A stretch of 64,000 bases of DNA from Isoperla grammatica. Lineage: Eukaryota; Arthropoda; Insecta; Plecoptera; Perlodidae. The position numbers and the translations under genes are program-made. Under the pieces are notes generated by a model. The model was given only the letters and a program-made list of their open reading frames with translations. It made no database searches and was not told the DNA's origin. Of the stretch, positions 1-64,000 are shown piece by piece; position 1 is the stretch's first letter; every line of letters starts with the position of its first letter. Location: positions 1 through 64,000 of the forward strand of contig CAMDTW010000312.1 in assembly GCA_945910005.1 (NCBI GenBank). Direction: 5' to 3'.

Positions 1-527
1 CAAGGGATTTCAGCGTCCACTGACTATGAGATTCTATTTGATGACTCAGTCTTAAGCGGTTGTAAGAAACATCTCTATTGGGCCTACATTACAAAAGCCC
101 CCTAATCTACAGCTAGTGGAAACTGATAGTTTTACACATTTGTAATTTGTAATTAAATTTGGCAGCGGGAGGAAGATACCAACTTACGAACATCACAATT
201 CAGCTGGCGGCAAAATCATTTGAAAATTTTTTAAACCATGTTACATTCAAGCATGCTACCAAGCAAAGTTTGCAGGGGGACATAGTTCTAAATTACGACC
301 ATTGGCAATTAAAAAATATGCAATGCATTTTGTTTCACGAGTGCTTGTGGATGGACATTTACTTGACTTGTATATATTATACAAATCTAGAAGATGAAAC
401 TGTATCAGTGGAAGGCCTGAACTCTGAGTTAACAGTAGTATAGTTCTACATTATTAATTGGACCATACATTTTTCTAACACGGAACTAGGCCTACTTCTT
501 TTAAACAAATCCTATAGTCTATACTGA

Positions 528-960
528 ATGCCAGAGATAGTCGCAGGATTTCATATTCTTAATGTCAGAACTTACATTCCAAAACCTATGAGGTGCTTTT
601 CATGTCAGCGTTTTACCACACCAAAAGCACTTGCAAAAGCAAACCAGTATGTCGTGCCTGTGGCCTCGACTTTCACGAGGACTCGGTTTGTACTGCTGCG
701 ACTAAATGCATCAACTGCCAAGGTCCCCATAGTGCGTCCTCGCGAGAGTGTCCGAAGTGGGTGGAAGAAAAGAAAATTCAGGAACTAATGGCTTTAGAAC
801 GCATCCCTATGACAGAAGCAAGACGTCGCTACAGAATTATGTGCCTTACTAGTACCTTACCTTTTTCATTCGCGCAAGCTGTTACAAGTAGGCGAATAGA
901 AACCGTTCATGGTGTTGACAATGCCAAAGAAGAAGAAAATATTCAACTGAAGGACAAATA
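528..960 (+). pseudogene. I/Nimb-clade LINE ORF1 (gag-like) fragment with CCHC knuckles
   Basis: RNA-binding first ORF of an I-clade LINE. It begins in one frame with a segment resembling the YIPKPMRCF lead-in to the knuckles, then shifts frame near 610. The second frame carries RAC-x-LDFHEDSVC and CINCQGPHSASSREC zinc knuckles followed by CPKWVEEKKIQEL, a signature of I/Nimb ORF1 proteins (family knowledge). A degraded coiled-coil-like tail rich in K, E and Q can be followed with stops to about 1200. One frameshift and no intact start make it a remnant. An I-like reverse transcriptase piece lies on the opposite strand near 9 kb, but nothing shows that the two were one element. Confidence 0.6.
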
Positions 961-1521
961 AAAACGCTCCTCGAAGTGCAGAAGCAACTATAGGAACAAC
1001 TTGCCGAGGAAGGTAATCAAATTAAAGAGCAGAACAACAAAATACAAGAACTCATTTCCATTATCAGGTTTCAAGATACAGTAGATAAAACCCAGCCCCA
1101 CAACAAGACAGTACAAGAAGACAAGACAAAAGAAGAACCACAAAAGGAACACACACTGTTAAGAGTTATCGGCAGCAGCGTGGCTGCTCGACTTCATGAG
1201 GGGGCTGAGGAAGGGACGAGGTATTAGGGGTTGGCCCATAGAGAGAGCGAGACCGGACTACGAACGAGTAAACTGGTAAGGTAGCTTGCAAGCCCCGCCC
1301 ACCCTTCCACAAGCCTGTGTGAGTAGTGAATACCGGGAAAGGTCTCGTGTCAAGTACCTAGCTGATCTGATTGTCAAACCAAATCGTAAACATGAGCGGC
1401 TGGACTGTCATTGGAATTCATTGGAATTATTGAAAGGCAATTTCAATGTGATAAGTTGATAACATCACGTTGGATGGTATATACCCAAGTAACTAGCTAA
1501 CTACAGCATGTACGCCATATT

Positions 1522-3646
1522 AGACCTTGGGCCAGCTATAACCCCCCCTCCCCCCCTCCCCCCCCCCCCCCGGTGCGGAAGGTCCAAAAGTGGTTTTGAG
1601 TACTTTGACATATTGACTTTCGATTTTCACTTGTTAACCAACATGGTTTTGGTGGGTGCACTCACCAGGGGTGTCCAAATGTGGTACTGTGGAAACCATA
1701 AAAATATTAATTGAGGTATGTTGCCAGTTCAAATAAGTAACTATTTTTATAAAAATGTACTCTTTTATACGTAAGCTACTAAATAATACAATTTGTTGAT
1801 TTTCAGGGTTACACAAACTAGTTATCTATTCATGTTTTGTTTTTATTTCGAGCAAAAAATCTATATATTTTGGCCGCTCTGTAACGCCCCACCCCTCAAA
1901 TAATGGAAGGTCTAATAGTGGTTTCGATTACTTTTATATATGTACTTTCGATTTTCACTTGTTAGCCAACATGGTTTTGGCGGGTGCATCTACCAGGGTT
2001 GTCCAAATGTGCCACCATACAAATCGATATTAATATTATATGCAATTCTTGACAATAAATCAAAAAAGTTGTAAGTATATAACCTCAAGCATCTAAAATG
2101 CTTGATAAAATGATTTTTTTATTTTTCAGGGGTGAGAAAAACATTCTATGTACATTTTATGTTAAATTTTAAGGTAAAATGTATCATGTTTGCCCCATCT
2201 GTAACCCCCCACCCCTCCAATATTGGAAGGTCTGAAAGTGTTTTTGTATACTTTGATACATAACCTTTTAATTTTTAAAGCAAAGATGGTTTTTGTGAGT
2301 GCACTTACCAGGGCTATCCAAAATGTCGAAATAGTGAGCAATATTAATGATAATTGTGATTTTGACAATAAAATGAACATTTTTGGAATTAAGTAACCTT
2401 TAACACATTGAAATTGTTAATTATACATTTTCCCATTTAAATGGTCGCACAACATAATATATAATACATATAATTTAATAATGTATACATTTTATGTGTT
2501 AACTTTGAGCATAACATGAATAGGGTTTACCCCATGTTCCCCATAAGCCGGAAAGTTTAGAACTGTTTTTGGATACTTTGGTACACTGTGTTTTGATTTT
2601 AGCTTGTTAGCCAACATAGTTTTGGTGGATGCACCCACCAGGGGTATCCAAACATGGCGAAATAAGGAGCAATATTGATGTTAATTGCGATTCTGGACAA
2701 TAAATTAACAATTCTGGGCGTATATTTTCTTTAACATTCAAAATACTTAATTTAATACATTTTTCCATTCAAGGGGTGCACAAAACTTTCCATATACATT
2801 TTTTGGTTTACTAAGAGTAGATAGTATATAGTTTTGCCAGTCTATGACCTCCCATATTACCCACATTGTGGAAGATGATGGAAGCGGGTTTGAGTACTTG
2901 AATACATTGTCTTCGCATTTTTACTCAATATACAACATGGTTTTAGCGGATGCACCCACCAGGGGTGTTAAAATGTGGCATCTCAAATGTATATACATAA
3001 ATATTAATTGCGTTTCTTGAGCGTTTATGTAAGTATGTTTGTTATTTTGTGACTTTTGACTGTTCCACCAACTAAGTGACATGCATTTGTATCATGAAAG
3101 CTGCACAATCCTTAAATAAACGTGGTTCTCTTTTAAAGACGTTAATTAATGTAAAAAAAAATTAAATTAAAAATTAAAACAAAAACCTAAAATGGATATT
3201 ATTCTATGGAAATCACATATTACAAACAATGTTAATACACTTACGTATATTTCAAAGCTACAAACAAAAAAAATGGAAACTTCTCACCTTTATTAGCTAA
3301 TAGTGCAAAAAATAGCGATCGAAGATGGATTTTGACGTTTAAAGCGGGATTACCCCTGAAAATGTATAATTGACATGTATAATAAATTACTTATTCGTAA
3401 TGTACTCATCAAGACCTTTCATTAGAGTAAAACTAACTACTTTCGTACTACAAGACTCACAATTAATATTTGTACTATTTAGACCAAAATCTTTGGACAC
3501 CCCTGGTGGGCTGTTCCACCAAAGTTGTGTTAGCTAACAAGTGAAAATCAAAATGTTTTAAGAGGTACACAAAACCACTTTCAAACCTTCCGCACCGGGG
3601 GGGGGGGGGGGGGGGGGGAGGGTTTCTATTAGCTGGCCCATGGTCT
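1522..3646. mobile_element. Long inverted-repeat (foldback-like) element with tandem inner repeats
   Basis: The left end (AGACCTTGGGCCAGCTA, about 1523) and the right end (about 3645, reverse strand AGACCATGGGCCAGCTA) are inverted copies. Each is followed by a C-run and GGTGCGGAAGGT-type sequence. Between them a ~325-bp unit is repeated about five times, with copies near 1570, 1890, 2205, 2545 and 2865. Its hallmarks are GGAAGGTC, CACTTGTTAGCCAACATGG and CACCAGGGGTGTCCAAA. One unit is inverted at 3486-3600. No coding capacity is visible. Target duplications could not be settled. It looks like a non-autonomous DNA transposon whose subterminal repeat was amplified. Confidence 0.6.
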
Positions 3647-3873
3647 TTATATGTTTATGTTGTATTCTATGAACTTAAATGCTTTTTTATAAAATATAAT
3701 CGTATTATATTTTTTACGTTTTGGTAAAATTTCATCGAAAAAAGTTACCTGAAACTTGCACACAAAATTATGGCGGGAGAAGGGAGAAACAAGAAACACC
3801 ATTTTGCAGACAATATCTCTCACAACAAGGGTTTAGTATCAAATTTGTTTCTAGAAGGTGCAATTTTTACTGG

Positions 3874-4242
3874 ATTGATGGTTGATTAATGGGGCTTAAC
3901 GTCTCCTATTTTCGCAACTATGGCCAATCGAGACGATGAGCGGGTGATAATGAAGATGAGAAAGATGATGATTAAGAATAAAGACACATCCGAATCAAAT
4001 CCATTGTACGTCACGTGGGTCGTCATACGACAGTCCAGCAAGGGAGGGCAGGGCCAAGTGGGAGGAGAAATCTTCAGTGGGGCAGTGGGAGGGGAGGGCC
4101 AGGGTCTCCTTTTGTCGCCTCTTACGACTAGCAGAGTCACTCGATGGGCCTATTCTACCTCGGGCCGAGACGGGTCTCCTTTTGTCGCCTCTTACGACTA
4201 GCAGAGTCACTCTGGGCCTATCCTTGCCCGGGCCCAGACGGG
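3874..4242 (-). mobile_element. SINE-like retroposon, type B, head duplicated
   Basis: Reads on the minus strand from a CCCGTCT head to an (AATC)n-type tail. It is flanked by the 13-bp duplication CAATTTTTACTGG (3861-3873 and 4243-4255). The head module, with its GTCGTAAGAGGCGAC hairpin, is present twice in tandem with a period of ~70 bp. Confidence 0.8.
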
Positions 4243-4473
4243 CAATTTTTACTGGTAATCACAACGATAATTCAACAAAAAACTACTTCAAAATTTCAAT
4301 TTAAGCATCAACACGCGGCCGCATCACAATATCAACAAATTATAGGAGGTATGCATTACGTCACAACATAAGAAATATACCGCACAAAAATAATCGTTTT
4401 ACCGTCTGCAAAAAAAAAAACAACAACAACAAAGAAGACGGACTAAATCAGTGTATGTGTAGACATATTTCAG

Positions 4474-4798
4474 ATCTAGTTATTTGAGTATCGTGGAGCG
4501 TTGTAATGGATTATTAAAGAGTCGCTGGAGATGCCTTCTCAGGCATAGGGTATTGCATTACCATCTTGAGAAGGCATCTCAAATAATTATGGCTGCCGCG
4601 GTACTCCACAATATGTGTGTGGAGTACGGCGTTCCTCCACAAGCTGCGCAAGACCATGACGCTGAAGGGGAACTAGACTTCGGAATGGGAATTGGTGGAG
4701 AGCAAGCTGAAGCTGAAGTCATCAGAAATGTAAACCCAATCCTGGCAAATGCACGCAGGTTGCAACAGGGCCTGATTCACGTTGAACTTACACGCTAG
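4474..4798 (+). pseudogene. Harbinger (HARBI1-type) transposase, C-terminal exon
   Basis: The C-terminal end of a DDE_Tnp_4 / Harbinger transposase. The exon opens after a TTTCAG acceptor and reads SIVERCNGLLKSRWRCL, then AAAVLHNMCVEYG, ending at a TAG. The E-R-x-NG-x-LK-x-RWR and AVLHN motifs are typical of the last part of these nucleases, after the catalytic core (family knowledge). No upstream exons with the catalytic aspartates were found. Its sequence differs from the minus-strand Harbinger transposase at 25-26.7 kb, so it comes from another family member. Confidence 0.6.
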
Positions 4799-5631
4799 GC
4801 AATTCGGTAGGGCAATTCTTCTTTCACTGGTACGGACATATTACTTTCTTGTGCAGTCTTCTCATATCTGCTTCTTAAATCAAACAAACAGTTTGCTGTA
4901 GAGTCTAAAATAATGTGATAAGTGTAAACATGAAGCAGTCACTTTCCAATGCCCTATAATATATGATCAACAAAATCTAACGAGGGAAGTCTGTTTGCTA
5001 AAGAACAAAATACAGAAGAATTTAAATTTCCAAGAGCATGCAGAGCAGCCTTCTCAACAGTTGCAAGCAGTTCAACTGCCTCAAACACTTCCAATGCACA
5101 ATGTAGAAGACATGGAAGCTGCTCTGGCTAACAAAGACACGTATGCAAAATTAGTAAGTTGCTAGAATTACTAAGCTTGTATCCTACATGAAACTAAAAA
5201 TTATTTATCCATAGGCCTACCCAAGATAACAACATTTGCTTGTTCAATGTGCGAGAGCTTAAAATCATGTTTGCTACACTGCTCATTAGGCACCCCAAAA
5301 TTAAATTGAGCCAACGCTTCAATGAAAACCGACTTTCCTTACCAGTACAATACAAAATGGTTAAGATGCCAATCCGAAAAAAATAGTAGGCCTAGCGTAT
5401 CTGATTGTTGATTGGATTTATTTTTAAGACAAATATACCAACAGATAACACAACTTTTATAATGTGTGCTCTCTAAAAAATGCTTATAAGCCTACTGTAG
5501 TTGTTATTTATGGCCAAATCTTTGTTTTTGCTATTCGATCAATGCAGTTCCTATTTGGTGTTTTCCTAGTAGGCCGACTTGTATCACATTTTGTAGTATA
5601 AATAGGTAATAAATTGTTGGCCATAACACAT
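4799..5631. other. Non-coding stretch apart from the orphan exon
   Basis: AT-rich sequence with short AGGCCTA motifs. Apart from the possible exon at 4998-5153, I see no gene, RNA or recognisable repeat. Confidence 0.4.
4998..5153 (+). pseudogene. Possible DUF4806-like exon (paralogue of the 9.5-13.4 kb gene)
   Basis: An open stretch ends at a good donor (TTA|GTAAGT) and reads LPMHNVEDMEAALANKDTYAKL. This parallels the residues just before the phase-0 intron of the DUF4806 gene further on (FPLNTLRGLQKFEKHIAEK, exon ending 12655). The matching downstream exons are not visible. It is best read as an orphan duplicate exon. The similarity is short, so this is tentative. Confidence 0.3.
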
Positions 5632-5643
5632 TTCTCTTCATGC

Positions 5644-5954
5644 TTTAATTGATTATTTAGGCTTAACGTCTCATATTTTTTGCAACGAAGCTAATCGAGA
5701 CGATGAGTGGGTGATATATGAAGATGAAATAGGGGGCTGTTTGGAGGAAAGGGGACAATAGGAGGGCGGGGTGGAAAGGGGAAGGTGGAGGAAAGGGGCT
5801 TGGGGTGTGGACTGCACTTCGTCTGACTTCTCCTCCTCGACCAGTCCAGCTAGGGTGGCCCTACCAGAAGCATACGCTTCCGCCGGAATAGCTCTAGGAA
5901 TCATTAAAGCACGCAAACCTGCCCACCGCGATAAGGTAGCAGTCCATGGGCAGG
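5644..5954 (-). mobile_element. SINE-like retroposon, type A, full length
   Basis: Head A begins at 5954 on the minus strand and the tail ends at 5644. It is flanked by the 12-bp duplication TTCTCTTCATGC (5632-5643 and 5955-5966). Confidence 0.85.
5809..5954 (-). ncRNA. HDV-like ribozyme candidate (SINE head A)
   Basis: The 146-nt head starts at the element's 5' terminus. P1 is CCTGCCC with GGGCAGG, P2 is GGACTGC with GCAGTCC, L3 contains UAUCGC, and a CGAA in J4/2 lies just before the P2 3' strand. See the 17478-17623 entry for the full fold. Confidence 0.55.
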
Positions 5955-6009
5955 TTCTCTTCATGCAATAAAAATGTTATTAAGTGCACTTTTGATGATT
6001 GCACAAGAC

Positions 6010-6240
6010 ATGATCGGGTGGTAATGAAGATGATGACGAAGAATAAAGCCAGTTCCGAATCAGATCAATTGCAGGTCGCGTGAGTCGTCAAACGGGAGTC
6101 CAAAAAGGGAGGGCAGGTCCATGTGGGAGGAGAATTATTCAGTGGGACAGTGGGGTGGGGGGAAGACAGGGTGTCCTTTCGTCGCCTCTTACGACTAACA
6201 GAGTCACTCTGGGTATATTCTTCCCCAGGCTCAGACGGGC
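6010..6240 (-). mobile_element. SINE-like retroposon, type B, partial
   Basis: It contains the type B middle (GTGGGAGGAG, CAGTGGGACAGTGG) and a single head module with CGCCTCTTACGACTA ending near CAGACGGG. The (AATC)n tail end is missing: similarity starts inside the GATGAG-like region near 6010, so the 3' part has been lost or eroded. Confidence 0.6.
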
Positions 6241-6419
6241 TGTAGCCTATTGTTACTATGGCCGTTTTCAGTTTAATTTAAACTTATGCTTGTAACTCTA
6301 GTTCCACTGTGGTTGCTAGAGTTACGTATTTAAACTAGTTCTTAGGCCTAAGTCTAAATGCACTTATCTATACAATTTGTTAGTACATAGGGCTTACTAC
6401 CAAACAAAGCTACAATTAC

Positions 6420-6691
6420 ATTATTTGGTGGAACGGAGAACATACAGTGAAAAACGCAAAAAGAGTTGGCGAGGGTGCCCCAGAGGCCACAACGGCAGCG
6501 AAATGGTCAAAACGAGTCGACCACCGTGAAAAACTGATAAGGGAGACTAGGGCCACAGAAGTGGGCATGGATACCCGGGGAGTTGGGCCAATAATCATAA
6601 ACCTTCATGCAAGCGATGACACCAAAAGCGACGAGACAGACGAGGATGATGACGAGCTATGGCGGTTCCGCTATGAAGCTAGAACAAACTG
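6420..6691 (+). CDS. Hypothetical acidic-tailed open segment
   Basis: An open frame of about 80 codons (first ATG at 6447, stop at 6690). It has a basic first half (KNAKRVGEG, AAKWSKRVDHREKL) and an acidic end (SDDTKSDETDEDDDELW). I do not recognise a family. It could be the last exon of a transposon accessory protein, but no acceptor or neighbouring exon supports that. The base composition is plainly less AT-rich than the surroundings. Confidence 0.25.
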
Positions 6692-7129
6692 ACATTTTTG
6701 AAAAGAATAGTCTGCAAATGCTGCCATGGATAATTTATTTACACTTTGCCACTCTCTAGATAGTCTAATAATTTTATTTATATATATATATGGATTTGTT
6801 GTCTACCGGGATATTCCGCCGCTTGTGTGAGTATATTGGTGCGGTCCGAAGTCTGTCACCTATTGCTCAACATCTTGCCAGAATTGCATCTGTCATGATC
6901 ACGAGTCCCAATCACGTCCTTCTCATTCAAGAGCCTAGCGTCAACTGACTTTCGACAGCCGAGGTGCGCGTTGTCTGTATACCCACTGCTGTAGAAGGTG
7001 GAGGTGCGGGGCGGCGCGGTTCTATTGTTAATCTTGAAGGATACGCCATCTCGTCCGAGGAAAGCACTGATGCGGTGGCGTTCGTTTTTGCTGGTGGTGT
7101 TTGCCTTAGTTTCACATGGAATGGGGTCA

Positions 7130-7131
<2 letters not shown>

Positions 7132-7190
<59 letters not shown>

Positions 7191-7195
7191 TATAT
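7132..7195. repeat. (TA)n microsatellite
   Basis: An uninterrupted alternating AT run of about 56 bp, then a short impure extension. Confidence 0.95.
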
Positions 7196-7568
7196 GTTAA
7201 GTTTCAAATTCTCACGGCTATATGTCAAATAATTGTGTTTTGGGGTATTATCACGTGAGTTGTATAATGAGGGTTCTGACTTACCCCCTCCATCCCGACG
7301 TTTCGATGTAATATCATACATCCTCTTCAGGGGTTCCACCGAGTCTACTTCCTCCCGCTCGGCCGGTGCTATCCTTGCATTGCAAAACAGTGAATAATCA
7401 CTAATGTGCAATGACACTCAAATAGTGATTATTTAAATTACTTGTAGGGCTATTTTAGATTATATAAGTTCATATTATGTTAATGTTAATGTACTGATAG
7501 AGGTGGCTCAGTGGTAAGACGCGAGACTCTACTTCGGGAGGTCTTAGGACATACTCAGTAGCAGGTCA

Positions 7569-7923
7569 ATGACTACGAATGTCACGCAAGTTTAAGGCGT
7601 CTAGGATGAAGGCGCCTTGGTTCCAATAGGTTGCAGAGTGTGGTAGGCCTATACACGTTGAATTTACCTCAAGGCGGCGGCGATATAACTCGCTTGGGCA
7701 AACAAGTTGGAGGTTAGAACTTCACTTTGATTTAAGTGATATACACGTCAAAGGGGCTCCGCGATGCACGGCTTGTGTTGTGATTGGCTGAATTCGCAGC
7801 CGGTGTAGATAAGGGCGCTTCAGATTGACGTGATATAGAGAGCAGATTCCTCACTCGGCTACCGATTGAAAGCAAGGCGCCTTCATCCCAAGCACGTTAA
7901 ACTTGCGTGATATACGTAGTCAT
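7569..7923. mobile_element. Foldback / MITE-like element 1
   Basis: Two inverted arms of ~62 bp (7569-7630 and 7861-7923) share ATGACTACG, CACGCAAGTTTAA and GATGAAGGCGCCTTG. The ~230-bp centre is non-coding. No clear target duplication was seen. Confidence 0.6.
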
Positions 7924-7927
7924 AGGC

Positions 7928-8088
7928 TAGTTGTCCGAAGACTACCTTACGAATGCTTTCGTTACAAGCGAGGGGCTAGTAGCCAATCAGTGATTGGTAT
8001 TTGCGCAGGGTTGTCTCGAGCAGTTCGTGGTTGGTTAAGAGTGCCTCGCCTGTGACGAAAGCATCTGTAAGATAGTCTTGTGTCAAGT
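7928..8088. mobile_element. Foldback / MITE-like element 2
   Basis: Inverted arms of ~48 bp (7928-7975 and 8041-8088) share AAGACTA, CTTAC and ATGCTTTCGT. It abuts the first foldback, so the two may form one compound element. Confidence 0.55.
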
Positions 8089-8689
8089 ATATATGCTCTG
8101 TATGCCTACAATCATTTCCAAGACCTTGTTATTAATATCTCCTTACTGATATATGTGAAATATATGTATGCGATAGCACAGAAATGTTTGGCACCATGCT
8201 TATATGCAGAATAACACAAAATGAGTGCAACAATTTCCTGATTTGTATGTGATTAGTAATGATTCCTATTCTGGTGGGTCTAAGTGAGGACCGAAGGATG
8301 CCACGACTTACGCCTATCTTCTAGGGTTAGGCCTCGCCTAGGATACAATGCAAGTAATTACCTTCATGTCACCTAGGCCTAGGGCTAGGTTGGGTTTTGC
8401 CAATGACAGCTTAAAACTTACGCCTGCCTACAGCCTAATAATTATGATCATGTAAAGGCCTAGGCCTACCTTGGCCAGGCCTCATATAAATGAAATGCTA
8501 ATTAAACGAAGATATGTTATGATAAGATTAGGATAACAATCTGTAGGCCTATATCAACAAATAAAGATGCTCAAGAACGCCGCTCAAAAAAAGCAATTGC
8601 GAAATCGTCGACAAAAAGTGATGATATCACAGGTTTTTTAATAAAAGAAGCGATGCCGTTTATTGATATGGCAAATAAAATGTGTGTGA
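8089..8689. other. Non-coding stretch rich in AGGCCTA palindromes
   Basis: Between 8330 and 8550 there are many overlapping CTAGGCCTAG-type motifs. No gene or RNA was recognised. Confidence 0.5.
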
Positions 8690-9490
8690 TAAAAAATTCC
8701 CGATTCGGACTCTAAAACGCCTTTCTGATAAAAAAATTTGCTATGAAATGTGGTAAATGTCCCCTTATTCCCCAGTTGTGGAGAGTTTTTAAAATGCCAT
8801 ATCTCCACGTCGTGTCATAGGCCTTCTCTAAATCGAAGAAAACAGCAACAACGTGTTGCTTCATTAAAAACGCGTTCTGAATGTATCCTTCCAGATGAAC
8901 TACGCTGTCAAGGACAGAGCGGCACCGAGGAAATCCTGACTGTTCTGGGGCAAGTTAGTTCTAGCTTTCCAGTATCAACATCAATCTTTTGTTCACCATC
9001 TTTTCAAACAGCTTACACAAACAACTTGTCAACGAGATTGGGCGGTAACTAGATAGATCTTTTTTGTTCTTGCCTGGTTTGAGGATAGGAATGGTTGTTG
9101 TGTCCTGCCAGGATTTAGGATACGTGTCCTCTAACCAAATACGATTCAAGATCTTAAGTAAGTATTGGTGTGAAGCTGTAGATAGGTGTTTGAACATTTC
9201 ATTATGCAGGTTGTCCGGTCCGGGGGCGCTGTTCTTTAGTTCTTTTAGTATTGAAAAATATTCCCATATAGTAAATGGGAGATTATAGCTTTCTTCCGTG
9301 TGGGAGTCAAAGTTTAAAATATTTCTTTCTTCCTTATCTTAATGTAGAAGGAATGTTTGTGAGTAGTTTCCAGAGCTTGAGACACGGGCATAATATTCGC
9401 CCAAGGCATCGGCAATCTCTATCTGGGTGGTCACGAGGCGGCCGTTAACCGAAACACCAGTAGGGCTAGAGGAAGTATTTTTACCGGCGA
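8690..9490 (-). pseudogene. I/Nimb-clade LINE reverse transcriptase fragment
   Basis: Minus-strand remains of a non-LTR reverse transcriptase. In order it shows a linker with SAPGPDNLHNEM, then TIPILKPGKNKKDLSSYRP, SLTSCLCKLFEKMVN, and after a frame change HVVAVFFDLEKAYDTTWRYG, the motif with the first catalytic aspartate. The xADD box is absent because the copy stops at 8690. The VFFDLEKAYDTTWRYGI wording is typical of I/Nimb-type elements (family knowledge). At least one stop and one frameshift show decay. It lies just upstream of the first visible DUF4806-gene exon, so it probably sits in an intron or the promoter region. Confidence 0.7.
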
Positions 9491-9524
9491 TTTTTTTGTT
9501 TGTTTATTTGTAATATATTTTTAG

Positions 9525-12500
9525 AAAACTACGAATTGGCTTTGAAAAAGCTCAAAGAGGCACAATTTAACTCTGATCTAAGTAGTGGTACCGATCAAGA
9601 GGCGGGCCGGCATAAGAGACGCTGCAAATTTGACTCTGAAAATGCGCAAAGTAGGACTGATACTGAAAGCCAATTAGGTGTAGTACCGGTAACACCAAAC
9701 TCCCAGTTAGCGCATCCGCATATAGATGACCTTCCTCACTTTCCAGATATAACTGGTGTGTTTAATTCATTTTAAGCATGCACCACTAATTGCTTTAAAG
9801 TAATGTTAAGAGTTACTGTTTCCTTGATAAGATAAGATAGATAAGATAAATAATCCCCGTCTGGGCCCGGTGAAGAATAGGCCCAGAGTGACTCTGCTAG
9901 TCGTAAGAGGCGACAAAAGGAGACCCTGTCCCTTTCTCCCCCACTGTCCCACTAAATATTTCTCCTCCCACTTGGCCCTGCCCTCCCTTGCTGGACTCCC
10001 GTATGACGACCCACGCTACGTACAATGGATCTGATTCGGATGTGGCTTTATTCTTCATCACCATCTTTTTCATCTTCATTATCACCCGCTCATCGTCTCG
10101 ATTAGCCATTGTTGCAAAAATATGAGACGTTTAACCCCATTAATCAATCAATCAATCAATCGATAAGATAAATAAGATTAGATTGATAAAATACAATTTG
10201 CTGTTTTGCAGCTAAATATAATGCACACAAAAATGGTATTTCGATGTCACCAAAAAGATGCTCGTCACCTATTATAAAAAGTAAAAAAGCACAAACCAAG
10301 CCCACAGAGACATGCAAAACTACTTCGAGGCCAACTATGGATATTTCTCCCAAAGGTGACTAGGCCCCTGGGTGGTTTGTTATATTATATTTTCATATAC
10401 TGTACCATAAGATTGGGTGACTTGTCACAGTGTTCACTTTGTTTTGTCAGTGTTCACAATTACTGGATCAACATTCAAGATACCGTACCTACAATATGAA
10501 CAATGACAAAGGCTACAATGACATGAGAATCACTCTCCACTGGGTCTGTCCACCCCGCATCACTTAGGCTGTAGTGCATAATTTGTTAACGATTGACATG
10601 CTCTTTAACCAATTAAACTAAACTAGGTAGGGCCCAACTAATTATTTTTATGGATAATAATAATAATAATAATAATGACTTTATTAACAAATTATAATAA
10701 TACGGATAAATGTGAACATAAGAATGTATAAATGGGAATTCCTGGAACAAAAAACTGAAATGAGAGATGCTCATAACTTCCTACTTGTAAGTTTAGGGTT
10801 AACTCAATGTCTAAATTATGCAGTATAATATTTGATTGGGGGATAAAATAACAAAAAACCCACAGACGTGAAATTATTTTTAGGAAGTTTTTGGTTACGT
10901 AATTAAAATGTCGTCAACTTTTAACTTGCTGTTATCTGTATAAGTGCCTACAAAGTATTACTATATTTACTCGATTTTAGACTGCCATCAAGTAATGGTT
11001 GTTCAATTGATTGATTAATTGGGGCTTAACGTCTCATATTTATGCAACGATGGCTAATCGAGACGATGAGCGGGTGATAATGAAGATGAGAAAGATGATA
11101 ATGAAGAATAAAGCCACATCCGAATCAGATCCATTGTACGTCGCGTGAGTCGTCATACGGGAGTCAGGCAAGGGAGGGCAGGGCCAAGTGGGAGGAGAAA
11201 TATTCAATGGGACAGTGGGGGGGGAAAGGGGATTGGGGTGTGGACTGCACTTCGTCTGACTTCTCCTCCTCGACCAGTCCGGCTTGGGTGGCCCTACCAG
11301 AAGCATACGCTTCCGCCGGCATAGCTCTCGGGATCAACAAAGCACGCAAACCTGCCCACCACGATAAGGTAGCAGTCCATGGGCAGGATGGTTGTTCAAT
11401 CAAATTTCATAGAGTAGGCCTACCGAGGCCTAAGATATAAATATTATTGACAAATTGTTTTCTTAGCCTAATGCACATAGGTGGGATGTGCACCTTTTGA
11501 ACTTGATTTTCTAAATGCACTCTATAGGCCCTACTTCTTCTGTTTCTTATTACGAACATGCCCACATTTGGTTATTAATTATTATGCCATCATGCTGGAT
11601 ATGGTCAACCAGTAGAGACACACTTCGTTTTCCACCCTCTTCATGCTGCTCGGCATTCTATACTTTACGACTATATTTGCATAACTCGATATATTATGAA
11701 ACTTATTAACATATTGAAAATGATTTGCAGATTTGGAATCTGTTCATAGTGTTGGTTATTATAGATCATCTATTGATGAATCCCGTTCTTCATAAAAACA
11801 AGCACGTGTCAAGTCAAAGATAAACATGGTAAGCCAACATCGTGCTCGTGGCACCAATAGTGGGGAAACTGTCAACCAAGAAGAGATTAATTTAACTCCG
11901 TCTAACTTTGGTTTGTTACCGTATTTGGTAAATATTCTTCAATTTAAATATTGGTTGTATTTTATTATGTAACTTATATTAACTACAATTTTTTTGCAGA
12001 TTTGGAATCTGTTCATAGTGTCGCATCAATGGATGAATCCCGTTCTTCATCGAAACGAGCACGTGCCCAGTCAAAGATAAACAACCCAAGCCAACGTGGT
12101 GGTACCACTAGTGTTCAACTACCAAACGAGGGAACATCGGGGAATGATTTGACTATCAAAGGTGATAGTGAATTTGTGTATAGTTTGATTTCATATTGCT
12201 TCTAAAGCATGAATAATATGCTTGCAACTTCCAAGTTACAAAAATGTTAACCTAGTGTGCATCTTCATCTGGAGTTTGCATTAGCCTCGTTACCTTATCA
12301 GTATCTCTAGGGAAACTCTGTGAGACGCATTGATAAGCGAGCATTTCTACGTCCATGTCAAAGCATGTCAAAACTTAATAATACAAGGAAATAATTAAAA
12401 TGTCCCATTTCAATGTCTTCGTAATGTTCGTTTTCAGATCCCTATCAAATGAAAGTGTTACAGCTGCTTATTTCAATGAAAAAACAAGTTATGCACAACA

Positions 12501-13377
12501 CGCTTTTGCTTAATACCCTGTGCCAAAGCAATGCCGCTGATATCGGCCTTCCATCCGACACCGAGATAGATGCTATTTTTCCCCTGAATACATTAAGAGG
12601 TTTACAAAAGTTTGAGAAACATATTGCAGAGAAGCCTGCAAGTAAACAAAACTGGGTAGGTTACGGTGTAGTCTTCCTTCTTCACAAAATTTTTTTTGCT
12701 TATATGTAGTACCTTATAGCCAGGTTCAAGTTATAAGAATGCATATTCGGACTTGAAAATGTGTAATCAAAATGATTTAATGAATGATTTATTCTTCCTA
12801 AATTGGTTCAAAAATATTTCTTTGTATTGCAAGAAATGGAATACTTCCCTTCTCCCCCCTACCCGATAATTAATGTTGGAAACGGGGTCAAGATATGTAT
12901 GTATATATTACCATGTATAGGCCTCCTTAGCATGACTAACCAAACTGAGAAATAAACTAACAGTTGTTTACTTCCGCAGATAAATTACTTTGGACGTACG
13001 GGGGGTAACAACATCCAATCGACAACTAAAAACATCCTTAAAAAAATAATATCTTTTAAACTTGCTATGCAGTTCAATTGGTGTGGAAGGGGAGGCAAAC
13101 TTCCATTTTCCAACTTAGCCCTTGTCAAGATAGTTATAGGTAAGTAACAAGATTAAATTGAACAAGTGTATGCCTTATTAAAACTGAATCTGAATTTTTT
13201 TCATTCCATGTACATACTTATTGTCTTTCTTCTTGCATTGTAGATTCGGTGAACAAAAATAAGATGCTGGATGGGGTCACAAACAAGAACGTTGAGGATT
13301 CTATAAAGACATGTTTACGCTTTGTCCCAGACCGTGTTGACGAATCAAGAACTAACAGAGCCCGACAAGCATATTAA
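9525..13377 (+). CDS. DUF4806-domain protein gene, multi-exon, 5' end missing
   Basis: Exons inferred from splice signals and reading phase: 9525-9755, 10212-10355, (11731-11910, see separate entry), 12000-12161, 12438-12655, 12980-13139 and 13244-13377 (TAA). All introns are phase 1 except 12656-12979, which is phase 0, and every junction keeps the frame. The early exons encode a low-complexity K/S/T-rich region (KSKKAQTKPTETCK, DESRSSSKRARAQSK). The last three form the domain: GLPSDTEIDAIFPLN, YFGRTGGNN, FKLAMQFNWCGRGGKLPF and a basic ending. The FNW-x-GxGGKxPF block is the DUF4806 signature as I know it. That family has no established function and is often multi-copy in invertebrates. Two retroposons and a LINE piece sit in introns or upstream. 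No first exon with an ATG was identified. Confidence 0.6.
9854..10161 (+). mobile_element. SINE-like retroposon, type B, full length
   Basis: It is in the plus orientation: the CCCGTCTGGGCC head is at the left and the tail TAATCAATCAATCAATCAATC at the right. It is flanked by the 14-bp duplication GATAAGATAAATAA (9840-9853 and 10162-10175). This copy shows the tail repeat most clearly and lies in an intron of the DUF4806 gene. Confidence 0.88.
10356..10994. other. Intron sequence of the DUF4806 gene
   Basis: AT-rich, with a (TAA)n run near 10655-10675. No gene or RNA seen. Confidence 0.4.
11008..11387 (-). mobile_element. Chimeric SINE: head A joined to a type B tail
   Basis: The tail half has the type B sequence (CGAGACGATGAGCGGGTGATAA, then CATTGTACGTCGCG and GGGACAGTGGGG). 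At about 11222 it changes to the type A head region (GGATTGGGGTGTGGACTGC). The 13-bp duplication ATGGTTGTTCAAT (10995-11007 and 11388-11400) shows that it inserted as one unit. Confidence 0.85.
11242..11387 (-). ncRNA. HDV-like ribozyme candidate (in chimeric SINE)
   Basis: It has the same 146-nt length, the P1 and P2 pairings and the CGAA J4/2 motif of the other heads. It starts directly at the target duplication. Confidence 0.55.
11731..11910 (+). pseudogene. Duplicated, broken exon of the DUF4806 gene
   Basis: It begins after TTTGCAG with ATTTGGAATCTGTTCATAG, the same start as the exon at 12000. It keeps the phase-1 boundaries and the AGTCAAAGATAAAC stretch. An in-frame TAA replaces the TCG codon of the intact twin. 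It is a tandem exon duplication that has decayed or is skipped. Confidence 0.65.
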
Positions 13378-13502
13378 GCACATTTGTTTTAGGGCCTAAA
13401 TAACTACTGTAATAAACTTAGAATTTAGTTTTAGATACGGGTGACCTCGGGTAGTACGTAAGGCAGAACCGGTTCCAAACTCCTGGTTACCCGAATGCTT
13501 AT

Positions 13503-15272
13503 ACTGTGTGTGTGTTATGTGCGATCCTGCCCCTCTGGCATGATGGTAGTGGGCCTTTGCCATGTGCTTCACGTCAGGTCGCTGTGTGTTATGTGCGATC
13601 CTGCCCGTCTGGCATGATGGTAGTGGGCCTTTGCCATGTGCTTCACGTCAGGTTGCAGGTCGCTGTGTGTTATGTGCGATCCTGCCCCTCTGGCATGATG
13701 GTAGTGGGCCTTTGCCATGTGCTTCACGTCAGGTTGCAGGTCGCTGTGTGTTATGTGCGATCCTGCCCCTCTGGCATGATGGTAGTGGGCCTTTGCCATG
13801 TGCTTCACGTCAGGTTGCAGGTCGCTGTGTGTTATGTGCGATCCTGCCCGTCTGGCATGATGGTAGTGGGCCTTTGCCATGTGCTTCACGTCAGGTTGCA
13901 GGTCGCTGTGTGTTATGTGCGATCCTGCCCCTCTGGCATGATGGTAGTGGGCCTTTGCCATGTGCTTCACGTCAGGTTGCAGGTCGCTGTGTGTTATGTG
14001 CGATCCTGCCCCTCTGGCATGATGGTAGTGGGCCTTTGCCATGTGCTTCACGTCAGGTCGCTGTGTGTTATGTGCGATCCTGCCCCTCTGGCATGATGGT
14101 AGTGGGCCTTTGCCATGTGCTTCACGTCAGGTTGCAGGTCGCTGTGTGTTATGTGCGATCCTGCCCCTCTGGCATGATGGTAGTGGGCCTTTGCCATGTG
14201 CTTCACGTCAGGTTGCAGGTCGCTGTGTGTTATGTGCGATCCTGCCCCTCTGGCATGATGGTAGTGGGCCTTTGCCATGTGCTTCACGTCAGGTTGCAGG
14301 TCGCTGTGTGTTATGTGCGATCCTGCCCCTCTGGCATGATGGTAGTGGGCCTTTGCCATGTGCTTCACGTCAGGTTGCAGGTCGCTGTGTGTTATGTGCG
14401 ATCCTGCCCCTCTGGCATGATGGTAGTGGGCCTTTGCCATGTGCTTCACGTCAGGTTGCAGGTCGCTGTGTGTTATGTGCGATCCTGCCCCTCTGGCATG
14501 ATGGTAGTGGGCCTTTGCCATGTGCTTCACGTCAGGTTGCAGGTCGCTGTGTGTTATGTGCGATCCTGCCCCTCTGGCATGATGGTAGTGGGCCTTTGCC
14601 ATGTGCTTCACGTCAGGTTGCAGGTCGCTGTGTGTTATGTGCGATCCTGCCCCTCTGGCATGATGGTAGTGGGCCTTTGCCATGTGCTTCACGTCAGGTT
14701 GCAGGTCGCTGTGTGTTATGTGCGATCCTGCCCGTCTGGCATGATGGTAGTGGGCCTTTGCAATGTGCTTCACGTCAGGTTGCAGGTCGTTGTGTGTTAT
14801 GTGCGATCCTGCCCGGCTGGCATGATGGTAGTGGGCCTTTGCCATGTGCTTCACGTCAGGTTGCAGGTCGCTGTGTGTTATGTGCGATCCTGCCCCTCTG
14901 GCATGATGGTAGTGGGCATTTGCCATGTGCTTCACGTCAGGTTGCAGGTCGCTGTGTGTTATGTGCGATCCTGCCCCTCTGGCATGATGGTAGTGGGCCT
15001 TTGCCATGTGCTTCACGTCAGGTTGCAGGTCGCTGTGTGTTATGTGCGATCCTGCCCCTCTGGCATGATGGTAGTGGGCCTTTGCCATGTGCTTCACGTC
15101 AGGTTGCAGGTCGCTGTGTGTTATGTGCGATCCTGCCCGTCTGGCATGATGGTAGTGGGCCTTTGCCATGTGCTTCACGTCAGGTTGCAGGTCGCTGTGT
15201 GTTATGTGCGATCCTGCCCCTCTGGCATGATGGTAGTGGGCCTTTACCATGTGCTTCACGTCAGGTTGCAGG
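13503..15272. repeat. 81-bp minisatellite, about 22 copies
   Basis: The unit begins TCGCTGTGTGTTATGTGCGA and ends CACGTCAGGTTGCAGG. Most units are 81 bp. The first and the seventh units are 74 bp and lack TTGCAGG. Sites vary among units: CCCCTCTGG, or CCCGTCTGG near 13605, 13850, 14730 and 15137, or CCCGGCTGG near 14812. Because 81 is a multiple of three, long open frames exist on both strands. I take them as by-products. The array starts ~125 bp past the stop of the DUF4806 gene. Confidence 0.95.
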
Positions 15273-15279
15273 AATCGCG

Positions 15280-15590
15280 GAGATGAAAGTAGGCGTAGTT
15301 GACGAAGTAGGTTATGGTTTTTGAACTACAGAAAACACATATACTTGAATTGTGGTAATTTCTTAACTTTTATATTCGTAATGTATTTGTTTAAAATCCC
15401 AACTATCAGCCAAAATGTCGATGTTAAAACTTCTGAGATAGTTGCATCTATATTTAATCAGTTGACAACAATGCACAATAATAAGAAACAGTAATATATG
15501 CCATATAAAAATGTATTTCTGTAGATACAAGCCCATTTTTTACGTTGTAAAGTGTCATTAGTTGCCTGATACGTCGTTCCGTGAGATGTT
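15280..15590. other. Non-coding spacer
   Basis: AT-rich sequence between the minisatellite and a SINE. Nothing recognised. Confidence 0.4.
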
Positions 15591-15599
15591 CTACCTTCT

Positions 15600-15970
15600 A
15601 GTTGATTGATTAATGGGGCTTAACGTCTCATATTTTCGCAACTATGGCCAATCGAGACGATGAGCGGGTGATAATGAAGATGAGAAAGATGATGATGAAG
15701 AATAAAGCCACATCCGAATCAGGTCCATTGTACGTCGCGTGGGTCGTCATACGGGAGTCCAGCAAGGGAGGGGCAGGGCCATGTGGGAGGAGAAATCTTC
15801 AGTGGGACAGTGGGGAAGGGGGAAGGGTCAGGGTCTCCTTTTGTCGCCTCTTACGACTAGCAGAGTCACTCTGGGCCTATTCTACCCCGGGCAGGGACGG
15901 GTCTCCTTTTGTCGCCTCTTACGACTAGCAGAGTCGCTCTGGGCATATTCTTCCCCGGGCCCAGACGGGC
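15600..15970 (-). mobile_element. SINE-like retroposon, type B, head duplicated
   Basis: It is flanked by the 9-bp duplication CTACCTTCT (15591-15599 and 15971-15979). The head module with CGCCTCTTACGACTAGCAGA occurs twice, at about 15839 and 15909. Confidence 0.82.
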
Positions 15971-17335
15971 CTACCTTCTTGTGATTGTGTCTTGTGAAGT
16001 GTGCATTTCTTAGTTACAAGTCGCAGGCTCGCAGAACCGACCTTGTTTGCAGGACACATCGCCACCTTCCATAGACTATAGTTCGTGAACGATAACACCC
16101 GTTTATGCTTTTTTTTCTTGCTTTTTATCTTCATTGCCGGATGTCGGACCGCCATCATTACACCGGGACCGAGTCCTACGTCAACGGATCAAGGATTGGT
16201 TTTTAGAAATGAACATGACTTTCTGCTAACGGGAGACAAATGGACACTTACCTTGGAGATAAATTTGGTTCAGTTTAGGGAGGAACTGTCGGTATTACTT
16301 CAAGAGTATAAAATTATACGTAATAAAGAACTGGAGTATGAAAATCAATGGCTTAAACACGGGGATGAATATTCCTTAAAAAAAAAAAAGCGCTATTGGG
16401 AAGCGTAATGACCAAGGAGTGTAAGTTGTTGACTACGGAAGCAGAAAGTCTATTAATAACATTGTCAGAGTTGGAACATATTACCCCAGCTAAACGCAAG
16501 ACCCGAGGGTTGATCGATTTTGGTGGAGGAGTATTGAAGTTTCTTTTTGGAACCGCAGTAATGGGAGATAAAGTTGCTTTGAATTCTAAATTACAAACAA
16601 CAACTCAGGCTTCGGATAAAGCATTACATTTTCTGGAAGAGCATGCTACTGTGTTGGATGGAACAGTAAAGTTAGTGAGAACCCATACTGAAATGTTGTA
16701 TAAATTAACAAATGCCACCAGGTTGCTGGCTAAACTCTCAAGTTCAAATCTTACATATTGTCTTAGACCAAATTCGGAATGAACTCAACCACTTTGTTCA
16801 AGCATGGGACACCATAGCAAATCAGCGTCTCAGCCCTTTCTTTCTTCCCCCTTCACAGTTATTAAAGGTGTTGTTGGATATTCAACCAAATCTTCCTAAG
16901 GATTTAACCTTTTTAACTGCATTACGTATAGAAGAAGTCCAAGTTTATTATGTCTTAGCTGACGTCTTTGCTGTAGCCACACCCCAAGGTATACGGTTGT
17001 TTATTGAGATGCCTTTGAAGTGTAGTAATAGGTTTTTCACTTTGTATCATGCTGAACCTCTACATACACTCACCTCAACTCCAGGTGTGTTTATGTTCAT
17101 TGATCCAGCTTATCCATACATAGCCATCTCTGAGGACCGAGAGGATTTTATTCACATGACCACTTCGGACCTTGCTTTGTGCCGAGGACATACGACCAAA
17201 GTATGTAACCCCGTGCGACAAGTTTTCCGTCACCCTCAAACCTCCCTGTTTGTACGCTTTAAGCCGGGGAGATAACATCCATGCCCAATCCCTGTGTAGA
17301 CATACATAAATTAGAAATCCCCAGGCAACTTTCAT

Positions 17336-17623
17336 TGATTGATTGATATTTGGGCTTAACGTCTCATATTTTTGCAACGAGGCTAATCGAGACAATGGGT
17401 GGGTGATATATGAAGATGAAATAGGGGGGTAGGAAAGGGGCAAGTAGGAGGGCGGGGTGGAAAGGGGATTGGGGTGTGGACTGCACTTCGTCTGACTTCT
17501 CCTCCTCGACCAGTCCGGCTAGGGTGGCCCTACCAGAAGCATACGCTTCCGCCGGCATAGCTCTCGGGATCAACAAAGCACGCAAACCTGCCCACCGCGA
17601 TAAGGTGGCAGTCCCTGGGCAGG
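17336..17623 (-). mobile_element. SINE-like retroposon, type A, in the env pseudogene
   Basis: It is flanked by the 12-bp duplication GGCAACTTTCAT (17324-17335 and 17624-17635). It is complete, from head A to the (AATC)n tail. Confidence 0.88.
17478..17623 (-). ncRNA. HDV-like ribozyme candidate, reference copy
   Basis: Numbering from nt 1 (window 17623) on the minus strand: P1 pairs nt 1-7 (CCTGCCC) with 31-37 (GGGCAGG). P2 pairs 10-16 (GGACTGC) with the last seven nt (GCAGTCC, 17484-17478). P3 pairs 18-20 with 28-30. L3 is nt 21-27 and contains UAUCGC. J4/2 reads CGAAGU, with the putative catalytic C at 17490. P1, P3 and L3 fall at nearly the same nucleotide positions as in the HDV ribozyme. 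A ~95-nt P4 domain contains hairpins GGAAGC/GCTTCT and TAGGG/CCCTA. Weak point: P1.1 is not an obvious G-C pair. Fold and activity are inferred. Confidence 0.6.
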
Positions 17624-17955
17624 GGCAACTTTCATCTGCGCACGCACTGAGAATACTTGGGTATATAGTGTGCCCACATCTACGCGTATGAATTATCACT
17701 GTCCTCAGGAAATACTGCTCAAGTTGAATGCTACTTTCCGGTCAGCCATGCAATTGTCTGGCACGGGAGTGTTAAACCTTCCAAGTCGTTGTGAAGCTTT
17801 CACTGATAGTGGTGTATTGTTGTCGCACTCGAATGCATTTTTTTCTATAACTTTGAAGTCACCAAATTTTCTGTTCGCTGAAATATTGTCCTTGCCACCT
17901 CTTCCTGCAACGGTACCGGTTAACACGGCTATTCCAGACGCAGCTATAGGAAAAG

Positions 17956-18273
17956 ATAGATAGATATTTGGGCTTAGCGTCTCATATTTTTGCAACGAGG
18001 CTAATCGAGACAATGAGTGGGTGATATATGAAGATGAAATAGGGGGGTGTTTGGAGGAAAGGGGCAAGTAGGAGGGCTAGGTGGAAAGGGGCAAGTAGGA
18101 GGGCGGGGTGGAAAGGGGCTTGGGGTGTGGACTGCACTTCGTCTGACTTCTTCTCCTCGACCAGTCCGGCTAGGGTGGCCCTACCAGAAGCATACGCTTC
18201 CGCCGGCATAGCTCTCGGGATCACAAAGCACGCAAACCTGCCCACCACGATAAGGTAGCAGTCCATGGGCAGG
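17956..18273 (-). mobile_element. SINE-like retroposon, type A, in the env pseudogene
   Basis: It is flanked by the 15-bp duplication CAGCTATAGGAAAAG (17941-17955 and 18274-18288). It has an extra copy of the GGGGCAAGTAGGAGGG segment in its middle. Confidence 0.88.
18129..18273 (-). ncRNA. HDV-like ribozyme candidate (145 nt)
   Basis: P1, P2 and CGAA are kept. It is one nucleotide shorter than the others, within the P4 region. Confidence 0.5.
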
Positions 18274-18716
18274 CAGCTATAGGAAAAGTTTTGGACAATC
18301 TACTGAGTCATACTGAAGGTGGAGATCCAAAAATCACTGGTGTACCCTTGTCTGATATTCATAAAGCACTTAGGGAATTCGAGATATATGCGAATATACA
18401 TTCTTCGTTTTGGACAAACAAGGTGTCCTTGTTTGCGGTAATTATTGGATTCTTGCTATTGATAGTGTCAGTACTGGGTTATATCAAGGGCTGGTGGATG
18501 ATCCTGCTTAATGCCCTGAAATTCAAATTTGAGCTTCATTCAACCCCCGTCGTAACACCTCCTCCTCCTGATATAAACATGACCTCCATAACCTCGATAC
18601 CACCCGAACAGACTGCACCCGTGGTAGTGCTAGGCAAAGTTATTGATCACGACGATGGTGTATACCTCTTGTTATTTATCAGATCAATCAGCATGAGTAC
18701 CAGCTCGTTTCCCTAA

Positions 18717-19849
18717 AACGGATCAGGTAATCCATGGCGCGATGGCGACGAATCGAAGCCTGATGAACCGCTTTGCTGGGCTGAGGAAGCGGGTCCTATG
18801 TTGACTGACCTGGCGGAGGCAGATAGAGAATTATACCCCCTGGCCATCAGACTACGCCTGGGACTGTGGAGACCATCCCGAGCGATAAGTATTCGTTTCC
18901 GACTGTTCACCGCATTATTATGTCTGCATACCACAATTGACACACTTGTAGAAAGTCAAGAAACTAATTATTTGAGGTACAACGGAATCATTTCCCCGTC
19001 TCACTCAACCATCCAATATCAGGACCGGTGGGAATAGTTGCGAAAGGCGGCTTATTAAAGTCAGACCTATGGAATTCATCCATAGGATGAGGGAGCATTT
19101 TGGATGGAATAAATAATTAGTTACTCACCATATATACAATAGCACTGACAATCAAAACTATCTCACGAAACAATGTTTTCTGTTTACTTTTGGTATTTTC
19201 ATAGTTTACGGGTGGAACTGACCCTATATATTTTCTGTCGTGCCATTCTATTAAACGAGGGGGCAACTCAAACCCAATTACTGCGAAGCTTTAGGATTAA
19301 GAAAGAGTTTTTAGGTTGTCGGCGGAGTGACACATATGTGCATGTCGACTTTGCCATGGGCTATCGTTTTACGGCAGGTGGCCGTATTTTTCTTTTAATT
19401 AAGAGCGGTGTTCCTGGTTGGGAGCATCGTCTCGGTGTTGTTTACCCTTTGTTCGCGCCAAAGCACTAATTGGGCCTTTTGGAGCTGCTACCTGGTAGTC
19501 GAGGTTTGCAGTGGTTTGGAATTTTCTTTTTTTTAAAGCATTGAGCCCGAAAGGAACCGAGTACGGCGACCCAAATTTTAGACTGTATGACGAAATTTAG
19601 TGATTTTGCACCTTCTACTAAACGAACGCATCAATTAGTTTTAAGGAAAACTCAGATATAAGGTGTTGTATGAAAACAACACTAACATAGTGCATATTTT
19701 AACAATATGTGTAACAAAAGGTTACGTAATTATGGTTGGGATTGATTAATCATTTGTCTCAGTATGAACTTTAGAGACGCTGGGAGTTAAAATGAAAAAA
19801 AAAACATTAAAAGTCAGTAAATAAAACCCACAAAGATAAATAAAACCAC
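18717..19849. other. Region downstream of env, mostly unassigned
   Basis: It could include a 3' LTR of the env-bearing element, but no matching 5' LTR lies in the window. An open frame of 98 codons at 19173-19469 has no recognised motif. The rest is AT-rich. Confidence 0.3.
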
Positions 19850-19963
19850 CTTTTGCCACCGAATTATGCAGGGAAGCCTGTGTAGGAGTTAACCCCGGGG
19901 TCATTTTAGCATGGGGTTAGCGAGAGTTAGCGAGAGTTAAAAAAATGTACATGAATGAGGCCC
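19850..19963. mobile_element. Harbinger-type MITE, 3' end fragment
   Basis: It matches the last ~110 bp of the neighbouring MITE (CGAATTATGCAGGGAAGCCT, GTTAACCCCGG, GAATGAGGCCC). It ends at the CAG that serves as the left target duplication of the full copy. Confidence 0.6.
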
Positions 19964-19966
19964 CAG

Positions 19967-20484
19967 GGGCATCATTCCTGTACATTCGGAAACTTAACCC
20001 CGGTGTTAGCCAATAGCCAATCAGGAGTCAGCAATTGAGACGCTGATCGAAGGAAGGCATTGTTGGAAAAACGAGACGAAATAAAAACAATAACAAACAA
20101 AAACAGTCCAATAACCTCAAAATGTCGATAAAATACTCAATAAAACTACATATTTACAGATCTAGGTTCTACATAATGTACTATAAATAACAAAATTGTG
20201 TATAATATTCAATAAACACATAAAGTAACGTATCCATGAAGTGGATAGTCCCAATTAAAGAATTGAAATGTGACATTTGTGAAACTATACACACGGGCAT
20301 TGGCAAAATGGCGGCATTTCCAAGTATTGTTGAGATAACTCTTCTTAACCTTACTATCAGACAGGGTCATATTTGCCTCCGAATTATGCAGGGAAGCCTG
20401 TGTAGGAGTTAACCCCGGGGTCATTTTAACATGGGGTTAGCGAGAGTTAAGAAGAGTTAAAAAAAATGTACAGGAATGAGGCCC
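19967..20484. mobile_element. Harbinger-type MITE, full copy
   Basis: The terminal inverted repeats begin GGGCATCATTCCTGTACATT on the left and, read from the right, GGGCCTCATTCCTGTACATT. They are flanked by a 3-bp duplication CAG. The second copy at 57742-58571 has CTG. A CWG/TWA 3-bp target is known for PIF/Harbinger elements. It has no coding capacity, and its transposase source is not identified. This copy also gives the empty site for the SINE inside the second copy. Confidence 0.65.
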
Positions 20485-20773
20485 CAGAGCGCAGCACTGA
20501 AAAATGCGGTCCACCTGTCAAAATGAAAATCCACTGATCGACAAGGTGGTGTTAGAAAATACTGGCTTTGGTAGACTGTGACTTAGAAATACTAACATCA
20601 ACAAAGCGGTGACTTCTGTGTGTTGCTAGGATACTTGACGTATTTCTTCGTCAGTTGATGGTCAGTTGTCTTTAATGCCGTGATCGTGTTTGACAGAAGC
20701 TAATTTTACGTGAGGGGAAATATGGCGGCGTTTCTTCTATAATATGTGACGCCCGTGTTTGACTGATTTAGTT

Positions 20774-21080
20774 GGTAGATTATTTGGGCTTAACGTCTCA
20801 TATTTTTGCAACGAGGCTAATCGAGACAATGAGTGGGTGATATATGAAGATGAAATAGGGGGCTGTTTGGAGGAAAGGGGCCAATAAGAGGGCGGGGTGG
20901 AAAGGGGAAGGTGGAGGAAAGGGGCTTGGGGTGTGGACTGCACTTCGTCTGACTTCTCCTCCTCGACCAGTCCGGCAAGGGTGGCCCTACCATAAGCATA
21001 CGCTTCCGCCGGCATAGCTCTCGGGATTATCAAAGCACACAAACCTGCCCACCACGATAAGGTAGCAGTCCCTGGGCAGG
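20774..21080 (-). mobile_element. SINE-like retroposon, type A, full length
   Basis: It is flanked by the 10-bp duplication TGATTTAGTT (20764-20773 and 21081-21090). Confidence 0.85.
20935..21080 (-). ncRNA. HDV-like ribozyme candidate
   Basis: 146 nt with P1, P2, L3 and CGAA conserved. Its first nucleotide abuts the target duplication. Confidence 0.55.
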
Positions 21081-21090
21081 TGATTTAGTT

Positions 21091-22266
21091 TGTAATATTA
21101 TTTATGGAACCTTATTACCGATGTCAAGAAACATTGACACTAAAAACATTACAAAGAGATCTTTCAGAGTAGCACAGAGTAGTACACCTGTACATTAAGG
21201 ATACACTAAATTCAGAGAGATAAGGGTAGGTCGTCCGTAGCTGTTAGCTACGGTCTGTAAGCCTTTGTTTTTATTGATGAATTTGTGTTCAAATAATATT
21301 GTTGTATAAATATGAATGTATAAAATCGGAACCTCAGCAGACAATGCATTTAAATTAAAGTTCAAATAAAATAACTGAATTAGGTGCTTCTTGGAACACA
21401 CAGGCAATGTTATATGTCAGCTAGCTAGTGGTTGAAAAGTCGAGAGCTAAAGGCTGTGATAAATCTGAGTAATGTAGCCCTATAATGATTAGGGCCAATA
21501 CTACGTGTTATAACTTATTAATTACATAATACTGTTTATTATATTTTAGGATATTATGCTCGCTACCAAATATTTGTTGTAAATTTTAACTACCTGTCAT
21601 CACGCTCGTTCCCGTTGCAATCCACGTTTGTTAACTTTATTAAAACTGGGTTGTTCTATGCTGCACTCTGGTGAGAAATTTTGACTGCAAGACTTCCATT
21701 CTTGTAACTGAGTGGGTAGACTAGCCTATATAACAAATGTATTGATTTAGTTTTACTTCTTGTTGACTCAGGCTCCACCAAAGTATGTAATGTAGCGTTC
21801 TCCGCTCTCACCCCAGAGGAAGGGTTGGAGGGGGAGGGAGGGACACAGGCCCGAGGAAGCTGCAGACAAAACACGGGGTGGTGTGGCCAGTAGGCAGTGA
21901 ACAGCTGTAGAGGGAGGGTCTACGGTCCTTGGTACGAGAACCTGCTACAGCAGTAATTCAATTAATCTCAAATAGTAATCAATTTTATTAATGTGTAATA
22001 CCAGCAAAGTAATAAACAACCATCAGCAGTTTTAAAAAGTGTTCTAGTTATTACGGTAAAGAGGAAACCCGAAACTTGACAAGTAGTGCAATGAGTGCCA
22101 ATAATTGTAATAATTTCATTATTACCATAGGTAACTGATGTAACCTTATTCTTATTAGTATGCTGTTTGTGAACATGTTACAGCACCCATACAAACAACT
22201 CTGCAAAGACACTTTCAACCCCTGCCATGGCCATCTCTCAAAACAGAGACCGTGGTTCAGTCAACG
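21091..22266. other. Non-coding stretch
   Basis: AT-rich sequence without recognisable genes or repeats. Short open frames have no supporting motif. Confidence 0.4.
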
Positions 22267-22576
22267 ATAGATTGATTGATAGATTAATGGGGCTTAACGT
22301 CTCATATTTTTGAACAATGGCTAATCGAGACGATGAGCGGGTGATACTGAAGATGAGAAAGATGATTATGAAGAAAGAAGCTACATCCGAATCAGATACA
22401 TTGTACGTCGCGAGGGTCGTCATACGGGAGTCCAGCAAAGGAGGGCAGGGCCAAGTAGGAGGAGAAATATTCAGTGGGACAGTGAGGGGGGGGGGGGAGG
22501 GGATAGGGTCTCCTTTTGTCGCCTCTTACGACTAGCAGAGTCACTCTGGGCCTATTCTACCCAGGGCCGAGACGGG
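22267..22576 (-). mobile_element. SINE-like retroposon, type B
   Basis: It has a single head module ending at GACGGG (22576), an internal G-run near 22487, and a GATTGATTGATAGATT tail. No clean target duplication was found. Confidence 0.75.
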
Positions 22577-22599
22577 TCACAACTTCTTCATAGTCAACT

Positions 22600-22993
22600 C
22601 AGTTCAGCCAGCACAGGCTCATCCATCATATCCTCTTTGCAGACATTTTCAACCCGATCCTCTTCGCCGTTAGTTTATTTCCCATCCCGATTTTCCTCAC
22701 CTGCTGTGGCGAACCCCATGAAAGTGCCGTACGAGGCTTCAACATCATTACAGCTGCCAGACAAGTTTCACGCCGTTAAATAACGGAAAAACGAAGAACT
22801 TGCGGATAAGCTGAAGCAATCTTTCCAGCAACTCACCACTTTCATAGGAAACAGGACCCCGGCCTCAGAAGACGGTTGAGATGAAACCACTTTTGGCCAA
22901 CACGTGGGAAGAATAGTGGGGAACAAGCGACGTGCACAGTGCAAACGCCGTGAGATGGAGATTCTCGAGGAATACTTGAGTGATGATGATTAA
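22600..22993 (+). pseudogene. C-terminal remnant of a MADF/BESS-like protein
   Basis: One frame reads VPYEASTSLQLPDKFHA, then RKNEELADKLKQSFQQLTTF and GRIVGNKRRAQCKRREMEIL, ending SDDD-stop at 22993, with two in-frame stops on the way. The K/E-rich amphipathic ending resembles the C-terminal part of MADF-type companions of Harbinger elements. It lies directly upstream of another MADF gene and downstream of a SINE that may have cut it. Assignment is tentative. Confidence 0.35.
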
Positions 22994-23129
22994 AACTAGA
23001 ATTAGATTATGTTCAATATTAAAGTCAGAGTTTTGAAAATTTATTTTTAGAGAGTGGTTGTGTTTAGAGTAGACTCACGTTTGCAGCAAAACGGTTGCTG
23101 GCAAAACGTTCATAATTTAAAACTTAAAA

Positions 23130-24987
23130 ATGTCTGTAGACTTTGCAGAAAAATTAGTGTTGGCGGTAGAAAAGCAAGAAATCCTCTACAATATCTTCCA
23201 CAAACACTACAAAAGTAACGTTTTGCGTGTTCAAGCGTGGAAGGACGTGGCGCAAGAATGCAACAACACAGGTAAGCAAAACGACTAGGCCTAGGGCCCT
23301 ATAAGCCCAGGACGGGTTTGACTAGGCCTAGGCCATTGTGTTTGAAATATAGGAATATTTACATTTCGTCCATGTATGGTACAAATAAAGACAATCAATC
23401 TATCTATCTATATATCTAACTAGGCATATAGGGTAGGCATCCGCATGTAGGCCTATTGCTAAGGCCCCGAGTCTGCCTATTTGATATCCCCGCTAAATCT
23501 AGACCTTTCGTAGACACCATATGGCACAGATAACTAGGCCCTAGCCTAGGGCCTAGTTGTTTTGCGTACTACTTAGTGTAGGCCTAGACCTACTTTTTGC
23601 CTGTGTTGCTAGGCCTAGGCTAGCCTAGACCTAGGGGCCTACGCTATCCATGGCATGGAGGGTTATTAAAAAATAAACCAAGACAGATCTCTGGTATTTT
23701 TTACATCTTATAATATGAAGCCCATCACCAATCTTTATTAATTAGTTTCAGAGTGTTGCAAAAAGTGGAAGAGCCTGCGTAGCAGGTATAAGAACGAGAG
23801 GAAGAAGCCTTGTAGCGGTGCAGCAGGAGGCAAGAAGGCTACTTGGTACCTCACGCCATACTTTGGATTTATAAATCAATAAAAATTGAATTGAATTGAA
23901 TTTATACATTGACGATATGGACGAGTAAGTAAAGGTGTTTTTGCTTAATGAGTAACTAGTTTGTCTGTAGAATAAATGAAATAAGTAAAATTATAGTACA
24001 CCTTTGGCAGCCATAATTACGTGTCAAACCCCTACAGAGGCGTATCCAACAAGTGATTTATACGTATTCAAATATTTACTTGCATGCATGTATTATTTCA
24101 TTGTCAAGATAACGTGTATTAAAAGTTCAAGGCTGCACATTATACAAATTATATATTTTTATCATATCGTATCTTACGTACATTTTTATCATTTGATTCC
24201 AAAACAATATCAAATGTTGAAACTTCATTCATCTCAACAAAGCAAGCTGATGAAGCAACTGCAGACTACAGTTTGATTATTTGGGCTTAACGTCTCATAT
24301 TTTTGCAACTAGGCTAATCAAGACAATGAGTGGGTGATTTATGAAGATGAAATAGGGGGCTGTTTGGAGGAAAGGGGCAAATAGGAGGGCGGGGGTGGAA
24401 AGGGGAAGGTGGAGGAAAGGACAGTGTTGGCGATTTGTCTCAGAACCAATTTGAAACGTCGGATATCTTGGTAGATTCAATGATGTTCATTGAAAATGAA
24501 GAAAGTATGTATTTGCACCATTAATTTGTAAAATACTGTGATTAATTCTATATCAATAAATGTTAAATGTGCTTGTCTTTCTGGTTATAGCCTTGGATTC
24601 GTCGGGCTAGACATTTTCCCTGCCAGCAATAGCCACCCCGTCTACAAGTAGGTCTATACCTAGAGGAGTCAGCAGCAGTTTCTCCAGTAAGTATTTAACT
24701 CACAAGAGCACAAAGGGTCATGATCACCATACATCAGCGATAAACTAAATGAATTTTATGCCTACCGTTAAATATGTACCTAGCACAAATGAACATTTAT
24801 TTATTTCAGAACCTGAAAAAAAAATAAACAGAGCCTCGTAGAATCGGTTTTAAAAACGATGGGGGAAGAGCCTCCTCCCATGGACGAGCTCGACCACTAT
24901 TGCCACAGTCTGGCAATAGACATGAGAGCCCTCATCCGAAGGGACCAAGCGTACATGGAAGTACAGCATACAAAAGCTTTTGTTTGA
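23130..24987 (+). pseudogene. MADF-domain gene, Harbinger companion, decayed
   Basis: The probable DNA-binding partner of the Harbinger transposase encoded on the opposite strand. Exon 1 (23130-23271) starts at an ATG and reads KLVLAVEKQEILYNIFHKHY, then AWKDVAQECNN. Exon 2 (23752-23882) continues in phase with CCKKWKSLRSRYKNERKK and TWYLTPYFGF. Together these make a MADF (Myb-like) domain. Later exons: around 24230-24504 (FETSDILVDSMMFIENEE), 24591-24687, and 24812-24987 (PPPMDELDHYCHSLAIDMRA). Defects: a stop after FGFINQ next to an ATTGA short repeat, a SINE in exon 3, a TAG in exon 4 and a frame problem in an A-run in the last exon. The paired-gene layout is typical of animal Harbinger elements (family knowledge). 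Confidence 0.6.
24273..24420 (-). mobile_element. SINE-like retroposon, type A, 5'-truncated
   Basis: Only the tail and middle remain, and head A is missing. The 5-bp duplication ACAGT flanks it (24268-24272 and 24421-24425). Removing the element and one duplication restores an uninterrupted MADF-gene reading frame across the site. Confidence 0.8.
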
Positions 24988-25078
24988 GTTACAATACAAG
25001 GAATAAAAAACCATGGCATCTGTGATCTTTGTTTTATTAACAACACAATACAGTAAGTCAATGAGAGACCAAACCTAA

Positions 25079-26721
25079 TTAATGTTCTTCATTTACACCT
25101 ATTTGGTTCCACTGCCAATCAACTGCACCAATGTCCATGAAATATGTCTTTAATTGATCTCGCATTTCTATAGCAGATCTTGGTGCATTGTTTCCTCCCA
25201 CGCGAGTAACACTTGCAAGGCCTGGTGCTTCATTTCTCCAACGCCCTGGAACTATCCTGCCATTTTGATCATCAACATCAACAAAGCCGGGGGGGGGGGG
25301 GGGCAATATCTTCGGTTACGACAAGTTGGCTTTAGTTCGTGAGTTTGGACCCAGTTATGGAAACAGACCGCAGCCTGTATGATACCAACAATAGTTTCTC
25401 TCTTTCCCAATATTGGCCTTCTAAAAATTCGCCAACGTGCTGAAAGAATGCCAAAGGCATTTTCGATTACACGCCTGGCACGTGATAGCCGGTAGTTGAA
25501 GATTGCTTTTGGGACTTCTAATCCAGTTTTGTCTCCCGGGTAAGGTTGCATGTTGAACATTGCAATGCTGCATAGGCAACAAAGCAATGAGGAACCATTA
25601 GGTTTGTTCCGGGCAACACAGCTGGTTCTGGTAAGTTTAACCTTTCATTGCGGAGAGCTTTGCCAAAAGCTGAATTACTAGACACTCCTCTATCACTTTG
25701 TCGCCCAGAAGCTCCAATATCGACGATGGTAAAAACGAAGTTTGAATCACAAACTGCTAGCAAAATGAGGAATGACTCCGTTTGTAATTGTAGTAGGCTG
25801 ACCCACTATTTGGTAGAGCCTGGAAAAATGTGCAAAAACAATGGGATTGCTTTATAAGGTAATAACTGAAGTGAACAGCAATAAAATAAAATTTACTCAC
25901 AAGTAATTTTACTACAAACAACTAAGCAAGAGTTGTATCTTTTACCTGCATTGTCACGTCTTTTCCGTCCATCGCACCTACACAGTTCGGAAAGTTCCAC
26001 TGACGAATAAAACCCTCCGAAACCTTCTTCCAGTTTTCCACTGAAGGCTTCATGAAAACGTCGTCTCTTAGTACATTCCAAAGTTCCTTACACGTTTCGC
26101 GAATTACATTTCCAACAGTTGTATCTCCTACTCAATATGCAAGTGACATTGTTCTTATGCTGTCTCCCGTAGCTAAATACCTGGAATAACGTTCAGCAAG
26201 TTAGAAAATGCGGCCTAGCTAGGCCTAGGCCTTACAAAGGCGGCACCATGTCAATGTAGAGCATACAAAAGTACCACCGATAGGCCTAGGCCTACATAAC
26301 AATAAATTTTACAATAAATTGAAACCTTATAGCTACTTAAAAGTATGCCATACTTAGGTCCAGTTTAAATTAATTTTACTAGGTTTATAGCAAAGACATG
26401 CCAATCTTACCGTAGGGTTAAAGACAGCCTATGGCCTGGAGATAACGCCTCTCTCGTAAGTGATGACTTCATCAACCTTGGTCCCACTTTTCGTAACAGT
26501 TCATCAAACATAACAGGAGTCATTCTCATGTAGTTGAAAAACTTGTCAACGTCAGTTAATCGCATCTCTTGCAACAGATTGTGGTAGTCTCCTTGACCCC
26601 TACGCTGTTCAAAAATAGGGTGCACATGCCAACGTTTTGTGCTGTAGTGTCGAGGTAATACCACTGTTAATAATACCAATTGGAGCATTTTCCGCCGCCA
26701 AATCAATCTTCTTCTATCCAT
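25079..26721 (-). pseudogene. Harbinger transposase (DDE_Tnp_4 type), three exons, inactive
   Basis: Minus-strand DDE nuclease of a PIF/Harbinger transposon. Exon 1 (26721-26411) begins at an ATG and contains DVDKFFNYMRMTPVMFDELL. It ends at a GTAAGA donor. Exon 2 (about 26181-25947) has DTTVGNVIRETCKELW and NFPNCVGAMDGKDV, which holds the first catalytic D. Exon 3 (25819-25079) has YYNYKRSHSFILLAV, FTIVDIGASGRQSDRG with the second D, RRVIENAFGILSARWRIF, AAVCFHNW and a WQ-containing end. Damage: an in-frame stop in exon 2, a changed GD-x-AF region near 25600 with a frame shift, and a frame shift in a G/C run at 25289. The MADF gene faces it tail to tail, as expected for one element. Terminal inverted repeats were not found. 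Confidence 0.75.
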
Positions 26722-27271
26722 TGCAAGTGACGTTCTAGGTTATCGCCCGTAACATAAACAGTTCATAAATTCCGCGGGAAATCCACAGATAGCGCATCGG
26801 GCAATCTGGAAGTGAGTGGCTGGCGGGGAGAATCCGCGCCACGCCACGCCACGCCTCGCCACGCCGCGCCGCGCCGAGCACATCCTCGACTGAAATCGCT
26901 GCTTTACTGTTTATGGTAGGCCTAGATGCCTGTCCTCCTATTTATAGTTGTGCTTTGTTTTCAACGTACTAATTAGCATTGTTTTAGTTATAATAATATA
27001 AAAACGCACAAAATGACAAAAATAACATAAAAACGCACAAAATGACAAAAATCACCTCTAACTCTGAAACCTGTACGTGTTATCTGGATAGCCTAGCCTA
27101 GGTCTTAGGTTATAAGTAGGCCTAGCCTATTCCTGATACCTTCTTCCTCTGCGCTTGTTTGTAGCTATAGATAGGCCTAGGCTTAGTAACATAACATAGG
27201 TCAAGAACGTTCATTATGTTGTGTAAATACGAACTAGGCCCTAGCACATTAAAAAGTATCTGTATGATACA
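26722..27271. other. Upstream flank of Harbinger; short repeats
   Basis: It contains a GCCACGCC-rich stretch (26838-26880), a directly repeated TAAAAACGCACAAAATGAC (26999-27050), and AGGCCTAG motifs from 26930 on. No gene recognised. Confidence 0.4.
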
Positions 27272-27283
27272 GCCTAAGCCTAG

Positions 27284-27590
27284 ATTGATTAATGGGGCTT
27301 AACGTCTCTTATTTGTGCAACAATGGCTAGTCGAGACGATGAGCGGGTGATAATGAAGATGAGAAAGATGATGATGAAGAATAAAGCCATATCCGAATCA
27401 GATCCATTGTACGTCGCGTGGGTCGTCATACGGGAGTCCAGCAAGGGAAGGCAGGATCAAGTGGGAGGAGAAATATTCAGTGGGACAGTAGGGGGGGGGG
27501 GGGGGGGGTAAGGGACAGGGTCTCTTTCCGTCGCCTCTTACGACTAGCAGAGTTACTCTGGGCCTATTCTACCCATGGCCCAGACGGGTC
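27284..27590 (-). mobile_element. SINE-like retroposon, type B
   Basis: It is flanked by the 12-bp duplication GCCTAAGCCTAG (27272-27283 and 27591-27602). It has a single head module and an inner G-run. Confidence 0.85.
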
Positions 27591-27664
27591 GCCTAAGCCT
27601 AGGCCTACATTATTACATCTTCTGATGCAAAATACATTTTTAACAATTTGATAATTCCTTTCAG

Positions 27665-27843
27665 TACCAACGTGCCAAACATCTTGGGAAAGACTGCGGG
27701 CCAAGTACAGAGAGAGCGGCGCTCCATGAAAGCTGCGCCAGCCAGTGGGAGTGCCTACACTCCCAAAACAAAAACGGACTTATTTTACGGCCATGAGCTT
27801 TCTAGAGCCATATATTATTGAAAAGAACATAAGTAAAATATAA
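27665..27843 (+). pseudogene. MADF-domain exon remnant
   Basis: After a TTTCAG acceptor, three frames in succession give CQTSWERLRAKYRE, then RRSMKAAPASGSAYTPKTKT and DLFYGHEL, then SFLEPYIIEKNI. Together they follow the second half of a MADF domain (W-x-x-LR, basic stretch, aromatic-FL end). Two frame shifts make it a dead exon. It is probably from a further Harbinger element; no transposase lies beside it. Confidence 0.45.
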
Positions 27844-28086
27844 GTTCAGTCCAGCAACTCGTTCAAAAAGACAACGTTTACGGTTTACCACACGCGCCAC
27901 CATGATTGTAGTAGATTCCCTGATAAATGTCAGTCACATTTAGTACGATAACAGATAACTAGATGGAACTGGATATCGAGTACGTACACGATAGTACGGA
28001 CTTAGCTCGTGTGGTTTACGTAGGTTATCACTGTTTCAAGTTCGTACAACGCACACTCGATAGATGCTAATCGCTCCATGATCATT

Positions 28087-28131
28087 ATACTTACCTGGCG
28101 TAGGGGTTACCGTGATCAACAAGGCGGTGAC
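28087..28131 (+). ncRNA. U1 snRNA-like 5' segment in LINE 5' UTR (copy 1)
   Basis: The 45 nt begin ATACTTACCTGGCGTAGGGG, as U1 snRNA does (family knowledge). They include the 5' splice-site recognition sequence ACTTACCTG. Stem-loop I can form: GTTACCG pairs with CGGTGAC around a TGATCAACAAGG loop. The loop differs from the usual GATCA-x-GAAG U1-70K site at two positions. Similarity to U1 stops after this stem, and LINE-specific sequence follows. Confidence 0.75.
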
Positions 28132-28380
28132 TACTCTGCCATCTAAACTGCCCTCTCGGTTGAAATATATCGATCGAGGTGCCAGTTCCTAACAGCTTTG
28201 GGATTCGCCTGTCTGAGTGGTGCGCACGCAAGATTACTCTCAGACAGGAATCCAACAAGCAGAAGAACAGAAGATTAAGGGGCATCACCCCGTGTCCTAT
28301 TCCTTCAAGTTTTAACTTCTTCCCCTTCCTCCCTTATCCTTCTCCTCCCTTCCTCCCTTCCCCTTTCTCCCCTTATCACC

Positions 28381-28690
28381 AACGGGATTGCGGAAATTCC
28401 CCCGCGATCGTGACGGTGCTGGGTCTTACACCCTCCCTCCCTTCCCTTATCCCGCTCACCAACGCGACCGCGGAAGGGTTCTGTCCCCCGCGCTAGTGGC
28501 GGTGTCGGGTCTTACACCCTCCCTCCCTTCCCTTATCCCGCTCACCAACGCGACCGCGGAAGGGTTCTGCCCCCCGCGCTAGTGGCGGTGTCGGGTCTTA
28601 CACCCTCCCTCCCTTCCCTTATCCCGCTCACCAACGCGACCGCGGAAGGGTTCTGTCCCCCGCGCTAGTGGCGGTGTCGGGTGTTTAACC
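28381..28690 (+). repeat. LINE 5' UTR monomers (~86 bp, about 3.5 copies)
   Basis: Units contain CTTACACCCTCCCTCCCTTC, CAACGCGACCGCGGAAGGG and CGCTAGTGGCGGTGTCGGG. Copies 2 and 3 of the LINE have only one full unit here. They may act as promoter monomers, as in some LINE families (inference). Confidence 0.8.
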
Positions 28691-28743
28691 CTCTCTCTCC
28701 CCCTCCCTCCCCTCCCAGATAGTAAACTATCGCATCCATAACA

Positions 28744-30534
28744 ATGGTTTTCCCGCCGTTTCACCCGAAGGCCACGAACGCCGCTGGTCTTCCCCAATTC
28801 TTGCCTCATAAGAGGTCTACAATTAATAAACCATCGCACCCTGGTACCTCCACCGGGATGCTACCCCCGATAATCCCGCCCCTTATGGCAGCTACCACGT
28901 CCAAGCCACGCACTCCTGAACCACCTCCAGTGTGGACAAAGATCCCATTGAAGGTGAAGGAGCCGCGAAAATTCCGTTACTCCTTCCCCATTATTTCAAC
29001 TGACGCAGGAGTCCCTCCATCAGCTCCACTACCCGTTCAACCAGTCCCAGACAGGCCAGTAACGCCCACCGCAAATAGGTTTCTGGCCCTAGATGTCGAC
29101 TGCGACATCATGTCGGACGACGACAACTCCCTGGTCATAGACTCCGCCGCTGAAAGCGAGATGGAGCTATGCCAGTCTCAACCCTCGACCAGCAAAACGG
29201 TGCGTCCGAAACGTCGCCGGACCCACTCGCTCTCCCCCGACTCAGACGCGTCTTCTGTCCGTTCTACTGCATCCAGGCCACCGAAACTCCATGCACAACG
29301 TGCCACTCCCAGCTCCGGAATCCACAAACCGGTAGCTCAGCATCCCCCAGCCACTCACTCGGACCAAGCAAACCCCGGGACTGCAACTCAGCACTCCTCC
29401 GACTCGAAACCCCCGCCCATCCTCTTATACAATATCGAGAACTATTCCTCTTTGGTCACCCTATTGGCCAAGGCCACCAAAGGGGCATATACCATCTCGG
29501 CCACAGCGGAAGCCTTCCGCATTAAACCCAATCTCCGACAAACCTATGACGAGATTTTCCAATATTTACGGGGCAATAAACTCCTCTTTCACACTTTCCC
29601 GACCGTAGAACAGAGACAGAAACGTCTCGTAATTCGCGGTCTTTCCTCCTCTGTGCCAGTCGAGGACATAAAAATTGATTTGACGGAGCAGGGCGTCAAT
29701 ATCGTTGACCTCCGTCAAATCCTGCATAACGGCGACTCTCCGGCCACTCGTCGACCCATGCCCTTGTTTGTTGCCACCGTCTCTCTCTTTGACACCGGCG
29801 TCCCCCTTCATACAGTCACCATCATCTGCCACCACAAAGTGACATTTGAACGTTACCGTGGCCAATCAGGTCCGCGGCAATGCTTCAATTGCCAACAATT
29901 TGGCCATTCATCGGCCTTCTGCCATCTTCCGCCGGCGTGCTTTAAATGCGCCCAGGCCCACAAGTCAGCGCATTGCCCCAAATCCCCCGACTCACCCGCC
30001 ACTTGCGTCAACTGCAAACAAGACCACCCAGCCTCGTACCGGAAATGCAAGGCATATCTTGATGCATGTGATGCCCGAGCACAGAGCAACCAAAACCAGC
30101 CAGGCCGTTCGGTAACAAACCGCCGCCAAAAGCAACCACCTCCTCCGCCTGCAGCTTCCCAACAGCGTGCTAGCTTCCCCACAGCCACCTTCAGTGCCAA
30201 ATTTCCCCCACTAGTCTCGTACGCGCAAGCTGTCCAGGCCTCGACACCACAACAGACTCCACCTGACCTAACTGATGTACCACACACCAGTCCGTCACAG
30301 TCTTCTCAACCCCATGGCCCAGTTCCCGCCCCACGGCGTCCACGTGGCCATGTACCACCTTCACAACCGCCGCCTCCACTGCTGCCGCCTCCACTTGCTC
30401 CCCAAGGTCGTAACCCGGCCTGGAATATCATCGGCCAAATAGCCGATGCCCTCATCGCCTATTCCAGCGACCCCATTTTTTCAACCCTAGCTACCCTTCT
30501 TAAAACACTCATCCCTGCACCCAACAATGGCTAA
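28744..30534 (+). CDS. LINE ORF1 protein (Jockey gag-like), 596 aa
   Basis: RNA-binding protein of the LINE ribonucleoprotein. The N-terminal ~230 residues are proline/serine-rich and disordered-looking, with a basic patch (RPKRRRTHSLSPDSD). A PRE_C2HC-type domain follows at about 235-370 (LYNIENYSSLVTLLAKATKG, KRLVIRGLSSSVPVEDIK, HHKVTFERYRG). Then come three zinc knuckles: CFNCQQFGHSSAFC, CFKCAQAHKSAHC and CVNCKQDHPASYRKC. The C-terminus is proline-rich. PRE_C2HC plus three knuckles is the hallmark of Jockey-clade ORF1. The start ATG lies just after the C/T-rich 5' UTR. The stop overlaps the ORF2 start by 8 nt, which suggests ORF2 translation by re-initiation. Confidence 0.85.
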   Translation: MVFPPFHPKATNAAGLPQFLPHKRSTINKPSHPGTSTGMLPPIIPPLMAATTSKPRTPEPPPVWTKIPLKVKEPRKFRYSFPIISTDAGVPPSAPLPVQPVPDRPVTPTANRFLALDVDCDIMSDDDNSLVIDSAAESEMELCQSQPSTSKTVRPKRRRTHSLSPDSDASSVRSTASRPPKLHAQRATPSSGIHKPVAQHPPATHSDQANPGTATQHSSDSKPPPILLYNIENYSSLVTLLAKATKGAYTISATAEAFRIKPNLRQTYDEIFQYLRGNKLLFHTFPTVEQRQKRLVIRGLSSSVPVEDIKIDLTEQGVNIVDLRQILHNGDSPATRRPMPLFVATVSLFDTGVPLHTVTIICHHKVTFERYRGQSGPRQCFNCQQFGHSSAFCHLPPACFKCAQAHKSAHCPKSPDSPATCVNCKQDHPASYRKCKAYLDACDARAQSNQNQPGRSVTNRRQKQPPPPPAASQQRASFPTATFSAKFPPLVSYAQAVQASTPQQTPPDLTDVPHTSPSQSSQPHGPVPAPRRPRGHVPPSQPPPPLLPPPLAPQGRNPAWNIIGQIADALIAYSSDPIFSTLATLLKTLIPAPNNG

Positions 30535-33319
30535 GCTGGAACTAAAATTACTGGCGTGGAACGCCAATGGAGGAGTTCGTCGCAAAACGGCAGAACTCAT
30601 CCACCTAGTTCATCAACTTTCCATAGACATCATTCTCATCAACGAAACTCATCTTCTCCCTTCTGACAACTGGTCTATTCCTGGCTTCCAAATTCTCCGT
30701 AATGATCGACTGACAGCGTCTAAACGTACGAGAGGGGGTGGTACTGCCATTCTCTCTCGCTCTACAGCCGCCGTCGTTCAAGAACCTACCCCCCTTCTTT
30801 CTGCGGTCGAAGCCACTATCGCAATTGTGAAAACGGCTGCTGGCCCGATGCGATGCATCGCAGCATACTCGCCCCCAAATAAACACTTCAGTGGCCCCGA
30901 CTTAATTTCCCTCTTCACTTCACAAATGCCGACTGTTCTGGCGGGTGACTTAAATGCCAAACACCATCTTTGGAATTCGGCTGTCAACAACACACGGGGA
31001 CTTGCTCTTCTTCGTTTCATCACGTCTACCAACCTTAGACTAAATGTCACTGGGCCTGTCGAACCAACATACCACCACTTTCGTGACACTACCCCTCCCG
31101 ATGTGCTAGACATTGCCATTATTCGGAACATCCACACATCTTACGATATTTCGACAGTCCAGGCACTCACATCCGACCATAATCCGATCCTCATAAATAT
31201 TGGTAACAAAATCAATTACCAACCACCTACCCCCCGTTTCTCATACGGCAAAGCCGACTGGCAGCGCTTCCGTAATCATATTCACAACCGCCTCACTGCC
31301 CTCCCACTTCCACTTCTTGACTCATCTTCAGCTATCGATACGTCGATCTCCTTCCTATCGGCTCTTATCCGTCAGGCAGCTAATGTTGCAATCCCCAAAT
31401 ACACACCGTCGCCCTCAACACATCTGTCTTTACCACCTGCCCTCCGTGCATGTGTGCGGCAGAAAAATCGAGCCCGTCGGCGCTGGCAAGCGTTCCGAAC
31501 ACCAGACTGCAAGGCCGAATACGACAGACTGCAACGTGCACTTGACCGCGATATTGCCGACCATTTGTCATCGCAGTGGGAGGCAAAACTCTCCACCCTC
31601 TCATACCACGACAACTCCATCTGGCGGATGGCCAAGACGCTACAGAAGTCGAAAGCACCCAATCCTCCGATCCTCACACCTGCAGGCTGGGCACTTAGTA
31701 GCCCGGACAAAGCCGAAGCAATCTCGCGCAGTCTGGAGATGGCCTTCATCCCAAATCCACCAGTTCCTGGCGAACCTGATTTGGATAGGTTAATGAAAAT
31801 CTACTTTTCAAAAACTGTGTGCCCGGAACCCCCACCAGAGTACAACCTTCAACCCTTTGAACTACGTACCATCTTTTCCAAATTAAACCCCCGTAAAGCC
31901 CCTGGTCCCGACGGTATAGGAGCGGTGCTCATTCGACAACTTCCCGGGTCAGCTGTGGCAGTCCTATTCCATATTTATGAACGGTGCCTCACTACGTCAT
32001 ATTTCCCAAAAAATTGGAAAATGGCCAAAATTATCTCAATCTTAAAACCCGGGAAACCGCCGTCAGACCCGTCCAGCTACAGACCAATCAGCCTTCTCAA
32101 TGTCATGGCCAAAATGCTTGAGTCACTGGTCCTAACTCGCATCAAGCGACATTTAGCCGACAACACCATTATCCCCCCGTATCAATTTGGTTTCGTAGCA
32201 AACACCTCTACTGAACACCAACTGTTACGTCTCACTAATCGCATCACCCATGGTTTCAATAACAAGAAAGTCACAGCCGTTGCTTTCCTCGACATTGCCA
32301 AAGCTTTTGACTCAGTCTGGCATGCTGGCTTGTTATTGAAACTAGCCCGGTACAAATTCCCCCTGCATATCATTCACTTTCTCCAATCATTCCTCCACAA
32401 ACGAAGTTTTCGGGCATCCTGGATGGGGTCACTGTCTTCACCACGAAAAATACGCGCAGGAGTACCTCAGGGATCAGTACTCAGTCCAACTCTATTTAAT
32501 ATTTACACGGCGGACATGCCAGAAATGCCCAAGGGTGTTGATGTGCATCTCTTTGCAGATGATGACGCCATTGCTGCCACCTCCCGCTCCGCGGAGCTTG
32601 CTGTAAACCACCTCCAAGCTGGTCTCGACTTAATATCTCCATGGTATGCCAAATGGCGTTTTAAACTCAACGTTGGCAAAACTTCAGCTACCATGTTTAC
32701 CACTGGTCGTGCCCTCAAACAATTTCCCCTCTTTCTGGACGGTGTCCCGATCAAATGGTCCAAGACCAATCTGTACCTTGGTGCACTTCTAGACCGCCAT
32801 CTTAGCTGGAACCATCATGTTACCAAAGTGATGCAAAAGAGTCGTAACAAAATGTTTGCTCTTCAGTCAATACTGAGGTCTCCAGTTATTGCAGAGAAAG
32901 ACCGTCTTCGGATCTACACGACCGTTATCCGTCCCACATTTCTATATGCCGCCCCCATATGGGGCACCGCATCATATACTAATTTTCTAAAATTACAGCG
33001 CCTCCAAAATACTGTCCTCCGAGTGGTGATGCACCTCCCTAAATACACCCCAATCGTTCCGCTCCACACTTCTCTGGATCTACCTTTGGTAGACAAGTTG
33101 GTTCAGGATCGATCCCTTAAATTCTTTAACTCTTTATCACGGCACCCAAACCCTCTCGTGAGGTCACAGTTGGACTTTATGCCCAACCCTCATGATAGAT
33201 ATCTCCGTCCAGTCGCAAGCATAAACACCCTTGAATTCAGGCCTCCCAACCCACAGGCATGTGGACGCCACCGCAACATTCGCCTTCCCCTCTTTGCCAA
33301 GAAAAGACGGGTGAGGTAG
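30527..33319 (+). CDS. LINE ORF2 protein: AP-endonuclease and reverse transcriptase, 930 aa
   Basis: It nicks the target and copies the LINE RNA by target-primed reverse transcription. The endonuclease (residues 1-230) shows LLAWNANGG, DIILINETHL, AGDLNAKHHLWNS and TSDHNPIL. The reverse transcriptase (about 440-730) shows KAPGPDGIGAVL, SSYRPISLLNVMAKML, AVAFLDIAKAFDSVWHAG, GVPQGSVLSPTLFN and the active-site box LFADDDAIAA. A thumb and a C-terminal region (RSLKFFNSLSRHPNPL) finish the protein. There is no RNase H and no C-terminal zinc knuckle, as in Jockey relatives. All key residues are intact and the length is normal for the clade. Confidence 0.9.
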   Translation: MAKLELKLLAWNANGGVRRKTAELIHLVHQLSIDIILINETHLLPSDNWSIPGFQILRNDRLTASKRTRGGGTAILSRSTAAVVQEPTPLLSAVEATIAIVKTAAGPMRCIAAYSPPNKHFSGPDLISLFTSQMPTVLAGDLNAKHHLWNSAVNNTRGLALLRFITSTNLRLNVTGPVEPTYHHFRDTTPPDVLDIAIIRNIHTSYDISTVQALTSDHNPILINIGNKINYQPPTPRFSYGKADWQRFRNHIHNRLTALPLPLLDSSSAIDTSISFLSALIRQAANVAIPKYTPSPSTHLSLPPALRACVRQKNRARRRWQAFRTPDCKAEYDRLQRALDRDIADHLSSQWEAKLSTLSYHDNSIWRMAKTLQKSKAPNPPILTPAGWALSSPDKAEAISRSLEMAFIPNPPVPGEPDLDRLMKIYFSKTVCPEPPPEYNLQPFELRTIFSKLNPRKAPGPDGIGAVLIRQLPGSAVAVLFHIYERCLTTSYFPKNWKMAKIISILKPGKPPSDPSSYRPISLLNVMAKMLESLVLTRIKRHLADNTIIPPYQFGFVANTSTEHQLLRLTNRITHGFNNKKVTAVAFLDIAKAFDSVWHAGLLLKLARYKFPLHIIHFLQSFLHKRSFRASWMGSLSSPRKIRAGVPQGSVLSPTLFNIYTADMPEMPKGVDVHLFADDDAIAATSRSAELAVNHLQAGLDLISPWYAKWRFKLNVGKTSATMFTTGRALKQFPLFLDGVPIKWSKTNLYLGALLDRHLSWNHHVTKVMQKSRNKMFALQSILRSPVIAEKDRLRIYTTVIRPTFLYAAPIWGTASYTNFLKLQRLQNTVLRVVMHLPKYTPIVPLHTSLDLPLVDKLVQDRSLKFFNSLSRHPNPLVRSQLDFMPNPHDRYLRPVASINTLEFRPPNPQACGRHRNIRLPLFAKKRRVR

Positions 33320-33658
33320 TACCTCTATTCATTTCCATCAGGACCCTTCCTGAACTTACCTATTTATTCCTAGTAGTTGTAAACCCAACCTCTTCTATTA
33401 ATTTCATACTAATATCACTCTAAATTCTTTCTGCCTTCGGGCCATTTCATTCTTTTTCCAAACGTTCTGCCTTCAGCAACAAAACCATCACATCTGTATT
33501 CTAATCATACTTCTCTTAAGGACACTGTCCGGTCGAGATTGTCAAGCAAAAGGAAACTGTACCTTATTGCCACCATCCAAAGCTCCAAAGCGTACAACGC
33601 ACAGGCAAGATCCTCCATCGATACTGGACACATCATCACTATCTACTCCATATACAAG

Positions 33659-33703
33659 ATACTTACCTGGCGTAGGGGTTACCGTGATCAACAAGGCGGT
33701 GAC
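33659..33703 (+). ncRNA. U1 snRNA-like 5' segment (copy 2)
   Basis: Same 45-nt segment as copy 1, base for base. It lies 67 bp after the GTACAACGCAC motif instead of 43. The sequence before it differs from copy 1, whereas the sequence after it is shared. Confidence 0.75.
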
Positions 33704-34151
33704 TCTTGCCAAATAAACTGCCCACTCGATTGCAATATATCGAGGAGCAATTAACCAAACAGCTTTGGGATCCGCCTGTTCTGAGTGGTTCGAACGCAAG
33801 ATTACTCTCAGACAGGAATCCAAAAAGCAGAAGAACAGAAGAATAAGGGGCCTCACCCCGTGTCCTTTTCCTTCAAGTTTTAACTTCTTCCCCTTCCTCC
33901 CTTATCCTTCTCCTCCCTTCCTCCCTTCCCCTTTCTCCCCTTACCACCAACGCGATTGCGGAAATTCCCCCGCGATCGTGACGGTGTTGGGTCTTACACC
34001 CTCCCTCCCTTCCCTTATCCCGCTCACCAACGCGACCGCGGAAGGGTTCTGTCCCCCGCGCTAGTGGCGGTGTCCGGTGTTTAACCCTCTCCCTTCCCCT
34101 TCCTCACCCCCTCCCTCCCCTCCCAGATAGTAAAACTATCACATCCTTGCC

Positions 34152-35942
34152 ATGGTTTTCCCGCCATTTCACACGAAGGCCACGCCCGCCGCTGGTCTTC
34201 CCCAATTCTTGCCTCATAAGAGGTCTACAATTAATAAACATTCTCAACCTGGTACCTCCACCGGGATGCTACCCCCGATAATCCCGCCCCTTATGGCAGC
34301 TACAACATCTAAACCACGCACTCCTGAACCACCTCCAGTGTGGACTAAGATCCCACTGAAGGTGAAGGAGCCGCGAAAGGGCCGTTACTCCTTCCCCATT
34401 ATTTCAACTGACGCAGGAGTCCCTCCATCAGCTCCACTACCCGATCAATCAGTCCCAGACAGGCCAGTAACGCCCACCGCAAATAGGTTTCTCGCCCTAG
34501 ATGTCGACTGCGACATCATGTCGGACGACGACAACTCCCTGGTCATAGACTCCGGCGCTGAAAGCGAGATGGAGCTATGCCAGTCTCAACCCTCGACCAG
34601 CAAAACGGTGCGTCCGAAACGTCGCCGGACCCACTCGCTCTCCCCCGACTCGGACGCGTCTTCTGTCCGCTCTACCGCATCCAGGCCACCGAAACTCCAT
34701 GCACAACGTGCAAGTCCCAGCTCCGTAATACATAAGCCGATAGCTACGCATCCCCCAGCAACTTCCTCGGACCAAGCTAACCCTGGGACTGCAAATCAGC
34801 ACCCCTCCGACTCGAAACCCCCGCCCATCCTCTTATACAATATCGAAAACTATTCCTCTTTGGTCACCCTATTGGCCAAGGCCACCAAAGGGGCATATAC
34901 CATCTCGGCCACAGCGGAAGCCTTCCGCATCAAACCCAATCTCCGACAAACCTATGACGAGATTTTCCAGTATTTACGGGGCAATAAACTCCTGTTTCAC
35001 ACTTTCCCGACCGTCGAACAGAGACAGAAACGTCTCGTAATTCGCGGTCTTTCCTCCTCTGTGCCAGTCGAGGACATAAAAATGGATCTGACGGAGCAGG
35101 GCGTCAATATCGTTGACCTCCGTCAAATCCTGCATAATGGCGACTCTCCGTCCACTCGTCGACCCATGCCCTTGTTTGTTGCCACCATCTCTCTCTTTGA
35201 CACCGGCGTCCCCCTTCATACAGTCACCATCATCTGCCACCACAAAGTGACATTTGAACGTTACCGTGGCCAATCAGGTCCACGGCAATGCTTCAATTGC
35301 CAACAATTTGGCCATTCATCGGCCTTCTGCCATCTTCCGCCGGCGTGCTTTAAATGCGCCCAGGCCCACAAGTCAGCGCATTGCCCCAAATCCCCCGACT
35401 CACCCGCCACTTGCGTCAACTGCAAACAAGCCCACCCAGCCTCGTACCGTAAGTGCAAGGCATATCTTGATGCATGTGATGCCCGAGCACAGAGCAACCA
35501 AAACCAGCCAGGCCGTCCGGTAACAAACCGCCGCCAAAAGCAACCACCTACGCCGACTGTAGCTTCACAACAGCGTGCTAGCTTCCCCGCAGCCACCTTC
35601 AGTGCCGCATTTCCCCCACTAGTCTCGTACGCACAAGCTGTCCAGGCCTCGACACCACAACAGTCTCCACCTGACCTAACTGATGTACCACACACCAGTC
35701 CGTCACAGTCTTCTCAACCCCATGGCCCAGTTCCCGCCCCACAGCGTCCACGTGGCCATGTACCACCTTCACAACCGCCGCCTCCACTGCTGCCGCCTCC
35801 ACTTGCTCCCCAAGGTCGTAACCCGGCCTGGACCATCATCGGCCAAATAGCCGATGCCCTCATCGCCTATTCCAGCGACCCCATCATTTCCACCCTAGCT
35901 ACCCTTCTTAAAACACTCATCTCTGCACCCAACAATGGCTAA
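34152..35942 (+). CDS. LINE ORF1 protein, copy 2, 596 aa
   Basis: Same length and domain order as the copy 1 protein: disordered N-terminus, PRE_C2HC-type domain, three CCHC knuckles, proline-rich end. Differences are scattered substitutions, such as CVNCKQAHPASYRKC in the third knuckle, which keeps the zinc ligands. It overlaps ORF2 by 8 nt. Confidence 0.85.
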   Translation: MVFPPFHTKATPAAGLPQFLPHKRSTINKHSQPGTSTGMLPPIIPPLMAATTSKPRTPEPPPVWTKIPLKVKEPRKGRYSFPIISTDAGVPPSAPLPDQSVPDRPVTPTANRFLALDVDCDIMSDDDNSLVIDSGAESEMELCQSQPSTSKTVRPKRRRTHSLSPDSDASSVRSTASRPPKLHAQRASPSSVIHKPIATHPPATSSDQANPGTANQHPSDSKPPPILLYNIENYSSLVTLLAKATKGAYTISATAEAFRIKPNLRQTYDEIFQYLRGNKLLFHTFPTVEQRQKRLVIRGLSSSVPVEDIKMDLTEQGVNIVDLRQILHNGDSPSTRRPMPLFVATISLFDTGVPLHTVTIICHHKVTFERYRGQSGPRQCFNCQQFGHSSAFCHLPPACFKCAQAHKSAHCPKSPDSPATCVNCKQAHPASYRKCKAYLDACDARAQSNQNQPGRPVTNRRQKQPPTPTVASQQRASFPAATFSAAFPPLVSYAQAVQASTPQQSPPDLTDVPHTSPSQSSQPHGPVPAPQRPRGHVPPSQPPPPLLPPPLAPQGRNPAWTIIGQIADALIAYSSDPIISTLATLLKTLISAPNNG

Positions 35943-38727
35943 GCTGGAATTGAAATTACTGGCGTGGAACGCCAATGGAGGAGTTCGTCGCAAAACGGCA
36001 GAACTCATCCACCTAGTTCATCAACTTTCCATAGACATCATTCTCATCAACGAAACTCATCTTCTCCCTTCTGACAACTGGTCTATTCCTGGCTTCCAAA
36101 TTCTCCGTAACGATCGACTGACAGCGTCTAAACGTACGAGAGGGGGTGGTACTGCCATTCTCTCTCGCTCTACAGCCGCCGTCGTTCAAGAACCTACCCC
36201 CCTTCTTTCTGCGGTCGAAGCCACCATCGCAATTGTGAAAACGGCTGCTGGCCCGATGCGATGCATCGCAGCATACTCGCCCCCAAATAAACATTTCACT
36301 GGCACCGACTTTAATTCCCTCTTCACTTCACAAATGCCGACTGTTCTGGCGGGTGACTTAAATGCCAAACACCATCTTTGGAATTCGGCTGTCAACAACA
36401 CGCGGGGACTTGCTCTTCTTCGTTTCATCACGTCTACCAACCTTAGACTCAATGTCACTGGGCCTGTCGAACCAACATACTACCACTATCGGGACACTAC
36501 CCCTCCTGATGTGCTAGACATTGCCATTATTCGGAACATCCACACATCTTACGATATTTCGACAGTCCAGGCACTCACATCCGACCATAATCCGATCCTC
36601 ATAAATATTGGTAACAAAATCAATTACCAACCACCTACCCCCCGGTTCTCATACGGAAAAGCCGACTGGCAGCGCTTCCGTAATCATATTCATAACCGCC
36701 TCACTGCCCTCCCACTTCCACTTCTCGACTCATCTTCAGCTATCGATACGTCGATCTCCTTCCTATCGGCTCTTATCCGTCAGGCAGCTAATGTTGCAAT
36801 CCCCAAATACACACCGTCGCCCTCAACACATCTGTCTTTACCACCTGCCCTTCGTGCATGTGTGCGACAGAAAAAACGAGCCCGTCGGCGCTGGCAAGCG
36901 TTCCGAACGCCAGACTGCAAGGCAGAATACGACAGACTGCAACGTGCACTTGACCGCGATATTGCCGACCATATGTCATCGCAGTGGGAAGCAAAACTGT
37001 CAACTCTCTCTTACCACGACAACTCCATCTGGCGGATGGCCAAGACGCTACAGAAGTCGAAAGCACCCAATCCTCCGATCCTCACACATGCAGGCTGGGC
37101 ACTTAGTAGCCCGGACAAAGCCGAGGCAATCTCGCGCAGTCTGGAAATGGCCTTCATCCCAAATCCACCAGTTCCTGGCGAACCTGATTTGGATAGGTTA
37201 ATGAAAATCTACTTTTCGAAAACTGTGTGCCCGGAACCCCCACCAGAGTACAATTTACAGCCCTTTGAACTACGTACCATCTTTTCCAAATTAAACCCCC
37301 GTAAAGCCCCTGGTCCCGACGGTATAGGAGCGGTGCTCATTCGACAACTTCCCGGGTCAGCTGTGGCAGTCCTCTTCCATATTTATGAACGGTGCCTCAC
37401 TACGTCATATTTCCCAAAAAATTGGAAAATGGCCAAAATTATCTCAATCTTAAAACCCGGGAAACCGCCGTCAGACCCGTCCAGCTACAGACCAATCAGT
37501 CTTCTCAATGTCATGGCCAAAATGCTTGAGTCTCTGGTCCTAACTCGCATCAAGCGCCCTTTATCCGAAAACACCATTATCCCCCAGTATCAATTTGGTT
37601 TCGTAGCAAACACCTCTACGGAACATCAACTTTTACGTCTCACAAATCGCATCACCCATGGTTTCAATAACAAGAAAGTCACAGCCGTTGCTTTCCTCGA
37701 CATTGCCAAAGCTTTCGACTCAGTCTGGCATGCTGGCTTGTTATTGAAACTAGCCCGGTACAAATTCCCCCTGCATATCATTCACTTTCTCCAATCATTC
37801 CTCCACAAAAGAAGTTTTCGGGCATCCTGGCTGGGGTCACTGTCTTCACCACGAAAAATACGCGCAGGAGTACCTCAGGGATCAGTACTCAGTCCAACTC
37901 TATTTAATATTTACACGGCGGACATGCCAGAAATGCCCAAGGGTGTTGATGTGCATCTCTTTGCAGATGATGACGCCATTGCTGCCACCTCCCGCTCCGC
38001 GGAGCTTGCTGTAAAACACCTCCAAGCTGGTCTCGACTTAATATCTCCATGGTATGCCAAATGGCGTTTTAAACTCAACGTTGGCAAAACTTCAGCTACC
38101 ATGTTTACCACTGGTCGTGCCCTCAAACAATTTCCCCTCTTTCTGGACGGTGTCCCGATCGAATGGTCCAAGACCAATCTGTACCTTGGTGCACTTCTAG
38201 ACCGCCATCTTAGCTGGAACCATCATGTTACCAAAGTGATGCAAAAGAGTCGTCACAAAATGTTTGCTCTTCAGTCAATACTGAGGTCTCCAGTTATTGC
38301 AGAGAAAGACCGTCTTCGGATCTACACGACCGTTATCCGTCCCACATTTCTATATGCCGCTCCCATATGGGGCACCACATCATATACTAATTTTCTAAAA
38401 TTACAGCGCCTCCAAAATACTGTCCTCCGAGTGGTGATGCACCTCCCTAAATACACCCCAATCGTTCCGCTCCACACTTCTCTGGATCTACCTTTGGTAG
38501 ACAAGTTGGTTCAGGATCGATCCCTTAAATTCTTTAACTCTTTATCACGGCACCCAAACCCTCTCGTGAGGTCACAGTTGGACTTTATGCCCAACCCTCA
38601 TGATAGATATCTCCGTCCAGTCGCGAGCATAAACACCCTTGAATTCAGGCCTCCCAACCCACAGGCATGTGGACGCCACCGCAACATTCGCCTTCCCCTC
38701 TTCGCCAAGAAAAGACGGGTGAGGTAG
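35935..38727 (+). CDS. LINE ORF2 protein, copy 2, 930 aa
   Basis: Full-length endonuclease and reverse transcriptase with all motifs of copy 1 (NANGG, AGDLNAKHHLWNS, GVPQGSVLSPT, LFADDDAIAA). Only a small number of amino-acid changes separate it from copy 1, none at recognised catalytic positions. It could supply activity in trans to defective copies. Confidence 0.9.
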   Translation: MAKLELKLLAWNANGGVRRKTAELIHLVHQLSIDIILINETHLLPSDNWSIPGFQILRNDRLTASKRTRGGGTAILSRSTAAVVQEPTPLLSAVEATIAIVKTAAGPMRCIAAYSPPNKHFTGTDFNSLFTSQMPTVLAGDLNAKHHLWNSAVNNTRGLALLRFITSTNLRLNVTGPVEPTYYHYRDTTPPDVLDIAIIRNIHTSYDISTVQALTSDHNPILINIGNKINYQPPTPRFSYGKADWQRFRNHIHNRLTALPLPLLDSSSAIDTSISFLSALIRQAANVAIPKYTPSPSTHLSLPPALRACVRQKKRARRRWQAFRTPDCKAEYDRLQRALDRDIADHMSSQWEAKLSTLSYHDNSIWRMAKTLQKSKAPNPPILTHAGWALSSPDKAEAISRSLEMAFIPNPPVPGEPDLDRLMKIYFSKTVCPEPPPEYNLQPFELRTIFSKLNPRKAPGPDGIGAVLIRQLPGSAVAVLFHIYERCLTTSYFPKNWKMAKIISILKPGKPPSDPSSYRPISLLNVMAKMLESLVLTRIKRPLSENTIIPQYQFGFVANTSTEHQLLRLTNRITHGFNNKKVTAVAFLDIAKAFDSVWHAGLLLKLARYKFPLHIIHFLQSFLHKRSFRASWLGSLSSPRKIRAGVPQGSVLSPTLFNIYTADMPEMPKGVDVHLFADDDAIAATSRSAELAVKHLQAGLDLISPWYAKWRFKLNVGKTSATMFTTGRALKQFPLFLDGVPIEWSKTNLYLGALLDRHLSWNHHVTKVMQKSRHKMFALQSILRSPVIAEKDRLRIYTTVIRPTFLYAAPIWGTTSYTNFLKLQRLQNTVLRVVMHLPKYTPIVPLHTSLDLPLVDKLVQDRSLKFFNSLSRHPNPLVRSQLDFMPNPHDRYLRPVASINTLEFRPPNPQACGRHRNIRLPLFAKKRRVR

Positions 38728-39494
38728 TACCTCTATTCATTCCCATCAGGACCCTTCCTGAACTTACCTATTTATTCCTAGTAGTTGTAAACCCAACCTC
38801 TTCTTAATTTCATACTAATATCACTCTAAATTCTTTCTGCCTTCGGGCCATTTCATTCTTTTTCCAAACGTTCTGCCTTCAGCAACAAAACCATCACATC
38901 TGTATTCTAATCATACTTCTCTTAAGGACACTGTCCGGTCGAGATTGTCAAGCAAAAGGAAACTGTACCTTATTGCCTCCATCCAAAGCTCCAAAGTACA
39001 ACGCACATTATACACTTGATATATTGGAAGGCGAGCAAGGCGGTGACTCTTGCCAATTTAACTGCCCTCTCGATTGCAATATATCGTGGAGCAAGTACAA
39101 CAGCTTTGGGATTCGCCTGTCTGAGTGGTTCGCACGCAAGATTACTCTCAGACAGAAATCCAACAAGCAGAAGAAACGAAGAATAAGGGGCCTCACCCCG
39201 TGTCCTATTCCTTCACGTTTAACGTCTTCCCCTTCCTCCCTTAACCTTCTCCTCCGTTCCTGCCTTCTCCTTTCTCCCCTTACCAACAACGCGACCGCGG
39301 AAATTCCCCCGCGATCGTGACGGTGTTGGGTCTTACACCCTCCCTCCCTTCCCTTATCCCGCTCACCAACGCGACCGCGGAAGGGTTCTGTCCCCCGCGC
39401 TAGTGGCGGTGTCGGTTGTTTAACCCACCCTCTCTCTTCCCCTTCCTCACCCACTCCCTCCCCTCCCAGATAGTAAACTATCACATTCATAGCC

Positions 39495-40999
39495 ATGGTT
39501 TTCCCGCCATTTCACCCGAAGGCCACGCCCGCCGCTGGTCTTCCCCAATTCTTGCCTCATAAGAGGGCCACGACTAAACCATCGCACCCTGGTACCTCCA
39601 CCGTGATGCTACCCCCGATCATCCCGCCCCTTATGGCAGCTACCACGTCCAAGCCACGCACTCCTGAACCTTCTCCAGTATGGACTAAAATCCCACTGAA
39701 GGTGAAGGAGCCGCGAAAGGGCCGTTCTCCTTCCCCATAATTTCAGCTGATGCAGGAGTCCCTACATCAGCTCCACTACCCGATAAACCAGTCCCAGGCA
39801 GGCCAGTTACGCCCACCGCAAATCGGTTTCTGGCCCTAGATGTCGACTGCGACATCATGTCGGACGACGACAACTCCCTGGTCATAGACTCCGGCGCTGA
39901 AAGCGAGATGGAGCTATGCCAGTCTCAACCCTCGACCAGCCAAACAGTGCGTCCGAAACGTCGCCGGACCCACTCGCTTTCCCCCGACTCAGACGCGTCT
40001 TCTGTCCGCTCTACCGCATCCAGGCCACCAAAACTCCATGCACAACGTGCAACTCCCAGCTCCGTAATCCACAAACCGGTAGCTCAGCATCCCCCAGCCA
40101 CTCACTCGGACCAAGCAACCCCTGAGACTGCCAAACAGCACTCCTCAGACTCAAAACCCCCGCCCATCCTCCTATACAACATCGAGAACTATTCCTCTTT
40201 GGTCACCCTGTTGGCCAAGGCCACCAAAGGGGCATATACCATCTCGGCAACAGCGGAAGCCTTTCGCATTAAACCCAATCTCCGACAAACCTATGACGAG
40301 ATTTTCAAGTACTTAAACGTGCATAAACTACTATTTCACACTTTCCCGACCGTAGAACAGAGACAGAAACGTCTCGTTATTCGCGGTCTTTCCTCCTCTG
40401 TGCCAGTCGAGGATATAAAAATTGATTTGACGGAGCAGGGCGTCAATATAGTTGACCTCCGTCAAATCTTGCATAATGGCGACTCTCCGTCCACTCGTCG
40501 ACCCATGCCCTTGTTTGTCGCCACCGTCTCTTTATTTGATAGTGGCGTCCCCCTTCATACAGTCACCATCATCTGCCACCACAAAGTGACATTTGAACGT
40601 TACCGTGGCCAATCAGGTCCACGGCAATGCTTCAATTGCCAACAATTTGGCCATTCATCGGCCCCACTAGTCTCGTACGCGCAAGCAGTCCAGGCCTCGA
40701 CACCACAACAGACTCCACCTGACCTAACTGATGTACCACACACCAGTCCGTCACAGTCTTCTCAACCCCGATTCCCTAATGGCCCAGTTCCCGCCCCACG
40801 GCGACCACGTGGCCATGTACTACCTTCACAACCGCCGCCTACACTGCTGCCGCCTCCACTTGCTCCCCAAGGTCGTAACCCGGCCTGGACTATCATCGGC
40901 CAAATAGCCGAAGCCCTCATCGCCTATTCCAGCGACCCCATCATTTCAACCCTAGCTACCCTTCTTAAAACACTCATCTCCGCACCCAACAATGGCTAA
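39495..40999 (+). pseudogene. LINE ORF1, copy 3, broken
   Basis: The ATG is kept. One base is missing near 39727 compared with copies 1 and 2, which shifts the frame. Reading resumes in the right frame from before 39857. An in-frame deletion of ~300 bp after GHSSA (near 40663) removes the second and third knuckles and joins directly to PLVSYAQAVQ. The PRE_C2HC-type domain is still readable. Confidence 0.8.
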
Positions 41000-43722
41000 G
41001 CTGGAATTGAAACTACTGGCGTGGAACGCCAATGGAGGAGTTCGTCGCAATCGGCAGAACACCTAGTTCATCAACTTTCCATAGATATCATTCTCATCAA
41101 CGAAACTCATCTTCTCCCTTCTGACAACTGGTCTATTCCTGGCTTCCAAATTCTACGTAACGATCGACTGACAGCGTCTTAACGTACGAGAGGGGGTGGT
41201 ACTGCCATTCTCTCTCGCTCTACAGCCGCCGTCGTTCAAGAGCCCACCCCTTTTCTTTCTGCGGTCGAAGCCACTATCGCAATTGTTAAAACAGCTGCTG
41301 GCCCGATGCGATGCATCGCAGCATACTCGCCCCCAAATAAACATTTTACTGGCACCGACTTTAATTCCCTCTTCACTTCACAAATGCCGACTGTACTGGC
41401 GGGTGACTTAAATGCCAAAAACCATCTTTGGAATTCGGCTGTCAACAACACACGGGGACTTGCTCTTCTTCGTTTCATCACGTCTACCAACCTTAGACTC
41501 AATGTCACTGGGCCTGTCGAACCAACATACTACCACTATCGGGACACTACCCCTCCTGATGTGCTAGACATTGCCATTATTTGGAACATCCACACATCTT
41601 ACGATATTTCGACAGTCCAGGCACTCACATCCGACCATAATCCGATCCTCATAAATATTGGTAACAAAATTAATTACCAACCACCTACCCCCCGTTTCTC
41701 ATACGGCAAAGCCGACTGGCAGCGCTTCCGTAATCATATTCACAACCACCTCACTGCCCTCCCACTTCCACTTCTCGACTCATCTTCAGCTATCGATACG
41801 TCGATCTCCTTCCTATCGGCTCTTATCCGTCAGGCAGCTACTGTTGCAATCCCCAAATACACACCGTCGCCCTCAACACATCTGTCTTTACCACCTGCCC
41901 TTCGTGCATGTGTGCGACAGAAAAATCGAGCCCGTCGGCGCTGGCAAGCGTTCCGAACGCCAGACTGCAAGGCCGAATACGACAGACTGCAACGTGCATT
42001 TGACCGGGATATTGCCGACCATTTGTCATCGCAGTGGGAGGCAAAACTCTCCACCCTCTCATACCACGACAACTCCATCTGGCGGATGGCCAAGACGCTA
42101 CAGAAGTCGAAATCACCCAATCCCCCGATCCTCACCCTTGCAGGCTGGGCACTTAGTAGCCAAGACAAAGCCGAGGCAATATCGCGCAGTCTGGAGATGG
42201 CCTTCATCCCAAATCCACCAGTTCCTGGCGAACCTGATTTGGATAGGTTAATGAAAATCTACTTTTCAAAAACTGTGTGCCCGGAACCCCCACCTGAGTA
42301 CAACCTTCAACCCTTTGAACTACGTACCATCTTTTCCAATTTAAACCCCCGTAAAGCCCCTGGTCCCGACGGTATAGGAGCGGTGCTCATTCGACAACTT
42401 CCCGGGTCAGCTGTGGCAGTCCTCTTCCATATTTATGAACGGTGCCTCACTACGTCATATTTCCCAAAAAATTGGAAAATGGCCAAAATTATCTCAATCT
42501 TAAAACCCGGGAAACCGCCGTCAGACCCGTCCAGCTACAGACCAATCAGCCTTCTCAATGTCATGGCCAAAATGCTTGAGTCACTGGTCCTAACTCGCAT
42601 CAAGCGACATTTAGCCGACAACACCATTATCCCCCAGTATCAATTTGGTTTCGTAGCAAACACCTCTACGGAACATCAACTTTTACGTCTCACAAATCGC
42701 ATCACCCATGGTTTCAATAACAAGAAAGTCACAGCCGTTTCTTTCCTCGACAGTGCCAAAGCTTTTGACTCAGTCTGGCATGCTGGCTTGTTATTGAAAC
42801 TAGCCCGGTACAAATTCCCCCTGCATATCATTCACTTTCTCCAATCATTCCTCCACAAAAGAAGTTTTCGGGCATCCTGGCTGGGGTCACTGTCTTCACC
42901 ACGCAAAATACGCGCAGGAGTACCTCAGGGATCAGTACTCAGTTCAACCCTATTTAATATTTACACGGCGGACATGCCAGAAATGCCCAAGGGTGTTGAT
43001 GTGCATCTCTTTGCGGATGATGACGCCATTGCTGCCACCTCTCGCTCCGCAAAACTTGCTGTCAAACACCTCCAAGCTGGTCTGGATTTAATGTCCCCAT
43101 GGTATGCCAAATGGCGATTCAAACTTAATGTTGGCAAAACTTCAGCCACCATGTTTACTACTGGTCATGCCCCCAAACATTCTCCCCTCTTTCTGGACGG
43201 TGTCCTGATCGCATGGTCTAAGACCAATCTGTACCTGGGTGCATTATTAGACCGCCGTCTTAGCTGGAACCATCATGTAGACAAAGTGATGCAAAAGAGT
43301 CGTAACAAAATGTTTGCTCTTCGGTCAATACTGAGGTCTCCAGTTATTGCAGAGAAAGACCGTCTTCGGATCTACACGACCATTATCCGTCCCACATTTC
43401 TATATGCCGCTCCCATATGGGGCACCACATCATATACTAATTTTCTAAAATTACAGCGCCTCCAAAATACTGTCCTTCGAGTGGTGATGCACCTTCCTAA
43501 ATACACCAGGATCGATCCCTTAAATTCTTTAACTCTTTATCACGGCACCCAAACCCTCTCGTGAGGTCACAGCTGGACTTTATGCCCAACCCTCATGATA
43601 GATTTCTCCGTCCAGTCGCGAGCATAAACACCCTTGAATTCAGGCCTCCCAACCCAAAGGCATGTGGACGCCACCGCAACATTCGCCTTCCCCTCTTCGC
43701 CAAGAAAAGACGGGTGAGGTAG
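40992..43722 (+). pseudogene. LINE ORF2, copy 3, broken
   Basis: It starts like the intact copies. A short deletion near 41050 shifts the frame, and a TAA lies at about 41180. From 41306 the endonuclease and reverse transcriptase are readable, including LFADDDAIAA, up to a ~60-bp deletion near 43508 that shifts the C-terminal part. It also has I-to-S and P-to-S changes near the catalytic motifs (FLDSAKAFD, SVLSSTLF). Confidence 0.8.
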
Positions 43723-44006
43723 TACCTCTATTCATTCCCAGGACCCTTCCTGAACCTACCTATTTTATTCCTAGTAGTTGTAAACCCAACCTCTTCTATT
43801 AATTTCATACTTATATCACTCTAAATTCTTTCTGCCTTCGGGCCATTTCATTCTTTTTCCAAACGTTCTGCCTTCAGCAACAAAACCATCACATCTGTAT
43901 TCTTATCATACTTCTCTTAAGGACACTGTCCGGTCGAGATTGTCAAGCAAAAGGAAACTGTACCTTATTGCCACCATCCAAAGCTCCAAAGCAAAGCTCC
44001 AAAGCT

Positions 44007-45830
44007 CGTACAACGCACTCCTGAACCATTTCCAGTGTGGACTAAAATCCCACTGAAGAAGAAGGAACCGCGAAAGGGCCGTTACTCCTTCCCCATAATC
44101 ACAAGTGATGCAGGGGTCCCTGCATCAGCTCCGCTCTCTTACAAACCTGTCCCAGGCCGGCCAGTTACGCCCACCGCTAATCGGTTTCTGGCCCTGGATG
44201 TCGACTGCGACAACATGTCAGACGACGATTTCCTGATTATAGATTCTGGCGCTGAAAGCGAGATGGAATTATGCCAGCCTCAACCCACGACCAGCCAAAA
44301 AATGCGTCCAAAACGTCGCCGGACCCACTCGCTTTCCCCTATTATTATTATTATTGGTAGTGTTTAAGGGCGCTTCGACAACGAAGATCATTCGCGCCAC
44401 CAAGATAATTTTAATGAAGTCCATATGTAAAACAAATCATGTCCATTGAAATCATTGCCAAGGTCGACATAGATAAAGCAGATGAATCGAGATCAGTTGA
44501 ACAGTGCCAAGAACAATATCCTGAATCCGATGCGTCTTCTGTCCGCAATACCGCATCCAGGCCACCAAAACTCCATGCCCAACGACCGTCTCCTAGCTCC
44601 GTAATCCACAAACCGGTAGCTCATCATCCCCCAGCCACTCACTCGGACCAACCAAACCCTGGGACTGACAAGCCGCACTCTTCTAATGCAAAACCCCCTC
44701 CCATCTTAATGTATAACATAGAGAATTATTCCTCTTTGGTCACCCTATTGGCCAAGGCCACCAAAGGGGCATACACTATCTCGGCAACAGCGGAAGCCTT
44801 CCGCATAAAGCCAAATCTCAGGCAAACCTACGACGAGATATTCAAGTACCTACATACCAATCAACTCTTGTTTCACACTTTCCCGACAGTGGAACAGCGA
44901 CAGAAACGTCTAGTCATTCGCGGTCTGTCCTCCTCTGTGCCCGTCGAGGACATCAAAATTGATTTGACGGAGCAAGGCGTCAATATAGTTGACCTCCGCC
45001 AAATCTTACACAATGACGACTCTCCGTCCACACGGCGACCCATGCCCTTGTTTGTCGCCACAGTCTCTCTATTTGACACTGGAGTCCCCCTTCACACAGT
45101 CACCATCATTTGTCACCACAAAGTCACATTTGAACGTTACCGTGGCCAATCAGGTCAACGGCAATGCTTCAATTGCCAGCAATTTGGCCATTCATCGGCT
45201 TTCTGCCATCTTCCGGCGGCGTGCTTTAAATGCGCCGAAGCCCACAAGTCAGCTCATTGCACCAAATCCCCCGACTCACCCGCCACATGCGTCAACTGCA
45301 AATTAGACCACCCAGCCTCTTACCGAAAATGCAAGGCGTACCTTGATGCCTGTGATGCCCGTTCACAGAGCAACCAGAATCAGACAGGCCGTCCGGTAAC
45401 TAACCGCCGCCGAAAACAACCACCTCCTCCGCCTGCAGCTTCACAACAGCGTACTAGTTTCCCCTCAGCCACCTTCAGTGCCAAATTTCCCCCACTAGTT
45501 TCATACGCGCAAGCAGTCCAGGCCTCGACACCACAACAGACACCACCTGACTTCACTGATGTACCACACACCAGTACGTCACAGTCTTCTCAACCCCGAT
45601 TCCCTAAAGGCCCAATCCAACCCCACGGCGACCACGTGGCCAGGTACCACCATCACAACCGCCGCCTCCACTGCTGCCGCCTCCACATACTCCCCAAGGT
45701 CGTAACCCGGCCTGGACTATCATCGGCCAAATAGCCGATGCCCTCATCGCCTATTCCAGCGACCCAATCATTTCAACCCTAGCTACCCTTCTCAAAACTC
45801 TCATCTCCGCACCCAACAATGGCTAAGCTA
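44007..45830 (+). mobile_element. Jockey-clade LINE copy 4, truncated
   Basis: The junction motif CGTACAACGCAC runs straight into ORF1 at CTCCTGAACC; the shared CGCAC suggests a microhomology deletion. Only the ORF1 region remains. It stops at the ORF1/ORF2 overlap (ATGGCTAAGC), where other sequence begins. Confidence 0.8.
44019..45826 (+). pseudogene. LINE ORF1, copy 4, with foreign insert
   Basis: The first part is readable to 44340 (KRRRTHSLSP). It is interrupted at 44341-44520 by about 180 bp of unrelated sequence, including an ATT run. It continues with the PRE_C2HC-type domain and all three knuckles (CFNCQQFGHSSAFC, CFKCAEAHKSAHC, CVNCKLDHPASYRKC). A frame change near 45620 breaks the C-terminus. 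It is more diverged from copies 1 and 2 than copy 3 is. Confidence 0.75.
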
Positions 45831-45989
45831 ATGGCTAAGGACGTAAAGCTTGGTTTGCTAAGAGACATAAGGGACACATTACTTCACATACGTGATGCAG
45901 CTGATGCGCCAGCTGTGGCAGGGGAGAGGACAGCTTCAGCTGTTGAAACGCTTGCGAACGCTAAAGAACATAAGTATAAGAATATCTAG
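45831..45989 (+). CDS. Small unknown ORF at LINE copy 4 junction
   Basis: 52 codons starting at an ATG that repeats the ORF2 start sequence ATGGCTAAG and then differs (KDVKLGLLRDIRDTLLHI, ending AKEHKYKNI). The predicted protein is helical and charged. It may be the last exon of a broken gene into which the LINE fell. No family recognised. Confidence 0.3.
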   Translation: MAKDVKLGLLRDIRDTLLHIRDAADAPAVAGERTASAVETLANAKEHKYKNI

Positions 45990-46607
45990 TCAAGTAGTAG
46001 AATGTAGTACACCTAATAGTAATTTATTAATTTTTTTTATGTACAAATAACATTGTAGTTTATTGCTTGATTTGTTAGTAGCTCTAATGATGAGGAATGC
46101 ATGTTTTGCTTGTGATGGGACAGGGAACACTAAACATTGAAGCAATTAACTATTTGAAGCAATTAACTACGACTTACGTCTACGGCTCACTATCATCTCA
46201 TTAACTTGATCATTAACATCCAATTATTAATTACTGTTCCTATGAGACTGCTCATATGATTTCTGACTGTTCCCATATGATGATTGTGATGACTGATGAC
46301 AGTTAGACTGAAAAAACAAAAACTCGCCATGACTTAGGCTTGTTATTTCATAAACGTCCAATTATTAATTACTATTTCTACGCAATGATTGTAATGACTT
46401 GCCATTATAGACTGAGGGTGTGTTCCAACTTGATTTTTCGCCTGCTAACCACTAATCACTAACCACTACCTGCTACACATTAAACGCTAACAGCTTTGGG
46501 CACGCAACCTAGTATGCTAATACAAGGTTTATTGTTATTAATCATGTAAAGTAAATAAATACGATAATAATACTTGCACTCACTGGTTGGGTATTTTCCT
46601 AACCTAA
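45990..46607. other. Non-coding AT-rich spacer
   Basis: It contains two similar GTCCAATTATTAATTACT segments (about 46210 and 46358). No gene or RNA recognised. Confidence 0.4.
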
Positions 46608-47040
46608 ACATCCCTAATAACGGCCATCATGTGCTGTACACTGATCGCTTTTTCACCAGTTTGAAATCAGTTGGATGTTTCCATTCATCAGACGGGAACT
46701 GTCATGAAGAATCGGGTAGGACCAGTAATTTCTAAACTAAGGGATGATACATAAATGAAAAGAGGGGAATGGGATGAACTTGCTGGCGAGGAAGATGAAG
46801 AGTGTTTACTCAAATGGAAAGACAATAAACCAGTAATATTACTTTCAACCTGTGTTGGAAGCGAACCACAGAGTAAGTGCATACCCTAGTCAAAAGAATA
46901 AAAATGGAAGTGGACATGCCTGCAGTGGTTAACATGTACAACACATACGTGGGTGGTACTGATTTATGCGATCGGTACATCGCGTGTTACCGTTGTTCTA
47001 TTCGAACAAGAAAATGGACCATCAGGATTTATAAAACAAA
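46608..47040 (+). pseudogene. piggyBac transposase fragment, copy a
   Basis: The C-terminal half of a DDE_Tnp_1_7 transposase. It includes LYTDRFFTSL with the second catalytic D, NRVGPVISKLRDD, DNKPVILLSTCVGSEPQSKC and VVNMYNTYVGGTDLCDRYIA with the third D. Several stops and frame shifts are present. The same segment occurs again at 48918-49490, where it is split by a SINE. This copy gives the empty site for that insertion. Confidence 0.65.
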
Positions 47041-47189
47041 AGTAAATGAACGAAACTAGACGTTTCAACAAGCAAATCGTATTTGAAAGAGGTGCTGAAT
47101 TCGTATTGGGATTTACGCTGCCATTCCGGGTTAATTTTGGCGGTATCGGGCATAAAAAAGATACATTAACGCTCTCTCCCGCTATCGAC

Positions 47190-47770
47190 CCATAGCGGCC
47201 CGAATCAATATCGGGAGTTTCAAAAAGAGTTACAGAATAGTGGTCCAGATGTTTTGGACGGTGTGCTCTTCGTTCTCCGGTCCGTGAAACATAACTCGAC
47301 TGGTTACTCACCATTTTACATGCTATACCAGCGGGAACCTGTGCTACCAGTGGACCTTTTGCGCCATCATTTGGGAGAGGACCATAGTCAGACTACGAAG
47401 AACCAGAGGGTACTGAGAGTATGAAAGAAGAGGCAGCCTTCGACATGAATGAGTTCCAAAATATATTGAAAAATATACTGACAGTCAGAAAATCTGAGAT
47501 TAACAGAGCAATGGCCAACATCGCAACAGCACAAACAGAGCAATGGCCAACATGGCAACAGCACAAAATGGTCAAAAGTTAGTGTACGACCGCCGTCATA
47601 TGCAGAACAAGTATATGTTTGATGTCGGCAGTAAGATCTTAGCCAAAAACCTAAAACGAAGCAACCGGAAGGGCGGATGGTCGCTTCTTCCTTGGTTGGG
47701 ACCTTACACAGTAGAGACAATCTTCAAAAACTATTGCGTGCTAAAAAATGAAGGATTTTTTTGTTAGTTC
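47190..47770 (+). pseudogene. Integrase C-terminal fragment (Ty3/Gypsy or Ginger type)
   Basis: The frame reads NSGPDVLDGVLFVLRSVKHN, STGYSPFYMLYQREPVLPVD, and after stops and a frame change KLVYDRRHMQNKYMFDVG and NRKGGWSLLPWLGPYTVE. The SPFY-x-x-YxREP-x-LP motif and the later KG-x-W-x-x-GPY-x-V motif mark the end of a retroviral-type integrase and its chromo-like tail. The catalytic DDE core is not present. A small tandem duplication (GAGCAATGGCCAACAT) lies at 47503-47555. Confidence 0.55.
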
Positions 47771-48195
47771 GGGTTTAAAAGACACACAACGACGTGGTTA
47801 TTACGGCCCAAAAGAATATTAGCTTTAACTGGTGTTATTTTAAATAACACTAAGTAGCTGAAAACATTGTCTAAGAACGTTGTCAATAACACTTGAGTCG
47901 TAGAAGGCGAAGTTCAAAAAAAGAGTTTGATTTCAAATCTGAGATTATATCGCGCAAGAGATCCAAAAGGACCGCCAATGGGGGAGGTGCTTGAAACAGA
48001 TAGCGACAATCCAAAAGAAATATTGGAATCTGTCTTGAGTACCTAGACAGAGTTTTGGGAACTTGTGTCAGAACAGACCAACCGCTACTCAGTGCAAGAA
48101 CGTAATTTAAAAACAGTTAAAACAACATCGATCGAAATGATCCGGTTAGCTGGTATCCATGTAATAATGGGCAGTCTCGCTTGTGTCGGTCTAGA

Positions 48196-48501
48196 TTGAT
48201 TATTTGGGCTTAACGTCTCATATTTTTGCAATGAGGCTAATCGAGACAATGAGTGGGTGATATATGAAGATGAAATAGGGGGCTGTTTGGAGGAAAGGGG
48301 CGAGTAGGAGGGAGCGTGAGAAAAGGGGAAAGGGGAGGAAAGGGGATTGGGGTGTGGACTGCTTTTCGTCTGACTTCTCCTCCTCGACCAGTCCGGCTAG
48401 GGTGGCCCTACCAGAAGCATACGCTTCCGCCGGCATAGCTCTCGGGATCAACAAAGCACGCACACCTGCCCACCACGATAAGGTAGCAGTCCATAGGCAG
48501 G
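48196..48501 (-). mobile_element. SINE-like retroposon, type A, in piggyBac copy b
   Basis: It is flanked by a 15-bp duplication with one mismatch, TTGTGTCGGTCTAGA (48181-48195) and TTGTATCGGTCTAGA (48502-48516). Confidence 0.87.
48356..48501 (-). ncRNA. HDV-like ribozyme candidate
   Basis: 146 nt. J4/2 is CGAAAA instead of CGAAGU, so the C-G-A-A core is kept while the following bases vary. P1 has CCTGCCT with GGGCAGG, which makes one wobble pair. Confidence 0.5.
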
Positions 48502-48972
48502 TTGTATCGGTCTAGAGACTTCACTACCCCGATCATCACAAATGCAATGACGCACAATCGTTTCTACGAACTAAGAAACAATGTGCATTTCTCAGACAAC
48601 AAAGCAGATCGAACTGATTTTACAGATAAGCTGTGGAAAGTAAGGCCACTCAATGACACTGTCCAAAAGAAATGTAGGACGTTACCACTATCACATCACA
48701 TTGCGCTAGACGAGCGAATGATACCGTTTTCCAGTCGATGTGCCTACCGCCAGTATGTGCCATCCAACCAAACCCTTTGGGGTTAAAACATTTTGTTTTG
48801 TCTGCAAATGATGGGTTAGTTCTCGATTTCCACATGTACACAAGTAAGGGATCTGTACCAGAAAATTACAAAAAGAATATGGGCTTGGTAGCAGCATTGC
48901 AAAGCTTTTATGTGAAACCATCCCTAATAACGGCCATCATGTGCTGTACACTGATCGCTTTTTCACTAGTTC

Positions 48973-49089
48973 GATTGATCGATATTTGGGCTTTACGTCT
49001 CATATTCTTGCAACTTGGCTAATCGAGACGATGAGTGGGTGAAATATGAAGATGCAATAGAGGGCTGTTTGGAGGAAAGGGGCAAGTGG
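48973..49089 (-). mobile_element. SINE-like retroposon, type A, 5'-truncated
   Basis: Only tail and middle sequence remain. The paralogous piggyBac segment at about 46660-46670 lacks it and reads through CCAGTTTGAAATCAG, which gives the empty site. Confidence 0.75.
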
Positions 49090-49738
49090 GAAATCAGTTA
49101 ACAACCTGTTGGATGTTTTCATTTATCAGACAGGAACTGTCATGAAGCATCGGGTAGGCCCAGTAATTTCTTAACTAAGGGATGATAAAAAAATGAAAAG
49201 AGTGGAATGGGATGAACTTGCTGGCGAGGAAGATGAAGAGTGTTTACTCAAATGTAACGACAATAAACCAGTCATATTACTTTCAACCTGTGTTGGAAGC
49301 GAAACACAGAGTAAGTGCATACCCTGGTCGAAAGACGAGAAAAAAAAAGTGGAAGTGGACATGCCTGCAGTGGTTAACATGTACAACACATACGTGGGTG
49401 GTACTGATTTATGCGATCGGTACATCGCGTGTTACCGTTGCTATATTCGACAAGAAAATGGACCATCAGGGTTTATAATCACTTTGTTCAGGTGGTGATT
49501 GTTAACTGTTGGCTCATGTATCGTTAAGTCCAATGTGCCAGCCAAAGAAAGATTGCCATTGCTCAAGTTCCGAATGCACGTAGGCCAGGCAATGGTTCAG
49601 TATGCTGGAGCTGTCATTGCTCCGACACCGGTACTTAGATGTCGGCCCCCCCCCCCCCCCCCCCCGACGGAGGTCGCCTTGTCGCGGTGGGGGGGCTCAC
49701 CATTCATGGTGCCAAACGATCGCCAAAAACAAAACAAA

Positions 49739-51881
49739 ATGGACTCTGTAAATATCCTGGATATACCCCAGGAGGGTACCACCACAGGTGGAGAATCCCT
49801 CCTTCTCTGTCACAAGAGGAGCAGCTCCTACGGTTCTGGGGGGAGCAACAGCGTCCTGGCGGTAACGCCACGAAGAGATGGGGTGACAGACCATTCGGTC
49901 ACCCCAAAGGAGAAGTCGAAGAAGAATAAGCAAAAGGGGATTTGGGGGTCCGTTGGAGACCTTCGGATTGGAAATCCATTTGCTCGTTCAGTAATTTTGA
50001 AGAGAACCCCCCCTAGTGGGGGTTCAAACAAGACACCCGCTTCCTCGGAAGATGAGTGCCGGGAGGAGGAAGTGCTCCTGGACGATTCCCCCGAGGAAGA
50101 GCAGGGAAAGAGAAAGCAGCGGGAAGAGGCAATTGATGCCCAGCTGCTGGAAAGGACCGTCATACGGATCTTAGACGGTTTGAAGGACCTGGAGGGATTG
50201 GTTACCACCAACACCAAGAGGGACATCAAGGACAAGACGTATGAGCTGAGTAGGCTGGCAGCCAAATTAAAGAGGGACAAGGTCCAAACCTTCTTTGGCG
50301 AGGTGGCCTCGCTTGCCTTGGCTAGCCAAGGGACGAAAGTCTCGAGGCATGAGCAGCAGGGAAAGCAGCTAACCTCAAGCAGCACACAGACGCCAGTGCA
50401 GGAGACCGCGCAGGTAGGCAGCAACAACACTTGTGACTCCTGCACGCATGCGACCAAAAGCACCTGTGAGGCAGGCACCCAGACGGAGGCATGGGTCCGC
50501 GGCGGGAAGCCACCGACGGTCGGGAGTCTGGAGGGAGTTAACTCCTACGCCGACTACGAGGCCATCGCGGGCCGCAAGTGGGAGGACTCTGTGTTCACAA
50601 ATGTGGCAGTCAAAGTAGGTAATCCCTTGACCACATCGGAGGATTCGGTCAAATGCGTCCTCGTGGAACCGAAAGACCCCGAAATGAATCTTTCCATCCA
50701 GCGGCATTACCGGGACAGGTTTCCCGGGATTGCAAATATGAAAGACGAGGTCGGGGTGCTGGAGCAGCTCACCCGGAAGAGGGGTCCTGGGGGAAGCGTG
50801 ACCGAAACTCTGCAGATTGTCGTCAAACTCCACCATGACGGGTCCGAGAAGGCTATATGGGACCGGCTCCAGGCCCTTAAGGAAGACTCCATCAACGACA
50901 AGGAGGTAGCCATCCATCACGTGGAGACGCTGTCTGAGGAAAGGCTTAAAAACCTGACTCCGGCGTTTTTCCGCGGGGTGGATGCGAAGGTCACAATCTT
51001 CACCACCGCCGCGAAGAGGGCAAAGACGCAGGCCAGCAGCACGGCACCAAAAGAGAAAGGGGCTCAGAGAGAGGAACACCTTGGCTCTCTCGATAGAGGT
51101 GGGGGACAAGCTCACCTATAAGGACGTCCTGAAAGACGTCCGGGAGGCGGTGGGTGGCAGGCCCGGTTGCGAATGCATCCAGTCCCTGCGGAGCACAAAA
51201 GAAGAAAAGCTCCTCATTGTCATGGACAAGAACGAGGACGCCATGGACAAGGTGCGGGAGCTCCTGGAGGCCAAGAGTCTCAAGGTGAGCCGGGTCGGCC
51301 TCCGGGCGAGGTCGGAGGTGGTTCACCTGAGAGGCCTCGATGAACTGGCCACCAAGGCAGAGGTCCAGACAGCAATAGAACAGGCCGTTGGGGCAGACCA
51401 GTCCATCAAGGTCGGGCCACTGAGGCCGCACCGCCAGAACACACAGGCGGTGACGGTTACGCTGAGCAGGCCGAAGGCCGAGCAGCTCACACAAAAGGGC
51501 CACTTGAGGGTGGGACCGGCCTGCTGTCCGGTGGAGAAAAGGCTGGAAGTGAAGAGGTGCCCGAGGTGTTGGGGGTACGATCATGCCGCCAACAAGTGTA
51601 ATGGCCCAGATAGATCGAAACTCTGTCGGAGTTGCGGGGGAGAGGGGCACCTGAGCAGAGACTGCAAGGAGAAGAAGCCCTCCTGCGTCCTGTGCAAAGA
51701 AGATCACGCCTTGGGCTCCGGGAGGTGTAAGGCCTTCAGGACAGCACTTGCGAAAGCCCGGAGACAGAGGAACGCCAAGGGCGACAGGAGGGAACCGTCT
51801 TTAAGCAGGGAGGCTATGGAGAGCGATTCCGAATCCTTCCCGCCCTTGGAGCCCTTGGAGGGGGGCAAGCATCAACCATAA
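49739..51881 (+). pseudogene. R1-clade LINE ORF1 (gag-like), one frame shift
   Basis: RNA-binding protein of the element. From the ATG at 49739 the first frame runs to about 51060 through a K/E-rich region and a segment ATKSTCEAGTQTEAW. The second frame takes over by 51075 (LALSIEVGDKLTYKDVLKDV, KEEKLLIVMD) and continues with three knuckles: CPRCWGYDHAANKC, CRSCGGEGHLSRDC and CVLCKEDHALGSGRC. The frames overlap at about 51000-51120, so one base has been gained or lost, or, less likely, a frameshift signal is used. The ORF2 start follows 32 nt after the stop. Confidence 0.65.
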
Positions 51882-51913
51882 AAAAAAACAAAAAAAAAAC
51901 AAAACAAAAGGAA

Positions 51914-54883
51914 ATGGAGCTCAGAACGCTGAATTTCCTGCAGACAAACGCCAACAGATGCTGGGGCGCTATGGACCTCCTGCTGGCCACGGTGCAGCAG
52001 TGGAACATAGACGTTGCAGTAGTCTGCGAGCCCAACATCAGGTTCTGTAAGAATAAATGGTCGCTCGACACCTGTCAGACGGTGGCGGTGAGAACATTTG
52101 GCGGGCGGGTACACCCGACTCGGACGGGCAGAGGGAATGGGTATGTTTGGCTCGAGACGAGCGAGTGCCTGGTCATCGGCGCTTATTTCTCGCCAAACGG
52201 GAATGCCCAACACCTGGAAATGCTCCTGCACGAGATAGGAAGAGCGGCCCGGGACGCCAAGGAGCCAGTCGTCTTGGCAGGGGACTTGAATGCAAAGTCT
52301 CCTCTTTGGGGTTCTCGGGACGAAAACGAGCGGGGTACAATCCTTGCCGAATGGTTGATGGGCAGCGGGATGTCGATCGCTAACGTGGGGGACAACCCAA
52401 CCTTTGAAAGAGGCGGCAGTTCCTCCGTGATCGACATCACGCTAGTGTCGCAAGGCACCACCGACAGGCTGATTGGGTGGAGGGTTCGCACGGAAATCGA
52501 GAACCTGAGTGACCACCACTACATCACGTTCGGCCTCACCGCACCCGACAGAAGACAGGATCACACGGCTGAACACCGCAGGAGATCCTGGAAGATCGAT
52601 GATGAAGCCCTCGAGGCGATGGCAGTAGAGATGGCCAGGGCAAACTTCGACGGGTCAACGGATAATCCGGGGAGGTGCGTCAGGGAAATCCAGGCGATCC
52701 TGAACAGGAACTGCGTGTCACGAAGGCCCAACTCGAAGAGGAGGCCCGTCCACTGGTGGTGTGAAGAGATCGCGACATGCCGGAAAACTTGTCTCCGGGA
52801 GAGGAGAAGGTTTACTAGGGCAAGCGGAAGAAGGAACACGGATACCGGGGGCGTTCGCCAAGCGAGAAACAGGTATAAGGTGGCCAAAAAGGCACTTAAG
52901 AGGGCAATCCACATAGCTCAGAGAGGAAAGTGGAATGAACTCTTGGAGTCAGTTAATAAGGATCCCTGGGGTATGGCCTACAAAGTCGTCACAGGGAAGC
53001 TCCGGGAGAAGGTGGCGAGCCCCGACGCGGCGGAAAGACTCCGGGTTGCTCAGTCTCTGTTCCCGACCCAACCCGCCATTTCGTGGGTCCGGGAGGAGGA
53101 GACTGGGGAGGTTCAGCCGTTCTCAGAGGCTGAAATCTTGGCTGCGGCAGACCGTATTAAGATCGGGAAGGCCCCTGGACCAGATGGGATTCCCCCGGTC
53201 GTGGTCAGGCTGTTTCTGCGGGTGCAGACGAAGGCCGCGGCGGCTTTAATGAGCGGCCTCCTCCGGAAGGGAGTTTTTCCAGCCGAATGGAAGAAAGCCT
53301 CTTTGGTTCTTATCCCTAAGCCAAAGAAGGCGGAAGCCGACGCCCTAACATATAGACCTATATGCCTCCTCGACGTCTTGGGGAAGGTCTACGAGAGGCT
53401 AGTCCTCCGTAGACTGGAACATGATCTAGAGGACGGAGAATGACTCGTCGAGGACCAGTACGGCTTCCGGAAAGGCCGATCCACGGTGGACGCGGTCCGC
53501 CGGGTCATCCACCTGGCCACCAGGGAGGAGGCAAGAGGCACATACAGACAAGGAAAGCCAGTGAGTGCCCTGATCGCCTTCGACGTACAGAACGCGTTCA
53601 ACTCTGCGCCATGGCCCGGCATCATGTCGGCCCTAGCTCGAAAGGGTATAAGCCCATACATTGTCAACATCGTGAAGAGCTACCTCTCGAACAGGACACT
53701 GGAAGTCAGCCCGGGCGTCTACCATGAGGTGACCTGCGGGGTGCCGCAGGGCTCCATTCTGGGGCCTACGCTGTGGAACTGCTTCTACGACAAGATGCTG
53801 AGGTGCCGCATCCCACACGTGAAATTGGTGGGTTATGCGGATGATCTCATCGCAGTCATCACGGGAACAAGCAAGACCACTCTGGAAGAGAACGGTAGTC
53901 GGGCCCTGGAAGTCATCGTTGGAGAGGCGACGCACATGGGCATAACCATCGCAGCACACAAGACGGTGGCGATCATCGCACGTGGCAGGAGAACGGTCAC
54001 GGAGGCTACGTTCCGAGCCGGGGGGATGACGATCACCACCAAGGAGATGATGGATTACCTGGGTGTGACCCTGAACAGGAACCTGTCAATGGAGTCTCAC
54101 GTGGACCGGGCCTCTGGGAAGGCCGCCCGGGCCATGAGGAAACTCATGAGCCTGATGCCCAACAAGAGGGGCCCGGCACAGAGGACTCGACGGATTCTCG
54201 CCTCTGCGGTGTACTCCGTCGTATTGTACGCTTGCCCTGTGTGGGAGACCGCGGTCCGACACGCCCACCATCGAGCTAAGGTCGAGAAAGTGCAGAGGGT
54301 GATCAACATCAGAGTCACCCAGGCATACATAACAGCGTCTTCAAACGCCCTGTGCGTCGTCGCGGGATATTCCCCGGTGGCCCTCATGATCGAGAGCCGC
54401 TGTAGGGTGTACCATGAGGGGGCACAGAGGAGAAAGGACATCGAAAGGGAGATCCTGGACCAATGGCAGGAAAGATGGGACCACTCCACGACGGGAAACT
54501 GGACAAGGAGACTTATCCCTAACATCCGGGGGTGGCTGGAAAGGAGGGCCGGGGAGACGGAGTACTTCCTGACCCAGTTCCTGATCGGCCACGGAAACTT
54601 CCAGACCTATCTCGTTCGGATAGGAAAGGAGGACGACGTCTCCTGCAGACACTGCGGGGGAGTGGACGACCCCGGGCATGCGGTACTTGAGTGCCCCCGG
54701 TGGGAAGACCTACGGAAGGAGACAGAGAGAGCCGTAGGCAAGAGCTTAACACCCGACTCAGTTGTCGCATTGATGACTGAGTCAGAAGAAGGTTGGAGCA
54801 GCATCCACTCCCTCGTCAGAACCGTCTTGTCGGAGAAAGAAGAGGCAGATCGTCAGAACCAAAACGGAAGACGAAACCCTTAA
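51914..54883 (+). CDS. R1-clade LINE ORF2: endonuclease and reverse transcriptase, one TGA
   Basis: 989 codons in one frame, with a single in-frame TGA at 53441. Endonuclease: NFLQTNANRCWGAMDLLLAT, VVCEPN, VLAGDLNAKSPLWGSRDENE and SDHHYITF. Reverse transcriptase: GKAPGPDGIPPVVV, YRPICLLDVLGKVYERLV, DQYGFRKGRSTVDAVR, IAFDVQNAFNSAPW, GVPQGSILGPTLWN and GYADDLIAVI. C-terminal zinc motif: CRHCGGVDDPGHAVLEC. The NANR start and the CCHC ending identify the R1 clade. The TGA falls just before DQYGFR, where a sense codon is expected, so it is probably a recent point mutation in an otherwise intact gene. Confidence 0.8.
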
Positions 54884-55469
54884 GAGAAAGACCAAGAAGG
54901 CCCAGCGCGACGCCGAAAGGGCTAGCGCGTGGAGGGCCAGAAAAAAGGAGAAAGAAGAGCAGGCGGCTGGTCCTTCAACCAGTGACATGTCCTCGACCAC
55001 CTGGACGAGGAGGCTGTGGGTCAGGGGATCGACACTCTTCAAGAAGAAGAAAGCCAAAGAAGATCAAGGCACATCCCCGGAAGACCAAGCCTCGGAAGAG
55101 GAGAAGGCCCCTACTCTGGACCCGGCAACAACTTACAAGGGACTGGAGGAGTCCTGCAGATTGGCCCGCATCGAGGAGGTGGGCAACTTGACGACGGCCC
55201 TGCGCCACGTGGTTAGGCTCAGGCACAACAAAGGGGACACAATATGCTTCCCGGTGCCAGAGGCGGTTGACAGGATGCAGCTACGGTGTGCGAACCTGCC
55301 AACCGATCCTAAAGAACTTCTGACACTGGTGGAAAAAGCCTTCAAGCGTAGAGGGGAGACGCTGGACCTAGACTCCGTCTACAGAGACTTCGTGAGGGCG
55401 CACGGCCGTCTTGCGATGGATGCCGCACAATCATTCCCTGCATGTTACTACCAGACCCGGCGCCCTTGA
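54780..55469 (+). CDS. Possible third ORF of the R1-clade LINE
   Basis: An open frame overlaps the end of ORF2 and continues to a stop at 55467-55469. The first ATG is at 54987, which gives 160 residues. The region before it is strongly basic (RKTKKAQRDAERASAWRARK). The later part looks folded: YKGLEESCRLARIEEVGNL, HNKGDTICFPVPEAVDRMQL, PKELLTLVEKAFKRRGETLD and FPACYYQTRRP. No known domain recognised. It could be a separate protein, or an ORF2 extension displaced by a frame shift near 54870. R1 elements usually have two ORFs. Confidence 0.4.
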   Translation, partial: SQKKVGAASTPSSEPSCRRKKRQIVRTKTEDETLKRKTKKAQRDAERASAWRARKKEKEEQAAGPSTSDMSSTTWTRRLWVRGSTLFKKKKAKEDQGTSPEDQASEEEKAPTLDPATTYKGLEESCRLARIEEVGNLTTALRHVVRLRHNKGDTICFPVPEAVDRMQLRCANLPTDPKELLTLVEKAFKRRGETLDLDSVYRDFVRAHGRLAMDAAQSFPACYYQTRRP

Positions 55470-55495
55470 TAGGGCACCGGTACTGTTTTAGACCG

Positions 55496-55540
55496 CCCCG
55501 CCTTTGAAGTAATGTCTAAACGACGGTTCCGAAGGCGGGG
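55496..55540 (+). other. 3' UTR stem-loop of the R1-clade LINE
   Basis: CCCCGCCTT (55496-55504) pairs perfectly with AAGGCGGGG (55532-55540) around a 27-nt loop. It may be the structure the reverse transcriptase recognises (inference). Confidence 0.5.
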
Positions 55541-55656
55541 TACGACCAGATGGAGTTTAGTGGGTATTTCGGTATCCGATGAGTCCCACACTACTGCTTG
55601 AAAGTGCTCGTAAATGAGTTCTCCATCTATATATATATAAAAAAAAAAAAAAAAAA

Positions 55657-56269
55657 GTGTTGGGCAGGGCTACGGCTCGATCACATGCGTTACTAGTCCA
55701 CACACAGGTGCTAACATCTTTACGATATATGGCACTAGCTAGCTTCCAAAATGTTTTGGGGAACGTGGCTGGGATAAGCTAGTCTAGCTGCAGCCGTGTC
55801 CTCAAAACATCTTGTGAAGCTATGGTCGCAATTCCTCCATCGCAGTTTTAGATACCCGCTGGCCGACGCTAGCAAAATTGCCAGTATTTAGGCAGGTAAG
55901 GAAAGAGAAGACTCAATTACATAATATAAAAATCTCTAATCTACGCTAAAGATATGTTCTAGATGTAGGCCTACATGCTTGGTCTAGGTTGGCTCTAGGC
56001 CTAAGCCTAAAACTAGACTAGGGCTCAAGGCCTATAATAGGTAACGGGCCTAGGTGTCGGCCTAGGCCTACAACGGCTTCATAACGTTATTGGGTTTATC
56101 GACGGCACCCATACATCGGTGAAAGCCCCAAATGAGGACGAACCGTAATAGAAATGGAAAACATTCAATCAATGTTCAGGCAATTTGCGACGCCCAGTTG
56201 CGGATTGTAAATGTAATTGTTCAATAGTCTGGCAGCACACATGATAGTTTCTCTGGCAGCAAAGCCTTA
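55657..56269. other. Non-coding spacer with AGGCCTA motifs
   Basis: Between 55960 and 56080 AGGCCTA-type palindromes are dense. No gene recognised. Confidence 0.4.
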
Positions 56270-56432
56270 TTAACCCCTATCCTGTTATGGACGTATCTCT
56301 TCCGTCCAAGCGCGCCGCGCTGAGTGTGTTATGATTGATTGATATTTGGGCTTAACGTCTCATATTTTTGCTACGAGGCTAATCGAGACAATGAGTGGGT
56401 GATAGATGAAGATGCACGGAAGAGATACGTCC
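56270..56432. mobile_element. Candidate piggyBac left end with subterminal inverted repeat
   Basis: TTAACCC at 56270 fits a piggyBac target and start. GGACGTATCTCTTCCG at 56289-56304 is repeated inverted as CGGAAGAGATACGTCC near 56417-56432. A truncated SINE (about 56332-56414) has split this hairpin. The right end was not identified. Confidence 0.4.
56332..56414 (-). mobile_element. SINE-like retroposon, type A, strongly 5'-truncated
   Basis: Only ~80 bp of the tail side (GGGCTTAACGTCTCATATTT through GATAGATGAAGATG). It lies inside the piggyBac subterminal hairpin. Confidence 0.7.
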
Positions 56433-56606
56433 GATAGATGTTACTTTTATTACCGACGGAACTATTAAATAGTTGAAAATATTGTATGCTAGATAGCACC
56501 AGCGGGTTTTTCTTTTCTAATGCGTGATATTTGAAGCTTCTGTTGACGAAAGTAGAAGTTATCGTAATATGACGCGTCTTCCGTGTTGTGTTTCTGGACT
56601 ATCAAG

Positions 56607-56657
56607 ATTGATTGATTAATGGGGCTTAACGTCTCATATTTATGCAACGATGGCTAA
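56607..56657 (-). mobile_element. SINE-like retroposon, type B, 51-bp 5'-truncated copy
   Basis: Only the 3' tail and the first ~35 bp next to it are present. It is flanked by the perfect 13-bp duplication CTGGACTATCAAG (56594-56606 and 56658-56670). It shows that the (AATC)n end is where reverse transcription starts. Confidence 0.88.
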
Positions 56658-58035
56658 CTGGACTATCAAGTTTCACGGGATCGATTTCAGTGTTTTTGTT
56701 TGTTTTACGCAACTGAAATGAATGAATCAGCCATCCGAGAATACGTTTTGGATATCCTCAGTGATTTAGAGGAGAGTTAGGATGACGATTATCTATTCGG
56801 AGAAGACACCTATCATTCCGACGACGAAGACTCGAATCGTGGGCGTAAGGTAGGAGGACTAGGCTTAGGACTAAGGCTAGGCGCGGAAGGCGTTGGTGGC
56901 AATGTTATGGAAGTGACTGAAGGGATTGTAGGCATAGATGGTGTTATTGAGAATGTGGATTTAGGCCTACCTCTCGTTATTGAGATACTCAAAGGAGCCC
57001 CAGGCCCCAGCTATGATTATGAGGAGATGGATGAAGGAGGCCTAAGCCAAGAGGATTATGGACTAGTGCCAGGCATAAGCGATTTCCAAGCTGATCTAAG
57101 CTTAGACCTAGGTGTAGATTCTGACCTGTCGGTGTCAGATGATGACGTTCCACTAGCAATTAGGCTAGGCCTACCTAGGCCTACGGTAGCAAGCCAATCT
57201 CAGATCAGGCTTAGGCCTAGGCTTGTGCCTATTGCAGTACAAGGAATAAAGTGGAAAAGGCCTACAGTACGTCAAGCCTATCCACTAAAACATGCTTTCC
57301 AGGACGATGATTTTGGTGTTCAACCTGGCACAGGCATAGATGAACAGTCGTCAGCAGCTGGTATTTTTAAGTTTTTTTTTCAATGATGATATCATGGATC
57401 TAATTGTGCGTGAAACAAATGCTTACCAAATCAAAGTTTTTGAGGACATGTTACGCAAGAATACTCTCTCAGCCAAGAGTCGCATCCATCAGTGGAAATG
57501 TCTAAGTAAAAACGAGCTTTACACTTTCTTAGCTCTAATTATGTTGATGGGCATAGACCATAAGCCGACCATTGCATCTTATTGGTCAACAGACCCGAAG
57601 CGGGAAACACCATTCTTCGCTAAATGCATGTCCGTGAATCGTTTTATGAATATCATGACCTACCTTCATTTCACCGACAGTGAGATAGGCATGAATGGCG
57701 GTGACAAGGCCACGAAAATCCGCCCTGTACTAGACCATCTGGGGCCTGATTCCAGTACATTTGCAAACTTAACCCCGGTGTTAGTGAATAGCCAATCATG
57801 AGTCAGCAATTGAGACGCCGATCGAAGGAAGACATTGTTGAAAAAACGAGACAAAATAAAAACAATAACAAACAAACACATTCCAATAACCTCAAAACGT
57901 CCACAAAACACTCAATAAAACTACTTATTTACAGATCTAGGTTGTACATAATGCACTATAAATACACAAAATTATTTAGTTACTTCATTAAGCACATAAA
58001 GTAACGTATTCATGTAGGTGGATATCCCAATTAAA

Positions 58036-58334
58036 TGATTGATATTTGGGCTTAACGTCTCATATTTTTGCAACGAGGCTAATCGCGACAATGAGTGGGT
58101 GATATATGAAGATGAAATATGGGGCTGTTTGGAGGAAAGGGGCAAGTAGGAGGGAGCGTGAGGAAAGAGGAAAGGGGATTGGGGTGTGGACTGCACTTCG
58201 TCTGACTTCTCCTCCTCGACCAGTCCGGCAAGGGTGGCCCTACCAGAAGCATACGCTTCCGCCGGCATAGCTCTCGGGATCAACAAAGCACGCAAACCTG
58301 CCCACCACGATAAGGTAGCAGTCCTTGAGCAGGG
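58036..58334 (-). mobile_element. SINE-like retroposon, type A, inside the MITE
   Basis: It is flanked by the 12-bp duplication ATCCCAATTAAA (58024-58035 and 58335-58346). The other MITE copy has the uninterrupted site at about 20240-20265, so both ends of the insertion are defined. Confidence 0.9.
58188..58333 (-). ncRNA. HDV-like ribozyme candidate
   Basis: 146 nt. P1 is CCTGCTC with GGGCAGG (one G-U pair). P2 and CGAAGU are intact. Confidence 0.5.
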
Positions 58335-59629
58335 ATCCCAATTAAAGAATTGAAATGTGACATTTGTGAAACTACACACACGGGTATTGACAAAATGGCG
58401 GCATTTCAAAGTATTGTTGAGATAACTCTTCTTAACCCTACTATCAGACAGGGTCACATTTGCCTCCGAATTATGCAGGGAAGCCTGTGTAGGAGTTAAC
58501 CCCGGGCTCAATTTAACATGGGGTTAGCGAGAGTTAAGGAGAGTTAAAAAAAATGTACAGGAATGAGGCCCCTGGCTGGTCGTTTCAAGCAGGCCTACCG
58601 ACCAGGACGAGAAGTCGTCATAGATGTAAGCCTCATGCTGTTCAAGTGTAGACTTGGATGGAAGCAATATATTCCCCAAACGCGGTCGCGATTTGGCCTA
58701 AAAACTTTTGATTTGTGTGAAGCTGTCACTGGATATGTGTAAAATTCCATCTTGTACACAGGCAAAGACGCCGCATATGACGAAGAGCACACGAAAGTGT
58801 TTGGTCTATCGGGGTCAGTTGTTTTGAGGCTCATGTCCGACCTGTTGAACACTGGTCGAACATTAGTTGTTGACAACTGGTATTCGTCTCCTCGCTTGTT
58901 TGTTGAGCTTTACCGTCAGCAGACAAACAGTTGCGGTACGGTTCGGTTGAACCGCAAAGAGATGCCGAAGGACATTGACGTAAAAGGAATCAAGAAGGGC
59001 GCAATGGAGGTCCGTTACAGTGACGAGCCCAAGATTTCTGCGTTAGTGTGGAAAGATAAGCGTCCGGTCTCTATGCTGTAAAGCTTTAACACGCCACAAC
59101 TGGTTGAAAGTGGCAAGATTGATCGGGAATCGGGGGCGCCTATTATCAAGCCAAACGTAGTTATCAACTACAATCAACACATGGGCGGCGTTGATCTAGT
59201 TGATCAAGTAACGGAAGCATACCCATCCATGCGAAAAACGATCAAGTGGTATACATTTTTTTTACACCAAATGGACATTTCGCTCTACAATTCCCTTGTG
59301 ATTAGGCGCTGCCTTTACCCAGAGAAAATCGGCTATTTGGAGTTCAGAGAAACTGTAGCCGCTGAACTACTGGAGATGCATCATGTCCCATCTGCACGAC
59401 ACAAGGGAGGAAGGAGGTCAACTGAGCCGGCCCCACTTTGCTTACAAGGACGACATTTCGTTGAGATGATCCCTCCTACTGCTAACAAACAGTTCCCATC
59501 GCGGAGATGTGTCGTGTGTAAAAAGCACGGCAATAGGAAGGAGACGAGATACATGTGCCCCGACTGTTGGGCGGAACCCCTGTGTCTCATTCCGTGTTAC
59601 AAAGTGTACCATACTGTAAAAGACTTCTA

Positions 59630-60313
59630 GTCATCTACATCAGCTTACCATAAATGCTTCACATTTTCTTTCACATTTTCAAACTTTTCACATTTTCGTC
59701 TTTTCACTTGAACAGTCTTTTACGCTTGAACTCTGGTGGTTTAGCCTTTCCACGTTAAAATAAAATACCCCATTTATGGTTGATTCCTTGGCGCTGGTTA
59801 TGGGGCTTTTCACTAAATATCAACCACAATGTATTGTAGGCCTAGATGTGTGTACAAAAAAAAATCAATATGTATTCATAACTGCATAAATAAATACATA
59901 GCTTTTTAGCATGTTACTTTATGAAAAAAAAATTAAAAAAACTTTTTTCATGGAAATTTTATTTCCAATATATCATCACCCTTGATATTTTTTATTTGGG
60001 GGTGAAATAACAAAGTTGCTCTATTTGGTAGTGAATTTTCCAAGATGGCCGCCAATTTTGAATTTTCCAAGGACCCAAACTTTAATTTTTTAGTACTTTG
60101 TAGGCCTGCTGCTATTGTGATCAGGCACATCCCATATGAATATGTATTGTTATATACTTCTCTTTCCATATACCGGATGGGCTATGCTAATTCACTAATA
60201 CTTCTAGCTCTTGTATACTGGTGGTATCATGTGCTGCTTGTTATTTGACACAAGCCTCAGGATATCCGTTGGAGGCCCACCTTCCAACCCCTGTACAAAA
60301 CCCGGATCCTGGC
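59630..60313. other. 3' flank of the piggyBac gene
   Basis: AT-rich with several A- and T-runs. No gene recognised, and no convincing piggyBac right end. Confidence 0.4.
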
Positions 60314-61714
60314 GCCGTAACCTTAGAGCATGTATAGTTGGGTAGAGGACGCAAGCCAATGCACGCGGCCGCCGTTCGACGGCACCAACATTGGATCGAG
60401 ACAAACCACGTGACTTGGGGCAAGGTCGCGCGGCAATTCAAAGAGTTTTCGCACAGAGATGTACCTATCATCGGCGGGGTCGTTCGTTTTGATCTAAAAC
60501 TCCGTTTTTCTTCAGTCATGTTTTACTTTTGAATTTCCCCCACCCTCACCCCATTCAGAAATACTCCTAACCGGACCACATGTTGGAATTTCAAGGGTTA
60601 AATTGCTTTAATTGAAGTTAAAAGACTGGCAGAAAGGAAGAGTGAACGAAGAGGTATTTCAAACGATTGATAATATGACAACACATAATAAGTATATAAA
60701 TAGATTTATTTTTTATATAAAGTATATAAATAATAGCGAATGAGAGAGAGGGAGAAGTGCTACACTTTACAAATACAAACACATCATTTCAAGTATCAAA
60801 ATTTTGTATTTGTTAAACAATGAACAAGATACACAATGAGGTCAATGAAGTGCAACCTTTTTGCAGGTTATTGATTAATGATTAGATAATACAGTACCAG
60901 ATAATTATCATCAAAACAGAAAATAATGTCACGCTGCACACTATTGGGCATTTACCAAGGGCAGTAATGTTATCAAGTTTTCAAGTTTTTGCAACAGGAT
61001 GGGGAACGTGTTTGCCACCCCTTGGATAGGGAACTTGCAACTGACGTCACAGCCGAACTACAACAATATAACAAAGAATCGAACATACATTCAAATATTA
61101 AAATTGAAGCAGGAGGCCTAGCGCGTTTTAGTTTTTGTTCTGTTATAATAAATATAATTTATTATTCTATGTAGTAGAGTATAGGCCTACATCCATATAT
61201 TATAGTATAGACCTAGTATAACATAAGAGTAGTAGACCTAAGTAGTATTTGTATTGTAAAATAATATTAGTTTATCTAGGTGTAACTTACTAAGTAATTA
61301 TAATTATGACATGTTCCATTCATCCGTGATGTACAGTCGGAACTCGACTTAAACTGATAATAAACTAATGATAAACTGATGGACAAACAACGAGCTGTCA
61401 AAATAATAAAATTGGAACATTATGAAGAAAACGAGGTATGGCGATAGTAACTGCTCACCAGTTAAAACGTTTAGTGATGGGCAACCAAGTTGTGAAAGTT
61501 TTGTATGTTTCTTGTTTGTTTTGAGGATTTGTTTTCAAAATCAGAATATGTTATTGTTTGACAGCTTGTTGTTTGTCCATCGATTCATTTAATTTGTTTA
61601 ATTGTTGTAAAGCAAGCTTGCAAGAAGCTTATACAATATACATGCCATTGTATACACTACCCTAGGCTTAATCAGTACCCAGTATTTACATATTACACAA
61701 TAGCTATCTATACA

Positions 61715-61753
61715 ATACACACACACACACATATATATATACACATACATACA

Positions 61754-61787
<34 letters not shown>

Positions 61788-61829
61788 CATACATACATAC
61801 ATACATACATACATACATACATACATACA

Positions 61830-61861
<32 letters not shown>

Positions 61862-61957
61862 CATACATACATACATACATGCATACATACATGCATACAT
61901 ACATACATACATACATACATACATACATACATACATACATACATACATACATACATA
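61715..61957. repeat. (CA)n and (TACA)n microsatellite
   Basis: A short (CA)n/(AT)n stretch, then about 215 bp of TACA repeats with a few ATAT and GCAT interruptions. The open frames across it are by-products. Confidence 0.95.
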
Positions 61958-61999
61958 AAGTGTAACAGGTATACTTGGAGAGGCCAAAATGGCTGAGTT

Positions 62000-62208
62000 A
62001 ATTGGAGCTCTGAACAAGATAAACATGTTCTAGTGAGGGTGAGGGAAAAGGTTCAGAAGGACGACAGCTCAACCGGAAAGTCTCAGTTTATTTATTTGTC
62101 TTCTCATATGTTTCTCAAAGCGACTTTTCTACTTTCTCTGGTTAGCGGTCGTCCTTCTGTACCTTTTCCCTCACTAGAACATGTTCATCTTGTGCTGAGT
62201 TCCAATTA
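62000..62208. mobile_element. Foldback MITE, possibly Tc1/mariner-type
   Basis: Inverted arms of ~60 bp (62001-62064 and 62148-62204) share GAACATGTTCTAGTGAGGG-type sequence and CAGAAGGACGAC. The ends read ATTGGA(G/A)CTC and sit next to TA on both sides. Its centre is non-coding. Confidence 0.6.
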
Positions 62209-62706
62209 CATACATACGTAGGTCTACATATAGATACAATTAATACAATATACATAATACAATACAAAAGTTGCCTTCTTGAATTATGTATTATATGTAA
62301 GTTAAATATTATTTACCTGCTTAGCCTATAGGCTAGGCTAGGGCCACGCGCCACGCCCAAGGTAGGCCTTGGCTCTTGGTCTATTTATATAGTTTAAATA
62401 TCATATATTGCGTTTAAAACACATATACGACTATTAGGAATACAATATATAGCAAATTATTCAATAAAACTTACCTGTGGAAGGTAACAGATCCTTCTTT
62501 AACGTAACATTCTTTACAACCAAACGCACAGCAAGTGTTTACCATTTGCAACGTTGCCCCAAGTCACGTGGTTTCGCGCTTTCGATGTTGGTCTCACCCG
62601 GAGTGACGTCATTCTTCCTCTACCCAACTATACATGCTCTAAGGCCGTAACACGCTACAATAACAGCCATATGTCCACTAGGAGCTGCAATGAGCGTTGT
62701 TTTGGA

Positions 62707-63067
62707 TGATTGATTGATTAATGGGATTAACATCTCAAATTTTTTCAACAATGGCTAAACGAGACGATGAGCGGGTGATAATGAAGATGAGAAAATTGAT
62801 GATGAAGAATAAAGCCACATCCGAATCAGATCCATGGTACGTCGCGTGGGTCGTCATACGGGAGTCCAGCAAGGGAGGGCAGGGCCAAGTGGGAGGACAA
62901 ATATTCAGGGGGACAGTGGGGGCATAAAGAACAGGATCTCCTTTTGTCGCCTCTTACGACTAGCACTCAGACTGGGCCTATTCTACCCCGGGCCGAGACG
63001 GGTCTCCTTTTGTCGCCTCTTACGACTAGCAGTCAGACTGGGCCTATTCTTCCCCGGCCCAGACGGG
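62707..63067 (-). mobile_element. SINE-like retroposon, type B, head duplicated
   Basis: The two head modules contain CGCCTCTTACGACTAGCA at about 62949 and 63015. In both, the usual GAGTCACTC is replaced by CTCAGAC or GTCAGAC. No clean target duplication was seen. Confidence 0.75.
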
Positions 63068-63268
63068 CCCTACGGAGGTTGAAAATCAGTCCGAATGAAC
63101 GGATTTTCATTGGTAAGTTTAACGGGGGTACCATCACCTCTCAAAATATCCGTTCGCAGCTCGCCAGTTGAGTGAATTAAGATAGGTTGCGAGAAAAGTT
63201 ATCTGATCTTAGAACAAGGCCCATGAAGTAAACCCCCGCAATGTTAACACAAACTGCTAAAACGTGAC

Positions 63269-63420
63269 GATTGATTGATTAATATTTGGGCTTAACGTCT
63301 TATATTTATGCAACTTGGCTAATCAAGATGATGAGTGGGTGAGAATGAAGATGAAACATGCGGGCTCTTTGGAGGAAAGGGGCAAGTAGGAGGGCGAGGG
63401 AGGAAAGGGGAAAGGGGAAG
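63269..63420 (-). mobile_element. SINE-like retroposon, type A, 5'-truncated
   Basis: It has the tail GATTGATTGATTAATATTTGGG and the middle with GGAGGAAAGGGGCAAGTAGG. Head A is missing. Confidence 0.75.
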
Positions 63421-63540
63421 GTTACTGCTTATAAGTAGTGTTGGAGTTGTGTAAGATCCTTTGTTATAATTATCCAGAAGTTTGAATGCACCATCTTATA
63501 TTCCTCAGACAAACTCGTCAGTACCGACCAGAAAGAGACC

Positions 63541-63855
63541 CGTGAGTCTACCCTGGTTGCGAGGTGGTAGGAAATACGGAAGAGGCCACGGGATAGATAC
63601 CTGCTCCAGGATGCCGCCATACGAAGGAGTGAGTCTACCCTGGTTGCGAGGTGGTAGGAAATACGGAAGAGGCCACGGGATAGATACCTGCTCCAGGATG
63701 CCGCCATACGAAGGAGTGAGTCTACCCTGGTTGCGAGGTGGGAGGAAATACGGGAGAGGCCACGGGATAGATACCTGCTCCAGGATGCCGCCATACGAAG
63801 GAGTGAGTCTACCCTGGTTGCGAGGTGGTAGGAAATACGGAAGAGGCCACGGGAT
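63541..63855. repeat. 87-bp tandem repeat, about 3.6 copies
   Basis: Unit starts at about 63541, 63628, 63715 and 63802. The fourth is cut by a SINE. Units are nearly identical. The period of 29 codons keeps a frame open on both strands: the plus strand reads VSLPWLRGGRKYGRGHGI then DTCSRMPPYEG. There is no independent evidence that it is coding. Confidence 0.9.
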
Positions 63856-64000
63856 AAATGATTGATTGATTGATTAATGGGGCTTAACGTCTCATATTTT
63901 TGCAACGATGGCTTATCGAGACGATGATCGGGTGATAATGAAGATGAGAAAGATGATGATGAAAAATAAAGCCACATCCGAATCAGATCCATTGTACGTC
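63856..64000 (-). mobile_element. SINE-like retroposon, type B, cut by the window end
   Basis: The tail has four GATT units, followed by the type B tail region (CGAGACGATGATCGGGTGATAA, CCACATCCGAATCAGATCC). Its head lies beyond the window. Confidence 0.8.

Follow-up and report, generated by a model that had tools for sequence, protein, structure and literature searches.

The head of a high-copy SINE in the genome of Isoperla grammatica is likely to be an HDV-like self-cleaving ribozyme with an enlarged, putative P4 arm, and to give the element the trimming route proposed below. Seven of these heads lie in the window, as we call the whole 64,000-nucleotide stretch of DNA that was analysed, and all are on the minus strand. 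They had been pointed out in a sequence-only reading, were present at the starts that it gave, and measure 146 nt each, apart from the 145-nt copy at 18273 (heads are named here by the position of nt 1). The head at 17623 serves as the reference, and the features are as follows.

17336..17623, minus strand: whole reference SINE copy, with the target site duplication (TSD) ATGAAAGTTGCC
17478..17623, minus strand: reference head, 146 nt, putative HDV-like ribozyme with a large P4
17617..17623, minus strand: P1 5' strand, nt 1-7; cleavage is predicted at nt 1, which is also the TSD boundary
17587..17593, minus strand: P1 3' strand, nt 31-37
17608..17614, minus strand: P2 5' strand, nt 10-16
17478..17484, minus strand: P2 3' strand, nt 140-146
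17594..17606, minus strand: P3 (ACC/GGU) and L3 UUAUCGC, nt 18-30 (P3 is 18-20/28-30)
17575..17579, minus strand: P4 5' strand, nt 45-49; two of the five pairs changed on both sides in the divergent head L049
17495..17499, minus strand: P4 3' strand, nt 125-129
17487..17490, minus strand: CGAA; C134 (17490) is the candidate catalytic C, a putative role
5809..5954, minus strand: head, copy 1
11242..11387, minus strand: head, copy 2; the body belongs to a second SINE family
18129..18273, minus strand: head, copy 4, 145 nt
20935..21080, minus strand: head, copy 5
48356..48501, minus strand: head, copy 6
58188..58333, minus strand: head, copy 7

The anatomy described in the sequence-only reading was recovered in full. 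P1, of 7 bp and closing at nt 31-37, reads CCTGCCC/GGGCAGG in five of the seven heads and contains one G.U pair in each of the other two (48501 and 58333). All seven heads share the 7-bp P2 formed by nt 10-16 and the last seven nucleotides (GGACTGC/GCAGTCC), P3 (ACC/GGT) with the L3 sequence TTATCG(C/T), and a CGAA located two nucleotides ahead of the P2 3' strand; nt 134, at 17490, is a C as claimed. This arrangement is the nested double pseudoknot of HDV-like ribozymes, with a P1 of about 7 bp, a distal P2, and a 3-bp P3 directly before P1'. A locus at 3.54 Mb on contig C15 (L003) has the two SINEs of 17.3-18.3 kb of the window, with the same flanks, so that the window contig (C292) may represent a duplication or the other haplotype.

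HDV-like ribozymes have an L3 with U...CG and a J4/2 starting with C-N-R-A, and the heads show both features. Both were written into a strict descriptor (a 7-bp P1, a P2 of 5 bp or more, a 3-bp P3, U...CG in L3, and C-N-R-A ahead of the P2 3' strand), all of whose rules were fixed after the heads had been seen. The descriptor matched the seven heads, each from nt 1, and nowhere else on either strand of the 64-kb window, and 60 dinucleotide shuffles of the window gave a mean of 0.05 matches (maximum, 1). Omission of the L3 rule raised the mean to 3.4 matches per shuffle and added, in the window itself, two places (10094 and 56684) and one-base-shifted registers of five heads, showing that the L3 rule bears much of the descriptor's weight. 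A core of only P1, P3, and L3 (gap of 8 to 15, no P2) was found in the seven heads and at 49659 on the plus strand and nowhere else in the window, compared to a mean of 0.1 and a maximum of 1 in 100 shuffles.

We then turn to Rfam. A covariance search with the HDV model had been proposed as a check on the heads; it gave no match at the Rfam cut-offs, but an HDV-class family ranked first below threshold. Over the whole 64-kb window, no HDV-class family matched at an E value of 10 or less. Run alone, the 17623 head had RF02682 (HDV-F-prausnitzii ribozyme) as the best of 4,227 families, with 14.9 bits (E = 1.1) and a match from nt 1, and for the head of L049, a divergent genomic copy, RF02682 was the sole match, with 15.5 bits (E = 0.84), from P1 nt 1 (model position 2). 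Both scores are weak and far below the RF02682 cut-off of 44; the two matches agree in family, strand, and start. The head of the second SINE family, run as a contrast, matched no Rfam ribozyme family. RF02682 resembles the SINE heads in its 7-bp P1, its 3-bp P3 with a 7-nt L3, and the position of P1' directly after P3', but it is bacterial and has a much shorter P4 part, and the SINE heads score below its threshold. Low Rfam scores and a descriptor written post hoc are what one would expect if GC-rich hairpins merely resembled the HDV fold by chance. We regard this explanation as barely credible given the shuffle controls, the covariation described below, and the coincidence of the fold with the 5' ends of both the SINE and a LINE.

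The elements are genuine insertions. The TSDs place the 5' end of the element at P1 nt 1, as had been claimed, if the claim is read as within one base in either direction: one extra base is present in 58333. In the window, the TSD is exact and ends at nt 1 in four of the seven copies (17623, 11387, 21080, and 5954); that of 48501 ends there too, 1 of its 14 positions being mismatched, and that of 18273 is ambiguous by one base. A genomic sample of 45 distinct heads was assembled after dropping six flank duplicates and partial heads. Since the fetched copies were picked by similarity to the query, full-length copies are over-represented among them. Exact TSDs of 10 nt or more were found in 27/45 heads, ending at nt 1 in 18, at +1 in 4, at -1 in 4, and at -3 in 1, and the four +1 ends are ambiguous because the TSD then ends in C, the same base as nt 1. 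Thirteen heads had no exact TSD and three had a shorter one, and among these 16, 48501 and L027 have a TSD within 1 to 2 mismatches of 14; no recognisable TSD was seen in 14 of the 45 distinct heads. The two remaining heads are SINE-in-SINE cases and were left out of the tally. Template jumps at nt 1 were considered as evidence for a ribozyme-made 5' end and dropped, because the head-in-SINE junctions (L006 and L014) carry TSDs and resemble nested insertions.

Uniform 5' ends are predicted equally well by a fixed start site, and the head could be a structured 5' region whose end is set by transcription from an internal pol II or pol III promoter and not by cleavage. What usually defines a SINE is a pol III promoter located in its head. 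The reference element contains one A-box-like match with one mismatch, and has neither a B box (GWTCRANNC) within one mismatch nor a TTTT. No pol III-type head (tRNA, 7SL, or 5S) was recognised in it; no tRNA was found in the 64-kb window, and no tRNA, 5S, or 7SL family matched the window in Rfam at an E value of 10 or less. A start site, moreover, needs no conserved pseudoknot at nt 1, yet P1 and P2 both show compensation. We therefore consider a transcription-defined 5' end unlikely. Promoter and ribozyme need not be mutually exclusive, as the trypanosomatid Pr77 combines promoter activity with a ribozyme, according to the parts of two reports consulted here (PMC8190864, PMC4748587).

Within the common family of heads, covariation is nearly absent. 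Among 96 such heads, in a sample enriched for changes at nt 34 by its search pattern, it is confined to pair 4-34, which has A-U in place of G-C in 2, C-G in 1, and G.U in 19, and is unpaired in 17. A second alignment, consisting of the seven window heads plus L049 and L052 (9 heads, 22 pairs, 198 cells), is paired in 96.5% of its cells, and 7 of the 22 pairs are changed on both sides with pairing kept (two in P1, three in P2, and two in P4, nt 45-49/125-129). None of 500 shuffles was as high on four of five covariation measures; on the remaining one, further pair types, 35/500 were. Slid controls gave 0 to 3 both-side-changed pairs versus 7 in the true alignment. All seven changes derive from one row, L049, whose P1 is C7/G7 and whose P2 is unlike that of the common family and has one mismatch; its P1 mismatch vanishes if J1/2 is 3 nt long. 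There are nine L049 copies with 97 to 100% identity, and since they look like one insertion amplified within a larger repeat, this covariation amounts to a single evolutionary comparison. L049 lies within an inverted SINE tail. Compared by eye with this tail, it has its own 5' end either on the first C of P1 or immediately beside it; no clear TSD is present. The divergent head has an 82% relative, L117, which is decayed around P1, and L052 pairs 6/7 positions in P1 and 6/7 in P2 and has a different tail. The pseudoknot is conserved between the two head families, with compensatory changes in both crossing helices.

The heads depart from the canonical HDV fold in several respects. In canonical HDV-like ribozymes, the catalytic C directly follows P4; the SINE heads do not show this, having four nucleotides (CAGA) between the covariation-supported P4 and C134, other registers being possible. 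The CAGA spacer counts against the term "canonical HDV-like ribozyme" and not against a head that works like one. P1.1, the pairing between L3 and J1.1/4, consists of at most A23-U38, with U22 opposite U39 in 95 of 96 heads and opposite G39 in one. The nested minimum free energy fold of five of the seven heads pairs approximately nt 43-51 with 133-141 and buries J4/2. In 17623, the separate helices of the pseudoknot add up to -55.4 kcal/mol, with no penalty included, versus -55.9 kcal/mol for the nested fold, and co-transcriptional folding would favour the pseudoknot because P1 and P3 would form first.

The P4 and J4/2 deviations, the weak P1.1, and the competing helix are also what a relic would look like, that is, a former ribozyme inherited from a LINE and inactivated here by its long P4 arm and CAGA spacer, with the fold persisting as a remnant or for reverse transcriptase (RT) binding. 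Against this, the strict descriptor holds in seven of seven window copies, 5' ends are still at nt 1, and P4 pairs of the divergent head are maintained by compensatory changes, so that we rate a relic as somewhat more doubtful even than a transcription-defined 5' end. The sequence-only proposal of an HDV-like ribozyme on a SINE-like element is upheld by the fold, the TSD-defined 5' position, the compensatory changes, and the top-ranking Rfam family, and is weakened by the deviating P4 and J4/2 and by the stability of the competing helix.

The element is SINE-like in being short, flanked by TSDs, terminated by a tail repeat, (AATC)n/(TATC)n, and present in high copy. In the 874-Mb genome assembly (603 contigs), the SINE query gave 2,964 candidates at first look, 40 of which were scored, and a 25-base head core with at most two mismatches was found at 2,327 places, compared to 0 for the reversed control. 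Among the matches listed, the core is densely clustered on contig C1 at 56.6-57.5 Mb and 66.8-67.3 Mb; in the first cluster, the orientation mostly flips from plus to minus near 57.0-57.2 Mb, in the second almost all copies share a strand, and both look as if larger units were duplicated. Exact patterns of the head recovered no homologue from viral contigs or genome contigs outside the source genome; a single pattern match there (L001) was set aside as chance, with no P1 or P2 by eye.

The same head is found on more than one kind of element. The copy at 11008-11387 (minus strand) is a mosaic that joins a ribozyme-type head to the body of the second SINE family, and the same mosaic recurs in no fewer than five of the genomic copies fetched (L083-L085, L100, and L101). 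In L052 and L086 the head occurs with other tails. The head behaves as a module that is combined with two or more bodies and with different tails. The second SINE family has a 68-nt head with the module GTCGTAAGAGGCGAC and occupies ten places in the window, some as head-to-tail dimers:

9900, plus strand: second SINE family
63026, 62960, 27544, 22532, 15925, 15857, 6195, 4198, 4128, minus strand: second SINE family

Its tail resembles that of the ribozyme SINE, and a similar module lies inside the L049 SINE. A truncated twister was considered for its head because one review mentions, in the part consulted, unpublished twisters at the 5' ends of RTE elements (PMC7761336); Rfam gave no support for it. 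As an exact pattern in viral contigs, this head had 0 matches.

On the preferred reading of the SINE head as a ribozyme, the element would be read through from outside transcripts, and the head would fold into the nested double pseudoknot and cut the RNA just before nt 1. Cleavage would remove the upstream sequence and leave a uniform 5' end. The trimmed RNA would then be copied by target-primed reverse transcription, presumably by a LINE that recognises the (AATC)n/(TATC)n tail.

A second, compact fold, absent from the sequence-only reading, lies at the 5' end of a LINE in the window.

49659..55656, plus strand: LINE with frames for an endonuclease and an RT, ending in poly(A)
49659..49724, plus strand: compact HDV-like fold at the LINE 5' end, 66 nt

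A model built on the SINE heads and run on the window and 46 genomic loci gave a weak match at 49659 (21.7 bits, E = 7e-4). The fold consists of a C7/G7 P1, J1/2 GAC, P3 GCC/GGT, L3 TTGTCGC, J4/2 CCAAAC, and, by eye, a P4 of CACCA/TGGTG with a 4-nt loop; P2 is GGAGGTC/GATCGCC in the window copy, with one mismatch, and the 3' strand reads GATCTCC in the other five copies. The fold lies 80 nt before the ATG at 49739, and an in-frame ATG is located inside it at 49706. A genome search yielded six copies of the LINE, all of which were scored. The strict descriptor, with a shorter P4 minimum, holds in four of them (L103, L104, L105, and L107); a single P2 base excludes the window copy, and the first P1 base excludes L106. 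Likeness among copies begins at the first of seven C's in L104, L105, and L107 and one base later in L106, the C run being longer in the window copy and L103, and three of the four descriptor-passing copies start at P1 nt 1. Because of the C run, P1 of the LINE is easy to form by chance. No Rfam family matched the LINE fold, and nested folding of this 5' end was no better than that of shuffles (z = -0.10), a measure that is uninformative on a pseudoknot. The core GTC(A/G)CCTT(A/G)TCG(C/T)GGTGGGGGG is common to the LINE and the L049 SINE head. The LINE probably uses a compact relative, or a convergent version, of the SINE head's device.

In three of the six LINE copies (L105, L106, and L107), the 5' flank is (TTAGG)n, which is not the case in the other three; L105 and L107 are possibly not independent because they lie 6.4 kb apart on contig C16. 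Telomeric LINEs of the R1 clade, of the TRAS/SART type, have an APE-type endonuclease and an RT and insert in TTAGG repeats, and its flanks suggest that the LINE at 49659-55656 may belong to this R1/TRAS/SART group. The best protein matches of its RT frame are unnamed metagenome proteins (68 to 71%), followed mostly by unnamed or insect RT entries, one of which is named R1DM-like. The window LINE was considered as the partner for the SINE tail and rejected: it ends in poly(A) and not in (AATC)n, and therefore does not supply that tail. At approximately 55570-55620 (plus strand), its 3' region contains CCGATGAGTCCC...TTGAAAG, which may loosely resemble a hammerhead core with changes.

Taken together, the SINE and LINE folds allow a broader reading, to which we give about an even chance: within this one animal genome, HDV-like ribozymes may serve as an interchangeable 5'-end device, in a compact form on a LINE targeting telomere repeats and in a large-P4 form on dispersed SINEs whose bodies and tails are exchanged. 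The SINE would then be ribozyme defined and not pol III defined.

The suggestion in the sequence-only reading that a short non-autonomous family with such a head would be notable overstated its novelty, since, according to the parts of the papers used here, the R2 and R2/R1 SIDEs (PMC3414825) and NARTco/SIDER (PMC4035085) precede it. The R2 and R2/R1 hybrid SIDEs of Drosophila consist of an HDV-like ribozyme and a LINE 3' end, and their in vitro cleavage has been shown; like the SINE, the R2/R1 SIDEs are non-autonomous, carry an HDV-like head on the 3' end of another LINE, and have TSDs. They differ in occupying the R1 site of 28S rDNA, in using the R2 ribozyme, and in copy numbers up to about that of R2 (PMC3414825, part consulted). 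The SINE, unlike them, is dispersed; its head is present in thousands of copies and has a large P4, and nothing points to an rDNA target: the varied flanks and TSDs of the SINE do not place it at the R2/R1 site of 28S rDNA. The trypanosomatid elements L1Tco/NARTco and SIDER have Pr77 HDV-like ribozyme heads, and NARTco and SIDER are likewise short non-autonomous retroposons with such a head. These are kinetoplastid elements with shorter ribozymes (constructs named 78 to 126) and a Pr77 that is also a promoter, and our comparison with them is one of architecture (PMC4035085, part consulted).

HDV-like ribozymes are present at the 5' ends of LINEs of the R2, R4/Dong, L1, and RTE clades, with cleavage at the element junction in some; none is described as inserting in telomere repeats in the part of that paper used here (PMC3774820), while the LINE found here adjoins TTAGG in three of six copies. 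Animal hammerhead retrozymes are also SINE-like non-autonomous elements with a self-cleaving ribozyme, but they belong to another ribozyme class, with a hammerhead motif and circular RNA (PMC7761336, part consulted). Among the titles and abstract openings of open-access papers that we searched, none mentions an HDV-like head on a telomeric LINE or on a dispersed animal SINE. Within those papers, three things appear to be new: a SINE that is dispersed and high in copy number and whose HDV-like head is found on at least two bodies, the large-P4 variant, and a telomere-repeat LINE with a head of this kind.

If the SINE head is a ribozyme, a high-copy SINE that has no recognisable pol III promoter and is freed from host transcripts in this way would represent a second SINE route outside trypanosomes and rDNA, and host transcripts containing the element could be affected by its potential cleavage sites, which number in the thousands. 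If the device is interchangeable, the SINE would jump from read-through transcripts genome-wide and trim its own 5' end. Confirmation of the LINE would extend the ribozyme habit to telomere-inserting elements, for which a transcript of TTAGG plus element would need such trimming.

Several other elements were noted in the window. Tandem copies of a jockey-like LINE occupy 28-46 kb, and two of them start with about 45 nt like the 5' end of U1 snRNA:

28087-28132, plus strand: U1-like start, Rfam U1 25.6 bits, below cut-off
33659-33704, plus strand: U1-like start, Rfam U1 35.2 bits, below cut-off

A further copy, near 39036, keeps only about the last 13 nt of the U1-like start. These starts resemble the R2-to-U12 template jump, as described in the consulted part of PMC3414825. 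A frame at 16709-17275 (plus strand) matches the Pfam envelope protein family Baculo_F with 35.3 bits and is probably an errantivirus-like remnant. At 13575-15272 there is an 81-bp satellite of 21 copies with 98% matches, in which several frames are open. Finally, a frame at 59082-59630 (plus strand) contains the transposase domains DDE_Tnp_1_7 and zf-Tnp_2 and is presumably of the piggyBac type.
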